From: Gammaproteobacteria bacterium
Lineage (GTDB): Bacteria > Pseudomonadota > Gammaproteobacteria > Steroidobacterales > Steroidobacteraceae
Assembly (NCBI GenBank): GCA_027452045.1
Contig: DAIDHH010000027.1
Span: forward strand, 32,317-96,316
Length of the DNA stretch: 64,000 bases
Direction of reading: 5' to 3'
The position numbers and the translations under genes were made by a program. Under the pieces are notes generated by a model that saw nothing but the letters and a program-made list of their open reading frames with translations, was not told where the DNA came from and did not search any database. This document shows positions 1 through 64,000 of the stretch, piece by piece; the stretch's first letter is position 1, and the number at the start of each line of letters is the position of its first letter.

Positions 1-790
1 GGGCGAGCGCAATCAGGAGCGCGGAGAACAGCAGAGGCAGGAGCGTGTCGAGCGCGCGCGGGAGGGTCAGGCCGCCGTAGACGAACCCAATGGTGGCCGT
101 CGCGGCCACTGCCAAGGCCACGAGGTCGATACCCGCGAAAGCGAAGCGAGTCATGCGCCGCATGCGCATCGAAAGACCGCTCTCCGCCAGTCCCTCCGCC
201 ATCACGTACACGGACGGAAGAGCCACGAGGAATTGCGCGAGGTATACCGTTTCGTTCACCCAGAAACCCGCGAGGGGCGTCATCACCGCGTTGCTCATGG
301 CGGTGCCGATGAGAGCAAACATCGAGAATCCACACAGCCCGCCGCTCGCGCGGCCGCGGCCCCGCCAGAGCGTGAGCAAGGCGAGTGCCGCCAACAACGG
401 GACCCCGAACAGTGAGTTCAGCCACCCGCTGGCGCGGTCCAGTGCAGACGGCGGCGCCGTGCGCATCGTGACCGTGGCGTCTACGACGTGCCCGTCATGG
501 ATCACGGGAAACGCGAACGAGGTACCGGCGGACATCTGGAACCCAAATACACCCGTCGCGCGCGCGGCCCGCGTCATGTCTCTTGGGACGAGCACATCGC
601 CGTCCCGCAGGGGAGATGGCAGGGGGACACCCTCGAGTGGACGTACGACCCAAAGGCCGTTCGACTCGTGCACGAGGTTCACCGGCAGTTCAGCGCCCGT
701 CCACAGGCCGAGCAGGTGCGCCTCCGCAACCACGAAGGACGCGACGGCGAGAGCCGTGAGCAGGAGCCTGAAGGCAAGGGCGCGGGTCAT
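1..790 (-). CDS. Membrane protein, 3' end beyond the window
   Basis: This open frame is absent from the ORF track because it runs off the left edge. Reading the minus strand from the ATG at 790 gives about 263 residues without a stop. The N-terminus is one hydrophobic segment (RLLLTALAVASFVVAEA), followed by an extracytoplasmic stretch of about 100 residues containing a PDZ-like run (RDGDVLVPRD). A series of hydrophobic helices then begins near residue 135. The layout, a periplasmic domain followed by several helices, is that of the sensory half of membrane signalling proteins, and a kinase or other output domain could lie beyond the window; that is inference. It is divergent from the PadR gene and shares its AT-rich control region. 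I do not recognise the family. Confidence 0.6.
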   Translation of the reverse strand, partial: MTRALAFRLLLTALAVASFVVAEAHLLGLWTGAELPVNLVHESNGLWVVRPLEGVPLPSPLRDGDVLVPRDMTRAARATGVFGFQMSAGTSFAFPVIHDGHVVDATVTMRTAPPSALDRASGWLNSLFGVPLLAALALLTLWRGRGRASGGLCGFSMFALIGTAMSNAVMTPLAGFWVNETVYLAQFLVALPSVYVMAEGLAESGLSMRMRRMTRFAFAGIDLVALAVAATATIGFVYGGLTLPRALDTLLPLLFSALLIALA

Positions 791-878
791 ACGCCGGCGA
801 ATCTTACCGGCTTCCGCTACCCGGCGGGCTCTCACCCGGAGGCTTGCACACATTACTCTACATATATAGAATATAATC
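791..878. promoter_or_regulatory. Divergent control region with AT-rich palindrome
   Basis: These 88 bases separate two divergent genes and contain an unusually AT-rich patch. At 857-870 there is an imperfect palindrome, TCTACATATATAGA, one mismatched pair out of seven, ending 9 bases before the padR start. PadR proteins commonly bind AT-rich palindromes at their own promoters, so this is the likely autoregulatory operator and may also control the membrane-protein gene. The position and symmetry are seen; the regulator is inferred. Confidence 0.45.
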
Positions 879-1190
879 ATGGCCCGCCCACCCAATGCCT
901 CACGTCAGACACGGGCTCTGCTTGCGGCCCTGGCAGCGAAGCCCCGGTCATGGCGTCACGGGTATGAGCTGTCCAAGGAAACCGCCCTGAAGTCCGGGAC
1001 GCTCTATCCGCTGCTCATGCGTCTGCAGGCGCAGGGACTGCTGGATTCGCAGTGGCAGCCGGCGCCTCAACCGGGACGCCCACCGAGGCACCTGTATCGA
1101 TTGACTTCCGCGGGAGCCACCCTGGCGCGTGCATGCGAGGCGACGCACCCTGCACTGGCGCCGACGCATCCGATCGAGACTCCGGCATGA
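879..1190 (+). CDS. PadR family transcriptional regulator
   Basis: A 103-residue protein with the PadR winged-helix pattern: GYELSKETALKSGTLYPLL is the recognition-helix region and GRPPRHLYRLTSAG is the wing. PadR proteins are small repressors that often sense phenolics, drugs or membrane stress. At 103 residues it belongs to the short subgroup 2, without a long C-terminal coiled coil. Its stop overlaps the next start as ATGA, so it is translationally coupled to a membrane protein, a common PadR arrangement. An AT-rich palindrome just upstream is the probable operator. The ligand cannot be predicted. Confidence 0.85.
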   Translation: MARPPNASRQTRALLAALAAKPRSWRHGYELSKETALKSGTLYPLLMRLQAQGLLDSQWQPAPQPGRPPRHLYRLTSAGATLARACEATHPALAPTHPIETPA

Positions 1191-1873
1191 GCAACTCCCT
1201 GCGACGGCAATGGGCTTTGCGCCTCGCGCGCGGTGCCTCAAGACTCCTGCCGCGCGCTCAGGCCTCCTGGGGCGAGGCGATGTGCAGCGAGGTGCGGCAC
1301 ATCGAAGACGACAGGGCAGCGCTCAGGTGGGCCCTCGGAGCGCTCGCTGCCGCAGGTGCCGAGCGAGCGGCCGCGCTGCTCGACACGCGCACCGCGACCT
1401 GGGGTCTGGCGCTGCTCACCCTCTGCCAGGCTCTCGGCACGCTTCTCGCGCCTGTGTTGATCATCGCCTGGCGCCTGCGCTGGCCACGCTTCGAGAACCT
1501 CCTCGCCGGGCAGCTTCCGGGCGATCATTATCAGAGATTCATTCCACTCATGAATGCCGTGCCGATCTGGCAACTCGCCCTGTGGATCGCGGCCGGTCTC
1601 CTCTTCCTGACCGCCGGCTGGCCCCTGGTGCGCGCTCGCCGCGGCGCGTTCGCCCTGTTCGCCACGGCACTGGCGCTGACGTACACGGTCTCGGCCATGG
1701 CGTGGATGGAGCGAGCCCTCCACCCGGCGCTGGCCGAGCTCTACCGCCAGACCTACGCCTTCCCCCGGCCGGCGTTGCGGCGCGATGTGCTCATACCGCT
1801 CGCCTCGCAGCTCCTGCCCTTGTTCGCGGCCATCGCGCTCTGGTGGCGCAACCACAGCCGTTCGCGCGCCTGA
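1187..1873 (+). CDS. PadR-linked integral membrane protein
   Basis: The track frame starts earlier, but the ATG at 1187 overlaps the padR stop (ATGA) and gives a 228-residue protein. An amphipathic N-terminal region rich in Arg and Glu (about residues 1-60) precedes four hydrophobic segments: LALLTLCQALGTLLAPVLII, LALWIAAGLLFLTAGW, FALFATALALTYTVSAM and LASQLLPLFAAIALWW. PadR genes are often paired with such a cytoplasmic-head, multi-helix membrane protein. The biochemical function is unknown. Co-regulation with PadR is strongly suggested by the overlap. Confidence 0.75.
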   Translation: MSNSLRRQWALRLARGASRLLPRAQASWGEAMCSEVRHIEDDRAALRWALGALAAAGAERAAALLDTRTATWGLALLTLCQALGTLLAPVLIIAWRLRWPRFENLLAGQLPGDHYQRFIPLMNAVPIWQLALWIAAGLLFLTAGWPLVRARRGAFALFATALALTYTVSAMAWMERALHPALAELYRQTYAFPRPALRRDVLIPLASQLLPLFAAIALWWRNHSRSRA

Positions 1874-1880
1874 GCGCCCC

Positions 1881-1949
1881 TGCGGGCTCGCCCGCAGACC
1901 GACAAACCGCGCTCCAGCGCGGATTTTGAACGGCCCCGTTCAAAATCCG
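1881..1949 (+). terminator. Cluster of three hairpins after the PadR operon
   Basis: Three consecutive perfect inverted repeats follow the stop at 1873. They are TGCGGG/CCCGCA (1881-1896), CCGCGCT/AGCGCGG (1907-1922, followed by ATTTT), and a 13-bp stem GGATTTTGAACG.. with its complement (1920-1949). The second overlaps the third, so they are alternative folds. The second, with a short T run, is the best intrinsic-terminator candidate. Confidence 0.5.
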
Positions 1950-2042
1950 TTGCCCGCCCCCGGGGTTCTGCACGAACCGACCCGGCGCCGCGGTGGCAGA
2001 ATGGCACCCCTCATTATTGTCGCGCCGCACTGGAGAGCGACC

Positions 2043-3860
2043 ATGTCCCCGCCCGATCTCTTCCCTAGCGCCGTCCAGTTGAGCCCGCTGCGCCATTCCA
2101 CCGAGGCCCGCTCCGTGGACGCACTGGTGCGCGAGCAGCTCGAGCACTTCGGCATCGCCTCCGAGTCCCCACACGGCCAGGCGCTGTCTCGACTGTCGCG
2201 AGCTCTGTTCGAGGCCAACGGTGCCGCCCAGGAGGCCTGGCGTCTCACCAGCGAGACGCTCTCCGGGCTCGACCGGCGTGACCGCATCGCCTGGTTCAAC
2301 GCCAAGCGCTTTGCGTGCTTCCAGCTCGCCAAAGTGCTCGACACGCTGCAGAACCCATTGCGCGCCACGTACCAGTCGATCATGGACGACTCCGCCACCG
2401 CCGTGGCCAAGGGGCCGTACCCGCTGTTCGACAACGTGACTGCGCTTTTCAGCGCGACTCCCGTGATCGCCCGCACCGCGACTTACGTGTACGCGTGCGC
2501 GGAATGGGTGGAGGACGCCTTCCAGGGCAAGGAGCTGCTGCACCAGATCTACTCACGACTCCTCAACCCGACATCGATCTGCCTCGCCAACCACATCGTG
2601 GACGTGGAGGCCGGCCCCGAAGCGCGTGACTACTTCGCCTGGAATTTCAATTCCGGTATGGCCGCGATCGACGCCACGCTCGCGCACCTGGTCGGCTATG
2701 AGGACATCGTGCTCGCCAGCCGCAACGTCTATGGCGGCACCTATCAGCTGCTGCACGACTGGTACGGCAAGCGCAGCAATCTCAATGTCGCGGTGGAGTG
2801 GTTCGATGGCGAGGGCCCGGAAGCCTTCGATGAGCAGTTGCAGGATATCGAGCACCGGTACGCCGATCGCCTGCGCCAGGGACGGCAGATCTACATCTAC
2901 CTCGAGTCCCCCTGCAACCCGCACGGCAATGTGCTCGATGTCCCCGGCATCTGCCGGATCGCCCACGCCAAGGGGCTGACGGTCATCTGTGATGCCACGG
3001 TGGGAACGCCGGTGCTGCAGAAGCTCCTGCAGCGCGAGGTACGCCTCGAGCGACCCGACTTCATCATTCATTCCTACACCAAGGACATCTGCGGCTCCGG
3101 CAACACCACCGCGGGTGTGGTCATCGGCCGCACCGAACGCATGTTCCTGCCCAAGGGCCAGACCGTCCGTGCCACCGGCCACGACGGCCGCGAGCGCGAG
3201 TATCCCTGGGATGAGACCATGTTCTGGAACGTGTACTACGTGAAGGGCGCGTTTCTCGATGCCGACAAGGCATTCGAGGTGCTGAGCGGCATGCGCACCA
3301 TGGAGCTGCGCGTGCTGCAGAAATGCATCAACACCATCGTGCTGGCGCGCTGCCTCGCCCTGCACCCCATGATCAACGTGCATTGCTCGGCGGTGGACGG
3401 GCATCCCAATGGGGCGTTGCGCGAGAAACTGATGACGCTCGGACTGCCGGCGCCGCTGTTCACCATCGACTTCGAAGGCACGGCCCGCAACCCCGACCGC
3501 CTGGACAGACGGCGCCTGAAGCGCCTGCTCGACAGCCTGGAGCCGGCGTTCGGTCTGCAGGTCACCCTCGGCCAGACCAATACGATCGTGCTCTGCCCGG
3601 CGCTCACCAGCCACTCGGAGATGTCGGAGGAGGCGCTCGCCCGCGCCGGGATCACTCCGACCACGCTGCGCATTTCGGTCGGGGACGAGGACCCGCGCTA
3701 TCTGCTCGAGCACATGCGCCGCGCGGCCGAGCTCGCCGCCGGCGATACCGCCCCGGCGTTCATCGAAGGGTTCCCGGACCGCAAAACCGCCAACACCATC
3801 TACCAGGACGTCTACACCGACGTGCACCGGCGCTGGATCGCGGCCCGCTGCCGGTCTTGA
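2043..3860 (+). CDS. PLP-dependent Cys/Met-metabolism (trans-sulfuration type) enzyme, long form
   Basis: I place the start at the ATG at 2043 because GGAG precedes it at suitable spacing; the track frame would overlap the previous gene. The 605-residue product is much longer than a standard cystathionine-lyase-type enzyme (about 390). A core of fold-type-I PLP enzyme is preceded by about 170 N-terminal residues of no recognised domain. The core shows YIYLESPCNPHGNVLD, the cofactor-binding VICDATVGTPV and the Schiff-base lysine in HSYTKDICGSGNTTAG (about Lys347). Substrate is not determinable; lyase, gamma-synthase or related C-S chemistry fits the family. It appears monocistronic. Confidence 0.75.
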   Translation: MSPPDLFPSAVQLSPLRHSTEARSVDALVREQLEHFGIASESPHGQALSRLSRALFEANGAAQEAWRLTSETLSGLDRRDRIAWFNAKRFACFQLAKVLDTLQNPLRATYQSIMDDSATAVAKGPYPLFDNVTALFSATPVIARTATYVYACAEWVEDAFQGKELLHQIYSRLLNPTSICLANHIVDVEAGPEARDYFAWNFNSGMAAIDATLAHLVGYEDIVLASRNVYGGTYQLLHDWYGKRSNLNVAVEWFDGEGPEAFDEQLQDIEHRYADRLRQGRQIYIYLESPCNPHGNVLDVPGICRIAHAKGLTVICDATVGTPVLQKLLQREVRLERPDFIIHSYTKDICGSGNTTAGVVIGRTERMFLPKGQTVRATGHDGREREYPWDETMFWNVYYVKGAFLDADKAFEVLSGMRTMELRVLQKCINTIVLARCLALHPMINVHCSAVDGHPNGALREKLMTLGLPAPLFTIDFEGTARNPDRLDRRRLKRLLDSLEPAFGLQVTLGQTNTIVLCPALTSHSEMSEEALARAGITPTTLRISVGDEDPRYLLEHMRRAAELAAGDTAPAFIEGFPDRKTANTIYQDVYTDVHRRWIAARCRS

Positions 3861-3893
3861 TTGCGCGCGGCTTCGGCTGAGCCTCAACCGTGC

Positions 3894-3920
3894 GGCACGG
3901 GGACAGGAAGTCCCTGTGCC
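3894..3920 (+). terminator. Hairpin after the PLP enzyme gene
   Basis: GGCACGGGGA and TCCCTGTGCC form a 10-bp stem (one G-T pair) around a 7-base loop, 33 bases after the stop. There is no clear T tract. It probably helps end the upstream transcript. The following 177 bases up to the glycosyltransferase start contain further GC-rich inverted segments that I cannot assign. Confidence 0.4.
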
Positions 3921-4097
3921 GCCTTCCCCTCGCGGTTTGCGCAGGCAGCATGGAACCGCGCCCTCGGGAGCGTGGTCCTATCTTTTCGATGCCCATCCTC
4001 GGGGCGATCGACAGCCCAGGAACGGCCGGTTTGCCCAAACAGGGGTCGACCGGGCCGGCGGAACGGGGCCCCATGCACCGGCAGCGGAAACACTTCC

Positions 4098-5474
4098 ATG
4101 CGCGTCCAGTCTCAGCGGACCGATCACCAGAGCGACCTTGCACCCGGGCAGCCCACGCACCACGCGGAGAGTCGCCCGAGCCGGGCGTGGGCGTGGCTCA
4201 TCTACGCGCTGATCTTCGCCGGCATCGTGATCCTCGGTCGCCTGCAATTTCACTCCATCATGCCCCGCGTGCTTGCCGTGGCCACGAAGCGCCACGAACT
4301 CCACTTTCTCGCCGATGCCGGCATCCTGTGGATGGCATGCGGTTTCGTGCTCCTCGTTGCCCGTACCCTCCTCTGGATCCTCTACCGTCCCGCACCGTCT
4401 GCGACCGCTTCGTCCGCACCGAGTCTGACGGTCATCATCCCGGCCTACAACGAGGGCGCGATGGTGCTCAAATCCATCGAGTCCGTGGTCGCGGCGGACT
4501 ATCCGCACGACCGGCTCGAGATTCTGGTCGTCGATGACGGCAGCAAGGACGACACCTGGACCTACCTCTCCCAGGCGGCCCAGCGCTATCCGGGCCTCGT
4601 GACCGCGTTGCGCCATGAGCGCAATCGCGGCAAGCGCGAGGCGCTCGCGCTCGGCTTTTCCCGCGCGCGCGGCGAAATCCTCGCCACCATCGATTCCGAT
4701 AGCGTCATCGAGCCGCAGGCGCTCCTTGCCCTCGCCGGACCTTTCCGCGATCCACGCGTCGGCGCCGTGGCCGGCAAGGTGATGGTCTACAACCGCGCGC
4801 ACGGCCTGATTCCGCGGATGCTGCATGTCCGGTTCATCGTTTCATTCGACATGCTGCGCGCGGCGGAATCCGTATACCGCAACGTGTACTGCTGCCCGGG
4901 CGCGCTCACTGGTTTGCGCGCCTCGGCCGTACGCCAGGCGCTCGATCGCTGGACGCACCAGGAATTCCTCGGCTCGCGATGCACATTCGGCGAAGACCGT
5001 GCCATGACCAACTACCTGTTCGATCAGGGCTACGACGCGGTCTATCAACGCACGGCGATCGTGCACACGCTGGTTCCCAACGCCTACTCGAAGCTGTGCA
5101 AAATGCTGCTCAGGTGGAACCGCTCCTACGTGCGCGAGGAAATCCGCTTCGCCCGCATCCTGTGGAAGCGGCCTTGGCCGACACGGCTCATGGCAGCCTT
5201 CGACAGGCTAGTCACCAACATCGGCCAGGTCATGGCCTACACCAGCCTGGGTCTGCTGCCGCTCATGATCGCGCAGGACCCGACGATCACCGCGCCGATG
5301 TTCGCCACCGTGGGTACCGCTTCGCTCTTCCACGTCCTGTACTACCTGCGCAGCGAGCGCTCCTTTCATTTTCTCTATGGCGTACTCTACGCATACTTTT
5401 CCTCGCTGGCGCTCTTCTGGATCTTCCCTTACGCGGTCGCCACCGTGCGCTCAAGGGGCTGGTTGACGCGTTGA
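4098..5474 (+). CDS. Family 2 glycosyltransferase, hyaluronan/chitooligosaccharide synthase-like
   Basis: The ATG at 4098 gives 458 residues; the track frame begins about 80 codons earlier in non-conserved sequence. Two N-terminal membrane helices precede a processive GT2 domain. It has LTVIIPAYNEG, the nucleotide-sugar motifs VVDDGSKDD and DSDSVIEP, the acceptor-site GEDRAMTNYL and the LRWNRSYVRE motif equivalent to QxxRW. Three or four C-terminal helices would form the export channel. These features match membrane synthases such as HasA and NodC that extrude a polysaccharide. No export partner or modifying enzyme is adjacent, so the polymer is unknown. Confidence 0.82.
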   Translation: MRVQSQRTDHQSDLAPGQPTHHAESRPSRAWAWLIYALIFAGIVILGRLQFHSIMPRVLAVATKRHELHFLADAGILWMACGFVLLVARTLLWILYRPAPSATASSAPSLTVIIPAYNEGAMVLKSIESVVAADYPHDRLEILVVDDGSKDDTWTYLSQAAQRYPGLVTALRHERNRGKREALALGFSRARGEILATIDSDSVIEPQALLALAGPFRDPRVGAVAGKVMVYNRAHGLIPRMLHVRFIVSFDMLRAAESVYRNVYCCPGALTGLRASAVRQALDRWTHQEFLGSRCTFGEDRAMTNYLFDQGYDAVYQRTAIVHTLVPNAYSKLCKMLLRWNRSYVREEIRFARILWKRPWPTRLMAAFDRLVTNIGQVMAYTSLGLLPLMIAQDPTITAPMFATVGTASLFHVLYYLRSERSFHFLYGVLYAYFSSLALFWIFPYAVATVRSRGWLTR

Positions 5475-5607
5475 CGCCCAACAGGCGCCCGCACATCGGC
5501 CTCGCTCCGGCGATCCGGTGTCGCCGATCGCCGCCACGGTTGCGAACTCCCCGGAACCGGCTAAGGTAGCAGTCATCGCCGCGAGCCCTCGGCCAATGGG
5601 AGGCGCC

Positions 5608-7185
5608 ATGACCCGATACCCCCTCAAGGGAAGCGAGAGAAAACTGCTGCCGGGCGCGCGCGTGCTCGGATCCGCGGACCCCAACGAGAGACTGGAGGTT
5701 TCGCTCATCCTGCGCACGGCCGATCAGCCCGCCTTGCGAGAGAGAATCGCCCGCCTGGCCCGGGGCGAGCGTCTAGCCCCGCTGTCTCGCGAGGAGTTCG
5801 CGCGTGCGCATGGCTCCAAGGAACCCGACCTTGCCGCCGTCCGGGAGTTCGCTCGCGCGCACGGTCTCGCCGTGGTCCAGGAGCACGCCGCGCGCCACAC
5901 GGTCGTATTGGCGGGCACCGTGACGCAAATGAATGCCGCATTCGGCACCCAACTGTTGCGCTGCGAGCACGCCACAGGCACCTATCGTGGACGGCAGGGC
6001 GCGGTGCAGCTCCCGGAAGGATTGCAGGAGATCGTCGTCGCGGTACTGGGTCTGGACAATCGACCGCAGGCCCGGCCGCACTTTCGGATCAAGAGCGGGC
6101 CCAGGAAGCGCAAATCCCGCGCCGCCACCCCTCCGGCCACCTCCTTCACGCCCGTTCAGCTGGCCTCGCTCTACAACTTTCCCGCGAGCGAGGGCCAGGG
6201 ACAGTGCATCGGACTCATCGAGCTCGGCGGGGGCTACCGGCCACAGGATCTCCAGGCCTACTTCGGCGCACTCGGCCTGTCCGCCCCCTCTGTCACCGCA
6301 GTATCGGTCGATCACGCCGTCAATCGGCCCACCGGCGATTCCGCCGGTCCAGACGGTGAAGTGGTGCTCGACATCGAAGTGTCGGGGGCGATCGCGCCCG
6401 CCGCCAACCTCGCCGTATATTTCGCGCCCAACACCGATGCCGGCTTCCTCGATGCGGTCACTACCGCCATTCACGACACCATCAATCAACCCTCGGTCCT
6501 CTCGATCAGCTGGGGCTCCGCGGAATCCGCTTGGACTCAACAGGCGATGACGGCCATGGACCAGGCCTTCCAGGCGGCTCTCGCCATGGGCATCACGGTA
6601 TGCGTTGCTGCGGGCGACAGTGGCTCGACCGATGGAGTTGCCGACGGGAGCAACCACGTGGACTTTCCCGCCTCGAGCCCCCACGCTTTGGCCTGTGGAG
6701 GCACCAGCCTCAATGCCACGCAGACTGCCATCTCCAGCGAAGTCGTCTGGAACGACGGCAATCCCGCCGCGGGAGCGACGGGTGGCGGCGTCAGCTCCAT
6801 CTTCGCGCTACCGCCCTGGCAGGATGGGCTGAGCACCACCAGCGCGCAGGGTGCTCGAACCCCTTTGACCAACAGAGGGGTTCCGGATGTGGCCGCGGAC
6901 GCGGATCCGAACACCGGATACCAGGTGTTGGTGGATGGCGTAAACGCCGTATTCGGCGGTACGAGCGCCGTCGCCCCACTTTGGGCCGGCCTGCTCGCGC
7001 GCATCAACGCGATTACCGCACGCCGCGCCGGGTACGTCCAGCCCCTGCTCTACCCCCACAACGGCGGGTTCCGGGACATCACCCGGGGCAACAACGGCGG
7101 CTATCAGGCGTCGGCCGGATGGGACGCGTGCACCGGACTCGGCAGCCCCAAGGGCCAGCAGCTTGCGGCCATCCAGGGTCTGTAG
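5608..7185 (+). CDS. Sedolisin (S53) family serine-carboxyl protease with pro-domain
   Basis: The start at 5608 follows GGGAGG by 4 bases and gives 525 residues. Residues about 10-150 are a pro-kumamolisin activation domain, a basic linker follows (PRKRKSR, near 166), and the peptidase domain is about 178-525. The family's active site is complete: Glu251 and Asp255 in GEVVLDIEV, Asp337 in VAAGDSGS, and Ser453 in GGTSAVAPLW. The Ca-site pattern FRDITRGNN..AGWDACTGLGSP closes the protein. Sedolisins are acid-active endopeptidases that mature by removing the pro-domain. No N-terminal signal peptide is visible, as in kumamolisins, so the export route is unclear. Confidence 0.9.
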   Translation: MTRYPLKGSERKLLPGARVLGSADPNERLEVSLILRTADQPALRERIARLARGERLAPLSREEFARAHGSKEPDLAAVREFARAHGLAVVQEHAARHTVVLAGTVTQMNAAFGTQLLRCEHATGTYRGRQGAVQLPEGLQEIVVAVLGLDNRPQARPHFRIKSGPRKRKSRAATPPATSFTPVQLASLYNFPASEGQGQCIGLIELGGGYRPQDLQAYFGALGLSAPSVTAVSVDHAVNRPTGDSAGPDGEVVLDIEVSGAIAPAANLAVYFAPNTDAGFLDAVTTAIHDTINQPSVLSISWGSAESAWTQQAMTAMDQAFQAALAMGITVCVAAGDSGSTDGVADGSNHVDFPASSPHALACGGTSLNATQTAISSEVVWNDGNPAAGATGGGVSSIFALPPWQDGLSTTSAQGARTPLTNRGVPDVAADADPNTGYQVLVDGVNAVFGGTSAVAPLWAGLLARINAITARRAGYVQPLLYPHNGGFRDITRGNNGGYQASAGWDACTGLGSPKGQQLAAIQGL

Positions 7186-7257
7186 AGGAGGGCTGAGCGC
7201 AAAACGCCGAGTCCGTATCTGCGCCCCGAGCCGCGCGTGGCGGGCGGCGGCTTGCGA

Positions 7258-7692
7258 TCAGGTCTCGGGCGGTGAGTCGCCGGGCCACTGAGGCAGGCCG
7301 TCGGTGATGTCGTAGTAATCGCCCTTGTCGGCGACGAAGATGTGCTGCGCCGCCTTGAGGCCCGTCGGCCGATCCAGCGTACCCGCCCAGATGCTGATGT
7401 GATCGCCGTGCGCGGGCTTCCAAAACAACTGCGAGCCGCAGGTGCCGCAGAAGCCACGCCTCGCGATCGCGGAAGACTGGTACCAGCGAAGCGTCTGGGA
7501 CGACAGCAGCCGCAGATGCGCGGGCAGGCAAGCCGTGGCCGCGTCGAAGTGCCCGCCCGAGCGGCGGCACATCGTGCAATGACAATAAATGACGGGACGC
7601 AGCGGACCGTGCACTTCGAAGCGCACCGCGCCGCAAAGGCACTGGCCGCGCGCGATGCCGCCTCGAGACCGATCGGAGGAGATGTCGGACAT
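7258..7692 (-). CDS. GFA family (CENP-V/GFA domain) zinc protein
   Basis: The ATG at 7692 gives 144 residues; the track's longer frame overlaps phzF. The zinc-binding pattern is GQCLCGAVRFEV, then CHCTMCRRSGG, then CGTCGSQLF, spread through one beta-rich domain, as in the glutathione-dependent formaldehyde-activating (GFA) superfamily. Most members have no demonstrated formaldehyde role, so the reaction is left open. It is the last gene of the minus-strand glyQ operon, 11 bases after phzF. Confidence 0.85.
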   Translation of the reverse strand: MSDISSDRSRGGIARGQCLCGAVRFEVHGPLRPVIYCHCTMCRRSGGHFDAATACLPAHLRLLSSQTLRWYQSSAIARRGFCGTCGSQLFWKPAHGDHISIWAGTLDRPTGLKAAQHIFVADKGDYYDITDGLPQWPGDSPPET

Positions 7693-7703
7693 TTCCGCCC
7701 CTT

Positions 7704-8489
7704 TCAAATGTCGGCGTGTCCTTCCAGGTAAAACACACAGGTCCCCTGCAGCTCGACGCGCTCGCCGCGCATTCGGCAGGTGAGTTCCCCGCCGCGCCGG
7801 GAAGCCTGATGCGCGCGCAGCACGGACTTGCCCGAGCGCTGCGACCAGTAGGGCGCGAGAGCGCAATGGGCGCTGCCCGTGACGGGATCCTCCGGTATGC
7901 CCCTGGCCGGCGTGAAATAGCGGCTGACCATGTCATACTCGCCCTCTCCCGGCGCCGTGACGATGACCCCGCTGCGATCGAGTCGCGCGATGGCAGCGAG
8001 GTCCGGCACGAGGTTTCTCACCACCGTCTCGCCCTGAAATACGGCCAGATAACTGCTCGCATCGGCGCGGACTTCCTCCGGTGCGACACCCAGGGCCTGG
8101 ATGAGGGCGCTCGGGGCGGTGACCGCGGCGGTGCGCCGTACGGGAAAGTCCATCACATAGCCGGCGCCTGCGCGTCGCACCGCAAGTGGACCGCTCGCCG
8201 TATGGAAGGTCACGACGGCTCTTGCGGGCTCCAATCTCTCCAAGACCACCGCCGCGCTGGCGAGCGTGCCGTGTCCGCACAGCGGCACCTCCACCGCAGG
8301 CGTAAACCAGCGCAGGCGGTAGTCATCGCCTTCCCGGACCAGGAAGGCGGTCTCCGACAGATTGTTCTCGGCAGCGACCGCCTGCATCACCTCTTCGGGC
8401 GGAAAGGCCTCGAGCGGCATGACCGCGGCCGGATTGCCGCTGAAGCGCCGTGAGGTGAATGCATCCAGTTGGAATAGAGGTACGCGCAT
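7704..8489 (-). CDS. PhzF family isomerase
   Basis: A 261-residue protein with the PhzF signature: FQLDAFTSRRFSGNPAAVMPL at the N-terminus, NNLSETAFLV with the catalytic-type glutamate, LRWFTPAVEVPLCGHGTLAS, and EDPVTGSAHCALAPYW in the second half. Two similar diaminopimelate-epimerase-like halves make up the fold. No other phenazine gene is nearby, so it is best regarded as a general PhzF-like isomerase of unknown substrate. It begins 3 bases after the plsC stop and is co-transcribed with it. Confidence 0.87.
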   Translation of the reverse strand: MRVPLFQLDAFTSRRFSGNPAAVMPLEAFPPEEVMQAVAAENNLSETAFLVREGDDYRLRWFTPAVEVPLCGHGTLASAAVVLERLEPARAVVTFHTASGPLAVRRAGAGYVMDFPVRRTAAVTAPSALIQALGVAPEEVRADASSYLAVFQGETVVRNLVPDLAAIARLDRSGVIVTAPGEGEYDMVSRYFTPARGIPEDPVTGSAHCALAPYWSQRSGKSVLRAHQASRRGGELTCRMRGERVELQGTCVFYLEGHADI

Positions 8490-8492
8490 CCC

Positions 8493-9218
8493 TCACCGCT
8501 CGCCCGGGTGGGCCGACAGCTCCGCCACCGTCGCTTCCACCCAGGATTGAATCTCCTGATTGACTTCGCGCGGGTCGCGGCCGGTGGCGACGATCGGCTT
8601 GCCGATGACGAGGCGGATGGTACCCGGCTTCTTGCGCAGTCCCCGCCGTGGCCAGAAGCTGCCGGCATTGTGCGCCACTGGCACCAGAAGTTTGCCGGTT
8701 TCGGCCGCGAGCAATGCTCCGCTCACCCCATAACGGCGCGTCTGACCGAAAGGCATGCGCGTGCCTTCGGGGAAAATGATGATCCAATCCCCCTCGGCCA
8801 GTCTGTCCTTGCCCTGTGCGACGACCTGACTCACCGCGGAATGCCCGGACTTGCGGTCGATGGCGATGGCGTGCACCTGCTGGATGCCCCACCCGACGAA
8901 TGGGATCCAGGTGAGCTCACGCTTCAACACCCAGACCTGGCGTGGGAACACCAGGGACATGGCGACGGTTTCCCACGAGGAGGAATGCTTCCACAACGCG
9001 ATGTGATTGCCCGCGGGAACGTTCTCCAGGCCCTCGATCCGGTAATCGAGCCGGCAGGTCCAGCGAAGCACAGCGAGCAGCACCCGCGACCAGACCCGCA
9101 CCAGAGCGAAGCGGCGCGGAAACGGCAGCATGGAGCAGGCGATCACGAAGAAGATCGAGTAGAAGAACGTCCAGAGGAAAAAGAACGCGGTAAAAAACAG
9201 AGAGCCGAGATATTGCAT
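8493..9218 (-). CDS. plsC: 1-acyl-sn-glycerol-3-phosphate acyltransferase (PlsC type)
   Basis: A 241-residue membrane-associated acyltransferase. One long hydrophobic N-terminal helix (about residues 6-35) anchors it. The acceptor motif is KHSSSWET, an H-x4-E version of H-x4-D common in this proteobacterial subgroup, and the phosphate-binding motif is FPEGTRMPFGQ. It transfers acyl chains to lysophosphatidate at the inner membrane. In pseudomonads a similar gene follows glyS with gmhB between; here gmhB is missing and plsC lies 67 bases after glyS. Confidence 0.85.
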   Translation of the reverse strand: MQYLGSLFFTAFFFLWTFFYSIFFVIACSMLPFPRRFALVRVWSRVLLAVLRWTCRLDYRIEGLENVPAGNHIALWKHSSSWETVAMSLVFPRQVWVLKRELTWIPFVGWGIQQVHAIAIDRKSGHSAVSQVVAQGKDRLAEGDWIIIFPEGTRMPFGQTRRYGVSGALLAAETGKLLVPVAHNAGSFWPRRGLRKKPGTIRLVIGKPIVATGRDPREVNQEIQSWVEATVAELSAHPGER

Positions 9219-9285
9219 GACGGGGGCTTAGAGGGATCCTGGCCGAAAAGGTGCGTGTTGCGTATGAATCGACAGCCGATGCCCG

Positions 9286-11421
9286 CTATCCGGGCAGACG
9301 CGACAGGTCCGCCACGCCGGCAAACAGCTCCCGCATCTGAGAGAGCAGCGCCAGGCGGTTCGCGCGCAGCCTCGGGTCCTCGTCCATCACCATGACCTGA
9401 TCGAAAAACGCGTCCACCGCCGGCCGCAGCGCCGCGAGCTCCGTGAGCGCTCCGGCATAATCCCGGCGCGCCGTCGCCGCCGATACCGTGCCGCGCAGCG
9501 GACTCAGCGAGCCGAACAACTCCCGCTCCGCGGGCAGCGACAGCAGCGCCACATCCACTTCAGCCGGGGGGCTCTCGCCCGCCTTCCTGAGGATGTTGGC
9601 CACTCGTTTGTTCGCCGCCGTCAGGCTGGCCGCCTCCGGCAGCGTCAGAAATCCGCTGAGCGCCTTCAGCCGCGCGTCGAAATCGAGCGGCGAGACCGGA
9701 CGGGTCGCGAGCACCGCATCGAACATCTCCGTGGTGAGCACGGGCGCCCCGCCGGGACTCTCGAGATAATGCGCGCGCAGCCGCTCGAGCACGTAATCAA
9801 AGAGATCGGCGGCCACCGCATCGATCGCCATCGGCGGCGCAGGCTTGGCGGAGGACACCGCGATCCGCTCGATGTCGGCCTGGGCGAGACGGACGGCCTG
9901 GCGCGCCAGAGCGGCCAGATCCAGCTCGAGACGCTTCTCGAGCAGGATGCGCGTCAGGCCGATGGCCGCGCGGCGCAGGCCAAAGGGGTCCTTGGTGCCG
10001 GTGGGCTTCTCGCCGATCGCGAAAATACCCGCCAGGGTATCGAGCTTGTCCGCGACCGCGAGCACCGTGCCGGTGGCGGTGAGCGGCAGCGCATCGCCCG
10101 CGCCGCGCGGCAGGTAGTGCTCGCGGATCGCAGTGGCCACTTCCGGATCCTCTCCGTCGGCGAGCGCGTAGTGGGCGCCCATGATGCCCTGCAGCTCCGG
10201 AAACTCCCCGACCATGGCGGTCAGCAGATCGCATTTGCAGAGGCTCGCCGCCCGTTCGGCCTGCGCCGCCGGCTCACCGAGCGAGGTCGCCACCTCCATC
10301 GCGAGCGCCCGGATGCGCCGGGCGCGATCGCCGAGCGAGCCGAGTCTCGCCTGGTAGGTGACCCTGTCCAGGCCCTCGATGCGCGCGGCGAGCGGGCTCT
10401 TGCGGTCCTGCTCCAGGAAGAACGCCGCGTCGGCGAGGCGGGGACGGACCACGCGCTCATTGCCCTCGACCACCTTGGCGGGCTCGCGGCTCTCGAGGTT
10501 GGCCACCGCGACGAAAAAGGGCAGCAGTCCCCCGTTCGGGGCCTGCACGGGAAAGTAGCGCTGGTGATCCTCCAGCGTGGAAATCAACACTTCGCGCGGC
10601 AGCTTGAGGAAGCGCGGCTCGAAGCGCCCGGCGAGCGGCACGGGCCATTCCACGAGCGCCGTGACTTCCTCGAGCAGCTCATCGCTCATGAGCGCCTGGC
10701 CGCCGAGCTCGCCCGCCACGGCCGAGACGCGCTCGCGCATCACCGCGCGTCGCGCCTCGAAGTCCGGCAACACGTGTCCCCGCCTGGTGAGCGTGCGCTC
10801 GTAGGCGGCCGGACTCGAGATGCGCAGAGGCCTCGGTGCGTGGAAGCGATGCCCCCGCGTCAGATTGCCCGACGCCGTGTCGAGCAGCGTCGCCGGTACG
10901 ACTTCCTTGCCGTACAACATGACGATCCAGTGAACCGGGCGCACGAATTCGGCGGAGCCAGAGCCCCAGCGCATGCGCCGGGGAATGGGCAACGCATCCA
11001 ACGCACCCTGCACCAGGCCCGGCAACAGCTCCATCGCTGTGGCGCCGGGCTTGAGGCCGGTGTAATAAAGGAATGTGCCCTTGGCCTCCTCACGGCGCTC
11101 GAGCATCTCGAGCGCAACGCCGCAGCTTGCGGCGAAGGCCTGAGCGGCCCGCGTCGGCTGCCCGGCGGCATCGAACGCGGCGCTCACCGGCGGCCCGCGC
11201 CGTTCGATCCTCTGGTCGGGCTGACGCGCCGCAAGGCGCTTGACCAGCACCGCCAGTCTGCGGGGCGAGGCGAAGGATCGGATGTTGCCGTGGGCGAGGA
11301 CAGCCTTCGCCAGGCCCGCCTGCACTGCGGCGGCGAACGCTCGCTCCAGCGTGCGCAATGCCTTGGGCGGCAGCTCCTCGGTGCCGATCTCGACGAGGAA
11401 GTCGCGCTTCTCGAGCATCAT
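9286..11421 (-). CDS. glyS: Glycyl-tRNA synthetase beta subunit
   Basis: A 711-residue protein, close to the usual 690-720. The N-terminus is the diagnostic [14 protein letters not shown], with [17 protein letters not shown] and the HD-like [16 protein letters not shown] in the middle and a DALR-type anticodon-binding C-terminus. It forms the alpha2-beta2 glycyl-tRNA synthetase with GlyQ and contributes tRNA binding. Its ATG overlaps the glyQ stop as ATGA, giving coupled synthesis of the two subunits. A second in-frame ATG follows immediately; either may be used. Confidence 0.97.
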
Positions 11422-12335
11422 GCGCCCGCCCTCTGCAGCATGGGAAAGCCGAGCGTCTGGCGACTCTCGTAATAGGCCCGCGCCACTCCGCTCGCCAGGG
11501 CGCGCATGCGCAGGATGTAGCGCTGCCGCTCGGTGACCGAGATGGCCCGCCGGGCATCGAGCAGGTTGAAGGTGTGCGAGGCCTTGAGCACCTGCTCATA
11601 GGCGGGCAATGGCAGGCCGTCTTCGAGCAACGCCTTGCAGGCGCGCTCGTGGTCCTCGAAATGGCGGAACAAGGTCGGCACATCGGCCCGCTCGAAATTG
11701 TATTTCGACTGCTCCACCTCGTTCTGGTGGAACACGTCACCATAGGTCATCCTGCCGAGCGGACCGTCGGTCCAGAGGATGTCGTACAGACTCTCCACCC
11801 CTTGCAGGTACATGGCCAGCCGCTCGAGGCCGTAGGTGATCTCCCCGGTGACCGGCCGGCAGTCGAGCCCGCCGACCTGTTGGAAGTAGGTGAACTGGGT
11901 GACCTCCATGCCGTTCAGCCAGACTTCCCAGCCGAGTCCCCAGGCGCCGAGCGTCGGGGACTCCCAGTTGTCCTCCACGAAGCGCACGTCGTGCACCAGA
12001 GGGTCGAGGCCGAGGGCGCGCAGGCTGCCGAGATACTGCTCGAGGATGTCCGCCGGGGAAGGCTTGATGATGACCTGGAACTGGTAGTAATGCTGCAGGC
12101 GGAACGGATTCTCGCCGTAACGGCCGTCCGCGGGCCGGCGCGAGGGCTGGGTGTAGGCCGCGCTCCAGGGCTCAGGGCCGATCGAGCGCAGGAACGTGGC
12201 CGTATGAAAGGTGCCCGCGCCCACCTCCATGTCATACGGCTGCAGCACCACGCAGCCGCGGTCGGACCAGTACCGCTGCAGGGCGAAGATGAGCTCCTGG
12301 AAGGTGCGGGGCGCAGTGGAGGCGGGAGTCTTCAT
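11418..12335 (-). CDS. glyQ: Glycyl-tRNA synthetase alpha subunit
   Basis: The ATG at 12335 ([15 protein letters not shown]) gives 305 residues, the family's usual length; the track's longer frame enters the control region. Hallmarks are [28 protein letters not shown]-like [17 protein letters not shown] and [10 protein letters not shown]. It is the catalytic subunit that activates glycine with ATP. It heads the operon glyQ-glyS-plsC-phzF-gfa and is divergent from glnA across 405 bases. Confidence 0.97.
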
Positions 12336-12498
12336 GGTGGCAAGGAACGCGCAAAACGGTCCGCGAGTATAGCGAAGGGTTTCGGCGAGTCGTCTATGTC
12401 GATCCGGGCCGCAATGCGCCTCGAGCTCCGGGGCACCGAGTTCGCCCTGGCCCTTGGCGGATTCCGCGGGCGCTCCCGCGAGGGCATTGCGGCACTGG

Positions 12499-12557
12499 GC
12501 GCCATTTTGGTGCGGCCTGGGCGGCGCATGCACTCAAATAGTGCACAATGCTGTGCA
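12499..12557. promoter_or_regulatory. Tandem NtrC-type enhancer sites upstream of glnA
   Basis: Two sequences match the NtrC palindrome GCAC-N7-GTGC. GCGCCATTTTGGTGC (12499-12513) has one mismatch and TGCACTCAAATAGTGCA (12529-12545) is perfectly symmetric. Their centres are 31 bases apart, about three helical turns, and lie near -117 and -86 of the predicted sigma-54 start. A third palindrome, TGCACAATGCTGTGCA (12542-12557), overlaps the second but has a spacer one base short. The arrangement resembles the glnA enhancer of enteric bacteria. Confidence 0.75.
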
Positions 12558-12596
12558 AAACGTGTCTAAGCCATTGATTCAGGACTATTCGTGACT

Positions 12597-12612
12597 TGGC
12601 ACGCGACATGCA
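12597..12612 (+). promoter_or_regulatory. Sigma-54 promoter of glnA
   Basis: TGGCACGCGACATGCA fits TGGCAC-N5-TTGCA with a single mismatch and correct -24/-12 spacing. Transcription would start near 12623, giving a leader of about 118 bases before the glnA ATG. The rest of the 405-base glyQ-glnA gap holds the NtrC sites; no obvious sigma-70 promoter was recognised for either gene. Confidence 0.8.
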
Positions 12613-12625
12613 CTATCTTGGTGCT
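12609..12625. promoter_or_regulatory. NtrC-type site overlapping the glnA promoter
   Basis: TGCACTATCTTGGTGCT matches the classical NtrC consensus at nearly every position. It sits directly on the -12 element and the predicted start site rather than upstream. Occupancy here would compete with sigma-54 polymerase, so it may act as a brake at high NtrC-phosphate. Match and location are read directly; the braking role is inferred. Confidence 0.6.
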
Positions 12626-12740
12626 CCGCCACCAAAAGCTCTAGAGCGGTAACGAGTGACCGGTCGCCTGCCCCAGGATTTGCAGCAGCGGCGGCTCGGG
12701 CGCCGATGCGGCGGGCACCACCTATTCCTCCGGAGGCGAT

Positions 12741-14150
12741 ATGACACCGACCGATGTAATCAAGTTGATCAAGGAAAAGGAAGTCAAGTTCGCGGACCTG
12801 CGCTTTACCGATACCCGCGGCAAGGAACAGCACGTGACCATTCCGGCGCGGCTGGTCGATGAGGACCTGTTCCGCGACGGCAAGATGTTCGACGGCTCGT
12901 CCATCGCCGGCTGGAAGGGCATCAACGAGTCGGACATGATCCTCATGCCCGAGGCGAACACGGCGGTGCTCGATCCCTTCTTCGACGAGACCACGGTCAA
13001 CATCCGCTGCGACGTCATCGAGCCAGCCACCATGCAGGGCTACGAGCGCGACCCGCGCTCGCTCGCCAAGCGCGCCGAGGCGTACCTGAAATCGACCGGC
13101 ATCGCCGACGGCGCGATGTTCGGTCCCGAAAACGAGTTCTTCATCTTCGACAGCGTCCGCTATGGCAACGAGATGCGCGGCAGCTTCTACGCCATCGATT
13201 CGGTGCAGGGCGCCTGGAGCTCGGGCACGGAGTACGCCGAAGGCAACACCGGACACCGCCCGGGCATCAAGGGCGGCTACTTCCCCGTGCCGCCCGTCGA
13301 CGCCTACCAGGACATCCGCTCGGCCATGTGTCTCGCCCTGGAGGAGCTCGGGCTGAAGGTCGAAGTGCACCATCATGAGGTGGCGACCGGAGGCCAGGGC
13401 GAGATCGGCGTCGGCGCCGGCAATCTGGTGGCGAAGGCCGACCAGGTGCAGATCCTCAAGTACGCCGTGCTCAACGTGGCGCAACGCTACGGCAAGACCG
13501 CCACCTTCATGCCGAAGCCCCTGGTCGGGGACAACGGCAGCGGCATGCACGTGCACCAGTCGCTGCAGAAGGATGGCAAGGCGCTGTTCGCGGGCGACAA
13601 GTACGGCGGACTCTCGGATCTTGCCCTGTACTACATCGGTGGCATCATCAAGCACGCCAGGGCGCTCAACGCCTTCACCAACGCCGGCACCAACAGCTAC
13701 AAGCGCCTGGTGCCGGGCTTCGAGGCGCCCGTCATGCTCGCCTACTCGGCGCGCAACCGCTCGGCCTCGATCCGTATCCCCTGGGTGTCGAACCCGAAGG
13801 CCCGCCGCATCGAGGTGCGCTTCCCGGATTCGAGCGCGAACCCGTATTTCGCCTTCGCCGCCATGATGATGGCGGGGCTCGACGGCATCCAGAACAAGAT
13901 CCATCCCGGCGAGCCGGCGGACAAGGACCTCTACGATCTCGAGCCGGAAGAGGCCAAGCACATCCCGACGGTATGCCACTCGCTCGACATGGCGCTCGAG
14001 CACCTCGACAAGGATCGCGAGTTCCTGACGCGCGGCGGAGTGTTCACCAACGACGTGATCGACGCCTACATCGGTCTGAAGATGCAGGAGATCACCCGCT
14101 TCCGCATGGCTACGCACCCGGTCGAGATGGAGATGTACTACAGCTGCTGA
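12741..14150 (+). CDS. glnA: Glutamine synthetase, type I
   Basis: A 469-residue GSI enzyme that makes glutamine from glutamate, ammonium and ATP as a cytoplasmic dodecamer. Visible hallmarks: [23 protein letters not shown] (metal ligands), [17 protein letters not shown], the loop [10 protein letters not shown] and [27 protein letters not shown] carries the tyrosine normally adenylylated by GlnE, so activity is likely controlled by the adenylylation cascade. GGAGG lies 4 bases before the start. The sigma-54/NtrC promoter upstream and ntrBC downstream complete the nitrogen-control locus. Confidence 0.98.
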
Positions 14151-14191
14151 ACGGACCGTGATAGAGACACCATCATCCATGGCCGGACCGG

Positions 14192-14254
14192 CCTCCCGAT
14201 ACGGGAGGTCCGAGGTGGGTGCACCGTCTCCGGGGACACAGGGCGTGTCCCCGG
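14192..14254 (+). terminator. Hairpins between glnA and the DUF4124 gene
   Basis: Two perfect hairpins follow glnA: CCTCCCG/CGGGAGG with a 3-base loop (14192-14208), and CCGGGGACAC/GTGTCCCCGG with a 5-base loop (14230-14254). Neither has a strong T tract. The second has the CGGGGACA...TGTCCCCG pattern seen in some dispersed intergenic palindromes, so it could be a REP-like unit rather than a dedicated terminator. Confidence 0.5.
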
Positions 14255-14277
14255 GGACTTGTCATATTGCCGCAGCT

Positions 14278-14306
14278 TTGAACCGGGGTGCGGATCGGGC
14301 TATGCT
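14278..14306 (+). promoter_or_regulatory. Sigma-70 promoter of the DUF4124-ntrBC operon
   Basis: TTGAAC (14278-14283) and TATGCT (14301-14306) are separated by exactly 17 bases. The expected start of transcription, about 14312-14314, falls within a few bases of the ATG at 14315, which has no visible ribosome-binding site. The transcript may therefore be leaderless. Confidence 0.5.
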
Positions 14307-14314
14307 GTACGACC

Positions 14315-14893
14315 ATGCGCGCCACCCGATTGACTCGTTCCCGGTCGCTCGTCCTGGCTGGCCTCATCTGCGCCGCAGGCGCGGCGCTCGCCGGCCAAGA
14401 CAGCCAGATCACGGTCTACAAGTGGGTCGACGCCCACGGCGTCATCCATTACAGCGATCAGCCGCATGCGAACTCGAGGAAGGTGCAGATCACCGGCGCC
14501 CAGACCTACTCGGCGCCGCCCACGGCGGCCGAGCCTTCCTCACCAGCGAGCGCGCCGCGAGCCGCTGCCGCGCCGGCCTACCGAAGCTGCACCATCGCGC
14601 AGCCTCACGATCAGCAGATGCTGATGAATACCTACAAGGCCACCGCGGTCGTGCAGACGGATCCTCCGCTGCACGGCGACAACCACGTCCGGCTGTTCTT
14701 CGATGGCCGGCAGCTGCCCGGCCGCGGAACCTCGTTCACATTCCCGGTCAACCGAGGCCAGCACACGGTCTCGGCCGTCGTGGTGGACGGCTACGGGCAG
14801 ATACTCTGCGAGACCTCAACGGTGACCTTCTACGTGCACCAGCCGTCGGTCCTCAATCCGCACGGTCCCCTCTATCATCATCCCCCGCGCTAG
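14315..14893 (+). CDS. DUF4124 domain protein, exported
   Basis: I use the ATG at 14315 (MRATRLTRSRSLVLAG), which gives 192 residues and a good signal peptide ending near AALA. The mature N-terminus is a DUF4124 domain (ITVYKWVDAHGVIHYSDQP), followed by a Pro/Ala/Ser-rich linker. The C-terminal half is an immunoglobulin-like beta domain (LFFDGRQLPG, FTFPVNRGQHTVSAVVVD). The position between glnA and ntrBC is conserved in several gammaproteobacteria, but the function is unknown. It is 12 bases upstream of ntrB and probably co-transcribed with it. Confidence 0.82.
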   Translation: MRATRLTRSRSLVLAGLICAAGAALAGQDSQITVYKWVDAHGVIHYSDQPHANSRKVQITGAQTYSAPPTAAEPSSPASAPRAAAAPAYRSCTIAQPHDQQMLMNTYKATAVVQTDPPLHGDNHVRLFFDGRQLPGRGTSFTFPVNRGQHTVSAVVVDGYGQILCETSTVTFYVHQPSVLNPHGPLYHHPPR

Positions 14894-14905
14894 GGGCGAT
14901 ACCCG

Positions 14906-16005
14906 GTGGGCGCCGTGGCCTTTGACCACAGCGCGCCTTCCGCCCTCGCGCACTTCGATCCGGCGGGTCTCCTCGATGCCCTGTCGACGGGCATCATCGT
15001 GCTGGATGCACAGCTCTGCGCCATCTATGCCAATGTCGCCGCGCAGGACCTGCTCGCATTCAGTCTCAACCAGGCGCGCGGCCGCCCGTTCACCGACTTC
15101 CTGCATGATGCCAACGGGCTGAAGAGCAACCTGCGGCGAGCGCTCGATACCGGAGAGGGGATCGCCGACCGCGAGCTCACGGTGCGCCTGGCCTCCGCCC
15201 CGCGCGAGGCGCGCACGCTCGATGCGACCATCACCCCGATCGAGGGGCAGGTCACGGGAACTCACCTGCTGCTCGAGCTCGCCGACGCCACGCAGCGCCA
15301 GCGCATCACCCGCGAGAATGACCTGCTGGCGCGACTCGACGGCAGCCGCCTCATGATCCGTCAGCTGGCCCACGAGATCAAAAACCCGCTCGGAGGTCTG
15401 CGCGGCGCGGCGCAACTGCTCGAGCGCGAGCTGCCCGCACCCGGTCTGAAGGAATACACGCAGGTCATCATCGGCGAGGCGGATCGCCTGGCCGCGCTGG
15501 TCGACTCGATCGCGGGACCGAAGCGCGTGCCACAGAAATCGCTGCTCAACGTGCACGAGCTCTGCGAGCACGTATACCGGCTGCTGCGCGCCGAGGCGGG
15601 CGAACAGATCATCATCGATCGCGACTACGATCCGAGCCTGCCGAACGCCTCACTGGATGGCAATCAGATCATTCAGGCACTGATCAACGTGATGCGCAAT
15701 GCGCTGCAGGCCCTCGGCGGTCGCGGCCGGATCGTGTTGCGTACCCGGGCGCTGAGCGGCGTGAGCATCGGGTCCGCCAGGCACCGGCTGGTGGCGAGCG
15801 TGCAGGTGCAGGACGACGGCCCCGGCGTCCCACAGGAGTTGCGCTCGAGTCTGTTCTATCCCCTGGTGACCGGCCGCCCCGATGGCACCGGACTCGGGCT
15901 CGCGGTGGCGCAGGAGCTGGTCTGCCGCAATGGCGGACTGATCGAATTCGACAGCGAGCCCGGCAGCACGGTGTTCACGCTCCTCCTGCCGCTGGAGGAC
16001 GCTTC

Positions 16006-16009
<4 letters not shown>
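14906..16009 (+). CDS. glnL: Nitrogen regulation sensor kinase NtrB
   Basis: A 367-residue soluble histidine kinase starting at GTG 14906, downstream of GGGG. A PAS-type sensor occupies about residues 15-130. The phosphoacceptor is His156 in QLAHEIKNPLGGLRGAAQLLE, and the ATPase domain shows NVMRNALQAL, DDGPGVP and GTGLGLAVAQ. There are no membrane segments, as expected of NtrB, which phosphorylates or dephosphorylates NtrC according to PII (GlnB) signals. It overlaps ntrC by ATGA. Confidence 0.95.
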
Positions 16010-17451
<1,442 letters not shown>

Positions 17452-17460
17452 CGGCGCGGC

Positions 17461-18405
17461 TCAGACTCGCAGCGTCCCGGTGAGCTCCGCAACGCTGTTC
17501 AGGCCGTGCTCGCGCAGATAGTCCGCGATTCCGGTGTTGATGCGCTTGCAGACCATCGGATCGTAGAAGAGCGCGGTGCCCACGCCGACCGCGGTGGCGC
17601 CGGCAATCAGGAACTCGATGGCGTCCGTGGCGCTCACGATGCCGCCCTGGCCGATGATCGGGATGCCATGCTTGCGCGCCACGTCGTACACCTGGTGCAC
17701 CTTGAGCAGCGCGATCGGCTTGATGGCCGGACCCGAGAGTCCGCCCTGGATGTTGCCGATCACCGGGCGGCGCGTGTACGCATCGATGGCCATGCCCATC
17801 ATGGTGTTGATGACCGAGAGCGCATCGGTCCCCGCCTCGATGCAGCGGCGGGCATTCTCGCGGATATCCGTCTGGTTCGGGGAGAGCTTGGTGATGAGGG
17901 GCTTGCCCGTCACCCGGCGGCAGGCCTCGACCACCTGCGCCGACATGTCGGGATAGTTCCCGAAGGCCACGCCCCCCTCCTTGACGTTCGGGCAGGAGAT
18001 GTTGATCTCGATGGCATCGATCGGCGACTGATCGAACAGGCGCGTGACCTCGGCATATTCCTCCACCGTGGAGCCCGACACGTTGGCGATGAAGCGGGTT
18101 TCGGTGAAGTCGAGCCCGGGGAGGATCCGCTCGATGACATGCGCGGCACCCGGATTCTGCAGGCCGATGGCATTGAGCATGCCCGCGGGCGTCTCGCACA
18201 CGCGGTGCGGCGGATTGCCGAGCCTGGGCCCGAAGGTCGTGCCCTTGAGCACCACGGCGCCCGCATCCTGGTTGGAGAAGCCCTCGATGCGGGTGTATTC
18301 CTCGCCGAAGCCGACGCAGCCGGAGAGCAGCACGATGGGCGAGGCCAAGTGCAGTCCGCAGAACTTGAGTTTGAGGGAGTCGCTCATCGGGTCATTATGG
18401 TCCAT
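17461..18405 (-). CDS. pyrD: Dihydroorotate dehydrogenase, class 1B catalytic subunit
   Basis: The start at 18405 overlaps the upstream stop as TGATG and gives 314 residues (an ATG six codons later is the alternative). The protein shows the class 1 barrel, with NISCPNVKEGG holding the catalytic cysteine typical of class 1B, TKLSPN, GNIQGGLSGPAIKP and GIPIIGQGGI. It oxidises dihydroorotate to orotate in pyrimidine synthesis. Class 1B enzymes usually partner with PyrK to use NAD, but no pyrK is present here. Most gammaproteobacteria use the membrane-bound class 2 enzyme, so this choice is worth noting. Confidence 0.88.
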   Translation of the reverse strand: MDHNDPMSDSLKLKFCGLHLASPIVLLSGCVGFGEEYTRIEGFSNQDAGAVVLKGTTFGPRLGNPPHRVCETPAGMLNAIGLQNPGAAHVIERILPGLDFTETRFIANVSGSTVEEYAEVTRLFDQSPIDAIEINISCPNVKEGGVAFGNYPDMSAQVVEACRRVTGKPLITKLSPNQTDIRENARRCIEAGTDALSVINTMMGMAIDAYTRRPVIGNIQGGLSGPAIKPIALLKVHQVYDVARKHGIPIIGQGGIVSATDAIEFLIAGATAVGVGTALFYDPMVCKRINTGIADYLREHGLNSVAELTGTLRV

Positions 18406-18806
18406 CAGTGCATCGGCCGTCCGCCACCGCCTCCCGGACGGTGGATGTGGACCTCGATCCGGCCCTTGGGGCCGATCAGCCAGGACGCGAGCCAGCCGAC
18501 GATCCAGACGATGAGCGCGGTCTCGAAGGCGGCTGCGAAACCCGCGATGTGAAATCCCGGCAGCATCCACGCGACCAGCGCCAGCATGCCCGCGTTGACC
18601 ACCAGCAGGAAGATTCCCAGGGACAACACGGTGAGCGGCAGCGTCAGCAGGATGACGACCGGGCGCACCACGGCGTTGACGACACCCAGCAGGAGTCCGG
18701 CCAGCACCAGCGTGCCGGCGTCCTCGATGCGGATGCCGGGCACCCATCGCGTGGCGACCCACAGGCCGAGCGCGCTCATCACGGCGCGCAGCACGAAGGC
18801 GGTCAC
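18405..18806 (-). CDS. Phage holin family IV-like small membrane protein
   Basis: A GTG at 18806 overlaps the preceding stop as GTGA and yields 133 residues, matching the family's usual 110-130; the track's ATG start would overlap its neighbour by 64 bases. Four hydrophobic helices are evident, with the conserved GIRIEDAGTLVLAGLLLGVVNAVVRP and TLPLTVLSLGIFLLVVN stretches. A cytoplasmic tail is rich in Gly and basic residues. These proteins resemble mycobacterial holins but are chromosomal and of unknown function. Confidence 0.82.
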   Translation of the reverse strand: MTAFVLRAVMSALGLWVATRWVPGIRIEDAGTLVLAGLLLGVVNAVVRPVVILLTLPLTVLSLGIFLLVVNAGMLALVAWMLPGFHIAGFAAAFETALIVWIVGWLASWLIGPKGRIEVHIHRPGGGGGRPMH

Positions 18807-19243
18807 GAGTACTCCGGATGGCTGTCGTGCAGCAGGGCCTTCAGACGCGTGAGCGCGGCCTGCCAACCGGTCCTGAGGCGCATATAGTGAACATCCCAGT
18901 CCGGTGAGCCGGGAACGCCCGAGCCCAATAACCTGAGGATGGTGCCCGCGCGCGCCGGCTCGAGGACGAAGTCATCGACCACGGCGCTGTCGGCCGGCGG
19001 AAGCGAGGCCGCCGGCAGATAGATGAGCCGCAGCCGCCGCTGCGGCTCAAACACATCGATGCAGGCTTCGAGCTCCGTCACCCGATCGACGCAGGCTCGG
19101 AACAACCCGCCGGGGCGCGCCGTGATGCGGGCATCGGGCGAGCACCACAGGGCGAGCAGGGACGGATCGGTGAGTGCGCGCCAGACCCCCTGCACATCGG
19201 TGCGAAGGTCGAGTCTGTGGGCATAGCCCCGGGTCTTCTCCAT
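18803..19243 (-). CDS. SRPBCC (START-like/AHSA1) domain protein
   Basis: A 146-residue single-domain protein with the pattern of polyketide-cyclase/AHSA1-type lipid-binding folds. It has VWRALTDPSLLALWCSPDARI near the start, PGGLFRACVDRVTEL, PQRRLRLIYLP in the middle, and a C-terminal helix beginning DWDVHYMRLRTGWQAALTRLKAL. It likely binds a small hydrophobic ligand in the cytoplasm, but none can be named. It heads a three-gene coupled minus-strand operon with the holin-like gene and pyrD. Confidence 0.8.
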   Translation of the reverse strand: MEKTRGYAHRLDLRTDVQGVWRALTDPSLLALWCSPDARITARPGGLFRACVDRVTELEACIDVFEPQRRLRLIYLPAASLPPADSAVVDDFVLEPARAGTILRLLGSGVPGSPDWDVHYMRLRTGWQAALTRLKALLHDSHPEYS

Positions 19244-19311
19244 GGGCGCTATTGTGCCATCACCCGGCGCCCGGTTTCGCCTATGCTAGGGGCTTTCCAC
19301 GGGAGGTTCGT

Positions 19312-19704
19312 GTGGCGCTCGTGCATCTGGTCATCGCCCTGGCACTGCTCGAGTTTTTCGCCTTCGGCGCCGCAGTCGCCAAGGCGCGAGCGAAGTATGG
19401 CGTAGCGGCACCCGCGACGACCGGTCACGAGATCTTCGAGCGTTATTTCCGGGTGCAGATGAACACGCTCGAGCTGCTGGTCATGTTCGTCCCGGCGATC
19501 TGGATCTTCGCGAATTACATCAGCGCGCCGATTGCCGCGGCACTCGGCGCCGTGTTCCTGATGGGCCGAGTGATCTACTTCCGATCCTACGTGAAGGACC
19601 CCCGGTCACGGGAACTCGGGTTCGTGCTCTCGGCCGGGCCGGTCATGTTCCTGGTGATCGGCGCGATCTTCGGGGCGGCGCGCAGCGCCTGGCCGCACGG
19701 CTGA
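19312..19704 (+). CDS. MAPEG family membrane protein
   Basis: The GTG at 19312 is chosen because GGGAGG lies 5 bases upstream; it gives 130 residues. Four transmembrane helices with the family signature ERYFRVQMNTLELLVMFVPAIWIFA are present. MAPEG proteins (membrane-associated proteins in eicosanoid and glutathione metabolism) include microsomal glutathione transferases; bacterial members are mostly uncharacterised. It is a single gene facing gpsA tail to tail. Confidence 0.87.
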   Translation: MALVHLVIALALLEFFAFGAAVAKARAKYGVAAPATTGHEIFERYFRVQMNTLELLVMFVPAIWIFANYISAPIAAALGAVFLMGRVIYFRSYVKDPRSRELGFVLSAGPVMFLVIGAIFGAARSAWPHG

Positions 19705-19710
19705 GGCCGG

Positions 19711-20727
19711 CTACCCGATCTCCGACTTGATCGGCCGGGTCATCAGTTCGCGCACCGCGTCCCGGGCCGGTACGCCCTCGTAGAGAACCCGATAGATGCT
19801 CGCGCAGAGCGGCATTTCGACCCCGGCGCGAGCGGCGACATCGCGAAGCGCGCGTGCCGCGGGATAGCCTTCCACCACCTGGCCGATCGCCTGCAACGCC
19901 TCCGCGGGTGTTCCGCCGCCCGCGAGCCGCAGGCCGAAGCGGCGGTTGCGCGATTGATCATCGGTGCAGGTGAGCACCAGGTCACCGAGGCCCGCCAGAC
20001 CCATGAAAGTCTCGCGTTGCGCCCCGAGCGCCACACCGAGACGCATCATCTCTGCGAGTCCGCGGGTGATGAGCGCCACTCGGGCATTGGCGCCGAAACC
20101 GAGGCCATCGGACAGGCCCGCGCCCACTGCCAGGACATTCTTGACCGCCCCGCCCACCTCGACCCCCACGATGTCGGTGGAGGTATAGACGCGGAAATTG
20201 GTCGAGGACAGATCCTGCGCCAGTGCCTGGGCGAACGCGGCATCCGGGGAGGCGACGACCATCGCGGTGGGCAACCCCGCGCCGACCTCGCGCGCGAAGG
20301 TTGGTCCCGAGAGGACGGCGACCGAGCGCTTCGGACCCAACACCTCGCGCGCGACCTGGTGGGGCAGGGCGCCGGAGGGCAGCTCGAAACCCTTGGTGGC
20401 CCAGGCGAGCTGTGTTTCGTCCGCGAGCGACGGCCGGATGGCGATGAGGGTCGCGCGGAAGGCGTGGCTCGGCACCGCGAGCAACAGATCCCGAGCGCCG
20501 CCAAGCGCGCGCGAGAGATCCGCTTCCACGGCAAGCGCCTCGGGAAACGTGCCCGAGGGCAGATAGCGCTCATTGCGCCGCTCCCGGGCCATGACCGCGA
20601 GGCGCTCGCGGTCACGACCCCAGAGCCGAGTCGGACGTCCGCTGCGTGCAACTTGCACGGCAAGGGCCGTTCCCCAGGAGCCCGCGCCGAGCACGGCAAC
20701 GGGCATATCGCTCCCGGCGGTGCTCAT
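19711..20727 (-). CDS. gpsA: Glycerol-3-phosphate dehydrogenase [NAD(P)+]
   Basis: A 338-residue enzyme that reduces dihydroxyacetone phosphate to sn-glycerol 3-phosphate for phospholipid synthesis. The nucleotide-binding VAVLGAGSWGTALA opens the protein. SGPTFAREVGAGLPTA, the catalytic-lysine region GAVKNVLAVGAGL and GLAGLGDLVLTC follow. It is the last gene of the conserved block rhodanese-grxC-secB-gpsA, the same order as E. coli yibN-grxC-secB-gpsA, separated from secB by 31 bases. Confidence 0.97.
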   Translation of the reverse strand: MSTAGSDMPVAVLGAGSWGTALAVQVARSGRPTRLWGRDRERLAVMARERRNERYLPSGTFPEALAVEADLSRALGGARDLLLAVPSHAFRATLIAIRPSLADETQLAWATKGFELPSGALPHQVAREVLGPKRSVAVLSGPTFAREVGAGLPTAMVVASPDAAFAQALAQDLSSTNFRVYTSTDIVGVEVGGAVKNVLAVGAGLSDGLGFGANARVALITRGLAEMMRLGVALGAQRETFMGLAGLGDLVLTCTDDQSRNRRFGLRLAGGGTPAEALQAIGQVVEGYPAARALRDVAARAGVEMPLCASIYRVLYEGVPARDAVRELMTRPIKSEIG

Positions 20728-20758
20728 GCTTCGAGGGCTCGCGAGCGGCCTCGCCGCT

Positions 20759-21244
20759 TCAGTTCGCCTGTTCCACCGGTATGGACTGCGTCGGGCTCTG
20801 GTTGGCCGCGTACAGCGCGTCGAAGTTCACGGGGGGAAGGAGCAGCTGCGGGAACCCGCCGAGCGTGATGAGCTGCGAGACCTGCGCCCGCGCATAGGGG
20901 AACAGCACGCCCGGGCAGATGGCGCCGATGGCGCGCTTGGTGTCTTCCTCGGAGAGGTTGCGCAGCACGAACACGCCGGCCTGCTTGACCTCAACCAGGA
21001 ACACCGTGGTCTCGCCCTGCTTGGCCGACACGGTCACCGTCAGGACGACTTCCTGGATTTCGGGCGCGAGCACGGTCACGCCCGTGTGCAGGTCGAGATT
21101 GATCTGCGGATTCCAGTTGCCCTCACCGCGCGGGCCGTTCGGCGCCTCGTACGAGCAGTCCTTCAGGTAGACGTGCTGCAGGTGCAGGATCGGGCCGTTG
21201 GCCCCTTCGGGTGCCGGCGCGGTGCCGGCGGCTTCATTCGCCAT
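20759..21244 (-). CDS. secB: Protein-export chaperone SecB
   Basis: A 161-residue chaperone that keeps precursors unfolded and passes them to SecA. The family hallmarks are YLKDCSYEAPNGP, NPQINLDLHTG, FLVEVKQAGVF and CPGVLFPYARAQVSQLITLGGFPQLLLPPVNF. It starts 3 bases after grxC and belongs to the yibN-type operon. Confidence 0.98.
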   Translation of the reverse strand: MANEAAGTAPAPEGANGPILHLQHVYLKDCSYEAPNGPRGEGNWNPQINLDLHTGVTVLAPEIQEVVLTVTVSAKQGETTVFLVEVKQAGVFVLRNLSEEDTKRAIGAICPGVLFPYARAQVSQLITLGGFPQLLLPPVNFDALYAANQSPTQSIPVEQAN

Positions 21245-21247
21245 GTG

Positions 21248-21589
21248 TCAGACTCCGGGTTTCAACAGTTTGTCGAGGCCGCCTTGGGCATCGAGCTCGT
21301 AAAGATCATCGCATCCGCCGACATGCGTGTCGCCGATGAAGATCTGCGGGACCGTGTGCCGATGGCCGCGCGCGAGCATTTCGGCGCGCGCCTGCGGACG
21401 AGCGTCCACGTCGATTTCCTCGAAGGCGACGCCCTTGCGCTGCAGCAGCTCCCGGGCGCGCGCGCAATAGGGACACCAGGCGGTGGCGTACATGAGCACC
21501 CTCGGCGTGTGCCCCGGCCCTTGCCGGGCCTCGCCGCTGCGCGCCTGAGGTTCCGGCGCGTTCGACATCGCTTGCGGCGATCTGGTCAT
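21248..21589 (-). CDS. grxC: Glutaredoxin 3
   Basis: The ATG at 21589 overlaps the rhodanese stop as ATGA, giving 113 residues; an ATG seven codons later would give a more typical length. It has the dithiol active site CPYC in MYATAWCPYCARARELL, the glutathione-binding TVPQIF and GGCDDL. It reduces disulfides and glutathione adducts in the cytoplasm. The N-terminal extension of about 25 polar residues before the domain is unusual, so the shorter start remains possible. Confidence 0.93.
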   Translation of the reverse strand: MTRSPQAMSNAPEPQARSGEARQGPGHTPRVLMYATAWCPYCARARELLQRKGVAFEEIDVDARPQARAEMLARGHRHTVPQIFIGDTHVGGCDDLYELDAQGGLDKLLKPGV

Positions 21590-22023
21590 GCCTTCTGACC
21601 CGAGTCCTTCTCGACCGGCAGGTGCTCGGCCCGCCACGCCGAGAGTCCGCCGCGCAGATTGACCGCCTGCGCAAAACCTTCGGACCGCAACTGCCGCACA
21701 GCCGCGGCTGCCAGCGAGCCACGGTCACAATATACGATCAGGGGCTTCTGCTTGTGCTTCTTCAGCAGCTCGCCGCCTTTCAGAATCTGCTCCCCATCCA
21801 TGCGCCGCGCGCCGGACAGGTGGCCCGCCGCATACTGCTCCTGCGGACGCAGGTCGATCGCGAGCGCGCCCCGGTTCATCAGCTGGATTGCCTCCTGGGG
21901 CGAAACGGATGCGAAACTCTCGCCGCGGGCGCGCACCTCGACCAGGATCGCGAACACCGCCACCGCAAGGGTCGCCGCGACCAGCCAGAGGTGGACATGC
22001 ACGTATTGGATGAGATGGTCCAT
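21586..22023 (-). CDS. Membrane-anchored rhodanese-like protein (YibN type)
   Basis: A 145-residue protein with one N-terminal transmembrane helix (WLVAATLAVAVFAILV) and a single rhodanese domain: AIDLRPQEQYAAGHLSGA, then VYCDRGSLAAAA with the persulfide-forming cysteine, then LRGGLSAW. It heads the operon with grxC, secB and gpsA, exactly like E. coli yibN. Its role there is unclear; association with the membrane and the Sec pathway is suggested by context only. Confidence 0.9.
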   Translation of the reverse strand: MDHLIQYVHVHLWLVAATLAVAVFAILVEVRARGESFASVSPQEAIQLMNRGALAIDLRPQEQYAAGHLSGARRMDGEQILKGGELLKKHKQKPLIVYCDRGSLAAAAVRQLRSEGFAQAVNLRGGLSAWRAEHLPVEKDSGQKA

Positions 22024-22126
22024 GAAAGAGGTACAGAAGACCGTATCGGCGGTAAAAAGGGTCGGGCATTATAGCGTCCCTATGCGATACGGCATGGCTC
22101 ATTGGCAGTCGAGGTCCGGCTCGAGG

Positions 22127-23287
22127 ATGGACCGCACCCCGTTTCGCCTGATTCTGGCTACGCTGATGCTCGGTCTGGGGCTGCCGCCGGCATCCGCCGT
22201 GCCTCCCCGGCTCGCCGCCCGCCATGCCCAGGCACAGCTGCGAGCCGTGCAGGCGCAGATCGCGCGCGTGGCCCGGCAGGTGAGCCAGTCGAAGCTCGAG
22301 CAGGGGCGTCTCACCCTCGCGCTGCGCGCGAGCGAGAGATCGGCCGGAACGGCGCGGGCGGCGCTCGAAACGCTTCAGCAGCGCCGGGCGGCGGATGCCG
22401 CACGACGCGCGGCATTGGCCGCCCAAAAGCAGCAACGCGAGACCGACCTGGCGCGCAACCGCAGCGCCCTGAGCGGGGAGCTGCGCGCGGCCTATCTGAT
22501 CGGCCGCGAAGGTCCGCTCAAGCTGCTGCTCAACCAGGGCGAGCCGGGCCGCATGGGCCGGATGTTCGCGTACTACAGCTATTTCAGCCGCGAGCAGGCG
22601 CAGCACATCAATGACATCGAGGCGGACCTCACGCAGATCGATCAGCTCGACACCCAGTTGCGGGACGAGGATGCGCAGCTCGCCACCCTGCAGCGCCAGC
22701 GCCAGGCGCAGTTCACCGCGCTCGAGCAGGCGAACGCGCGCCGCGAGCATGTGCTCGCCACCATCGAGGCGAGGACGCGCACCGGCACCGAGCGCCTGGC
22801 CCTGTTGCGCCGGCAGCAGATGGCGCTGCAGTCATTGCTCGCTGCGCTGCGGCGCGCCGAGGCGCGGCTGCCTGCCGAGCACGAGCATTTCGGGCGCCTG
22901 CAGGGACACCTGCCCTGGCCGGTGGCCGGCAGACTCATCGCCCGCTACGGTCAGGCTCGGGCCGGCGGTCTGCGCTGGGACGGGGACCTGATCGCCACCC
23001 GCATGGACGCGCCGGTGCACGCCGTGGGGCCGGGCCGGGTGATCTATGCCGACTGGCTGGCGGGCCTCGGCCTGCTCATCATCATCGATCATGGCGGAGG
23101 CTACATGAGCCTCTACGGGCACAATGACCACCTCTATGCACAGGTGGGGCAGCAGGTCGCGGCAGGCCAGATGATCGCCGAGGCGGGCGACAGTGGCGGG
23201 GCCAGCCGGCCGGAACTTTACTTCGGGATCCGCCGGGGCACCCGGCCCGTCGATCCGCGACTGTGGCTGGCGCGCCATGCAAGGTGA
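22127..23287 (+). CDS. envC: EnvC-like murein hydrolase activator (degenerate LytM domain)
   Basis: I choose the ATG at 22127 because it gives a compact signal peptide (MDRTPFRLILATLMLGLGLPPASA); ATGs at 22082 and 22094 would lengthen the n-region. The 386-residue product has a long coiled coil (about residues 35-245) and a C-terminal LytM/M23 domain. The metal ligands are degraded: GLRWDGDLI replaces HxGxD and LYFGIR replaces LHFEIR. That is the EnvC signature, an activator of cell-division amidases rather than an enzyme. It is divergent from the rhodanese operon, a position also seen in E. coli. Confidence 0.88.
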   Translation: MDRTPFRLILATLMLGLGLPPASAVPPRLAARHAQAQLRAVQAQIARVARQVSQSKLEQGRLTLALRASERSAGTARAALETLQQRRAADAARRAALAAQKQQRETDLARNRSALSGELRAAYLIGREGPLKLLLNQGEPGRMGRMFAYYSYFSREQAQHINDIEADLTQIDQLDTQLRDEDAQLATLQRQRQAQFTALEQANARREHVLATIEARTRTGTERLALLRRQQMALQSLLAALRRAEARLPAEHEHFGRLQGHLPWPVAGRLIARYGQARAGGLRWDGDLIATRMDAPVHAVGPGRVIYADWLAGLGLLIIIDHGGGYMSLYGHNDHLYAQVGQQVAAGQMIAEAGDSGGASRPELYFGIRRGTRPVDPRLWLARHAR

Positions 23288-23345
23288 GCAGGCTCCGGGG
23301 CCCACAATGATCCGGGCATGCGAACGAAGCGGGTAAACTGCGCCC

Positions 23346-23993
23346 ATGATCGCCTGGCTCATCGACCTCGTGCTGCACCTCGACCGTCACCTTGCTGCCC
23401 TCCTCGCCGAGGTCGGCATCTGGACATACCCCATACTGTTCGGTGTCATCTTCGCGCAGACCGGCGTGGTGGTGGCCGTGTTCCTGCCCGGGGACTCCCT
23501 GCTCTTCGGCGTGGGCGCGCTCGCGGCCGTGGATACCACCGGCACACTGAGCGCTCCGGTCGCCTCGCTGGTGTTGGGTCTGGCGGCGGTGCTCGGCTAT
23601 GCCGTCAACTACGGCGCCGGCCGGCTGATCGGCCCGCCCGCCTTCAGCGGCCGTTACCGGCTGCTCAAGATCGACTACCTGCGCCGGACGGAAGCGTTCT
23701 TCGTGCGCCACGGCGGCAAAGCCATCGCCGTATCGTGTTTCATCCCCGTCATCCGCACCTGCATGCCCTTCGTGGCTGGCGTCGGCCGGATGCCCTACGC
23801 GCGCTTTCAGCTCTACAGCATCCTGGGCGGATTCCTGTGGGTGCTGCTGCTTCTCTGGGGCGGGTATTTCTTCGGCAACGTGCCGATCGTCAAGCATAAC
23901 TTCGGGCTCGTCACCCTTCTCATCATCGTGGTGTCCCTGATCCCGGTGGCGCTGCCCTTCCTCAGGCGGCGGCGGGAACCCGCGGCATCGTAG
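23346..23993 (+). CDS. DedA family membrane protein
   Basis: A 215-residue inner-membrane protein with the DedA/VTT domain: GVVVAVFLPGDSLLFGVGAL, then FFVRHGGKAIAVSCFIPVIRT and MPFVAGVGRMPYARF, then several C-terminal helices. Members with this motif set support envelope homeostasis and lipid-carrier (undecaprenyl phosphate or phosphatidylethanolamine) recycling. It follows envC by 58 bases on the same strand and may be co-transcribed. Confidence 0.9.
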   Translation: MIAWLIDLVLHLDRHLAALLAEVGIWTYPILFGVIFAQTGVVVAVFLPGDSLLFGVGALAAVDTTGTLSAPVASLVLGLAAVLGYAVNYGAGRLIGPPAFSGRYRLLKIDYLRRTEAFFVRHGGKAIAVSCFIPVIRTCMPFVAGVGRMPYARFQLYSILGGFLWVLLLLWGGYFFGNVPIVKHNFGLVTLLIIVVSLIPVALPFLRRRREPAAS

Positions 23994-24016
23994 CGTTACC
24001 CGGAAAGACCATAGGC

Positions 24017-26662
24017 TCAGGCGCTCGCCGCTCCCGCGAGCAACGCCCGGATCTCCGGCAGGCAGGAGCCGCAGTTGGTGCCGGCCTGCAGCCGCGCGCC
24101 CACCTGACGGGTATCCGTCAGTCCTTCGCCTTCAATCACCCGGCACAGCGTATTGCGTCCAACTCGAAAGCATGAGCAGACGATGGCGCCTTCGTCGTCC
24201 GTCGCGCGCAGCGGTCGGCCAGCCAGCAGCGCGATGCGATCGGCAGACTCCAGCCGCTCCTTGGCGAACATCGAGGCGAGCCAGCCTCGCGCGGGAAGTT
24301 CCGGCCGCCGGCAGAAGTATGCGCAGGCATCCAGACGCCCATCGTGCGTATGCGCGGCACGATAAATCCCGGAGGCGGCGTCGGAGTACTCGAGGTAGTC
24401 CGCATCGGCCGTCAGCCCGCCGAGCAGCAGCCTGACCCAGTGCGCTCCCGGGGACGTCTTGCGCCCCGCCAGCTCGTAACGCAGAAATCCCGCGCCGCGA
24501 ACCAGGGCCCACCATGTGATCTCATCGGTCCGCAGCGGTTGGCGCGTGAAGACTACGCCATACCAGTCCACCGGAAAGGGTTGAACGTTCGCGGGCGTAT
24601 GCTTGAACTCCGGCTCGCCTGAGAGCGGGTCCACCGCCGGATTGACCAGCGCCCCGACGCGGGCCTCGGAGGCGTAGGCATCGCTCCAATGCATGGGCAC
24701 GAACATCGTGCCGCGGGCGATTTCTCCGCTCACCCTCACCCGTGCCACCAACGAGCCCCACCGCGTCGACACCGTAGCCAACTCACCCTCGCGCACCGAC
24801 GCCAACAGGGCGTCGTGGGCGTGCAGGTCGACGAAGGGCTCCGGCAAATGCTCCGTCAACCGTTGAGCACGTCCCGTGCGTGTCATCGTGTGCCATTGGT
24901 CGCGGATGCGACCGGTGTTGAGCACAAGCGGATAGTCCTCGTCCGGCGCGTTGGCCGGAGGCCTGAAATGCACGGGAACCAGTCGTGCCCGGCCGTCCGG
25001 ATGGGCGAATCGAGCATCCCGGAACAATCGCGCCTCAGCTCTTCCCCGACCAGGCACGGGCCATTGAACGGGCTCCAGCTCATCGTACTCGGCCTGCGTG
25101 AGAGCGCAGAGACCGGAGATGTCGAAGAACCCCCCGAGCCCGGCAGCCACGGCAGACAGCCGGGCATGCTCGTCGAAAATCTCGCGCGGCGACTCATATC
25201 GAAAGGCGTCGCCGAAGCCCATGCGCCGTGCCACTTCGCTCACCATCCACCAATCGGGCGATGCCTCGCCCGGAGCGTCCAGAAAACGTCTCTGCCGGGA
25301 GATGCGTCGCTCCGAATTGGTGACGGTGCCGTCCTTCTCGCCCCAGGTCATGGCCGGCAGTAACACGTGCGCCAGCGCCGCCGTATCCGTGTCGTGCACG
25401 CAATCGGATACCACGACCCACTCGCAGCGCCCGAGCGCCTCGCGTACGCGAGTGGCATCCGGCAGGCTCACCGCCGGGTTGGTCGCCATGATCCACACGG
25501 CCTTGATGCGCCCGGCACGCATGGCCTCGAACAGCTCCACCGCCTTCAGGCCGGGGCGGGTGGCGATGCGCGGGCTGCCCCAGAATGTCTGCACCGCGGC
25601 GCGATGGTCGGCGGATTCCAGGCCCAGGTGCGCTGCCAGCGTATTCGCCAATCCGCCCACCTCGCGTCCGCCCATGGCATTCGGTTGTCCCGTCAGGGAG
25701 AACGGTCCCATCCCTGGCCGCCCGATACGTCCGGTCAGCAAATGACAATTGAGGATGCCGTTGACCTTGTCGGTCCCGGAGGTCGACTGGTTGATGCCCT
25801 GGGAAAAGACTGTCACGACCCGCTCCGTGCGGCCAAACAGCTCGAAGAACTCCCCGATCCGCCGCGCGTCTGCGCCGCAGACGCCCGCCACAGCATCCGC
25901 GTCACCGGCCACGAGCGCGGCCCGGATCGCCGCCTCGGCCCCCAGCGTATGCCTCGAGACGAAGTCCTCATCGGTCGCGCCATGACGGTGCAGATGGCCG
26001 AGCAGGCCATTGAAAAGGGCCACGTCGGTGCCCGCCCGGATGGGCAGATGCAGGTCCGCGAGCTCAGCGGTCGCAGTGCGGCGCGGATCGATCACCACCA
26101 GCTTGAGGCCCGCACGGCGCTCCTTTTCCCGCTCGATGCGCCGCCACAGAACCGGATGGCACCACGCGGCGTTGGCGCCGGCGAGCACGATCAGATCGGC
26201 GAGCTCGAGATCCTCATAACATCCCGGGACCAGGTCCCCGCCGAAGGCCCGCCTGTGGCCCGCCACCGCCGAGGCCATGCACAGCCTGGAGTTGGTGTCG
26301 ATGTTGGCGCTGCCGATGAAGCCCTTCATGAGCTTGTTGGCAACGTAATAGTCCTCCGTCAGAAGCTGTCCGGAGACATAGAAGGCCACGGCATCAGGTC
26401 CGTGCTCGCGCACCGCAGCAGCGAACCCCCGCGCCACGACGTCCAACGCTTCTGACCACGGGACCCGGCGTCCATGAACTTGCGGGTACAGCAATCGCCC
26501 CTCGGTGTCCAGGGTCTCGGCGAGCGCGGAGCCCTTGGAGCAGAGGCGCCCGCCATTGGCCGGATGCCGGGCATCGCCCTCGATCTCCCGGCCTCCCGAG
26601 CGGGCAATCACGCCGCACCCCACTCCACAGTAGGGGCAGGTGGTCCGTACCGCCGCCGACAC
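24017..26662 (-). CDS. nasA: Assimilatory nitrate reductase, molybdopterin catalytic subunit
   Basis: The GTG at 26662 starts 4 bases after the upstream stop and gives 881 residues. The N-terminal [4Fe-4S] cluster is CPYCGVGC..GGRLCSKG, followed by the Mo-bis-MGD core (NIDTNSRLCMASA, SQGINQSTSGTDKVN, GRIRDQWHTMTRTGRA). A C-terminal BFD-like [2Fe-2S] domain has CSCFRVGRN and GTNCGSCLPEIR. There is no Tat signal, so it is the cytoplasmic assimilatory enzyme reducing nitrate to nitrite. It ends the operon nirB - NirD/flavoprotein - nasA. Confidence 0.95.
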   Translation of the reverse strand: MSAAVRTTCPYCGVGCGVIARSGGREIEGDARHPANGGRLCSKGSALAETLDTEGRLLYPQVHGRRVPWSEALDVVARGFAAAVREHGPDAVAFYVSGQLLTEDYYVANKLMKGFIGSANIDTNSRLCMASAVAGHRRAFGGDLVPGCYEDLELADLIVLAGANAAWCHPVLWRRIEREKERRAGLKLVVIDPRRTATAELADLHLPIRAGTDVALFNGLLGHLHRHGATDEDFVSRHTLGAEAAIRAALVAGDADAVAGVCGADARRIGEFFELFGRTERVVTVFSQGINQSTSGTDKVNGILNCHLLTGRIGRPGMGPFSLTGQPNAMGGREVGGLANTLAAHLGLESADHRAAVQTFWGSPRIATRPGLKAVELFEAMRAGRIKAVWIMATNPAVSLPDATRVREALGRCEWVVVSDCVHDTDTAALAHVLLPAMTWGEKDGTVTNSERRISRQRRFLDAPGEASPDWWMVSEVARRMGFGDAFRYESPREIFDEHARLSAVAAGLGGFFDISGLCALTQAEYDELEPVQWPVPGRGRAEARLFRDARFAHPDGRARLVPVHFRPPANAPDEDYPLVLNTGRIRDQWHTMTRTGRAQRLTEHLPEPFVDLHAHDALLASVREGELATVSTRWGSLVARVRVSGEIARGTMFVPMHWSDAYASEARVGALVNPAVDPLSGEPEFKHTPANVQPFPVDWYGVVFTRQPLRTDEITWWALVRGAGFLRYELAGRKTSPGAHWVRLLLGGLTADADYLEYSDAASGIYRAAHTHDGRLDACAYFCRRPELPARGWLASMFAKERLESADRIALLAGRPLRATDDEGAIVCSCFRVGRNTLCRVIEGEGLTDTRQVGARLQAGTNCGSCLPEIRALLAGAASA

Positions 26663-26666
26663 GCGC

Positions 26667-28232
26667 CTAACCCGCCTGCGCCAGCGCACTGGCCGCATCG
26701 GGCCCGAACAGCAGCGCCTCGCGCAGCGAACCGACGTCGGTGCCGCGGGACATCAGCTCGAAATACCACGGCCCGTGCCGGATATCCCCGTAGAGCACCA
26801 CGCCCGTCAACCGGTGGTCGCGGAGCATCAGCCGCTTGTAGATGCCCTGGCGAGGATCGCTCAGCACCAGCGGTTCCCCTCCGTCTGCGCCGAGGAAATC
26901 CCCCGCCGAGTACATCTCGATACCGGTGACCTTGAGCTGTGTGGCCGTCAGGGTGCCGCGGAAGCGGGAAACCCCGACTTCGGCGAGGTGCGCGGCGCAG
27001 ACTCGTGCCTGATCCCACAGGGGGGCCACCAGGCCGAACAGGTTGTTGCGGTGCTGCACGCACTCGCCGACCGCGTAGACGCTCGGATCGAAGGTCTGCA
27101 GCGTGTCATTGACCAGGATGCCCCGCTCACACCGCAGGCCGGCCCTGGCCGCGAGCTCGGTGTTCGGACGGATGCCTACCGCCATCACGATGAGATCGGC
27201 CTCGAGTTCGCTATCGTCCTCGAATCTCAATCCCCTGGCGCGATCCTCACCGAGTATGAGCACCGTCTTCGCCGGCATGCGGAATTTGAGACTCCGGGAC
27301 TCGAGCGACGCCTTGAGTAGCGCAGCGGCGGCTCCATCGAGCTGACGCTCCATGAGCGCCGGCAGCAGATGAACCACAGTCACGTCCATCCCGCGCCTGG
27401 AGAGCGCATGCGCCGCCTCGAGCCCCAGCAGACCGCCGCCGATGACGGCAGCCTTGCGATACCGCCGCGCCGCCTGCAACATCGTATCGACATCGGCCAG
27501 ATCGCGGAAGGTCACCACACCGGGCAGATCCTTCCCCGGGATCGGCAGCATGAATGGAGTCGACCCGGTCGCCACCAGCAGCCTGTCGTAATGCGACTCC
27601 ACTCCTTTGCTCGAGCGCACCACGCGCCTTCTCCGGTCGATCTCGACCACCGGATCTGCGCAGTGCAGCGTCACATGATGCTCGGCATACCACTCGAGGC
27701 CGTGCAGAACGATGTCCTCGCGGCGCTTCTCGCCCGAGAGCACCGGCGAGAGCAGGATACGGTTGTAATTGACATGCGGCTCGGCGCCGAACACCGTGAC
27801 GTCATAGGCATCCGGCGCCAACCGCAGCAGCTCTTCCACCGTCCTCATGCCTGCCATGCCATTGCCGACGACGACCAGCCGGCGCCGGGTGCGGCGCACG
27901 GACTGCTGCGGCTCGCAACTCACCCACACCCGCCCATCGAGCGCGCGCACCGGGTAGACGTTGACCGACTGCGTCGAATCCTCCAGGCAGCGGCCGGTGG
28001 CGAGGCTGAAGTGATGCTTGTAGAGCGGGGAGGCGACGACCCACTCACCTTTGATGTCCCCGACGATGCCGCGCGAAAGCACGCTGGCACCGCTCGCCGG
28101 ATCGACGTTGTCGAGGGCGAACAGCGAATCGCCGACGCGGAATACGGCGACCTGCCTGCCGTTGACCAGGGCGCACACACCGCTTTGGGGCAGGATGTCA
28201 TCCAGCGCGCACACCGAACTCCAGGTACTCAT
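26667..28232 (-). CDS. NirD-like Rieske-fold domain fused to FAD/NAD(P)H oxidoreductase
   Basis: A 521-residue fusion. Residues 1 to about 105 are a NirD-type Rieske fold (nitrite reductase small subunit) lacking the Cys/His iron ligands, as NirD does. Residues about 118-521 are a flavoprotein like the N-terminal half of NirB, with VVVGNGMAGMRTVEELL, LLVATGSTPF, AVIGGGLLGLEAAHAL and YAVGECVQH. The gene overlaps nirB by ATGA and precedes nasA by 4 bases. It probably supplies NirD function to NirB and passes NAD(P)H electrons to NasA, replacing a separate NasB/NasC. The electron route is inference. Confidence 0.85.
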   Translation of the reverse strand: MSTWSSVCALDDILPQSGVCALVNGRQVAVFRVGDSLFALDNVDPASGASVLSRGIVGDIKGEWVVASPLYKHHFSLATGRCLEDSTQSVNVYPVRALDGRVWVSCEPQQSVRRTRRRLVVVGNGMAGMRTVEELLRLAPDAYDVTVFGAEPHVNYNRILLSPVLSGEKRREDIVLHGLEWYAEHHVTLHCADPVVEIDRRRRVVRSSKGVESHYDRLLVATGSTPFMLPIPGKDLPGVVTFRDLADVDTMLQAARRYRKAAVIGGGLLGLEAAHALSRRGMDVTVVHLLPALMERQLDGAAAALLKASLESRSLKFRMPAKTVLILGEDRARGLRFEDDSELEADLIVMAVGIRPNTELAARAGLRCERGILVNDTLQTFDPSVYAVGECVQHRNNLFGLVAPLWDQARVCAAHLAEVGVSRFRGTLTATQLKVTGIEMYSAGDFLGADGGEPLVLSDPRQGIYKRLMLRDHRLTGVVLYGDIRHGPWYFELMSRGTDVGSLREALLFGPDAASALAQAG

Positions 28233-30763
28233 ACCGCCGCCCTCATGCGCCGGCGCTCCGCGGGCGTCGCCGGACGGATCTGCGAGCGCTCCTTGACGAA
28301 TACCACGTTGTCATCGCCGGCGTCGCTGTTGACGAAATGCCGGAAGCGCCGCCGGACGGAGGGATCCTCCACGGCCTTCTTCCACTCGCACTCGTAAGTG
28401 TCGATGATGCGAGCCATGTCGGCTTCGAGTTCCGTGGCGATGCCGAGCGAGTCTTCGCAGACGACCTGCTTCAGATAGTCGAGCCCTCCTTCGAGACCGT
28501 CGCGCCAGGTCGAGGTGCGCTGCAGGCGGTCCGCCGTGCGGATGTAGAACATGAGGAAGCGGTCGATGTATCGCAGAAGCGTTGGCTTGTCGAGATCGGC
28601 GGCGAGCAGCTCCGCGTGCCGCGGCTTCATGCCGCCATTGCCACACACGTACAGATTCCAACCCCTCTCGGTGGCGATCACGCCCACATCCTTGCCCTGG
28701 GCCTCCGCGCACTCGCGCGCGCAGCCGGAGACGGCGAACTTGAGCTTGTGTGGTGAGCGCAACCCCTTGTAGCGGCTTTCGAGCTCGATCGCGAGGCCCA
28801 CGCTGTCCTGCACCCCATAGCGGCACCACGTGGAGCCCACACAGGACTTCACGGTTCGCACCGCCTTGCCATAGGCGTGGCCGGACTCGAAGCCGGCGGC
28901 AATCAGTTCCTCCCAGATGAGCGGCAGCTCGTGCACCTGCGCGCCGAAGAGGTCGATACGCTGGCCACCGGTGATCTTGGTGTAAAGGCCGTACCTGCGG
29001 GCCACCTCGCCGATGGCGATCAGCTTGTCCGCGGTGATCTCACCTCCCGGGATACGAGGCACCACGGAATAGGTGCCGTCCTTCTGCATGTTCGCGAGAA
29101 AGTAATCGTTGGTGTCCTGGAGCGGTGCGTGGTCGCGCTCGAGCACGAAGCCGTTCCAGCACGAGGCGAGAATCGATGCCACCGCGGGCTTGCAGATATC
29201 GCAGCCGTGTCCCTTGCCGTGTTTCGTGAGCACCGTCTCGAAGCTCTTCAACTCCCCCACGCGCACGAGGTGAAACAACTGTTGACGCGAATACGGGAAG
29301 TGCTCGCAGAGGTGATTGTCGAGCGCCATGCCGCGGCGCTTGAGCTCGGCCGCAAGGAGCTGCTTGACCAGGGGTGCGCAGCCGCCGCACGCGGCGGAGG
29401 CCTGGGTCTGAGCCTTGATCGCCGCCACCGTGGTGCAGCCGGCCTGCACCGCGGCGCAGATCACGCCCTTGGACACATTGTTGCAGGAGCAGATTTGCGC
29501 GGCATCCGGCAGGGCCGCGATCCCCGCCCCGGCGGGGCTGCCGCCGCCCTGGCGCGCCGGCAGGATCAGGTCCTCCGGATGCTCGGGCAGCGGCAAGCGG
29601 TTCAGCAGGGTCTGTAACAGGGTTCCATAGGCGTGCGCCTCGCCGACCAGCACCGCCCCGAGCAGCTGCTTGCACTCGGCGTCGACCACCAGGCGCTTGT
29701 AGACGCCGAGGCGCTCGTCCACGAAGACATAACAGCGAGCGTCCGGGGTGCTCGCGTGCGCATCGCCGATGGAGGCCACATCGACGCCCAGGAGCTTCAG
29801 CTTGGTGCTCGTGTCGGCGCCGGTGAAGGCGGCTTCGCCATATCCGCCGATGTGCTGCGCCGCCACCTCGGCCATCTGGTACCCCGGGGCGAGGAGACCG
29901 AAGATCCGGCCCTGCCACAGGGCACATTCGCCGATGGCGTAGATGTCGGGATCGGAAGTACGGCAGGTGTCATCGATGACGATGCCGCCGCGCGGTCCGA
30001 GCTTGAGTCCGGCCTCGCGGGCCAGCTCGTCGCGGGGCCGGATCCCGGCGGAAAATACGATCAGGTCGGTCTCGAGCTCGTAACCATCGGCGAAGGTCAT
30101 CCGATGGCGCGCGCCCGCCCCACAGGTAATGCCCTGGGTGCTCTTGCCCGTGTGCACGTGGACGCCGAGCGCTTCGATCTTGCGGCGCAGCATGCCGCCA
30201 CCGCCCTCATCCACCTGCAGCGCCATCAGCCGCGGAGCGAGCTCCACCACGTGAGTCTCGAGGCCCAGGTCGCGCAGCGCGCGCGCCGCCTCCAGACCCA
30301 GGAGTCCTCCGCCAACCACCACGCCCACCTTTGCGTCGGCGGCGGCAGCGCGGATGGCCTCGAGATCCTCGAGGGTACGGTAAACGAAGCATCCCGGCCG
30401 GTCGCGCCCCGGGACTGGAGGAACGAAAGGCGCCGAGCCGGTGGCGAGCACCAGCTTCTCATAGGGGATGTCCTCTCCGGCGTCCGTGCGAACCGTGTGG
30501 GCGGATCGATCGATCGCGACGATCCGTTCACCGAGCCGTGCGGTGATGCCATTGGCCGCAAAGAATCTCTCCGGGACGAGATTCAGGTCCGCAGCCGTCT
30601 TGCCGCAGAACAGGGACGAGAGTTGCACCCGGTCGTACGCCGGCCTCGGCTCCTCTCCGATGACCGTCACCGCGAATTCATGCTCCGGCAACCTCTCGAG
30701 GAAGCGTTGACCCACCATGCCATTGCCAACGACGAGGACTTTCGTGCGCGCAGACCCGTTCAT
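28229..30763 (-). CDS. nirB: Assimilatory nitrite reductase large subunit NirB
   Basis: The ATG at 30763 (MNGSARTKVLVVGNGMVGQ) gives 844 residues, the usual length. The FAD/NAD half has VLVVGNGMVGQ and GVVVGGGLLGLEAARAL. Two BFD-type cysteine clusters follow (ICSCNNVSKG..ACGGCAP and HGCDICKP). The siroheme-[4Fe-4S] half has CVGSTWCRYGVQDS and AVSGCARECAEAQGKD. It reduces nitrite to ammonium with NAD(P)H. It is first in its operon, under a sigma-54 promoter and an attenuator-like leader of about 200 bases. Confidence 0.96.
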   Translation of the reverse strand: MNGSARTKVLVVGNGMVGQRFLERLPEHEFAVTVIGEEPRPAYDRVQLSSLFCGKTAADLNLVPERFFAANGITARLGERIVAIDRSAHTVRTDAGEDIPYEKLVLATGSAPFVPPVPGRDRPGCFVYRTLEDLEAIRAAAADAKVGVVVGGGLLGLEAARALRDLGLETHVVELAPRLMALQVDEGGGGMLRRKIEALGVHVHTGKSTQGITCGAGARHRMTFADGYELETDLIVFSAGIRPRDELAREAGLKLGPRGGIVIDDTCRTSDPDIYAIGECALWQGRIFGLLAPGYQMAEVAAQHIGGYGEAAFTGADTSTKLKLLGVDVASIGDAHASTPDARCYVFVDERLGVYKRLVVDAECKQLLGAVLVGEAHAYGTLLQTLLNRLPLPEHPEDLILPARQGGGSPAGAGIAALPDAAQICSCNNVSKGVICAAVQAGCTTVAAIKAQTQASAACGGCAPLVKQLLAAELKRRGMALDNHLCEHFPYSRQQLFHLVRVGELKSFETVLTKHGKGHGCDICKPAVASILASCWNGFVLERDHAPLQDTNDYFLANMQKDGTYSVVPRIPGGEITADKLIAIGEVARRYGLYTKITGGQRIDLFGAQVHELPLIWEELIAAGFESGHAYGKAVRTVKSCVGSTWCRYGVQDSVGLAIELESRYKGLRSPHKLKFAVSGCARECAEAQGKDVGVIATERGWNLYVCGNGGMKPRHAELLAADLDKPTLLRYIDRFLMFYIRTADRLQRTSTWRDGLEGGLDYLKQVVCEDSLGIATELEADMARIIDTYECEWKKAVEDPSVRRRFRHFVNSDAGDDNVVFVKERSQIRPATPAERRRMRAAV

Positions 30764-30875
30764 GCGCTGGATCCGGCGCCCGCCTGGCGCGGCGGGACTC
30801 GAATCCCATACATGGAGCGGCGCGAAGACACGCCGGTAAGAGTGGACATTCGATACCCCTCCGTGCTCCGAAATG

Positions 30876-30937
30876 AAAAACGCCGCCCGCCCCGCGAGAT
30901 ACGGAAGAATTCCGTACTGCACGGGAACGGCGGCGTT
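30876..30937 (-). terminator. Attenuator terminator in the nirB leader
   Basis: On the minus strand AACGCCGCC (30937-30929) pairs with GGCGGCGTT (30887-30879), enclosing further GC pairing and an inner TACGGAA/TTCCGTA hairpin, and ends in a run of five T. It lies about 30-90 bases after the predicted start site and well before the nirB ATG, so it would abort transcription unless overcome. NasT, encoded next door, is the expected antiterminator. Confidence 0.75.
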
Positions 30938-30968
30938 GCCAAGCAGACCATCGGGGTCTGCTTGGCAA
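30936..30968 (-). promoter_or_regulatory. Leader hairpin of nirB, candidate NasT target
   Basis: TTGCCAAGCAGACC and GGTCTGCTTGGCAA form a perfect 14-bp stem around a 5-base loop, directly ahead of the attenuator terminator and sharing two bases with it. The predicted start site lies at its 5' edge. Position and strength fit the hairpin that ANTAR proteins recognise, but the loop is not the reported hexaloop with conserved A and G, so the assignment is tentative. Confidence 0.5.
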
Positions 30969-30974
30969 GTGTCT

Positions 30975-30990
30975 AGCAACGGGCGTGCCA
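30975..30990 (-). promoter_or_regulatory. Sigma-54 promoter of nirB operon
   Basis: On the minus strand TGGCACGCCCGTTGCT fits TGGCAC-N5-TTGCW perfectly. Predicted start near 30964. The 511-base gap between nirB and nasT contains this promoter, an opposing sigma-54 promoter, an NtrC-type palindrome and the nirB leader. Confidence 0.82.
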
Positions 30991-31105
30991 CCTGCGGCGC
31001 GGAGTCATTCCGTCTTGATTTCCAGTGACTTGCCGCCTCGCAGCCTGCACGAGGAACGCTCGACGGTCAGCGCCTGCGCTCTTATGGGGCGACAGCGCGG
31101 CGCCC

Positions 31106-31121
31106 TGCACTATTGAAGTGC
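31106..31121. promoter_or_regulatory. NtrC-type site between nirB and nasT
   Basis: TGCACTATTGAAGTGC has the GCAC-N7-GTGC core of NtrC sites. It lies about 115 bases upstream of the predicted nasT start and about 150 bases upstream of the nirB start, correct enhancer distance for both. It could serve as a shared enhancer. Confidence 0.6.
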
Positions 31122-31201
31122 GGGATCGCTCCGGCGGCGCGCCGCTCCTTGAGGCCGAATTCCCCGCTACCTGCAGCCGCGCGCCGCCGCCAACGGCGCC
31201 A

Positions 31202-31217
31202 TGGCACGACCGTTGCA
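31202..31217 (+). promoter_or_regulatory. Sigma-54 promoter of nasT-nasS
   Basis: TGGCACGACCGTTGCA is a perfect TGGCAC-N5-TTGCA match, predicting a start near 31228 and a short leader of about 47 bases. No terminator hairpin lies between it and nasT, unlike the nirB and porin leaders. Confidence 0.8.
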
Positions 31218-31274
31218 CTCGCTCCGGATCATGAACGTCATCGCGCAAGATCGCGCCTTCAGCCACAGCGCCGC

Positions 31275-31862
31275 ATGAGTGAGCCGGAGCTGCGCATTGT
31301 GCTCGTGGATCAGAACGTTACGCGGGCCTCGATCCTCGAGGAAGGCCTGCGGGAGGCCGGCTGCACGGAGGTCGTGGTGGTCCGGGACATGCAGAATTTG
31401 CTGCGCCGCATCGTGGACGAGGATCCGGACGTCATATTCATCGACCTGGAAAATCCCAACCGCGACGTGCTCGAGCAGATGTTCCAGGTCTCCCGCTGTG
31501 TGCGCCGGCCGGTGGCGATGTTCGTCGATCACTCCGATACCGCCATGATCCGGGCGGCCGTCGAGGCCGGTGTCGGCGCCTATGTCGTCGATGGACTCAG
31601 GAAGGAGCGCGTCAAGGCAATCCTCGACATGGCGGTGACCCGCTTCAACGCCTTCAGCGAGCTGCGCGAGGAGCTCGACCGCGCCCGGCAGGCGCTCGAT
31701 GAGCGCAAGGTGATCGAGCGCGCCAAGGGGCTGCTCATGAAGCACAAGGGCCTCAGCGAGGAAACCGCATACGGCCTGATGCGCAAGGCGGCGATGAACG
31801 AGGGCAAGCGGATCGTGGAGGTCGCGCGCGCACTGGTGACCGCACTGGATCTTCTGACATGA
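31275..31862 (+). CDS. nasT: ANTAR-domain antiterminator NasT
   Basis: A 195-residue protein with an N-terminal receiver-like domain (RIVLVDQNVTRASILEEGL, VIFIDLENPNRD) and a C-terminal ANTAR RNA-binding domain (ERAKGLLMKHKGLSEETAYGLMRKAAM). NasT binds leader RNA and prevents termination of nitrate-assimilation operons. Without nitrate it is held by NasS, encoded by the next gene through an ATGA overlap. Its own sigma-54 promoter links its synthesis to nitrogen limitation. The expected targets are the attenuated leaders of nirB and the porin gene. Confidence 0.94.
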   Translation: MSEPELRIVLVDQNVTRASILEEGLREAGCTEVVVVRDMQNLLRRIVDEDPDVIFIDLENPNRDVLEQMFQVSRCVRRPVAMFVDHSDTAMIRAAVEAGVGAYVVDGLRKERVKAILDMAVTRFNAFSELREELDRARQALDERKVIERAKGLLMKHKGLSEETAYGLMRKAAMNEGKRIVEVARALVTALDLLT

Positions 31863-33013
31863 GCAAACTGATCATCGGCTTCATCCCGCTCACCGATTGC
31901 GCGCCGCTCGTGGTCGCCGCCGAGCAGGGATTCGCCGCCGAGCAGGGGCTCGAGCTCACCCTCGTGCGCGAGACCTCCTGGGCCAACATCCGCGACCGCA
32001 TCATCGTCGGCCATTTCGACGCGGCGCACATGCTCGGGCCCATGGTCGTGGCCTCGACCCTCGGGATCGGGCACATCAGGGCATCGCTCATCGCTCCTTG
32101 CGCCCTCGGCCTCGGCGGCAATGCGATCACCGTCTCCCTGCCGCTCTGGGAGCGGATGCGCCGCGAGGGCGCTGCGGCCGACAGCCATCCGGCGATTCAC
32201 GGCAGGGCGTTGAAAAGAGTGGTTGAAGCACGCGCGCGTGACGGACTGGCGCCGCTCACCCTGGCCATGGTGTATCCCTTCTCCTGCCACAACTACGAGC
32301 TGCGCTACTGGCTCGCCTCCGCCGCGGTGGATCCCGACCGGGACCTGCGCCTGGTGGTGATACCACCGCCCTTGCTGGTCGATGCCATGCGGACCGGCCA
32401 GATCGACGGTTTCTGCGTCGGTGAGCCGTGGAACAGCGTTGCCGTCGACTGCGGAGTCGGAGCGATCATCACCTCCACCGCGGCGATCTGGCCGCTCAGC
32501 CCGGAGAAGGTTCTCGGATGCCGCGCCCAATGGGCTGCCGACCATCCGCAGGAGCTGGCCGCTCTGATCCGCGCTCTCTACCGGGCCGCTCTGTGGTGCG
32601 AGCGTCCGGAGAATCACGCGCCGCTGGCCGCTCTGCTGGCCGACCCCTGCTATGTGGGTGTCGCGCAGGAACTCATTCTGCGCTCTCTCGACGGGCGGCT
32701 GAAGCTCAATCCCGACTCGCAGGCGGTGCATATCCCGAACTTCTACCTGCCGGCGCGCCGCTCGGCGACCTTTCCATGGGTCAGCCACGCGCAATGGTTC
32801 TACACGCAGATGCTCAGGTGGCGGCAGGTGCAACCCCGCCCGGGGCAGCTGGCCGAGGCCGGCGCCTCGTATCGACCCGACCTGTACCGGCTGGCGCTCG
32901 CGCCGTTGGGCGTCGAAGCGCCTCTGGATGACATCAGGGCCGAGAGGTTTTTCGACGACACGAAATTCGATCCGGTCGACATCGAGAGCCAACTCGGCGA
33001 GCCACGATCATGA
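31859..33013 (+). CDS. nasS: Nitrate sensor NasS (NrtA/CmpA-like, cytoplasmic)
   Basis: A 384-residue periplasmic-binding-protein fold of the NrtA/CmpA family: IIGFIPLTDCAPLVVAAEQGF at the start, GHFDAAHMLGPMVVAST, and IDGFCVGEPWNSVAV. There is no signal peptide or lipobox, which separates NasS sensors from NrtA transport proteins. NasS binds nitrate or nitrite and then releases NasT to antiterminate. The overlap with nasT supports a stoichiometric complex. No NrtB/C permease or ATPase follows, consistent with a sensor rather than a transporter component. Confidence 0.93.
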   Translation: MSKLIIGFIPLTDCAPLVVAAEQGFAAEQGLELTLVRETSWANIRDRIIVGHFDAAHMLGPMVVASTLGIGHIRASLIAPCALGLGGNAITVSLPLWERMRREGAAADSHPAIHGRALKRVVEARARDGLAPLTLAMVYPFSCHNYELRYWLASAAVDPDRDLRLVVIPPPLLVDAMRTGQIDGFCVGEPWNSVAVDCGVGAIITSTAAIWPLSPEKVLGCRAQWAADHPQELAALIRALYRAALWCERPENHAPLAALLADPCYVGVAQELILRSLDGRLKLNPDSQAVHIPNFYLPARRSATFPWVSHAQWFYTQMLRWRQVQPRPGQLAEAGASYRPDLYRLALAPLGVEAPLDDIRAERFFDDTKFDPVDIESQLGEPRS

Positions 33014-33196
33014 CTCGCCATCGTCTTCGTGTCCGCATGTCGCCCGGCGCCGATGCGGCCGGCCACGCGGTTGCACGATGTTGGAGCGCAAGCCGCTGCG
33101 CACCGCCGCGACAGATGACGCGCCACGAGGGAGCGAGGCGCCGCCACGGCCCGCGCGCACGAGCGTTTGCGCGCGGCGCTGCCGCGCCGATGGAAC

Positions 33197-33212
33197 TGGC
33201 ACAACGCTTGCA
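33197..33212 (+). promoter_or_regulatory. Sigma-54 promoter of the porin gene
   Basis: TGGCACAACGCTTGCA is a perfect consensus match with start predicted near 33223. The 364-base gap upstream of the porin contains this promoter, the leader hairpins and a terminator. A weak, half-matching NtrC-like sequence lies near 33072, too degenerate to call. Confidence 0.82.
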
Positions 33213-33227
33213 CGGAGCTCTTCCGAA

Positions 33228-33296
33228 CTGACCCAACAGAGGGTCAGGAAGCCTGCGATTCAGCTCCGCGCACGCGGAAGGTGATATCCAGGCTTC
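33228..33296 (+). promoter_or_regulatory. Leader hairpins upstream of the porin, candidate NasT target
   Basis: CTGACCC/GGGTCAG form a 7-bp stem with hexaloop AACAGA (33228-33247), starting about 5 bases after the predicted transcript start. A second element follows at once: GAAGCCTG (33248-33255) pairs with CAGGCTTC (33289-33296) and encloses a small TCCGC/GCGGA hairpin. Two tandem stem-loops before a terminator is the known architecture of ANTAR-responsive leaders. Confidence 0.6.
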
Positions 33297-33302
33297 TCAG
33301 CA

Positions 33303-33361
33303 AAGCCGCTGACCGGCGCCCGCAATCCTGCGGCGCGTGCCGGTCCGCGGCTTCTTATTTT
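33303..33361 (+). terminator. Attenuator terminator upstream of the porin
   Basis: AAGCCGC pairs with GCGGCTT, then ACCGGC with GCCGGT, then CCGC with GCGG around AATCCT, and the stem is followed by CTTATTTT. This strong intrinsic terminator ends only 16 bases before the porin start, so it must be overcome for expression. Confidence 0.8.
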
Positions 33362-33377
33362 GGGAGAACGTTCCATC

Positions 33378-34616
33378 ATGACCTGTAGAGCATCGAAGTC
33401 CGTCCGCGGCGGCGTGGCCTGCGCGATATTCGTCCTGTGTGCGCGCGGTGCGAGCGCCGATCAGGGGCTCACGCCGATCTTGAGTGCGCTCGCGAGCGCC
33501 ACTCCCCTCGTGAACCTGCGGCTGAGGTCCGAGACTGTCGGGCAGGATGGCTTCGCCCAGGACGCCCGGGCGCTCACCGTGCGCGGCAGGCTTGGCTTCA
33601 AGAGCGCAGCGGCGTGGCATACGAAACTTCTCGCCGAGGCCAATCTCAACTGGCCGCTCGATACCGGCTACAACAGCACCACCAACGGCCACACCGGCTA
33701 TCCGGTGGTCGCGGACCCCGAGGACTACGCCCTCGATCGGCTCGAGATCACCAATGACTCGCTTCCCGAAACCGTGCTCACCGTGGGCCGTCAGCGTCTC
33801 AACCTCGACGATCAGCGCTTCATCGGCTCGGTCGGCTTTCGCCAGAACGAGCAGACCTTCGATGCGGCAAGCATCGTCAACACTTCCTTCCGCGGCCTGA
33901 AGCTCGATTTCACCTATCTCGATCGGGTCAACCGAGTGTTCGGCGCCGCATCGCCCGTCGGCCACTTCACCGGATCGAGCTACCTCGCGCACGTGGCCTG
34001 CCAGACCCCCTTCGGCACGCTGATCGGCTTCGGCTATTGGCTCGCGTTCAAGCAGGATCACCCCGACTCGACGCGCACCCTGGGCGCCCGGTTCGCCGGG
34101 GCACGAAGATTCGGCGCGGTGCGGCTGCATTACAGCGCCACCTACGCGCACCAGGATCCCTACGCGGACAATGCCCTGCGCTTCAGCGACGACTATTACG
34201 CGGGCGAGCTCAACGCCACCTACGCCCACCTGAGCGCCGGCGCCGGCGTGGAAGTGATGGGGGGCGATGGGCGCAAGGGCTTTACCACTCCGCTCGCCAC
34301 GCTGCACAAGTTCGACGGCTGGGCGGATGAGTTCCTCGCCACCCCGCCGAACGGGATCGAGGACCGCTACGGGTCCCTCGGCTACGCGCTGCCCCGGGTC
34401 GCATTCCTTAAGGTGCTCGCCGCGACCGCGGTCTACCACGACTTCCGCTCCGCCAGATTGGGCATCCACTATGGCAAGGAGACCGACCTGCAGCTGCTTG
34501 GCACCTGGCACCACCTCACCGGCATCATCGCTTTCGCCGATTACGCCCGCGATCACTTCGCCGCCAATACCAAGAAGCTCTGGGTCGAGGTCGACTATGC
34601 GCTGAACGGGGGATGA
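33378..34616 (+). CDS. Outer-membrane porin, alginate-export (AlgE-like) family
   Basis: The ATG at 33378 gives 412 residues with a signal peptide ending in ARGASA. The mature protein is rich in alternating aromatic and polar beta strands (LRLRSETVGQDGFAQDARAL, LTVGRQRLNLDDQRFIGSVG, FGYWLAFKQDHPDSTRTLG), matching the alginate-export porin family. A sigma-54 promoter and attenuated leader place it under NtrC and NasT, so the likely cargo is nitrate or nitrite rather than alginate; that is inferred from regulation. A TTG six codons upstream is an alternative start. Confidence 0.82.
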   Translation: MTCRASKSVRGGVACAIFVLCARGASADQGLTPILSALASATPLVNLRLRSETVGQDGFAQDARALTVRGRLGFKSAAAWHTKLLAEANLNWPLDTGYNSTTNGHTGYPVVADPEDYALDRLEITNDSLPETVLTVGRQRLNLDDQRFIGSVGFRQNEQTFDAASIVNTSFRGLKLDFTYLDRVNRVFGAASPVGHFTGSSYLAHVACQTPFGTLIGFGYWLAFKQDHPDSTRTLGARFAGARRFGAVRLHYSATYAHQDPYADNALRFSDDYYAGELNATYAHLSAGAGVEVMGGDGRKGFTTPLATLHKFDGWADEFLATPPNGIEDRYGSLGYALPRVAFLKVLAATAVYHDFRSARLGIHYGKETDLQLLGTWHHLTGIIAFADYARDHFAANTKKLWVEVDYALNGG

Positions 34617-34682
34617 GAAATCTGCGTGGCCATTGCGCTTTGCGAACAATGCCGTCTGAGGCGGTGCTGATATCATCCACAA

Positions 34683-35294
34683 GTGGCCGCCACTTTCGAC
34701 TACATCATCGTCGGGGCCGGGTCCGCAGGCTGTGTGCTTGCCAACCGGCTGAGCGCGGATCCGGCGCTCAAGGTGCTGTTGCTCGAGGCGGGTGGTCGGG
34801 ACGATTCCTTCCTCATCGGCATGCCGGCCGGAATCGGCCGGCTGATCACCCCCGATGTCAACTGGCTGTATCAGACAGAGCCGCAGGCGCTGTTGCGGGA
34901 TCGGCGCATGTTCTGGCCGCGCGGCAAGACGCTCGGCGGATCGAGCTCCATCAACGCGATGGTCCATATCCGCGGTCAGCGGCAGGACTACGATCACTGG
35001 CGAGAGCTCGGAAATCCCGGCTGGGGATTCGAGGAGGTCCTGCCGTACTTCCGCCGCTCGGAGAACAACGAGACCATCGACGGCGAGCTTCACGGCCGGG
35101 GCGGCCCGCTCAATGTCTGCGAGCGGCGCTATACCAACCCCTTGAGCCGGGTATTCGTCGACGCCGCCGCGGCGGCCAACGCGCCGCCCATGCGAATCAA
35201 CCGGGTGGTACCGTGCGCGGGTGGCGGCAACGGGACATCGATGGCGGGCAAGCGGCTACGGCGTCTGTCCCGGACTGACACCACCGGCACATGA
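34683..35294 (+). pseudogene. Truncated GMC family oxidoreductase (N-terminal third)
   Basis: A GTG at 34683 opens a frame that clearly begins a choline-dehydrogenase-type GMC enzyme: the FAD site YIIVGAGSAGCVLANRLS, VLLLEAGG, and WPRGKTLGGSSSINAMVHIRG. Similarity holds to about residue 168 (RVFVDAAAAA) and then stops. The remaining 35 residues are unrelated, and the frame ends at 203 instead of about 540. No continuation is visible in the other frames before the next gene at 35314, so the C-terminal two thirds have been deleted. It is presumed non-functional. Confidence 0.8.
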
Positions 35295-35313
35295 GGGCAC
35301 AGGCTGATACATC

Positions 35314-36345
35314 ATGCGGTTCGACTATCTGGTGTGCATCGGGACATTCGAGCCGTTCCACAACGGCCATCAGGTGCTGATCGACCGGGCGCTCTCTATG
35401 GCCCGCAAGGTGATCGTCCTGGTGGGCTCGGCGGACACGCCGCGCACCACGCGCCATCCGTGGAGCGCCGTGGAACGGGCTGCGATGATCCATGCGGCCT
35501 TCGGACAAGCGGACTCCCGGCTTCTGATCCGGCCGCTGCGCGATTACCTTTACAACGAGGCGCGCTGGGCCGCGCACGTCCAACGCATCGTCTCAGAGAC
35601 GATCCAGTGCGATGGCGGAGGCCGGCACGTCGGGGCCATCGGCCACGCGCAGGACACCGCCAGCGGCTACCTGCGCATGTTCCCGCAGTGGGAATGCGTA
35701 CCCTCGCCGAGCGTCGAGGGGATATCCGCGGCCGATCTGCGCGAGCATCTCTTCAGCGGCGCCATGGGCGATGCGGGCAAGGACTCGCTGCTCGAGGCCG
35801 CGGTGCCGGAAGCGGTCGTGCCGTTGCTGCGCAGTTTTCGCAATGGACCGCATTTCTCCGAGCTGCTTCGGGAGTACCACTTTTTCAAGGACTACCGCGA
35901 GGCCTGGGCGCGGGCGCCGTTTCCGCCGACCTTCGTCACGGCCGATGCCGTGGTGATTCACTCCGGGCACGTGCTGCTGGTGCGCCGCAAGCATGAGCCG
36001 GGCAAGGGCCTGTGGGCCTTCCCCGGCGGATTCGTCGATGTCGCGGAAACGATCGACGAGGCGGTCATCCGGGAGCTGCGCGAAGAGACCGGAATACCCC
36101 TTCCCACCGATGCGCTTCGCCTGGCCACCCGGCACAAACAGGTCTTCGACCATCCCGAGCGATCGCTGCGCGGCCGCACCATCACGCATGCCTACCACTT
36201 CGATTTCCCACGCGGCGATCTGCCGCCGGTGAAGGGCGCCGACGATGCCGAGCAGGCTCGCTGGGTTCCCCTCGGCGAGGCACTGCAGATGCAGGCTCAG
36301 TTCTTCGACGACCACTTTCACATCCTCGAGCTGTTCGTCGGCTGA
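35314..36345 (+). CDS. nadM: Bifunctional NMN adenylyltransferase / Nudix hydrolase
   Basis: A 343-residue two-domain protein. Residues 1 to about 180 are an NMN adenylyltransferase with GTFEPFHNGHQ (nucleotide-binding HxGH type), and SVEGISAADLREHLF carries the ISxTxxR-like element. Residues about 205-343 are a Nudix hydrolase with the full box GGFVDVAETIDEAVIRELREETGI. It makes NAD from NMN and ATP, while the Nudix domain probably cleaves ADP-ribose. The same fusion is known from cyanobacteria and some proteobacteria. The HemD-like gene follows after 39 bases. Confidence 0.93.
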   Translation: MRFDYLVCIGTFEPFHNGHQVLIDRALSMARKVIVLVGSADTPRTTRHPWSAVERAAMIHAAFGQADSRLLIRPLRDYLYNEARWAAHVQRIVSETIQCDGGGRHVGAIGHAQDTASGYLRMFPQWECVPSPSVEGISAADLREHLFSGAMGDAGKDSLLEAAVPEAVVPLLRSFRNGPHFSELLREYHFFKDYREAWARAPFPPTFVTADAVVIHSGHVLLVRRKHEPGKGLWAFPGGFVDVAETIDEAVIRELREETGIPLPTDALRLATRHKQVFDHPERSLRGRTITHAYHFDFPRGDLPPVKGADDAEQARWVPLGEALQMQAQFFDDHFHILELFVG

Positions 36346-36384
36346 GGCGATGCGAATCCCTGCGCAGTGGGTAATATCTCACCC

Positions 36385-37206
36385 ATGCGCACTCAGCCCC
36401 TTGCCGGCCGCACCATCGCGGTTCCCGAAACCCGGGAGGTGGAGGTTTTCGCCGGGCTGCTCGAGCGGCGCGGGGCGCGGGTCATCCGCTGCCCCATGGT
36501 GGCGATCCGTGACGCACCCGATCCCGCGCCCGTGCTCAACTGGAGCCGGCAAGTCGCCGAGGGCGGTTTCGATGACCTCATCCTGCTCACGGGAGAGGGC
36601 CTGCGGCGCATACTCTCCTGCATCGATCGTCACGAGCCGCTCCTGCGCCCGGCTTTCCTCGACGCCTTGTCCCGAGTCCGCAAGATCACCCGGGGTCCCA
36701 AACCGGCCAAGGTCCTGCGTGAGCTGGGGATGACCTCGGACATTGCGGCCGAGCGGGCCACCACCGACGGCCTGGTCGCGATGCTGCGCACGCATGACCT
36801 GAACGGCCATCGCATCGGCGTACAGCTCTACGGCGACGAGCCCAATCGCCCGCTGGTGGCATTCCTGGAAGGCGCCGGTGCGACGGTGTGCACCGTGGCG
36901 CCGTATGTCTACGCGGATGCAGCGGAGAATCAGGCCGTGCTCGAGCTGCTCGCGCAGCTGCGCTCGGGCGAAGTCGACGCCATCGCCTTCACCAGCTCCA
37001 CCCAGATCGCGCGGTTGATCGCCGTCGCCTCCGAAGACATCGTCCGCGCCGCGCTGGCCCGCACGCTGGTTGCGGCAGTCGGACCGGTCGTCGCCGACAC
37101 ATTGAGCCGCCACGGCATCACCCCTCGGCTCATGCCGGAGGAATCGTTCCATTTGAAGCCGCTCACGGCCGCTCTGGAGGAGGCGCTCGGCGCCTCCTCC
37201 AGCTAA
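36385..37206 (+). CDS. Uroporphyrinogen-III synthase (HemD) family protein
   Basis: The ATG at 36385 gives 273 residues (a GTG six codons earlier is possible). The bilobed HemD pattern is recognisable: LAGRTIAVPETREVEVFAGLLERRGA, then TTDGLVAML near the hinge, then AIAFTSSTQIARLI, VAAVGPVVADTLSRHGI and KPLTAALEEAL. Uroporphyrinogen III is the precursor of siroheme, required by NirB. Copies of this type are often found with nitrate-assimilation genes, so a dedicated siroheme supply is plausible. Whether the genome has a second hemD cannot be seen. Confidence 0.8.
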   Translation: MRTQPLAGRTIAVPETREVEVFAGLLERRGARVIRCPMVAIRDAPDPAPVLNWSRQVAEGGFDDLILLTGEGLRRILSCIDRHEPLLRPAFLDALSRVRKITRGPKPAKVLRELGMTSDIAAERATTDGLVAMLRTHDLNGHRIGVQLYGDEPNRPLVAFLEGAGATVCTVAPYVYADAAENQAVLELLAQLRSGEVDAIAFTSSTQIARLIAVASEDIVRAALARTLVAAVGPVVADTLSRHGITPRLMPEESFHLKPLTAALEEALGASSS

Positions 37207-38549
37207 CCCATGCCGCGCACGGTGCGCTTTCTGAGAGTGTCCAGGCAGTGCTCGGCGAGCTGGCGGAACGAGCCACTCACCTGCGCATTGTCCGCGAGCA
37301 GCGCCCAGTACCGTTCGGCCAGGGTTCGCGCGCGCGACCACACGGACAGCAGAAGCGCCGTTGGCAGCGCAGGCTCATAGGTGCGCTCGATGAGCTGCTC
37401 ATGCTGTGGAGCGAACCCCATCGGTAGCATGTCGTAGATCGGCGCGAGCTCGAACGGTCCTTCGTACCGGTCGAACAGCGTGATGTTGCCGAAATGGCGG
37501 TCGGTGTTTGCGATGAGCAGAGCGAAGCTCTCGATGAGGCGGATCCGCTCGGCATCCTCTGAGCGAAGCAGATGGTCGGCCTCCAGACGCCGCGCGCACT
37601 CGCCCCAGCTATCGAGCCTGGCGTAGCGCGACAGGTCGATGGCGTATAGCGAGACGGCGCCCCGGCGCCCCTCCGCGCCGACACGATCGAAGCGCTCCAC
37701 CTCGAGGTAGGCCCGATCTTCAAAGAAAAAGAGTCTTGAGCGGCAGGAGGGCAAGCCTTCGCTCGCAAGCAGCTCGTGCGCCAGATGCTCGCACGCCAGC
37801 AGATCTGCCCAACGTTGCCCGACCGCGCTCGTGCGCGGCGGGGAGAATTTCACCAGGACGTGCGTACGGCGCTCGCCTTCATCGACCCGCGCGAGAAATT
37901 TCGGCTGTTCGCCCTGAGCCGATGATCCCGCCGGGGATCCCGCCATGGCGGCCGCTGCGCAAGCGCCATAGCGGCCGGCCCGCTCGGATGCGCCGATGAT
38001 CACCGCGCCCTGGGAGGCCCCCACGAATCGCTCGACCGACTCTTCCCCGATCACCAGGTCTCCGATGTTGTCCGGTGAGCGTCGAATGAGATACGAGAGA
38101 AAGTGCTCGTCGGTCCAATCGAGGATACGCGGCGGCAGGGCAAGCTCGGGAAAGGCGGAGGGGACGGTACGACCGAGGAAGCCGCCAGGGCGGGCGTCCT
38201 CGAGAAAGTAAGGAATTCCTTCGGTGAGTCCCCGGATGCGCAGCGGACCGGCAGGGGCGTAGTAGCGATTGCGTTCGATCGCGTGCAGGCTCCCGATCTC
38301 GCTCAGCCGTCCTTCTTCATCGACACGAAACAGCGGCCAGGCGGCGCCAATGCCATCGATCGTACGGGCGAGTCCGTAGCGCGCACCCCGGGTGGTGCCC
38401 ATCCGGACAACGCGCCCTTCCCGCCGAAGGCTGGAGATCGCCCTGGACAGTGTGGGCTGGGAAATGTCCAGCGCACGGGTGAGCTCGGCGGCACTGGCAG
38501 GCCCCCTGGAGAGCTCCTCGCTTAGTCTCGGCAGAATGGGTGCCCGCAT
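37203..38549 (-). CDS. HipA family kinase of the YjjJ type, with fused DNA-binding domain
   Basis: A 448-residue protein. Residues about 1-60 form a winged helix-turn-helix (ELTRALDISQPTLSRAISSLRREGRVVRMG). The rest is a HipA kinase with AQGEQPKF (nucleotide loop, about 212-218), LVKFSPP, the catalytic LIANTDRHFGNI (Asp350, Asn355) and APIYDMLPMGFAP (Asp373). No hipB antitoxin gene is adjacent, as with E. coli YjjJ, so the fused domain may provide autoregulation. The stop overlaps that of hemD tail to tail. An AT-rich palindromic promoter lies upstream. The target of phosphorylation is unknown. Confidence 0.9.
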   Translation of the reverse strand: MRAPILPRLSEELSRGPASAAELTRALDISQPTLSRAISSLRREGRVVRMGTTRGARYGLARTIDGIGAAWPLFRVDEEGRLSEIGSLHAIERNRYYAPAGPLRIRGLTEGIPYFLEDARPGGFLGRTVPSAFPELALPPRILDWTDEHFLSYLIRRSPDNIGDLVIGEESVERFVGASQGAVIIGASERAGRYGACAAAAMAGSPAGSSAQGEQPKFLARVDEGERRTHVLVKFSPPRTSAVGQRWADLLACEHLAHELLASEGLPSCRSRLFFFEDRAYLEVERFDRVGAEGRRGAVSLYAIDLSRYARLDSWGECARRLEADHLLRSEDAERIRLIESFALLIANTDRHFGNITLFDRYEGPFELAPIYDMLPMGFAPQHEQLIERTYEPALPTALLLSVWSRARTLAERYWALLADNAQVSGSFRQLAEHCLDTLRKRTVRGMG

Positions 38550-38552
38550 GAA

Positions 38553-38574
38553 TAGATATTAGCATGAATATCTA
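38553..38574. promoter_or_regulatory. Palindromic operator upstream of the HipA/YjjJ gene
   Basis: TAGATATT-AGCATG-AATATCTA is a perfect 8-6-8 inverted repeat, 3 bases upstream of the start codon and inside a strongly AT-rich stretch (about 38550-38640) unlike the rest of the window. It is the likely binding site for the protein's own helix-turn-helix domain, by analogy with HipB operators. Confidence 0.6.
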
Positions 38575-38681
38575 AATTTATTAATTCACTTATTATCAAT
38601 AGGTTAAGACACTCCAAAGGCGTAATGAGAATATATAAAATACGAGGAAGGCCCGTTCCGCCGCCCTCGCCTTCGCGCCGC

Positions 38682-41186
38682 TCAGCCGGGTCCAGCCCGC
38701 AGTGCGCCGAGCGGTGGCTGGTTCACGACCGAACGGGTCGCCAGCCAGCCGCTCGCCGCGACCAGCACGGTCCCACCCGCGAAACCGATGACGCAGGCTC
38801 CGGGGCTGAACGTGTACCGCAGATCCAGCACATGGGTCGTCAGGAACCAGGCCGCCACCGATGCACCTGCCGCCGCCAGGAGTCCCGCGAGCGCGCCCAG
38901 GGCAGCGAACTCCGCCAGCACGCCCTTCAGCACCGTGGCGCGGCTCGCACCGAGCGTGCGCAGCATGGCGCTCTCATAGCGCCGCTCGTCGCGGCTCGAC
39001 TGTACCGCGGCGAGCAGTACGGTCAGTCCGGCGAGCAGCGTGAACACGAAAACGCTCTGCACCGCCAGCACCGCCTTGTCCATCACGGCCCGCACGTCGT
39101 TCAGCAGATCGTCGATGTCGAAGATGGATACGCTCGGAAAGGCTCGCGCGAGCTGCGCAAGTGAGCGCGCCTGGGCCGGTGTCAGATAGGCGCTGGTCAG
39201 ATAGGTGCCGGTTTCCTTCTCGAGCAGTCCCGGCGCGAACACGATGAAGAAGTTGGGTTGGAAGCTGTCCCATTTGACCTTGCGCACACTCGCGACCCGC
39301 ACCGTGAAGGAGTCCCCGGCGACCTCGAAGGTCAGCTCGTCCCCCAGACGCAGGCCGAGCCAGCGCTCGAACTCGGTGGCAATCGACACCAGGGGCGCGC
39401 CTCGCTGCGAAGGCGTCCACCACCGGCCCGCGACGATGCGATTGTCGCGCCCGAGAGTGCTTGCCCAGGAGAGGTTCTGCTCGCGCGTGGCGAAGTGCTC
39501 GGCGCGGCGCCCCGGGAAACGCATGGACTCCACCGGTCGACCGTTGATGGCCGTCAGGCGTCCCCGGATCATCGGCAGCATGCGCGAGGTGCGCGCGCCC
39601 TGCGAGCGCAGATAGGCGGTGAAGGCGTTGCGGCTTTGCGGCGGGATGTTGATGAAGAAATAGTTCGGCAGGTCTGCCGGAAGCGAGCGTCGCCAGTCCC
39701 CGTCGAGGTCGTTGCGGATGATCCCGAGGAGCAACAGCGCCATGATTCCCACACCGAAGGCCACGACCTGCATCACGCTATCGATGCGCCGCCGGCCGAG
39801 GTTCGCGATCCCATAGCGCCACGCCACTCCCACGCGGCCACGCAGACCGGACGCGCCCCTCACCAACAGCATGCCGGTTGCGACGAGCAGCGCGACGAAG
39901 GCAGTAAAGCCGGCCGTGAACTCGAGGAACAGCCGCACATCGAGCACGACCCAGGCGATCAGTGCGGCGATGACCGCCGCCGCGGGGCCGAATGCGAGCA
40001 ACACCGAAAGCGGAGGAGGCCCGATGTCGCGGCGCAGCACTCGTATGGCAGGCGTGCGGGACAGCTGCCAAAGCGGTGGGAGCGCAAAGCCGGCGAGCAG
40101 CGCTACCGAGGTGAGCGAGCCGATCGCCACTGGTGTCAGGCTCGCCGAGGGAAGGGTGCCCTGCACCAAAACGCCCCGCAAGACGTACACCACCCATGCC
40201 TGGGCAACGTAGCCCACCGACGCGCCGAGCAGCGCCGCAACTGCCGCCACGGCGAGAAGCTGCAGGGCGGTCAGCCGCAAAGTGAAGCGCCGCGTGGCTC
40301 CCAACGTCTTCAAGAGTGCGACCAGATCCAGATGGCGGGCGACGTACCGCCGTGCCGACATGGCCACCGCCGCGGCACACAGCAGCACCGCCACCAGGCT
40401 CGCGAGGCTGAGGAACCGGCCGGCGCGGCTCACCGCGCTGCCGATCTGCGGACTGGTGTCGGCGATGTCGCGCACCTGCTCGCCCGGGCGCAGGTGCGTC
40501 CGGAGCCAGGTCTCGAAGGCCGCGACCTGATTGCGCCGACCGGAAAACAGCGCGCTGTATCGCACCCGGCTGCCGGGCTGGATGAGCTGCGTGCGCGGCA
40601 GGTCTGCGGCATTCATGAGCAGGTTGGGCACCAGGCTCGTGAACGTGCCGCCCTGATCGGGACGCGAGATGAGCACCCTCCCCACCCTGAGCGTCGCCGC
40701 CCCGATGCTGAGCTGCGAGCCGACGTGCCCGCCGACGGCGGCGAGGAGTCTCGAGTCGGCCCACACCACGCCGGGAGGCGGAACGGCTGTGACCGGCGTG
40801 CCTTGCGCGAAGAGGTGGCGGGCCACGAGGACTTTACCGCGCAGCGGATAGGCCGACGTGACCGCGTAGAGATCCGTCAGCTGGCTCCGCTCGCCGTCGA
40901 ACACGACGCTCAGCATGCCGGTGCCACGCGCCTGCTCGAGACCCATCCGGGCCGCCCGCGCAAACACCGGGTCCGCGATGGGTTGCGCGGACTCCACGCG
41001 AATGTCGGCCGCGAGCACCTGTGTTGCCCGCATCGCCACCGCGGCGCCGATGCGGCTCACGAGGAAGCCCACACCGGTCAGCGCCGCCACGGCGACCGTC
41101 AGTGCAAGCAGCAGCACGCCGAGCTCGCCGGAGCGCCATTCCCGGCCGAGCATCCGCAGCGCGAATCGGGCCGAGCGCAGGGTCAA
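38682..41186 (-). CDS. ybbP: ABC transporter permease, FtsX/LolC-like (YbbP type)
   Basis: An 834-residue integral protein with an N-terminal helix, a large periplasmic domain, and two FtsX-type membrane modules (RYVARHLDLVALLKTLGATRRFTLRL and ERRYESAMLRTLGASRATVLKGVL carry the coupling-helix pattern). Start is TTG at 41186, overlapping the ATPase stop as TTGA. This is the YbbA-YbbP pair found next to tesA in many gammaproteobacteria. Such MacB/LolCDE-family systems move or extract envelope molecules by mechanotransmission; the substrate is not established. Confidence 0.88.
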   Translation of the reverse strand: MTLRSARFALRMLGREWRSGELGVLLLALTVAVAALTGVGFLVSRIGAAVAMRATQVLAADIRVESAQPIADPVFARAARMGLEQARGTGMLSVVFDGERSQLTDLYAVTSAYPLRGKVLVARHLFAQGTPVTAVPPPGVVWADSRLLAAVGGHVGSQLSIGAATLRVGRVLISRPDQGGTFTSLVPNLLMNAADLPRTQLIQPGSRVRYSALFSGRRNQVAAFETWLRTHLRPGEQVRDIADTSPQIGSAVSRAGRFLSLASLVAVLLCAAAVAMSARRYVARHLDLVALLKTLGATRRFTLRLTALQLLAVAAVAALLGASVGYVAQAWVVYVLRGVLVQGTLPSASLTPVAIGSLTSVALLAGFALPPLWQLSRTPAIRVLRRDIGPPPLSVLLAFGPAAAVIAALIAWVVLDVRLFLEFTAGFTAFVALLVATGMLLVRGASGLRGRVGVAWRYGIANLGRRRIDSVMQVVAFGVGIMALLLLGIIRNDLDGDWRRSLPADLPNYFFINIPPQSRNAFTAYLRSQGARTSRMLPMIRGRLTAINGRPVESMRFPGRRAEHFATREQNLSWASTLGRDNRIVAGRWWTPSQRGAPLVSIATEFERWLGLRLGDELTFEVAGDSFTVRVASVRKVKWDSFQPNFFIVFAPGLLEKETGTYLTSAYLTPAQARSLAQLARAFPSVSIFDIDDLLNDVRAVMDKAVLAVQSVFVFTLLAGLTVLLAAVQSSRDERRYESAMLRTLGASRATVLKGVLAEFAALGALAGLLAAAGASVAAWFLTTHVLDLRYTFSPGACVIGFAGGTVLVAASGWLATRSVVNQPPLGALRAGPG

Positions 41187-41851
41187 ACGATGCGTCCGGC
41201 GTCCATGCGCAGCACGCGCCGGCAGCGCGTGGCGAGATCCTGGTCGTGCGTCACCAGCACCAGTGTCGTGTGCGAGTCGGCATTCATCTCGAACAGCAGC
41301 TGACCGATGCGAGCGCCGGTTGCGGCGTCGAGATTGCCCGTGGGCTCGTCCGCGAACAGCACGGCCGGTCGCGTGACGAAGGCCCTCGCCAGCGCGACAC
41401 GCTGCTGCTCGCCACCGGAGAGGTGGCGAGGATAGTGCCCGGTACGGCCGGCGAGGCCGACGCGGCGCAGCGTGTCGAGCGCCGCATCGCGCGCCCCGGA
41501 GTGGCCGGTGAGCTCCAGGGGCAGCATCACGTTCTCGAGCGCCGTGAGCGCGGGGATCAGGTGGAAGGCCTGGAACACGAAGCCTACGCGCGCGGCCCTG
41601 AGCCGTGCCCGCCCGTCCTCATCGAGCGCCGTGAGATCGTGTCCCTCGAGCAGCACGCGACCTCCGGTGGGCAGGTCGAGACCGGCGAGCAAGGCGAGCA
41701 GGGTCGATTTGCCAGCTCCCGAGGGCCCGACCACGGCCACCGATTCGCCATGGCCGATGTCGAGCGAGACATCCTGCACTATAGTGAGCGGGCCTTCGGG
41801 ACTCTCGACCTGCTTCACGAGGCGCTCCGCCGTGAGAACACCGCCGACCAT
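41183..41851 (-). CDS. ybbA: ABC transporter ATP-binding protein (YbbA type)
   Basis: The ATG at 41851 gives 222 residues, the normal size for LolD-like ATPases. Walker A is [10 protein letters not shown], the Q-loop [18 protein letters not shown], the signature [15 protein letters not shown], Walker [13 protein letters not shown], and the switch histidine is in LVTHD. It powers the YbbP permease encoded next. The start lies 34 bases from the divergent tesA start, and the pair-plus-tesA order is conserved. Confidence 0.92.
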
Positions 41852-41885
41852 CCCGGGCGCCCGCCCGGCGCCTTCCCGCTCGCCG

Positions 41886-42521
41886 GTGAATTCCCCGCGC
41901 TGGCGGGCTTTCGTGTCAGGTCTGGGATTGATGCTCATCGCGCTCCAGTGTGCGGCGGCCGCCAACCGGACCATCCTCGTACTCGGTGACAGTCTGAGCG
42001 CCGCGCATGGCCTGCGCCCGGAGCAGGGTTGGGTGGCGCTGCTCGCCAAACGCCTGCGCAGGGAAGGGTACCGGTACACCCTGGTCAATGCCAGCGTGAG
42101 TGGCGAGACCACCACCGGTGGCCTCGAGCGGCTGCCCCGGGAGCTGCGGATTCACCGACCGGGCATCATGATCCTCGAGCTCGGCGCGAATGACGGCCTG
42201 CGAGGCCTGCCGCTCACGCTGGCCGAGAAGAATCTGGCCGCCATCGTGCGCATGGCGCAGACCGCGGGGACGCGTGTGCTCCTGGTCGGCATGCTCATTC
42301 CGCCGAATTACGGGCCACGCTACACGAAGCAGTTCGCGGCAATGTACCCTGGGCTGGCGCGCACCTATCACCTGCGCCTCGTGCCCTTCCTCCTCGAGAA
42401 GGTGGCGCTCGAGCGGCGGCTGATGCAGTCGGACGGACTGCACCCGACCGCCGCGGGTGAGCCTCTGGTGCTCGATACGCTCTGGCCGTACCTGAAGCCG
42501 ATGCTGACCCGTCCGCGCTGA
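41886..42521 (+). CDS. tesA: Acyl-CoA thioesterase I / arylesterase, SGNH hydrolase
   Basis: The track's frame starts far upstream inside ybbA. A GTG at 41886 gives a clean signal peptide (MNSPRWRAFVSGLGLMLIALQCAAAA) and 211 residues. The SGNH blocks are complete: LVLGDSLSAAHGL (catalytic Ser), ASVSGETTTGG, ELGANDGLRG, and SDGLHPTAAG (Asp-x-x-His). It is a periplasmic multifunctional esterase, thioesterase and lysophospholipase. The divergent ybbA neighbour matches the E. coli arrangement. Confidence 0.92.
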   Translation: MNSPRWRAFVSGLGLMLIALQCAAAANRTILVLGDSLSAAHGLRPEQGWVALLAKRLRREGYRYTLVNASVSGETTTGGLERLPRELRIHRPGIMILELGANDGLRGLPLTLAEKNLAAIVRMAQTAGTRVLLVGMLIPPNYGPRYTKQFAAMYPGLARTYHLRLVPFLLEKVALERRLMQSDGLHPTAAGEPLVLDTLWPYLKPMLTRPR

Positions 42522-42654
42522 GCTCACCGCGGAAGCGGCTGTTCCGAAACCGCGCCATCGAACCGACGCGGGATGCCAGGCCATGTCTCTCTGCAGTTGG
42601 TGCCGGGGGCGACCTGCGCTATCGTGGACGCCTTTCGGATCCGGAGACCGTCCC

Positions 42655-43560
42655 ATGACAGCGCCCGTCCCGACCGTGTCCCCTCTCGCCTCCCACCGTC
42701 TTCCGCTCAAGCGCGCGGTGGCCCTCAAACTGGCCGCACTCGCCGCCGCCGTCGCGTGGATCGCTCCAGCCGCCGCGGCAACGCCGCCCGCGGTACACCA
42801 AGCGCTCGAGGCCGCCGTTCACGGCTCTTGGCGCACTCCCGCCTTCGTGGCGCGCGACAAGTACCGGCACCCCGTACAGACGCTCGAATTCTTCGGCATT
42901 CGGCCGGACATGCGTGTCGTGGAAGTACTCCCGGGCGGCGGCTGGTACACCGAGATCCTGGCGCCCTTCCTGCGCGCCCAGGGTCAGCTGATCGAGGCCA
43001 CCTCCCCCGTGGCCGGCACGAGCGGCTGGGCGCATAGCTCGGCGCTCGCCTACGACCACAAGCTCGCCGCCGACCCGGCGGTCTACGGCAAGGTGCGCCT
43101 CGAGCCCTTCGAGCTGCCCGGCTACCTGCATCTCGGTGCGCCGGATTCCGCCGACATGGTGGTCACGTTCAACAACATGCACGACCTGATGTTCGCGAAC
43201 GTGCATCACGAGGTGACTCCGGTCTTTCTTGAGAAATTCCTGCGCAGCGCCTTTCGAGTGCTCAAGCCGGGCGGGGTTCTCGGCATCGCCGGTCATCGCG
43301 CCGCGCCCGGCACGCCGCTCGCCCAGTGCTTCCCGCTGGCGCGCCTGCCCCAGGCGTTCGTGATCGAGGAGGCCGAGAAGGCCGGCTTCCAGCTCGGCGG
43401 AACGTCCGAGATCCTCGCCAATCCGAAGGATCCGCGCGACATTCCGGTGTTCATGCTGCCGCCATCGCTCGCGGACAAGAGTCAGGCGGCCCGCCGCAAG
43501 TACGCGGCCATCGGGTATGCCGATGACTACACGCTGAGGTTCATTAAACCGGCCACCTGA
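42655..43560 (+). CDS. Exported class I SAM-dependent methyltransferase-like protein
   Basis: The ATG at 42655 follows GGAG by 8 bases and gives 301 residues. A signal peptide ending APAAAA is followed by a methyltransferase fold: MRVVEVLPGGGWYTEILAPFL is motif I, MVVTFNNMHDLMF is motif IV and VLKPGGVLGIAGHRA is motif VI. This family is predicted to be secreted. A SAM-dependent enzyme in the periplasm is puzzling because SAM is cytoplasmic, so it may bind another ligand. Flanked by a strong terminator, it looks monocistronic. Confidence 0.8.
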   Translation: MTAPVPTVSPLASHRLPLKRAVALKLAALAAAVAWIAPAAAATPPAVHQALEAAVHGSWRTPAFVARDKYRHPVQTLEFFGIRPDMRVVEVLPGGGWYTEILAPFLRAQGQLIEATSPVAGTSGWAHSSALAYDHKLAADPAVYGKVRLEPFELPGYLHLGAPDSADMVVTFNNMHDLMFANVHHEVTPVFLEKFLRSAFRVLKPGGVLGIAGHRAAPGTPLAQCFPLARLPQAFVIEEAEKAGFQLGGTSEILANPKDPRDIPVFMLPPSLADKSQAARRKYAAIGYADDYTLRFIKPAT

Positions 43561-43567
43561 GCCGTGC

Positions 43568-43596
43568 GGGACCCGCCGGTCCGGCCGGCGGGTCCC
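43568..43596. terminator. Bidirectional hairpin terminator
   Basis: GGGACCCGCCGG and CCGGCGGGTCCC form a perfect 12-bp stem around TCCGG. It exactly fills the space between two convergent genes, the methyltransferase (stop at 43560) and the MFS gene (stop at 43597), and can serve both. Confidence 0.75.
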
Positions 43597-44838
43597 TCAA
43601 TCCGTGACGCCGCCCGACTCGGTCATCGCGACATTCCGCGCCTCCGCGCCCGCGAGGGTCACGAGGGCGAGTGCGACGGCGACGATGCCGAGCGTCCAGG
43701 CGAGCATCGCGGCGTAATCGTTTCCGTGCCGCTCGGCGATGCCCGACTGCACGGGCGCGAGCAATGCCACGGCGAAATTGCCGATCTGATAGGCGAAGGC
43801 CGGGAGCATAGCGCGCACCCCGGGCGGGGAGAGCTCATTCAGGTGCGCGGGAACTATGCCCCACGCCCCCTGCACCATGAACTGCATGAGGAATGCCCCG
43901 AGGGCGAGCCACGGCACGCTCGGGGCGTAGGTCCACAGCGGTATGACAGGCAGCGCCAGCACCGCGGCCACCGCGATCGCTTTGCGGCGCCCGAGGTGCT
44001 CTGAGAGCGAGCCGAAGAAGATGCCGCCGATCAGTGCCCCGACGTTCATGATCATGAGCAGGTCATCGGCCGTGGCCTCGCTCAGGCGCAGTTGCTGCAA
44101 CAGGAACGGCTTGTACAGATCCTGCGAGCCGTGTGAGAAAGCGTTGAAGAACGCCATCAGCACGATCATGTACAACACGACGGGCAGGTTGGTCCTGACG
44201 GCCCGCCACAACTCACCGGCCGATGCCCGTCTGCGGTGCCGGCCGGCGAGCCAGACGGGCGATTCCGCCACGCCGCGCCGGATGTAGAGCACGAACAGGG
44301 CCGGTATGGCGCCGATCACGAACATGCCGCGCCAGCCCACCGCGTTGAAAAACAACCTGGAGACCACCGCGGCGAGCAGGTAGCCGATGACGTAGCCTTC
44401 CTGCAGCAACCCGGAGAAGAATCCCCTGCCCTCGGCCGGCAGCGTCTCGAACGCCAATGCCGCGCCCACGCCCCACTCCCCACCCATGGCGAAGCCGAAC
44501 AGGGCGCGCAGCGCGAGCAGCGTGGCGAGATTCGGCGCGAACGCCGATGCCAATTCGACGAGCGCGAACGAGAACACGTTCAGCATCAGCACCGGGCGGC
44601 GCCCGTACTTTTCCGCGAGCCACCCGAACAGCAGCGCCCCGACCGGCCGCAGGGCCAGGGTGAGGGTGATGCCGAACGCGACGGCCGATACGCGGGCATG
44701 GAAGTCGGCGCCGATCGAGCTCAGCGCCACGATGAAAATGAAGAAATCGAACGCATCCAGCGTCCAGCCGCCGAGCGCTGCGAAATAGGCGTGCCGCTGC
44801 GCGCCGGTCAGCTGGGAGAATCGCTTGAAGAATTTCAA
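43597..44838 (-). CDS. MFS transporter, sugar-acid/carboxylate (MHS/NanT-like) type
   Basis: A 413-residue, 12-helix major facilitator. It has the motif GWLAEKYGRRPVLMLNV between helices 2 and 3, FGFAMGGEWGVGAALAFE in helices 4-5, and GSLSEHLGRRKAIAV between helices 8 and 9. These resemble the lactate/pyruvate/sialate permease branch of the MHS family, so an organic acid-proton symporter is likely. It lacks the nitrate signature motifs of NarK and is not the missing nitrate importer. Promoter not identified. Confidence 0.82.
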   Translation of the reverse strand: MKFFKRFSQLTGAQRHAYFAALGGWTLDAFDFFIFIVALSSIGADFHARVSAVAFGITLTLALRPVGALLFGWLAEKYGRRPVLMLNVFSFALVELASAFAPNLATLLALRALFGFAMGGEWGVGAALAFETLPAEGRGFFSGLLQEGYVIGYLLAAVVSRLFFNAVGWRGMFVIGAIPALFVLYIRRGVAESPVWLAGRHRRRASAGELWRAVRTNLPVVLYMIVLMAFFNAFSHGSQDLYKPFLLQQLRLSEATADDLLMIMNVGALIGGIFFGSLSEHLGRRKAIAVAAVLALPVIPLWTYAPSVPWLALGAFLMQFMVQGAWGIVPAHLNELSPPGVRAMLPAFAYQIGNFAVALLAPVQSGIAERHGNDYAAMLAWTLGIVAVALALVTLAGAEARNVAMTESGGVTD

Positions 44839-45020
44839 GACCGTTGCTCGAGCGCGGCCCGGCCGCGGAAGGCGCAGAGTAGCGAAGCCCCCGGCAGGGA
44901 TGCCATAACTAATTCTGATGCGTTGCCCGGCGGGCCGGGCGACCGGCCGTGAGCATCCAGGCGTCGACCGTCAGCCGCGGATTGCGCACGAGCGCCCCGG
45001 GGGACGCTCACCGCGGCCGC

Positions 45021-46514
45021 TCACTGCACTCCGGCCATCAGCCGCTTCACCCGGGGGGTGAGCAGCAGCAGCACGATGCCGCCGGCGGTGCTCCAGAGAA
45101 AGAGCTTCAGGTACAGCGCGGGCAGCGTTGCCAGGTGATGCGCGTTGTAGTCGCCCGAGAGGAGTCCGGCGAGGAAACTGCCGAGCGCCAGGGTGAGGAA
45201 CCACAGTCCCATCGTCTGGCCGGCGAAGCGCTTTGGCGCGAGCTTCGTGGTGGAGGACAGCCCCACCGGCGAGAGGCACAGCTCGCCGCAGGCGTTCAGG
45301 AAATAGTTGGCCGCGAGCCACAGCAGCGACACCTTCGCGCCGTGCATGACACGCAGCGCCGCCACGTACATCACCAGCATGCCCGCACCCATGAGGAGCA
45401 GTCCCCAGGCGAACTTCGCCGGCGAGGACAGATCCCGGCCGCGCCGCCCGAGGCGCACCCACAGCGCGGCGAACACCGGGGCCAGGGATATGATGAAGAT
45501 AGGGTCGATGGTCTGGGTGACGCCGGCCGGCATCCTCCAGCCGAACACCTCGAGGTCGGTGTATCGCTGCGCGAAGAGCGTGAACGACCCGAACATCTGC
45601 ATGTAGGCCATCCAGAAGACGGTGGAGGCGGCGAACAGCGCCATCATCGCGAACACGCGGCCGCGCTCCTCCCGGTCGAGACCCCCGAAGAGCGCCATGT
45701 ACAGCAGATACGTCCCCATCAGGATGCCGACCGCCCACGACACCCGCGCGGCAAGCGCCACGGCGTTCACCTTCACCGCACCGCTCAACATCAACGCCGT
45801 GACGGCGCCGATCACCACCACGAAGACTCCGAGGGCCAGCCAGGAGCGTGGCCGCGTGCTCACCGGCGCATCGCCGGCGCGGCCGAGGTAGCGCCGTGTC
45901 GCCAGGAACTGAGCCACACCGAACAGCATTCCGAGGGCGGGCAGGGCGAAGCCGGCATGCCAGCCGTAGCGTTCGGCGACGATCGGCACGAATATCGGGC
46001 CGAACAGCGATCCGATGTTGATGCCCATGTAGAAAATCGAGAAACCGGCGTCGCGCTGGGAGCCGTCCACGGGATACAGCTCGCCCACGGTCGTGCTCAC
46101 ATTGGGCTTCAGGAGCCCCACGCCGAGCACGTTGAACACCAGCCCGAGGAAGAAGAGACGCGTGCCGCCCGAGGCGAGCAGTGCGTTGCCGGCGGTGATC
46201 AACACGCCACCCGTGGTGACCGCGAGGCGCCCGCCGATCAGCCGGTCCGCCACCCAGCCGCCGAGGAGCGAGAGCAGGTAGGTGCCGCCGAAGTACAGGC
46301 CGACGATCGCATTGGCGCTCTGATCGTCGAACCCGAGGCCGCCGCGGCCGCTCGCCGCCACCATGAACAGGATCAGGATGGACTGGATGCCATAATAGGT
46401 GAACCGCTCCCACATCTCCGTGAAGAACAGCGTCGCGAGTCCCCGCGGATGACCGAACAGGGTGGCCCCCTCGGCCGTCGCCTCCAGGGTTTGCGGTGTC
46501 GAGTTCATTTCCAT
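45021..46514 (-). CDS. Proton-dependent oligopeptide transporter (POT/PTR family)
   Basis: The frame opens at a GTG directly after tatC, but homologues begin near MEMNSTPQ; I use the ATG at 46514 (497 residues). The diagnostic FTEMWERFTYYGIQSILI carries the ExxER proton-coupling motif in helix 1, and GGWVADRLIGGR lies between helices 2-3. A second signature is GELCLSPVGLSSTTKLAPKRF. It imports di- and tripeptides with protons. It follows tatC closely and could be read through from the tat operon. Confidence 0.9.
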   Translation of the reverse strand: MEMNSTPQTLEATAEGATLFGHPRGLATLFFTEMWERFTYYGIQSILILFMVAASGRGGLGFDDQSANAIVGLYFGGTYLLSLLGGWVADRLIGGRLAVTTGGVLITAGNALLASGGTRLFFLGLVFNVLGVGLLKPNVSTTVGELYPVDGSQRDAGFSIFYMGINIGSLFGPIFVPIVAERYGWHAGFALPALGMLFGVAQFLATRRYLGRAGDAPVSTRPRSWLALGVFVVVIGAVTALMLSGAVKVNAVALAARVSWAVGILMGTYLLYMALFGGLDREERGRVFAMMALFAASTVFWMAYMQMFGSFTLFAQRYTDLEVFGWRMPAGVTQTIDPIFIISLAPVFAALWVRLGRRGRDLSSPAKFAWGLLLMGAGMLVMYVAALRVMHGAKVSLLWLAANYFLNACGELCLSPVGLSSTTKLAPKRFAGQTMGLWFLTLALGSFLAGLLSGDYNAHHLATLPALYLKLFLWSTAGGIVLLLLTPRVKRLMAGVQ

Positions 46515-46556
46515 GGTCTTGCTTTTTTGGTGGATCGCAGGGTTTTCCCCGGGCAC

Positions 46557-47327
46557 TCAGGACGCCGCGGCCCGCTCCTCATCGGCCGCATCACGCTTGA
46601 TGCGCATCAGGATGCTCGCCATGAGCACGCCGCCTTCGTAGAGGAAGTACATCGGCACGGCCATCATGGATTGCGATACCGCATCCGGCGGCGTGATGAA
46701 GGCCGCCACGATGAACACCCCGAGCAGCACATACCCGCGGATGGACTTGAGTTTCTCGAGCTTCACCAGATTCAACAGCACCAGCAGCACCACCGCCACG
46801 GGCAGCTCGAACGCCGCACCGAAGGCGAGGAACATCACCAGCACGAAATCGAGGTACTGGCTGATGTCGGTCATCATCGCCACGTCCTTCGGCGTAGTGG
46901 CGGCGAAGAAATGGAACATCGCGGGGAACACGGCGAAGTACGCGAACGCCATTCCCGCGTAGAAGAGGACGATCGAGGAGACCAGCAGGGGAAGCGCGAA
47001 GCGCTTCTCGTGACGATACAGTCCCGGCGCCACGAAGGCCCAGACCTGGTAGAGCACGTACGGCATGGCGCCGAAGAGCGCTATGAAGAAGGCGAGCTTG
47101 AACGGAGTGGTGAACGGCGCCGCCACACCGGTGGCGATGAGGTGACTGCCCTTGGGCAGCATCTTGAACAGCGGACGGGCGAGCAGGGTGAACAGCTTGT
47201 TGGCGTAGAGGGCGCAGGGGGCGAACGCGAGCCCCACCACGACCAGGGCACGGATCAGCCGTTCCCGGAGCTCGAGCAGATGAGAGATGAGCGAGCCCTC
47301 GGCGAGGCTCTCAGGCTCTTGGCTCAT
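46557..47327 (-). CDS. tatC: Twin-arginine translocase subunit TatC
   Basis: A 256-residue six-helix protein that recognises twin-arginine signal peptides. Hallmarks: [17 protein letters not shown] at the N-terminus, [30 protein letters not shown]-like [12 protein letters not shown], and FGAAFELPV carrying the conserved membrane glutamate. It overlaps tatB by 17 bases. A tatA-tatB-tatC operon is complete here. Confidence 0.97.
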
Positions 47328-47646
47328 GTGCGTCCGCCGGTGTGTGGGCCGTTGCGGCCTCAGCAGTGCCCTGCACGTCCGGGGTCATCTGCGAGGGCTC
47401 GGCGGGGTGCGCCGGCTCGGTGTACACGGGGGGATCGGGCGGCAAGGGCGGCGGCACCGGGCGGCTGTGGCTGTCCTCGAGGTCGATCTCCTCCTCGAGC
47501 TGTTCCTGGAACTGGCGCGCCATGGCGCGCGCCCGGCCGACCCAGCGGCCGACCTTGCGGACCACGCCCGGCAGCTTCTCGGGCCCGAGCACGATGAGCG
47601 CCAGGACCAGAATCACCAGGAGTTCGGAGAAGCCGAAGTCGAACAT
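47311..47646 (-). CDS. tatB: Sec-independent translocase protein TatB
   Basis: A 111-residue protein with the TatB N-terminus [26 protein letters not shown], including the conserved membrane Glu, followed by an amphipathic helix ([26 protein letters not shown]) and a Pro-rich tail. It forms the signal-peptide receptor with TatC. The distance from tatA (88 bases) is slightly larger than usual. Confidence 0.95.
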
Positions 47647-47734
47647 GTCGCTTCAGAGTCCACACCGGGCAGGATGCGCCGGCGCGCTCGCAGCCCGGCG
47701 TATCGCGCCGGATGGCCCCGTGCTCACGGGCCCT

Positions 47735-47983
47735 TCAGGCGTGCCGCTCGTTCTTCGGCGTCTGAGTGCCGCTTTTCCGCATCTCGGGAAATTCGGCGTC
47801 GCTGTCCTCGGACCGGATCTGCCGGGGCGAGGCGGCTTCTTCCTTGTCGCCCTCGTTCACGGCCTTCTTGAAGCCTCGCACCGCATGACCCAGGTCATCG
47901 CCGATGCTGCGCAGCTTCTTACCGCCGAAAATGATCAGCACCACGACCAGGATGACCAGCAGTGTCTTGAAATCGAAATCCAT
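47735..47983 (-). CDS. tatA: Sec-independent translocase protein TatA
   Basis: An 82-residue protein with a short N-terminal membrane helix ([17 protein letters not shown]), the FG hinge, and an amphipathic helix ([18 protein letters not shown]) before a charged tail. TatA oligomers make the pore for folded Tat substrates. A TATGAT-like -10 element lies upstream (near 48027), but no convincing -35 was found. Confidence 0.96.
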
Positions 47984-48106
47984 AAGCTCTGGACTCCGCT
48001 TACGCGTGAAACAGTGAAAACTGATGCATCATAGGCCAATTGGCGGTCTGCGGCCGAGAAAAGTTGGCGCATTGCCGTAGGGGAAATTGCGGATTCCCAG
48101 CCCCTC

Positions 48107-48553
48107 CTAGGCTCCGCGGGACTCCAGCCAGAACGTCACCGGTCCATCGTTGACCAGCTCGACCTGCATGTCCGCCCCGAATGCCCCGGCGGCCACCGGT
48201 GCATGGGTCGCGTACGCCCGTTCCAGGAGGTAGGCGAACAGCGCCCCTGCCTCCTCGGGGGCCGCGGCCGTGCTGAAGCCGGCCCGGGTCCCCTTGTGGG
48301 TGTCCGCTGCCAGGGTGAACTGCGGCACGAGCAGCAATCCTCCGCCGGTCTCGCGCAGCGAGAGGTTCATCCGCCCCGCCTCATCCGCAAAGATGCGGTA
48401 GGCGAGCAGCCGCTCGAGCAGGCGATCGGCGGCCGGCCGGTCGTCCCCCCGCCGCACGCCGATCAGTGCCAGGATGCCCTGCTGAATCGCCCCGAGGGGC
48501 TGTCCGCCGGAGCGCACCTCGGCCCGCCGCACGCGTTGAATGAGCCCGATCAT
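48107..48553 (-). CDS. dtd: D-aminoacyl-tRNA deacylase
   Basis: A 148-residue enzyme that removes D-amino acids wrongly attached to tRNA. Conserved features: MIGLIQRVRRAEV at the start, LLLVPQFTLAADT (normally SQFTL; here a Pro precedes Gln) and NDGPVTFWLE carrying the cross-subunit Gly-Pro motif. Length is typical. It is 123 bases upstream of tatA on the same strand and divergent from the cytochrome gene. Confidence 0.94.
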   Translation of the reverse strand: MIGLIQRVRRAEVRSGGQPLGAIQQGILALIGVRRGDDRPAADRLLERLLAYRIFADEAGRMNLSLRETGGGLLLVPQFTLAADTHKGTRAGFSTAAAPEEAGALFAYLLERAYATHAPVAAGAFGADMQVELVNDGPVTFWLESRGA

Positions 48554-48682
48554 GGGCGAGGGAGCCTCCGATCGCCTGGTGCCCGCGGGCCCATCCGGGG
48601 CTTCCTGCTCGCTCCGCTGGCGCCCGAGGCGGACAGTCCGATAAGATTCGCCACTGCTTTGCGCACCTGGCCGGAGATCACG

Positions 48683-49351
48683 ATGTCGGAACTTTGGCTG
48701 CGTTCATATGTGCGTTCGGGCGTGCGGGCCGCCACGGCGGTTCTCCTCGCCATCACCTGCGTCGGTGCCGCGGCCTATGCGCAGCAGCCGCCCGTGGGCA
48801 ACGCACAGCGGGGGAGAGTGCTCGGATACACCTGTCTGGGTTGTCACGGCATCAAGGGCTATCGCAATGCCTACCCCAACTATGCCGTACCGCGGCTGCG
48901 GGGCCAATCGGTGCAGTATCTCATCCATGCGCTGCGCGAATACCGCAGCGGCAACCGAGCCTACCCCACCATGCACCTGCAGGCACTGTCGCTGTCCGAC
49001 CAGGACATCGTCGATGTCGCCACGTACCTTGCCGGCCAGCCGGTCGCAGGTGCGAAGCCCGTGGCGGCCTCGGAAGTGCCGAAGGCTGCGGCAGTGTGCA
49101 CCTCCTGCCACGGGAGCGATGGGATCGCGGTTTCACCCTTGTATCCGACGCTCGCGGGCCAGCACGAAAGCTACCTGATCCGCGCTCTGCTCGAGTACCA
49201 GTCGGGCTACCGCAAGAACCCCATCATGCACTCCATGGAGGCCACGCTGAGCCCGGCGGACATCACGGTCGTCGCCGCGTATTTCAGCCACCTCGAGCCG
49301 GGTCTGCACACGGTGCCCCGGCCCGACACGCGCTGGGCCGCCAAGCGCTGA
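48683..49351 (+). CDS. Diheme cytochrome c (c4-like)
   Basis: The ATG at 48683 follows GGAG by 6 bases and gives 222 residues with a signal peptide ending GAAAYAQ. Two class I cytochrome domains each hold one heme site, CLGCHG near residue 53 and CTSCHG near 139, with likely distal methionines in YPTMHLQAL and PIMHSMEATL. Cytochromes c4 are periplasmic carriers between the bc1 complex and terminal oxidases. It is a single gene with its own terminator. Confidence 0.92.
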   Translation: MSELWLRSYVRSGVRAATAVLLAITCVGAAAYAQQPPVGNAQRGRVLGYTCLGCHGIKGYRNAYPNYAVPRLRGQSVQYLIHALREYRSGNRAYPTMHLQALSLSDQDIVDVATYLAGQPVAGAKPVAASEVPKAAAVCTSCHGSDGIAVSPLYPTLAGQHESYLIRALLEYQSGYRKNPIMHSMEATLSPADITVVAAYFSHLEPGLHTVPRPDTRWAAKR

Positions 49352-49359
49352 GACAACAT

Positions 49360-49389
49360 GGCCTGGGGAGGGTGACCCCTCCCCAGGCC
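49360..49389 (+). terminator. Terminator of the cytochrome c gene
   Basis: GGCCTGGGGAGGG and CCCTCCCCAGGCC form a perfect 13-bp stem with a 4-base loop, 8 bases after the stop. No T tract follows. It also lies downstream of the convergent protease gene, which ends at 49556. Confidence 0.6.
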
Positions 49390-49555
49390 GAGGCTCTCAT
49401 CGCTCTCCACCTGACCTGAGCATCCTGCAGCGCTCCATCGCGCGGGCCACCATCCCGGTACCCCTCGCCGGCCCGCCCTGGCCGGCGCACTTGCGAGCAG
49501 CCGTTGCGCGGTGCATTCCTTGGCTCCGCGCAACCCCTGGCGCTCATCGACTCGA

Positions 49556-51001
49556 CTATTGAACCTGCAGCGGCACGAAGGTCCGCACGCCATCGCGCTG
49601 GATGAGCAGCGCCACATGGCCATGGGACTTCGATACCACCGTGTGCAATTGCGCGGCGCTCGAGACCGGCTGTCCATTGGCCGAGACCACGATGTCACCC
49701 GGCTGGATGCTGGCGTCCTGCGCCGGGCCGCTCACCCCTTCGACCAACAGACCGCCGTGCACGTTGGCCTGCTGCTGCTCATCGGGCGTCAGCGGGCGCA
49801 CGACGAGCCCCAGGCGGCCGCCGGGACGGTGCTGGCTCTTGGTCGCCGCCAGCGTATGGCTGCCCATGGCGCCGAGTTTGACGTTGATTTGCCTCTCGGA
49901 GTGATTGCGCCAGACCGTCAGATGCACCACCGTTCCGGGCAGCAGGCTCGCGACGCGCACCGGCAGCTGCGCCGAAGTCTGGACCTTCTTGCCGTTCATG
50001 GCGAGGATGACATCGCCCGGCTTCAGGCCGGCGGCCGCGGCGGCGCTGTTGGGCTGGACGTTGGCGACCAGCGCACCCTCGGGTTTCGGCAGGCCGAAAG
50101 AGTCGGCCAGTCCCTGATCCACCTCCTGGATGAAGATGCCGAGCTCGCCGCGGCGCACGTGCCCCGTGGCGATCAGCTGATCGGCCACGTGCATGGCCAC
50201 ATTGATCGGGATGGAGAACGACAGTCCCATGTAGCCGCCCGAGCGGCTGTAGATCTGGGAGTTGATGCCCACCACCTGGCCGGCCATGTTGAACAACGGC
50301 CCGCCGGAGTTGCCGGGGTTGATGGGCACGTCGGTCTGGATGAACGGCACGTAGCCGGAATCCTGCAGCGTGCGCCCCTTGGCGCTCACGATGCCCGCGG
50401 TCGCGCTGTTGTCAAACCCGAAGGGCGCACCGATGGCGAGCACCCACTGGCCGACCTGCAGCGAGTCCGAATCGCCGATGTGCACCGTGGGCAGGTTGTT
50501 GGCGGCGATCTTGACGACCGCCACGTCCGAGACCTTGTCGATGCCGATCACTTTGCCCGGGTATTCGCGGCGGTCGCGCAGCTGCACGGTCACCTTGCTG
50601 GCGCCGGCGACCACATGGGCGTTGGTGAGAATCACCCCGTCGGGACGGATGATGAATCCAGAGCCCTCGCCGCGCACCGGCGCTTCCTGCGGCGCCTGGA
50701 AGGGGAAGTTGTGGAAGAACGGGGCGAATGGACTGTTGGGGCCGAACGGACTTTGCTGGCCGGCCGAGCCCGAGGGCTTCTCGATCACGCTGATGCTCAC
50801 CACCGCGGGGCCGTACTGCTGGACCAGGGAGGTGAAGTTCGGCAGCTGCACCTGCGCGCCGCCACCGGATGAGGCCCCGGAAGGAGTATTGGCAGCGGCG
50901 GCGGGGCGCAGGGTGTAGAGCGCGGTGAGCGGCGCGGCGAAGAGCAGTGCGCCGAACGCCGCCGCCACCAGCGGGTTTCGAAGAGCGGTCCTTAGGGTCA
51001 T
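49556..51001 (-). CDS. Periplasmic Do-type serine protease (DegP/DegQ/HtrA family)
   Basis: A 481-residue protease-chaperone. A signal peptide or anchor covers residues 1 to about 37. The trypsin-like domain has the intact triad: His in LTNAHVVAG, Asp in SDVAVVKI and Ser in INPGNSGGPLF. Two PDZ domains follow (about 285-375 and 395-481; LKPGDVILAMNGKKV, IQPGDIVVSANGQPV). GAGG lies 6 bases before the ATG. It degrades or refolds damaged envelope proteins. A sigma-E-like promoter is possible upstream. Confidence 0.94.
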   Translation of the reverse strand: MTLRTALRNPLVAAAFGALLFAAPLTALYTLRPAAAANTPSGASSGGGAQVQLPNFTSLVQQYGPAVVSISVIEKPSGSAGQQSPFGPNSPFAPFFHNFPFQAPQEAPVRGEGSGFIIRPDGVILTNAHVVAGASKVTVQLRDRREYPGKVIGIDKVSDVAVVKIAANNLPTVHIGDSDSLQVGQWVLAIGAPFGFDNSATAGIVSAKGRTLQDSGYVPFIQTDVPINPGNSGGPLFNMAGQVVGINSQIYSRSGGYMGLSFSIPINVAMHVADQLIATGHVRRGELGIFIQEVDQGLADSFGLPKPEGALVANVQPNSAAAAAGLKPGDVILAMNGKKVQTSAQLPVRVASLLPGTVVHLTVWRNHSERQINVKLGAMGSHTLAATKSQHRPGGRLGLVVRPLTPDEQQQANVHGGLLVEGVSGPAQDASIQPGDIVVSANGQPVSSAAQLHTVVSKSHGHVALLIQRDGVRTFVPLQVQ

Positions 51002-51070
51002 ATCAGCCTCTGGTAATTCGATCGTGCAGATACTGGGGATCGGGATTCAGGATAGGGCATGCAATATTAA

Positions 51071-51098
51071 GTGACGCTTAAATGGGCCCGGCGGTTCC
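51071..51098 (-). promoter_or_regulatory. Possible sigma-E (RpoE)-type promoter of the Do protease
   Basis: On the minus strand GGAACC (51098-51093) and GTCAC (51075-51071) are separated by 17 bases, close to the GGAACTT...GTCnAA pattern of envelope-stress promoters. It lies about 70 bases upstream of the start of a gene class often controlled by RpoE. The match is partial. Confidence 0.35.
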
Positions 51099-51105
51099 TC
51101 GGCGC

Positions 51106-52077
51106 TCACCGGGCGCGCCGGTCGAGCCAGTGCGTGAGCCCCTGGGTATTGAGCTCGAGATCGCCCGAGAGAAGTTCGCGCAGCCGCTCATCGGAGACCG
51201 GGCAGCCTTGCCGGTGCGCCAGATCTCGCCACAGCGCCCACATTGCCTCGCGGATCGCGGCATGCCGGTCCGGCGCCCCGGCACCCTCGCGCGCGAGGCG
51301 GGTCAGCTGCCGGATCTGAGCCTGCAGCGATTGCGCCAGCCGCGCCACGTCCGTCACGCGGCTGTAATGCATCAGGTACATCGCCTTGGGCGCATACGAG
51401 AGCATTCGATCGATGGAGGCGCACAGCTGATCCGGATCGAACTGCGTCGGGGTGGTGGTCGGGATGATGAAGGCGCCGGCGGGGCCGTCGAGCTCACGGT
51501 AGGAGAGGCCGAAGGTATCTCCGCTGAAAATATTGCCGCGCGCGAGGTCGACGAAGACCTGATGGTGCAGCGCATGTCCCGGGGTGTGCAGGATCTCGAA
51601 TTCACGCCCTGCGAGGCTCAGCCTCTGCCCGTCCCGGGTTTCGCGCACGCGCTCGGCCGCAATGGGGGCGATTTCCCCATACAGGCGCCGGAAGCGCTCT
51701 TCGCCGTACACCGCCTGCGATCCGGCGATCAGCTTGGCCGGGTCGATCATGTGCGGTGCGCCCCGCGGATGCAGCACCGCCAGCGCATTCGGCAGGGCCC
51801 GCATGAGCGTGCCTGCGCCTCCGGCGTGATCCAGATGGACGTGGGTGAGCAGCAGGTAATCGACCGACTCGGGCGGGATCGCGAGCTCGCGCAGCGCCGA
51901 CAGCAGATACGGAACCGAGTCATTGGTGCCGACGTCCACCAAGGCGGCGCGGCCGCCATGGCGAACGATATGCGCGGCCGCATGTCCGGGATAAAGATAC
52001 TCGCAGTCAACCGCGGTGATGTCGTCCGGATGATGCGTCATTCGCGCACGAGGCGCAGAAGAAGGCTCGGTTCGCAT
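51106..52077 (-). CDS. MBL-fold metallo-hydrolase
   Basis: A 323-residue protein of the metallo-beta-lactamase fold: LVDVGTNDSVP, the metal site LLTHVHLDHAGG (HxHxDH), HTPGHALHHQ, and FSGDTFGL with the bridging aspartate. The substrate is unknown; this subgroup resembles flavin-independent hydrolases of thioesters or lactones. A second ATG 12 codons in is possible. It is divergent from the S9-type gene across 35 bases, so the two may be co-regulated. Confidence 0.85.
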   Translation of the reverse strand: MRTEPSSAPRARMTHHPDDITAVDCEYLYPGHAAAHIVRHGGRAALVDVGTNDSVPYLLSALRELAIPPESVDYLLLTHVHLDHAGGAGTLMRALPNALAVLHPRGAPHMIDPAKLIAGSQAVYGEERFRRLYGEIAPIAAERVRETRDGQRLSLAGREFEILHTPGHALHHQVFVDLARGNIFSGDTFGLSYRELDGPAGAFIIPTTTPTQFDPDQLCASIDRMLSYAPKAMYLMHYSRVTDVARLAQSLQAQIRQLTRLAREGAGAPDRHAAIREAMWALWRDLAHRQGCPVSDERLRELLSGDLELNTQGLTHWLDRRAR

Positions 52078-52112
52078 GTACAGATGGTAGCGGCTTGCGA
52101 TAGCTTAAAGAT

Positions 52113-54074
52113 ATGACCCTGAAGAAGTTCCCCGGCCGGGCGTTCGCCGCCGCGGTGCCGATCGCTATTGTCTTTGCCCTGAGCCTGCTCCCGCCGGCGC
52201 CGGCCCGGGCAGCGTCCTTCGACTATCGCGTGCAGGGGCCGCTCACCTTCAGCGGCATCCCCCCATTGAGCCCAACGCTCAGCAAGCGTCTCGAGCGCTA
52301 TGCGCCCTGGCCGGGAACGCGGTTTCTCGAGTGGCTGCCCGAGGGAGGCATGCTGGTCGCCGAGCGCCTCGGGGACCGGGTGCGGCTCGAGAGCCTGACC
52401 GCCGCGCTCGCCGCGCCCCGGACCCTGGCGTCGCTGACTCTTCCGTTGCGCTGGGCGCGCTCGCGCGGCGGCTCACTCGCCTACGTGCAGCGGTCCGACG
52501 GACATTCGCAGCTGTATTTGGACCCAGGGAAGGGCCCGGCGCGCCAGCTGACCCAGGGCGATGAGCTGCATGGTGCCCCCCGCTGGTCCGCCGACGGGCG
52601 GAGCATCGCCTTCTACGGCGCCGGCCCCGGCGGCAGCCAGGGCGCCGTGTATGTCGAGAACATCGAGCAGGGCGGCCTGCCGCGTCTGGTCGTCGGGGGC
52701 CTCAAGGGCAGCTGGCGGCTGCTCGACTGGTCTGCCGATGGCAAAAGGCTGCTGCTCGCCGATGTGACCCGGCCGGAGCACAACCTCCTCTATTTGGCCA
52801 AGGTGGGCGATGGCGCGCTGCAGCGGTTGGACGTTCCCGCCGCGCACATCGCGTGCGCCCGTTTCGCCCCGCTGGACTCGGCCGTCTACCTGGTCTCGGA
52901 CCAGGGCGGCGAGTTCGAGCAGCTCTACCGGTTGGATCTGGACACACACGTCCTGAATCGCATCTCCGCGGACGTCCCCTGGGATGTCGAGCGATTCGCG
53001 GTCAGCGCAGACGGGCGCTACACCGCGTACACGGTGGATGACGACGGCCGCAGCGCTCTGACCGTCATCGATGACAGGCTCAAGCTTGCGCTGCCGGTGC
53101 CATGGCTACGCCATGGTGTCATCGGGACGATGGGCTTTGGCCCCGCGCACCTGCTCGCGATCACCTACGAGTCGGCGCGGCGCCCGCCCGGGGTGTATGT
53201 CTACGATGCCGACCACAGAGTGCTCAAGCGCTGGACCCGCCGGCCCAATGGGCTCGCTGCGCGCCCGCTGGCGGCCGCGCGTCTGATTCACTACCCGACC
53301 TGGGACCGGACGAACGGCGCCTGGCGGATGATTTCCGCGTACGTGTATCTGCCGCCCGCACCGGGACCGGCGCCGGTGCTGATCCTGCTGCACGCCGGGG
53401 TGGATTCGCAGTTCCGGCCGCGCTGGCGGCCGTTCGTTCAGTTCGTCGTCAACGAGCTCGGCTTCGCGGTCATCGCCCCCAACGTGCGCGGCTCCTCGGG
53501 ATACGGCAAGACGTTCCGCACGCTGGCCGATGGCTGGCAGCGCGATGATGCGGTCCGGGACGTCGGCTCGCTGTTGGTGTGGATCGGCATGCAACCCGGG
53601 CTCGACGTCCACCGCACCGCGCTCATGGGCCGCGGATATGGCGGGTGGCTGGCGTTGAATTCGCTCGCGACCTTCGATGGACACCTGCTCGGGGCCATCG
53701 ACGTCGCCGGCATGGCCGATCTGACCGACTACGTGACGCATGCGCCCGCGGGGCGCATCGAGGAGCGCATCGCGCAGTTCGGGAATGCCGCGGATCCGTC
53801 GGTGGCGGATTTTCTCAGGCACATTTCGCCGCTCGGGGAAGTGGCTCGCATCCGGCGGCCGGTACTCATCGTGCAGGGCCTGCAGGGGGCCGGCAGCCGG
53901 GCGAACAACTCCCAACAGCTGGCCTACCTGTTGCGATATCACCGCGACCCGGTGTGGCTGCTGACCGCGAGCGACACGGGCAATGAATTCAGCGCCCCCG
54001 CCGACCGGCGGGCGCTCAGGATCACCGTCGCGCAGTTCCTTCAGAGCCTGCTCAGCCGGCGGCCGCGAACGTGA
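52113..54074 (+). CDS. S9 prolyl-oligopeptidase homologue with substituted catalytic triad
   Basis: A 653-residue exported protein with a signal peptide ending PARAA, a beta-propeller region (WSADGRSIAFYG and FAVSADGRYTAYT repeats) and a C-terminal alpha/beta-hydrolase domain (about 400-653). Each expected active-site residue is replaced. The nucleophile elbow is GRGYGG with Gly508 in the Ser position, the acid loop VQGLQGAGS has Gly592 for Asp, and DTGNEF has Asn624 for His. The frame is intact with no decay, so it is likely a non-catalytic pseudo-peptidase with a binding or regulatory role. It overlaps the histidine kinase gene end to end by 23 bases. Confidence 0.83.
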   Translation: MTLKKFPGRAFAAAVPIAIVFALSLLPPAPARAASFDYRVQGPLTFSGIPPLSPTLSKRLERYAPWPGTRFLEWLPEGGMLVAERLGDRVRLESLTAALAAPRTLASLTLPLRWARSRGGSLAYVQRSDGHSQLYLDPGKGPARQLTQGDELHGAPRWSADGRSIAFYGAGPGGSQGAVYVENIEQGGLPRLVVGGLKGSWRLLDWSADGKRLLLADVTRPEHNLLYLAKVGDGALQRLDVPAAHIACARFAPLDSAVYLVSDQGGEFEQLYRLDLDTHVLNRISADVPWDVERFAVSADGRYTAYTVDDDGRSALTVIDDRLKLALPVPWLRHGVIGTMGFGPAHLLAITYESARRPPGVYVYDADHRVLKRWTRRPNGLAARPLAAARLIHYPTWDRTNGAWRMISAYVYLPPAPGPAPVLILLHAGVDSQFRPRWRPFVQFVVNELGFAVIAPNVRGSSGYGKTFRTLADGWQRDDAVRDVGSLLVWIGMQPGLDVHRTALMGRGYGGWLALNSLATFDGHLLGAIDVAGMADLTDYVTHAPAGRIEERIAQFGNAADPSVADFLRHISPLGEVARIRRPVLIVQGLQGAGSRANNSQQLAYLLRYHRDPVWLLTASDTGNEFSAPADRRALRITVAQFLQSLLSRRPRT

Positions 54075-55374
54075 CGCTGACCGCCAGGCCGCGCGGCGAC
54101 GCGCCCTCTCCCAACTCGATGCGCGCGCCATGCGCATCGGCGATCGCCTTGACGATGGCGAGTCCCAAGCCGCTCCCGGGCGCAACGGTGCCGGGCCGGC
54201 GGTAGAAGCGATCGAACACCCGCGTGCGCTCCGCGGGAGCGATGCCGGGACCGTTGTCGAGCACCACGAGGCGAACCTCGGCGGGTACCGCCGAAGTTCG
54301 CTCCACCGAGACGTCCACGCGGCCGCCCGAAGGCGTATAGCGCACCGCGTTGTCGACAAGGTTGCGGATCAGCGTCGCGATGGTTTCCCGGTCGCCCAGC
54401 ACGTGCGCCGGTAGCGCATCGGCAATGCCCAGGTCGATCCCGCGCGCATCCGCGAGCGGCACCAGCTCCGCGACCACCTCCCGCGCCAGCTCATCGAGCG
54501 CGAGGCGAGTGTGCTCCCGCTCTGGGCGCGGCTCCTGGCGGGCGAGGGAGAGCATCTGCTCCACCAGGCGGATGGAGCGCTGCACGCCCTCGGAGAGCTT
54601 TCCCATGGCATCCGCGCGTTCTCCTTCGGTCGATGAGCGCTCGAGCGCATCGAGCTGCAGGTGCAGGGCGGTGAGCGGAGTGCGCAGCTCGTGGGCCGCG
54701 TCGGCCATGAACGCCCGTTCCCGGTCGAGCGCGACCGTCAGCCGCGCCAGCAGGTCATTGAGCGCGCTCACCAGCGGCTGAACTTCCTCGGGGAGCCGTG
54801 CGCTCGAGAGCGGCTCCAGGGCGCCGACACGGCGCGCCTTGACCGAGGAAGCCAGCCGCTGCAGCGGCTGCAGGGCATGCCCCACGGCGAACCACACCAT
54901 GAATCCCAACACCGGGACCGCCAGGGCGAACGGCAGCAGCGTCCGCATTGCAAGCTGTATCGCCCACTGGCGGCGTACGCTCATCAACTGCGCGACCTGG
55001 ATCACCCGCGTCGGGGATTCCACCGCATAGGCCCGCCAGCGGCCCTCGCTGGTCGCGACGGTGGAAAATCCGATGGTGGTGAAGTTCGGCAGCACGGCGT
55101 GCGCCGGCGAGAGGTAGATCCGCTGGCCGTCGATCGTCCACACCTGCACCACGAAGCCGTAGGCGGCCGCCCGGGAGGGAATCGACTGTGACCAGAGGTA
55201 CTCCACCGGCTGGTCGCGCAGGATGAGCGCGGTCTGCTCCAGGTGGTAATCGAAGAACGCGTCGGCCTGGCGCAACGTGTTGCGATACACCACCGTCCCG
55301 CCGATCAATCCCACGATCGCAATACCGCCCAACAGCCAGGCGAGCAGCCGTGCCCTCAGCGAGGCCATCGTCAT
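54052..55374 (-). CDS. Sensor histidine kinase (QseC/PmrB type)
   Basis: A 440-residue two-helix membrane kinase. Helix 1 is about 8-28 and helix 2 about 146-168, enclosing a periplasmic sensor of about 115 residues; a HAMP-like linker follows. The H-box is MADAAHELRTPLTALHLQL, then the ATPase boxes NLVDNAVRYTPSGG, LDNGPGIAP and GSGLGLAIVKAIA. It starts at the response regulator stop (ATGA). Signals for this family include metals, pH and polymyxin-like peptides, but none can be assigned here. Confidence 0.93.
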   Translation of the reverse strand: MTMASLRARLLAWLLGGIAIVGLIGGTVVYRNTLRQADAFFDYHLEQTALILRDQPVEYLWSQSIPSRAAAYGFVVQVWTIDGQRIYLSPAHAVLPNFTTIGFSTVATSEGRWRAYAVESPTRVIQVAQLMSVRRQWAIQLAMRTLLPFALAVPVLGFMVWFAVGHALQPLQRLASSVKARRVGALEPLSSARLPEEVQPLVSALNDLLARLTVALDRERAFMADAAHELRTPLTALHLQLDALERSSTEGERADAMGKLSEGVQRSIRLVEQMLSLARQEPRPEREHTRLALDELAREVVAELVPLADARGIDLGIADALPAHVLGDRETIATLIRNLVDNAVRYTPSGGRVDVSVERTSAVPAEVRLVVLDNGPGIAPAERTRVFDRFYRRPGTVAPGSGLGLAIVKAIADAHGARIELGEGASPRGLAVSVTFAAAG

Positions 55375-56030
55375 GCCGGCCGTACCCGGTAGCCGACGCC
55401 GCGCACGTTGAGGATGTAATCGGCGCCGAGCTTGCGGCGAAGGCCGTGGATGTGCACCTCGACGGCATTGCTTTCCACCTCCTGACCCCAGCCGTAGAGG
55501 CGCTCCTCGATGCGAGTGCGCGAGAGGATGGTCCCGGGACGCTCCATGAGCAGCTGCAACAGGGCGAACTCCTTGGGTGAGAGGGGCACATCTTGCCCGG
55601 AACGCCGCACGGTGTGCGCGGCCGGGTCGAGGACGACGCCCAGGTGCTCGATGGCCGGCGCGGTGCGGCCCGACTTGCGGCGCAACAAGGCGCGGATGCG
55701 CGCGGCGAGCTCATCCAGATCGAACGGCTTCACCAGGTAGTCGTCAGCGCCGGCATCCAGGCCCTGCACCCGGTCGGAGACCGCATCCCGGGCGGTGAGG
55801 ATGATCACTGGTAGAGCATCGCCCCGCATCCTCAGGCCCGTGAGGACGGCGAGCCCGGATTTGCGCGGCAGACCGAGATCGAGGAGCAGCACGTCAAAAG
55901 GCTCCGACCTGAGGGCGGTCTCGGCGGCTTCCCCGTCGTGCACCCAATCCACAGCGAAGCCTTCGCGCTTGAGGCCCGTGCGGATCGCCTCCCCGATCAT
56001 GGCATCGTCTTCTACGAGTAGCAGCCTCAT
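55371..56030 (-). CDS. OmpR-family response regulator (QseB/PmrA type)
   Basis: The ATG at 56030 gives 219 residues; the track's GTG start adds eleven codons that overlap rsmG. Receiver domain MRLLLVEDDAMIGEAI, phosphoacceptor Asp in VLLLDLGLPRKSG, conserved Lys in DDYLVKPF. The winged-helix DNA-binding domain has LSPKEFALLQLLM and VEVHIHGLRRKLG..NVRGVGYRV. It is coupled to the sensor kinase gene and divergent from rsmG across 20 bases. Confidence 0.94.
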   Translation of the reverse strand: MRLLLVEDDAMIGEAIRTGLKREGFAVDWVHDGEAAETALRSEPFDVLLLDLGLPRKSGLAVLTGLRMRGDALPVIILTARDAVSDRVQGLDAGADDYLVKPFDLDELAARIRALLRRKSGRTAPAIEHLGVVLDPAAHTVRRSGQDVPLSPKEFALLQLLMERPGTILSRTRIEERLYGWGQEVESNAVEVHIHGLRRKLGADYILNVRGVGYRVRPA

Positions 56031-56050
56031 ACGTGCGAAAATCCCGCCCC

Positions 56051-56692
56051 ATGCATCCCGCACCCAACATCGCCACCCTCGTCCACGGCGCCGCGGCGCT
56101 GGGCGTGGCGCTCAGCGAGCATGATGCGCTGCGGCTGCTGCAACTGCTGGAGGAGCTGGCGCGGTGGAACCGCCGCTTCAATCTGACAGCGATCAGGCAC
56201 GGCCCCGAGATGGTAACGCATCATCTGCTCGACAGCCTGGCGGTGCACCGCCATCTGCATGGCGCCACGGTCGCCGACGTCGGCACCGGCGCGGGCTTCC
56301 CGGGACTGCCGCTCGCACTCGTCAACCCCGAGCGTCGCTTCACCCTGATCGACTCCAACGGCAAGAAGATACGCTTCGTCTCCCACGCCGTGCGCACCCT
56401 CGGGCTGGTCAATGTCGAGGCGCTGCAGGCCCGGGTCGAGTTGCTGCAGCCGGACCAACCGTTCGACACCGTCGTGGCCCGCGCGTTCGCGCCGTTGCCG
56501 GAGATGCTCGAGCGCATCGCGCCGCTGTGCGGGACGCAGACCCGGGTCCTCGCCATGAAGGGCAAGTGGCCGGCGGAGGAGATCGCGGGCCTGCCCGCCG
56601 GTTGGCAGATAGAGTCCCACCCGCTCAGCGTGCCGGACCTCGGCGAGGAGCGGTGCCTGATCATATTGAGCCCGACCGCGCTCCAGGCTTAG
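56051..56692 (+). CDS. rsmG: 16S rRNA (guanine527-N7)-methyltransferase
   Basis: The ATG at 56051 gives 213 residues, standard for RsmG (GidB). It shows RWNRRFNLTAI, HHLLDSLAV, the SAM site VADVGTGAGFPGLPLAL, DSNGKKIRFV and ARAFAPLPEML. It methylates the 530 loop of 16S rRNA; loss gives low-level streptomycin resistance in other bacteria. Its usual partners mnmG and parA are not immediately adjacent: a two-component pair lies upstream and an lrp/dehydrogenase pair lies between it and parA. Confidence 0.96.
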   Translation: MHPAPNIATLVHGAAALGVALSEHDALRLLQLLEELARWNRRFNLTAIRHGPEMVTHHLLDSLAVHRHLHGATVADVGTGAGFPGLPLALVNPERRFTLIDSNGKKIRFVSHAVRTLGLVNVEALQARVELLQPDQPFDTVVARAFAPLPEMLERIAPLCGTQTRVLAMKGKWPAEEIAGLPAGWQIESHPLSVPDLGEERCLIILSPTALQA

Positions 56693-57164
56693 CCGCGGCC
56701 GTCAACGGCAGTGCCGTGGTCTCCTTGATCACCGACAGCGCAATGAAGGAGTGCACCGACTGGACGCCGGGAAAGCGTGACAGGTGATCCAGGAAGAATG
56801 CCTCGTACGCCTTGATGTCACGGCAGACGATGCGCAGCAGGAAGTCGGTTTCGCCCATGAGCGTGTAGCACTCCTGGATCTCGGGATGCTCGCGCACCGC
56901 CTGCTCGAACTTCAGCAGCGCATCGCGTCCGTGGCCGCTCAGCTTCACCTGCGAGAACACCAGCACGTTGAGGCCCACCTTCTCCCGGTCGAGCACGGCG
57001 ACCCGGCTGCGGATCACGCCGAGCTCGTTCAGGCGGCTCATGCGACGCCAGCAGGTGGAGGCGGTCATTCCCAGCCGTTCGGCGATCTCGGCCGCCGACA
57101 GATCGCCATGGCTCTGGATGAGGTCGAGTATGCGGACATCGCCCCGGTCGAGGTCTGTTTGCAT
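56661..57164 (-). CDS. Lrp/AsnC family transcriptional regulator
   Basis: The ATG at 57164 gives 167 residues. The N-terminal helix-turn-helix is RILDLIQSHGDLSAAEIAERLGMTASTCWRRMSRL, and the C-terminal RAM/effector domain has ECYTLMGETDFLLRIVCRDI and GVQSVHSFIALSVIKETTALP. It overlaps rsmG tail to tail by 32 bases and is divergent from a branched-chain amino-acid dehydrogenase, which it probably controls in response to leucine or related amino acids. Confidence 0.93.
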   Translation of the reverse strand: MQTDLDRGDVRILDLIQSHGDLSAAEIAERLGMTASTCWRRMSRLNELGVIRSRVAVLDREKVGLNVLVFSQVKLSGHGRDALLKFEQAVREHPEIQECYTLMGETDFLLRIVCRDIKAYEAFFLDHLSRFPGVQSVHSFIALSVIKETTALPLTAAAKPGARSGSI

Positions 57165-57195
57165 CGATCGTCTCGTTGAATAAGCCCGATATGCA

Positions 57196-57208
57196 ATGAA
57201 TGATTCAT
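57196..57208. promoter_or_regulatory. Palindrome between lrp and leucine dehydrogenase
   Basis: ATGAATGATTCAT is a perfect 6-1-6 palindrome, 31 bases upstream of the lrp start and about 107 bases upstream of the dehydrogenase start. It lies in an AT-rich patch of the divergent spacer and may be the Lrp-type operator. Confidence 0.35.
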
Positions 57209-57314
57209 CCTGGCGCCGGATAGAGCAAGCTTTGTGAGGCGCCTTGCGCGGCCCGGGGGGTATGGTGGCGGTCCCCGGGGCGACATGGCCCCGCATGACC
57301 GCGGAGCGCGAGCG

Positions 57315-58361
57315 ATGGATCTTTACACGATGCCGGATTTCGACGGCCACGAGCAGGTGGTCTTCGGTTATGACGCTGCCACGGGATTGCGCGCGCTGAT
57401 CGCCGTTCATTCCACCGTGCTCGGACCGGCGGCGGGCGGATGCCGGATGTGGCCCTATGCCTCGGCCGAGGATGCCCTGACGGACGCGCTGCGGCTTTCA
57501 CGCGGCATGAGCTACAAGAACGCCATGGCGGAACTGCCGCTGGGGGGCGGCAAGGCCGTGATCCTCGGCGATTCCCGCAGGGACAAGACCCCTGAGCGGC
57601 TGCGGGCGTTCGGCAGGCTCGTCGAGTCGCTGGGCGGACGGTACGTCACGGCCGAGGACGTGGGCACCAGCACCGCGGACATGGAACAGGTCGCGAGCGC
57701 AACCCGCTTCGTGAGCGGCCTGCCGCGCGAGGCCGGTGAGGTGGGAGGGGATCCTGGGCCGAAGACCGCCTTCGGCGTGTATCTCGGGATCAAGGCCGCC
57801 GTCCGGTTCCAGCTCGGCCGCGATCTGGAGGGCGTCACGGTGGCCGTGCAGGGCCTGGGTGGGGTGGGCCAGCCCCTGTGCCGCCTGCTGGCCGGCGAAG
57901 GGGCGCGGCTCAAGGTGGCCGACTCGCGGGCGGAGGCGGCGCAGCGGATCCGCGAAGAGCTCGGCGCCGAGGTGGTGGCCGCAGACACCATCGCCTCCGA
58001 AGCGGCGGACGTGTTTGCGCCTTGCGCACTCGGGGCGGTGCTCAACAGCCGCTCCATCCCGCTGCTGCGCGCCCGTGTCGTGGCCGGCGCGGCGAACAAT
58101 CAGCTCGCGCGCGAGGAGGACGGCGCCGCCTTGATGAGCGCCGGCATCCTCTATGCGCCCGACTACATCATCAATGCCGGCGGCATCATCAATGTGTCGC
58201 ACGAGTACCGCGGTGGCGCCTCCGAGGCCCGGGTGCGCGCCGACATCGAGAAGATTCCCGGACGGCTCACCGAGATCTTCGAGCGCGCGCGCCACGGAGC
58301 GCGCCCCACCAGCGTAGTGGCCGACCAGATGGCGCGCGAGCGGTTGCAGCGGGCCGCCTGA
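57315..58361 (+). CDS. Leucine dehydrogenase-like amino-acid dehydrogenase
   Basis: The ATG at 57315 gives 348 residues, typical of leucine/valine/phenylalanine dehydrogenases. It has GCRMWPYASAEDALTDALRLSRGMSYKNAMAELPLGGGKAVI with both catalytic lysines, YVTAEDVGTSTADM, the NAD-binding VAVQGLGGVGQPLCRLL, and GAANNQLA. It deaminates branched-chain amino acids to keto acids, releasing ammonium. The divergent Lrp-family gene is the probable regulator. Confidence 0.92.
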   Translation: MDLYTMPDFDGHEQVVFGYDAATGLRALIAVHSTVLGPAAGGCRMWPYASAEDALTDALRLSRGMSYKNAMAELPLGGGKAVILGDSRRDKTPERLRAFGRLVESLGGRYVTAEDVGTSTADMEQVASATRFVSGLPREAGEVGGDPGPKTAFGVYLGIKAAVRFQLGRDLEGVTVAVQGLGGVGQPLCRLLAGEGARLKVADSRAEAAQRIREELGAEVVAADTIASEAADVFAPCALGAVLNSRSIPLLRARVVAGAANNQLAREEDGAALMSAGILYAPDYIINAGGIINVSHEYRGGASEARVRADIEKIPGRLTEIFERARHGARPTSVVADQMARERLQRAA

Positions 58362-58478
58362 GCGGCCCACTCATCGATTGGGCGAGTCGCCCGGGCGTGC
58401 GGCCGGAGCGCCGGCTCTCCCGGCGCTTCGAGCGCGATATCGCAGATTGGCGTCGGCGGTGAAGTACACTGCCCGCCC

Positions 58479-59321
58479 ATGAAGCGCGTCATCGCCATTG
58501 CCAATCAGAAGGGCGGCGTCGGCAAGACCACCACCGCGGTCAATCTGGCCGCCTCCCTCGCCGCCACCAGGCGCCGCGTGCTGCTGCTCGATCTCGATCC
58601 GCAGGGCAATGCGACCATGGGCAGCGGCATCGACAAGTCACAGCTCGAACGCAGCGCCTGCGAGGTGTTGCTCGGGGAGGCCGAGCTCGCCTCCAGCCTG
58701 CGCACGATCGAGCAGGGCGGCTATGCGCTGCTGCCGGCCAACCAGGATCTCACCGCCGCCGAAGTGCGTCTGCTCGGCATGAGCTCGGGGCGTGAGACCC
58801 GCCTGCGCGAGGCGCTTGCCCCGGTGCGCGAGGCGTACGAGGTGATCCTCATCGACTGCCCGCCGTCGCTCAACATGCTCACGCTCAATTCCCTGGTGGC
58901 GGCCGACAGCGTGCTCATCCCCATGCAGTGCGAGTACTACGCCCTGGAGGGGCTGTCGGCGCTCATCGGCACGATCGAGCAGATTCGCGCCACCGTGAAT
59001 CCGACCCTCGAGATCGAGGGGATCCTGCGCACCATGTTCGACCCGCGCAACAACCTCGCCAACGAAGTCAGCGCCCAGCTCATCATGCATTTCAATGAAA
59101 AGGTGTTCCGCACCATCATTCCGCGCAACATCCGCCTTGCCGAAGCCCCCTCCTTCGGCCGCCCGGTGCTGTTCCACGACAAGGAATCGCGCGGCGCGCT
59201 CGCCTACCTGGCGCTTGCCGGGGAGATGATCCGGCGCGATGAGCAGGGCAAGGAGCACCCGGGTGAGGCATTCGCCGAGCTCCCGGGCACGGAGGCCCCC
59301 GCGCAAGGCACCCCGTCATGA
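58479..59321 (+). CDS. parA: Chromosome partitioning ATPase ParA (Soj)
   Basis: A 280-residue ATPase with the deviant Walker A NQKGGVGKTTTAVNLAASLA, LLLDLDPQGNATMG, the Walker B region VILIDCPPSLNMLT, and PRNIRLAEAPSFGRPV. It drives origin segregation with ParB. The C-terminal 30 residues are an extended acidic tail. It is coupled to parB by ATGA and followed by the atp operon, the usual origin-proximal arrangement. Confidence 0.96.
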   Translation: MKRVIAIANQKGGVGKTTTAVNLAASLAATRRRVLLLDLDPQGNATMGSGIDKSQLERSACEVLLGEAELASSLRTIEQGGYALLPANQDLTAAEVRLLGMSSGRETRLREALAPVREAYEVILIDCPPSLNMLTLNSLVAADSVLIPMQCEYYALEGLSALIGTIEQIRATVNPTLEIEGILRTMFDPRNNLANEVSAQLIMHFNEKVFRTIIPRNIRLAEAPSFGRPVLFHDKESRGALAYLALAGEMIRRDEQGKEHPGEAFAELPGTEAPAQGTPS

Positions 59322-60211
59322 GCCAGAAGAAGCCCACTCTCGGCCGCGGGCTCGCCGATCTGCTCGGGCCATCGGTGCGGCCGGCCCCCGCCGGCGCCGG
59401 CGCGCCGGCGCCCGTGGCGGACGATGAGCTCACCCGGCTGCCGCTCGATGTGCTGCAGCGCGGCAAATACCAGCCACGGGTCGACATGCACCCCGAGACG
59501 CTCGAGGAGCTGGCCGGCTCCATCAAGGTCCAGGGCGTGGTGCAACCCATCGTGGTGCGCCCCCTCGCGCCCGTTGCCGGGGAGCGGCAGCGCTACGAGA
59601 TCATCGCCGGCGAGCGTCGCTGGCGCGCTGCTCAGATGGCTGGTCTTGGCGACATCCCGGCCATCGTGCGGCGGATTCCGGACGAGGCGGCGATCGCCGT
59701 GGCGCTCATCGAGAACATCCAGCGGGAGAACCTCAATCCGCTCGAAGAGGCCCGGGCGCTGCAGCGGCTCATAGATGAGTTCGAGCTCACCCACGCGCAG
59801 GCGGCCGACGCGGTCGGGCGCTCCCGCGCCGGCGTCAGCAACCTGCTGCGGCTGCTCGAGCTCGCCCCCGAGGTGAGCGAGCTCATCGAGCGGCGCCAGA
59901 TCGAGATGGGCCACGCGCGGGCCCTCCTCGGCCTGGCGCAGCGTCGCCAGCAGACCGAGATCGCGCTGCTCGTGGCGAAGAAGGGCCTCTCGGTCCGCGA
60001 GACCGAGGCGCTGGTGCGGCGCATGCAGCAATCCGGCGCCGAGAAGCCGCCCGCGCCGCGCGATACGGATGTGCGGCATCTGGAGCAGGAGCTCGCGGAG
60101 AAGCTCGGCGCCAAGGTCGTCATTCAGCATACCCAGGCCGGCAAGGGCAGGCTGGTGGTGAGCTACAACAGTCTCGACGAGCTCGACGGTATCCTCGCGC
60201 ATATCCAATGA
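59318..60211 (+). CDS. parB: Chromosome partitioning protein ParB (Spo0J)
   Basis: A 297-residue centromere-binding protein: KPTLGRGLADLLG at the N-terminus, the CTPase box ERRWRAAQMAGL with ENIQRENLNPLEEA, a helix-turn-helix (LTHAQAADAVGRSRAGVSNLLRLL), and a C-terminal dimer domain ending SLDELDGILAHIQ. It loads at parS and spreads by CTP binding. No good parS was found in this window. Confidence 0.96.
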   Translation: MSQKKPTLGRGLADLLGPSVRPAPAGAGAPAPVADDELTRLPLDVLQRGKYQPRVDMHPETLEELAGSIKVQGVVQPIVVRPLAPVAGERQRYEIIAGERRWRAAQMAGLGDIPAIVRRIPDEAAIAVALIENIQRENLNPLEEARALQRLIDEFELTHAQAADAVGRSRAGVSNLLRLLELAPEVSELIERRQIEMGHARALLGLAQRRQQTEIALLVAKKGLSVRETEALVRRMQQSGAEKPPAPRDTDVRHLEQELAEKLGAKVVIQHTQAGKGRLVVSYNSLDELDGILAHIQ

Positions 60212-60432
60212 CCCCGTGCCCATCGGGTCCCAAGGCCGGAGCGGGGCGCGCTCGAGGCCTCGAGCGGCCGGTCGGGGCGTCTCGTCTGAATGATCATACT
60301 TAATCGGGCCGGGATGGCCCTTCCCGGGCATGAGACGGGTCCGATCCGGCACAAAAGCGACGGGTCTTTGCCCTCGTCCCCGTATAGGTAGAAATGCGTG
60401 GATTTCACATTGGATTTCACACCCTTATGCAG

Positions 60433-60461
60433 TAGACGCTCATCGGGGCGGTCAATATAAT
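60433..60461 (+). promoter_or_regulatory. Sigma-70 promoter of the atp operon
   Basis: TAGACG (60433-60438) and a perfect TATAAT (60456-60461) are separated by 17 bases, giving a start near 60468 and a leader of about 155 bases. This is the most consensus-like -10 box noticed in the window and lies in the 412-base gap between parB and atpI. The rest of that gap holds GC-rich inverted segments (near 60468-60540) but no gene. Confidence 0.65.
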
Positions 60462-60623
60462 CGCGCGGCTTTTCGGTCCGGCTGGGCAAGGCCCTCGCGG
60501 GCCGGGCGTTGCGGCGCTTAGCGCCATTGGCGAGGTGCAGCGAGCGCAGGGCGGATTTCAAGCCCGCGCTCACTGTACAGGGTCTCGCGGACATTGCCTC
60601 GGCGGTGCCCGCCAATGAAGTAG

Positions 60624-61079
60624 GTGAATGTGATCGACCTGCCCCATGCGCGGCGGCTGGCTTTCGGCGTCGTGCTGGGCCAGGCGACCGTAACGCTGAT
60701 TGCGGTGCTCATCGCCTGGGCGGCGAAGGGGCGCCTGTCGGCGTACTCGGCTCTGCTCGGTGGCGGCATCGGGACGGGGGCGAGCCTGGTGATGGCGCTC
60801 GTGGCCTTCGGAAGAGGGGCGGTGGACGCGCAGCGTGCATTGCGGTCGTTCTACCTGGGAGAAGCTCTGAAGCTCTTCCTCGTGATCGGCCTGTTCGTGG
60901 TGGCCTTCCGGATACCGAAGGTCGTACCGCTGGCAATGTTCGCAGCCTTCGTCGCGACCTTTATCGTGTATTGGATGGCGCTCGCCGGGACCCTGTGGTC
61001 CGGCGGGCGATCACGCGGGCGCTCGCCCGGCGAGGTGCCGCCAACGTCGGCGGGCACCGGACATACAGTGAGAGACTGA
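60624..61079 (+). CDS. atpI: ATP synthase subunit I (AtpI)
   Basis: A 151-residue four-helix protein starting at GTG 60624 (a second GTG two codons later is possible). Helices LAFGVVLGQATVTLIAVLIAWA, SALLGGGIGTGASLVMALVAF, LGEALKLFLVIGLFVVAF and LAMFAAFVATFIVYWMAL match AtpI, which assists c-ring assembly. The tail is basic and Gly-rich. It heads the atp operon, 6 bases before atpB. Confidence 0.9.
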   Translation: MNVIDLPHARRLAFGVVLGQATVTLIAVLIAWAAKGRLSAYSALLGGGIGTGASLVMALVAFGRGAVDAQRALRSFYLGEALKLFLVIGLFVVAFRIPKVVPLAMFAAFVATFIVYWMALAGTLWSGGRSRGRSPGEVPPTSAGTGHTVRD

Positions 61080-61952
<873 letters not shown>

Positions 61953-61997
61953 CCGATTGTCCTTTCCCAAAACCCATTCCTGCCTGAGGAGAATTGA

Positions 61998-62261
<264 letters not shown>

Positions 62262-62316
62262 GCGCGCCCCGAGAGACGCATTGACCGCAAGAGCGCGCTT
62301 TAGTTAGGAGGCGACC

Positions 62317-62787
62317 GTGCACATCAATCTGACGCTCGTCGTGCAGATGCTGGTATTCGCCGTGCTCATCTGGTTCACGATGAAATTCGTGTGGCCGATG
62401 ATTCTCGGCGCCATGCAGGAGCGCGAGCGCAGGATCGCTCAGGGGCTCGCTGCGGCCGACAAGGGCGAGGAAGAGCTCCGCCAGGCGCGCACCGGCGCCG
62501 AGAGCATTCTGCGTGAGGCGCGCGACCGGGCCGGCGCCATCATCGACCAGGCGCAGCGCCGCGCGAACGAGATCGTCGAGGAGGCGAAGAGCGCGGCGAG
62601 CCAGGAAGGCCAGCGCGTGCTGAACTCCGCGCAGCAACAGATCGAGCTCGAGGCCTCCAAGGCGCGCGAGGACCTTCGCCGGCAGGTCGGGGAGATCGCC
62701 GTGGCCGCCGCCTCGAAGCTCCTCGAGCGGGAGATCGATCCGCGCACTCACGAGGCGCTGATCAGCCAGCTGGCCGCGCAGATCTGA
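62317..62787 (+). CDS. atpF: ATP synthase F0 subunit b
   Basis: A 156-residue peripheral-stalk subunit. The start is GTG at 62317, decided by a perfect AGGAGG 5 bases upstream. One N-terminal helix ([23 protein letters not shown]) anchors a long Ala/Glu/Arg-rich coiled coil extending to the C-terminus. A single b gene implies a homodimeric stalk. Confidence 0.97.
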
Positions 62788-62798
62788 CAGGGGACACG

Positions 62799-63332
62799 AT
62801 GGCCGACAAGAGCACCATTGCCAGACCCTATGCGAAGGCGGCGTTCGAAGTTGCCGGCGCCGCCCGCCTCGGCCTCTGGTCCCAGGCGCTGAACGCGGCC
62901 GCCGTCGCTGTCTCCGACCCGAGGGTCGAAGCGCTGCTCGGCAACCCGCGCGTACTGCCCGGACAGCTCGCCGACCTGGTGATCGACGTCGCGGGAGGGC
63001 AGCTCGATGAGGATGGACGCAACTTCATCCGCACGCTCGCGGAGAATCGACGCCTCGCCTGCCTGCCGCAGATCGCGGCGCGGTTCGAGCAGCTCAAGGC
63101 CGAAAGCGAGGGAACCGTGGACGTCACGGTCACCTCCGCCGTGCCACTCACCGAGGCGCAGCGAGGCGAGCTCGCCGCGGCGCTCGAGCGCCGTCTGAAG
63201 CGTACCGTGCAGCTGCAATGCGCCACCGATCCCGAGCTGATCGGCGGGGCGGTGCTGCGCGCCGGTGACCTGGTCATCGACGGCTCGCTGCGCGCCAGAC
63301 TGCGGCGCATCGCCTACGAGCTGACGGCATGA
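62799..63332 (+). CDS. atpH: ATP synthase F1 subunit delta
   Basis: A 177-residue subunit joining the b stalk to the top of the alpha3-beta3 head: [16 protein letters not shown] at the N-terminus, [18 protein letters not shown] in the middle, and the C-terminal [27 protein letters not shown]. Start follows AGGGGA by 4 bases. The family length is about 178. Confidence 0.97.
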
Positions 63333-63442
63333 GCAAAGGCGGAAGGGGCTTTTCTTACCGGCGCGCCTTGCGCGCCACCACATCGTCGAGGCTCGCGTCC
63401 GCGCGAGCCCGTTGAAACCTGCGCGAGGCGCGTGAGGCATAC

Positions 63443-64000
<558 letters not shown>

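Follow-up and report, generated by a model that had tools for sequence, protein, structure and literature searches.

The analysed DNA, a stretch of 64,000 nucleotides referred to below as the window, carries on its minus strand nirB, a gene for a fusion of a NirD-like Rieske domain with a NirB-like pyridine nucleotide reductase, and a gene for a NasA-like molybdopterin nitrate reductase (Table 1). The fusion is unusual and is kept in relatives; the NasA-like protein stays below the cut-offs of the NCBIfam models for nitrate reductase and formate dehydrogenase. Adjoining nirB and divergent from it are nasT, coding for a receiver-ANTAR protein, and nasS, coding for an NMT1-like protein, and next to nasS follows a gene for an outer-membrane protein that matches Alginate_exp below threshold (here called the porin gene). 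A 203-aa GMC oxidoreductase ORF at 34683-35294 matches its family with the N-terminal domain only and looks truncated. In an alignment of NasT with EutV (6wsh), Arg142, Lys143, Lys149, Glu160, Tyr164, Arg168 and Met172 are kept, and Lys147 is replaced by Arg. The roles of these residues in RNA contact have been described for EutV (PMC8934654), and since the contact residues are kept, the reading head of NasT looks canonical.

Sigma-54 sites with zero mismatches occur only three times in the window, before nirB, before nasT and before the porin gene, and the sigma-54 box is also kept upstream of orthologous nirB genes. Behind the promoter of nasTS no ANTAR leader was found. An NtrC-like dyad, TGCACTATTGAAGTGCG, lies with 1 mismatch at 31106-31122 between the divergent nirB and nasT promoters; because such dyads occur at chance frequency across the window, it can be taken only as suggestive. 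At a distance from these genes (12529-12612), a perfect NtrC-like dyad, TGCACTCAAATAGTGCA, is followed by the sigma-54-like sequence TGGCACGCGACATGCA, which may represent another nitrogen-regulated promoter.

Table 1. Features of the nirB-nasTS region and of the related leaders in the same genome
Feature	Position	Strand	Basis or remark
NasA-like molybdopterin nitrate reductase, C-terminal BFD domain	24017..26698	-	Pfam
NirD-like Rieske domain fused to NirB-like pyridine nucleotide reductase	26667..28232	-	Pfam, NCBIfam
nirB, nitrite reductase large subunit	28229..30763	-	ATG 30763; NCBIfam TIGR02374/NF011565 above cut-off
Terminator U tract, 5 T	30876..30880	-	sequence
Intrinsic terminator stem (predicted)	30881..30937	-	fold, scan; 5' arm AACGCCGCCG common to P2 loop and 3' stem
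P2 hairpin GGC-AACGCC-GCC, canonical A1/G4 hexaloop, 3-bp stem	30929..30940	-	conserved in nirB orthologues
P1 hairpin AAGCAGACC-CCGAU-GGUCUGCUU, 9 bp, 5-nt loop	30941..30963	-	upper part of 14-bp hairpin; sequence, fold
Predicted transcription start	30963	-	from sigma-54 spacing, 12-13 nt past -12 C
Sigma-54 promoter TGGCAC-GCCCG-TTGC (-24/-12), nirB operon	30976..30990	-	perfect consensus match
Sigma-54 promoter of nasTS	31202..31216	+	perfect match; covariance-model partial match
nasT, receiver-ANTAR antiterminator	31275..31862	+	PF03861 E=1e-20; aligns to EutV 6wsh
nasS, NMT1_2 nitrate-sensor protein	31859..33013	+	PF13379 E=2.6e-79
Second sigma-54/ANTAR leader	33197..33361	+	before porin ATG 33378
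Porin leader, promoter	33197-33211	+	
Porin leader, P1	33228-33247	+	loop AACAGA
Porin leader, 49-nt bridging hairpin	33248-33296	+	between P1 and P2
Porin leader, P2 UCAGC-AAAGCC-GCUGA	33297-33312	+	
Porin leader, terminator	to 33353	+	U-rich tail
Third leader (L196)	C16:4321 onward		outside the window; before NarK-like MFS transporter, sub-threshold TIGR00886

Directly downstream of the nirB sigma-54 box, UUGCCAAGCAGACC-CCGAU-GGUCUGCUUGGCAA (30968-30936, minus strand) forms a perfect stem of 14 bp with a loop of 5 nt; among perfect Watson-Crick hairpins with loops of 3-8 nt it is the longest in the window. It is abutted by a GC-rich terminator, also detected by a terminator scan, in which CGCCGCC (30935-30929) pairs with GGCGGCG (30887-30881) at the base and TTTTT follows, all upstream of nirB. 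This anatomy had been recognized in an initial annotation of the same DNA, and both sequence and fold agree with it, down to the overlap of hairpin and terminator by two bases (AA, 30937-30936). The 126-nt leader stretch folds with -69 kcal/mol, compared with -44 for shuffled sequences (z = -6.25; matched by 0 of 200 shuffles), and the terminator folded alone reaches -40.6 kcal/mol. A 29-codon ORF preceded by the Shine-Dalgarno-like GGAGGGG lies after the terminator (30849-30760, minus strand); its stop codon and the start of nirB overlap (ATGA), so that the two may be translationally coupled.

The initial annotation had further placed the hairpin at the 5' end of the transcript, which holds for its upper part, here termed P1. 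Because the sigma-54 spacing puts the transcription start at about 30963, the basal 5 bp of the 14-bp hairpin (30968-30964) are probably untranscribed on the 5' side and thus outside the RNA; the transcribed P1 would therefore comprise 9 bp and leave a second hairpin, P2, free to form. In folding predictions, P1 and P2 indeed form side by side in RNA starting at 30963, and in RNA starting at 30968 the GGC is locked in the full 14-bp stem and P2 is blocked. In most relatives P1 begins at the same offset from the promoter or just after it, and in those with longer spacing up to about 8 nt later.

P2 follows directly after P1, was missed in the initial annotation and is the only A1/G4 hexaloop hairpin in the nirB leader. 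Its loop and 3' strand form the 5' arm of the terminator (30937-30928), as expected for the P2 of an ANTAR leader. When the RNA is folded step by step, P2 appears first and gives way only once the 3' arm of the terminator emerges. Holding P2 by force costs about 15 kcal/mol in these predictions, and a protein would therefore have to hold it. The initial annotation had pointed out a 5-base loop without A1/G4, which is true of the P1 loop CCGAU, and had considered that the recognition rule may differ here; for the decisive hairpin, P2, this suggestion finds no support, as AACGCC in P2 carries A1 and G4 and the EutV contacts are kept in NasT. The hexaloop pattern GGCAANGNCGCC alone is too common to be useful, with 82 sites in the genome against 30 for the reversed pattern, and because the bare P2 12-mer is so frequent in this GC-rich genome, context and conservation have to carry the argument.

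Conservation was assessed in nirB orthologues of the related genomes G031, G039, G005 and G052, picked by NirB protein similarity and not by motif. All four show sigma-54 box, P1, GGC-AACGC(C/A)-GCC, terminator and T run in the same order before nirB; at the corresponding spot of a further orthologue, in G032, the leader is absent. Across 396 genomes of the order, a pattern search yielded 18 matches, compared with 2 for the reversed pattern, and the real pattern matches bring in further nirB leaders (G653, G690 and G768), a narK leader in G005 and a leader of an NrtA-like gene in G653. In leaders identified independently of the P2 pattern, every P2 loop is of the A1/G4 type (AACGCC, AACGCA, AAAGCC, ACUGUC, AGUGCC, AGCGCC and AAUGCC, the last with a weak stem, in a nasA-like leader of G052), and in three of 12 aligned leaders position 6 of the P2 loop covaries with the terminator 3' arm from C-G to U-A. 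Farther afield, a scan of the genome collection with sigma-54 box plus P2 returned 105 stretches, some of them by chance, often before nirB- or nasA-like genes and many of them in Azospirillum, Halomonas, Acinetobacter, Pseudomonas and Variovorax; a loose pattern of sigma-54 box plus ANNGNN was uninformative. Upstream of distant nirB genes (59-68% identity) the design is only partly common: several regions combine a sigma-54-like box with a single A1/G4 hairpin ahead of a T run, and others contain nothing recognisable. In a related genome a similar leader with the P2 loop AGCGCC (L221, G058:C71:20253 onward) precedes an ORF that resembles, by eye, the HemD-like protein encoded at 36367-37206 of the window, which perhaps links sirohaem synthesis to the same control.

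A covariance-model search for the ANTAR leader, as proposed in the initial annotation, placed the nirB leader first in its own genome (34.7 bits, E = 1.2e-7) with a model built from ten relatives from which the window had been left out. Covariance-model searches also revealed at least two more leaders in this genome that are built in the same way, before the porin gene and before a gene for a NarK-like transporter. Two other matches (L194 on C37, L197 on C120) fall within long open reading frames and seem to be chance matches. In both of the further leaders P2 overlaps the terminator, in the transporter leader with the P2 loop ACUGUC, and the orthologous NarK leader in G039, whose protein is 80% identical, has the P2 loop AGUGCC. 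Each of the three leaders contains exactly one A1/G4 hexaloop, which is always P2. The second leader suggests that the NasT regulon includes a porin for nitrate uptake; such a target is unreported in the titles and abstracts of the four publications that matched a literature search for NasT and porins. Neither the window nor ten related loci gave an Rfam match at gathering thresholds. The narK RNA family RF03032, whose consensus combines a sigma-54-like GGCAC...TTGCU with a hairpin carrying the A1/G4 loop AACGGC, is apparently a related motif; the window scores 20.9 bits against its cut-off of 43.2, and the ten loci likewise have no match to it at the cut-off.

P1 lies upstream of P2, as in other ANTAR leaders, and its stem is maintained by covariation: across the 12 leaders 86 of 96 pairs are kept, compared with a mean of 63 and a maximum of 81 in shuffles (0 of 5000 as good), counted on a hand alignment, MAFFT having put the P1 of the window one base off. 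Its loop, CCGAU, is 5 nt long and lacks A1, and because it is no A1/G4 hexaloop, strict dual-hexaloop membership fails; a G is retained as the third base counted from the 3' end, which corresponds to G4 in a hexaloop. The other P1 loops in the genome are AACAGA (porin) and UCAUU (narK). Ten loops from relatives read AAUGGA, GUCGGG, AGCAGU, GCUAGC, AGCAUU, AGCGUC, GUAGCC, GCUGUU, AGCAGC and AGCGAC, with A1/G4 in three and purines at positions 1 and 4 in most; the closest relatives have 6 nt, and apparent P1 loops in Halomonas often have 5 nt with G at position 3. Because P1 loops are relaxed among relatives too, only the rule for P1 may be looser. The loops thus point to a relaxed P1 loop without a new rule taking its place, and P1 at the 5' end of the RNA is most likely a recruitment hairpin with a relaxed loop sequence.

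Reportedly, going by the title of a study by Romeo et al. from 2012, nirBD of Pseudomonas aeruginosa is controlled through a NasT-dependent leader; this would be the same type of target operon as here. In Paracoccus, NasT binds the nasA leader RNA and is freed from NasS by nitrate (PMC3795266), and in Bradyrhizobium it binds the nosR leader (PMC6759348). The leader described here resembles all three in the genes concerned (nitrate assimilation or respiration), NasST, leader hairpins and terminator, but differs from NasT-dependent nas and nir leaders in that its P1 begins at the predicted +1, directly adjoins P2 and carries a loop of 5 nt that lacks A1. The switch between P1, P2 and terminator has been described by Ramesh et al. 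(PMC3369931), by Stewart and van Tilbeurgh (PMC3369936) and in the EutV-RNA structure (PMC8934654). As in the targets of EutV, NasR and AmiR, P1 is followed by an A1/G4-type P2 whose 3' strand lies inside the 5' arm of the terminator; in those targets, however, both loops are A1/G4 hexaloops and a linker of 5-12 nt (Enterococcus faecalis) separates them, whereas here P2 alone is of this type and a linker is absent. For EutV and NasR the A1/G4 hexaloop is needed in both hairpins, and in E. faecalis shortening of the linker to 3 nt reduced induction (PMC3369931). Both points count against an assignment of the present leader to NasT, and so do the low narK score and the blocking of P2 in an RNA that started at 30968.

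Judged by its sequence, the nirB leader is in all features but the P1 loop an ANTAR/NasT leader and a further example of a known switch. The elements are present and conserved, P2 and the terminator are mutually exclusive on paper, nasTS is linked, and two further leaders share the design; we consider it very probable that the leader acts as a NasT/ANTAR-class attenuator of transcription, responds to nitrate and works through a P2-held antitermination mechanism. The NasT-target attenuator proposed initially thus agrees with anatomy, conservation and neighbourhood as far as sequence can tell, apart from the altered recognition rule, which finds no support for P2. Nitrogen limitation would most likely open the sigma-54 promoter, presumably in an NtrC-dependent manner, and a nirB-nirD/nasB-nasA transcript would start at about 30963. 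The nascent RNA would fold P1 and then P2. When NasT is not available, the 3' arm GGCGGCG would, on emerging, unzip P2 and complete the terminator, and the polymerase would be expected to stop at the U tract. By analogy with the known systems, nitrate or nitrite would cause NasS to release NasT, a dimer of which may then bind the leader and hold P2 via its A1/G4 hexaloop; with P2 held, the base of the terminator could not form and nirB would be transcribed.

Within the NasT reading the role of P1 can be seen differently: the leader might be a NasT target in which P1 is not read at all and, as a stem at the 5' end, only protects the RNA or keeps P2 insulated, one canonical hexaloop being enough. 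That P2 is the sole A1/G4 hexaloop in all three leaders of the genome, that the P1 loops differ among these leaders and vary among relatives, and that EutV binds single hexaloops in isolation with similar affinity (PMC8934654) would all fit, yet EutV antitermination needed dual hexaloops (PMC3369931, PMC8934654) and the pairing of the P1 stem is kept. Moreover, exact A1/G4 P1 loops occur in G031, G690 and G653c26 and position 4 is a purine in most other relatives, which suggests residual selection on the loop. We regard an unread P1 as rather unlikely.

The idea behind the initial annotation, that the recognition rule of NasT really differs and the P1 pentaloop is its main target, draws on the 5-nt P1 loop and on the apparent P1 loops of Halomonas, often likewise 5 nt long with G at position 3. 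It is hard to reconcile with a canonical A1/G4 P2 that overlaps the terminator, with the 6-nt P1 loops of the closest relatives and with the hexaloop-reading residues kept in NasT, including the Met172 equivalent, and appears very improbable. A plain attenuator or terminator that functions without NasT, for example a terminator that stops antisense transcription from upstream or a leader switched by another factor, is scarcely credible: the strength of the lone terminator and the ORF with a Shine-Dalgarno-like sequence behind it would be compatible with such an element, but not so the overlap of P2 and terminator, the conservation and the adjacency of nasTS, nor the recurrence of the design before the porin and NarK-like transporter genes.

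With a NasT/ANTAR attenuator as the preferred reading, the nitrate-assimilation operon in a little-studied lineage of gammaproteobacteria would be placed under the combined control of sigma-54 and NasT antitermination, within a small regulon comprising the nirB operon, the porin and the NarK-like transporter. A bolder proposal, possible but doubtful at present, is that NasT antitermination in this Steroidobacteraceae-like lineage needs a single canonical A1/G4 hexaloop, that of P2, with a 5'-terminal P1 that abuts P2 and is free in loop sequence and size, so that the dual-hexaloop rule would fail for these nitrate leaders. The relaxed P1 loops offer a concrete way to test if two hexaloops are required by ANTAR proteins.
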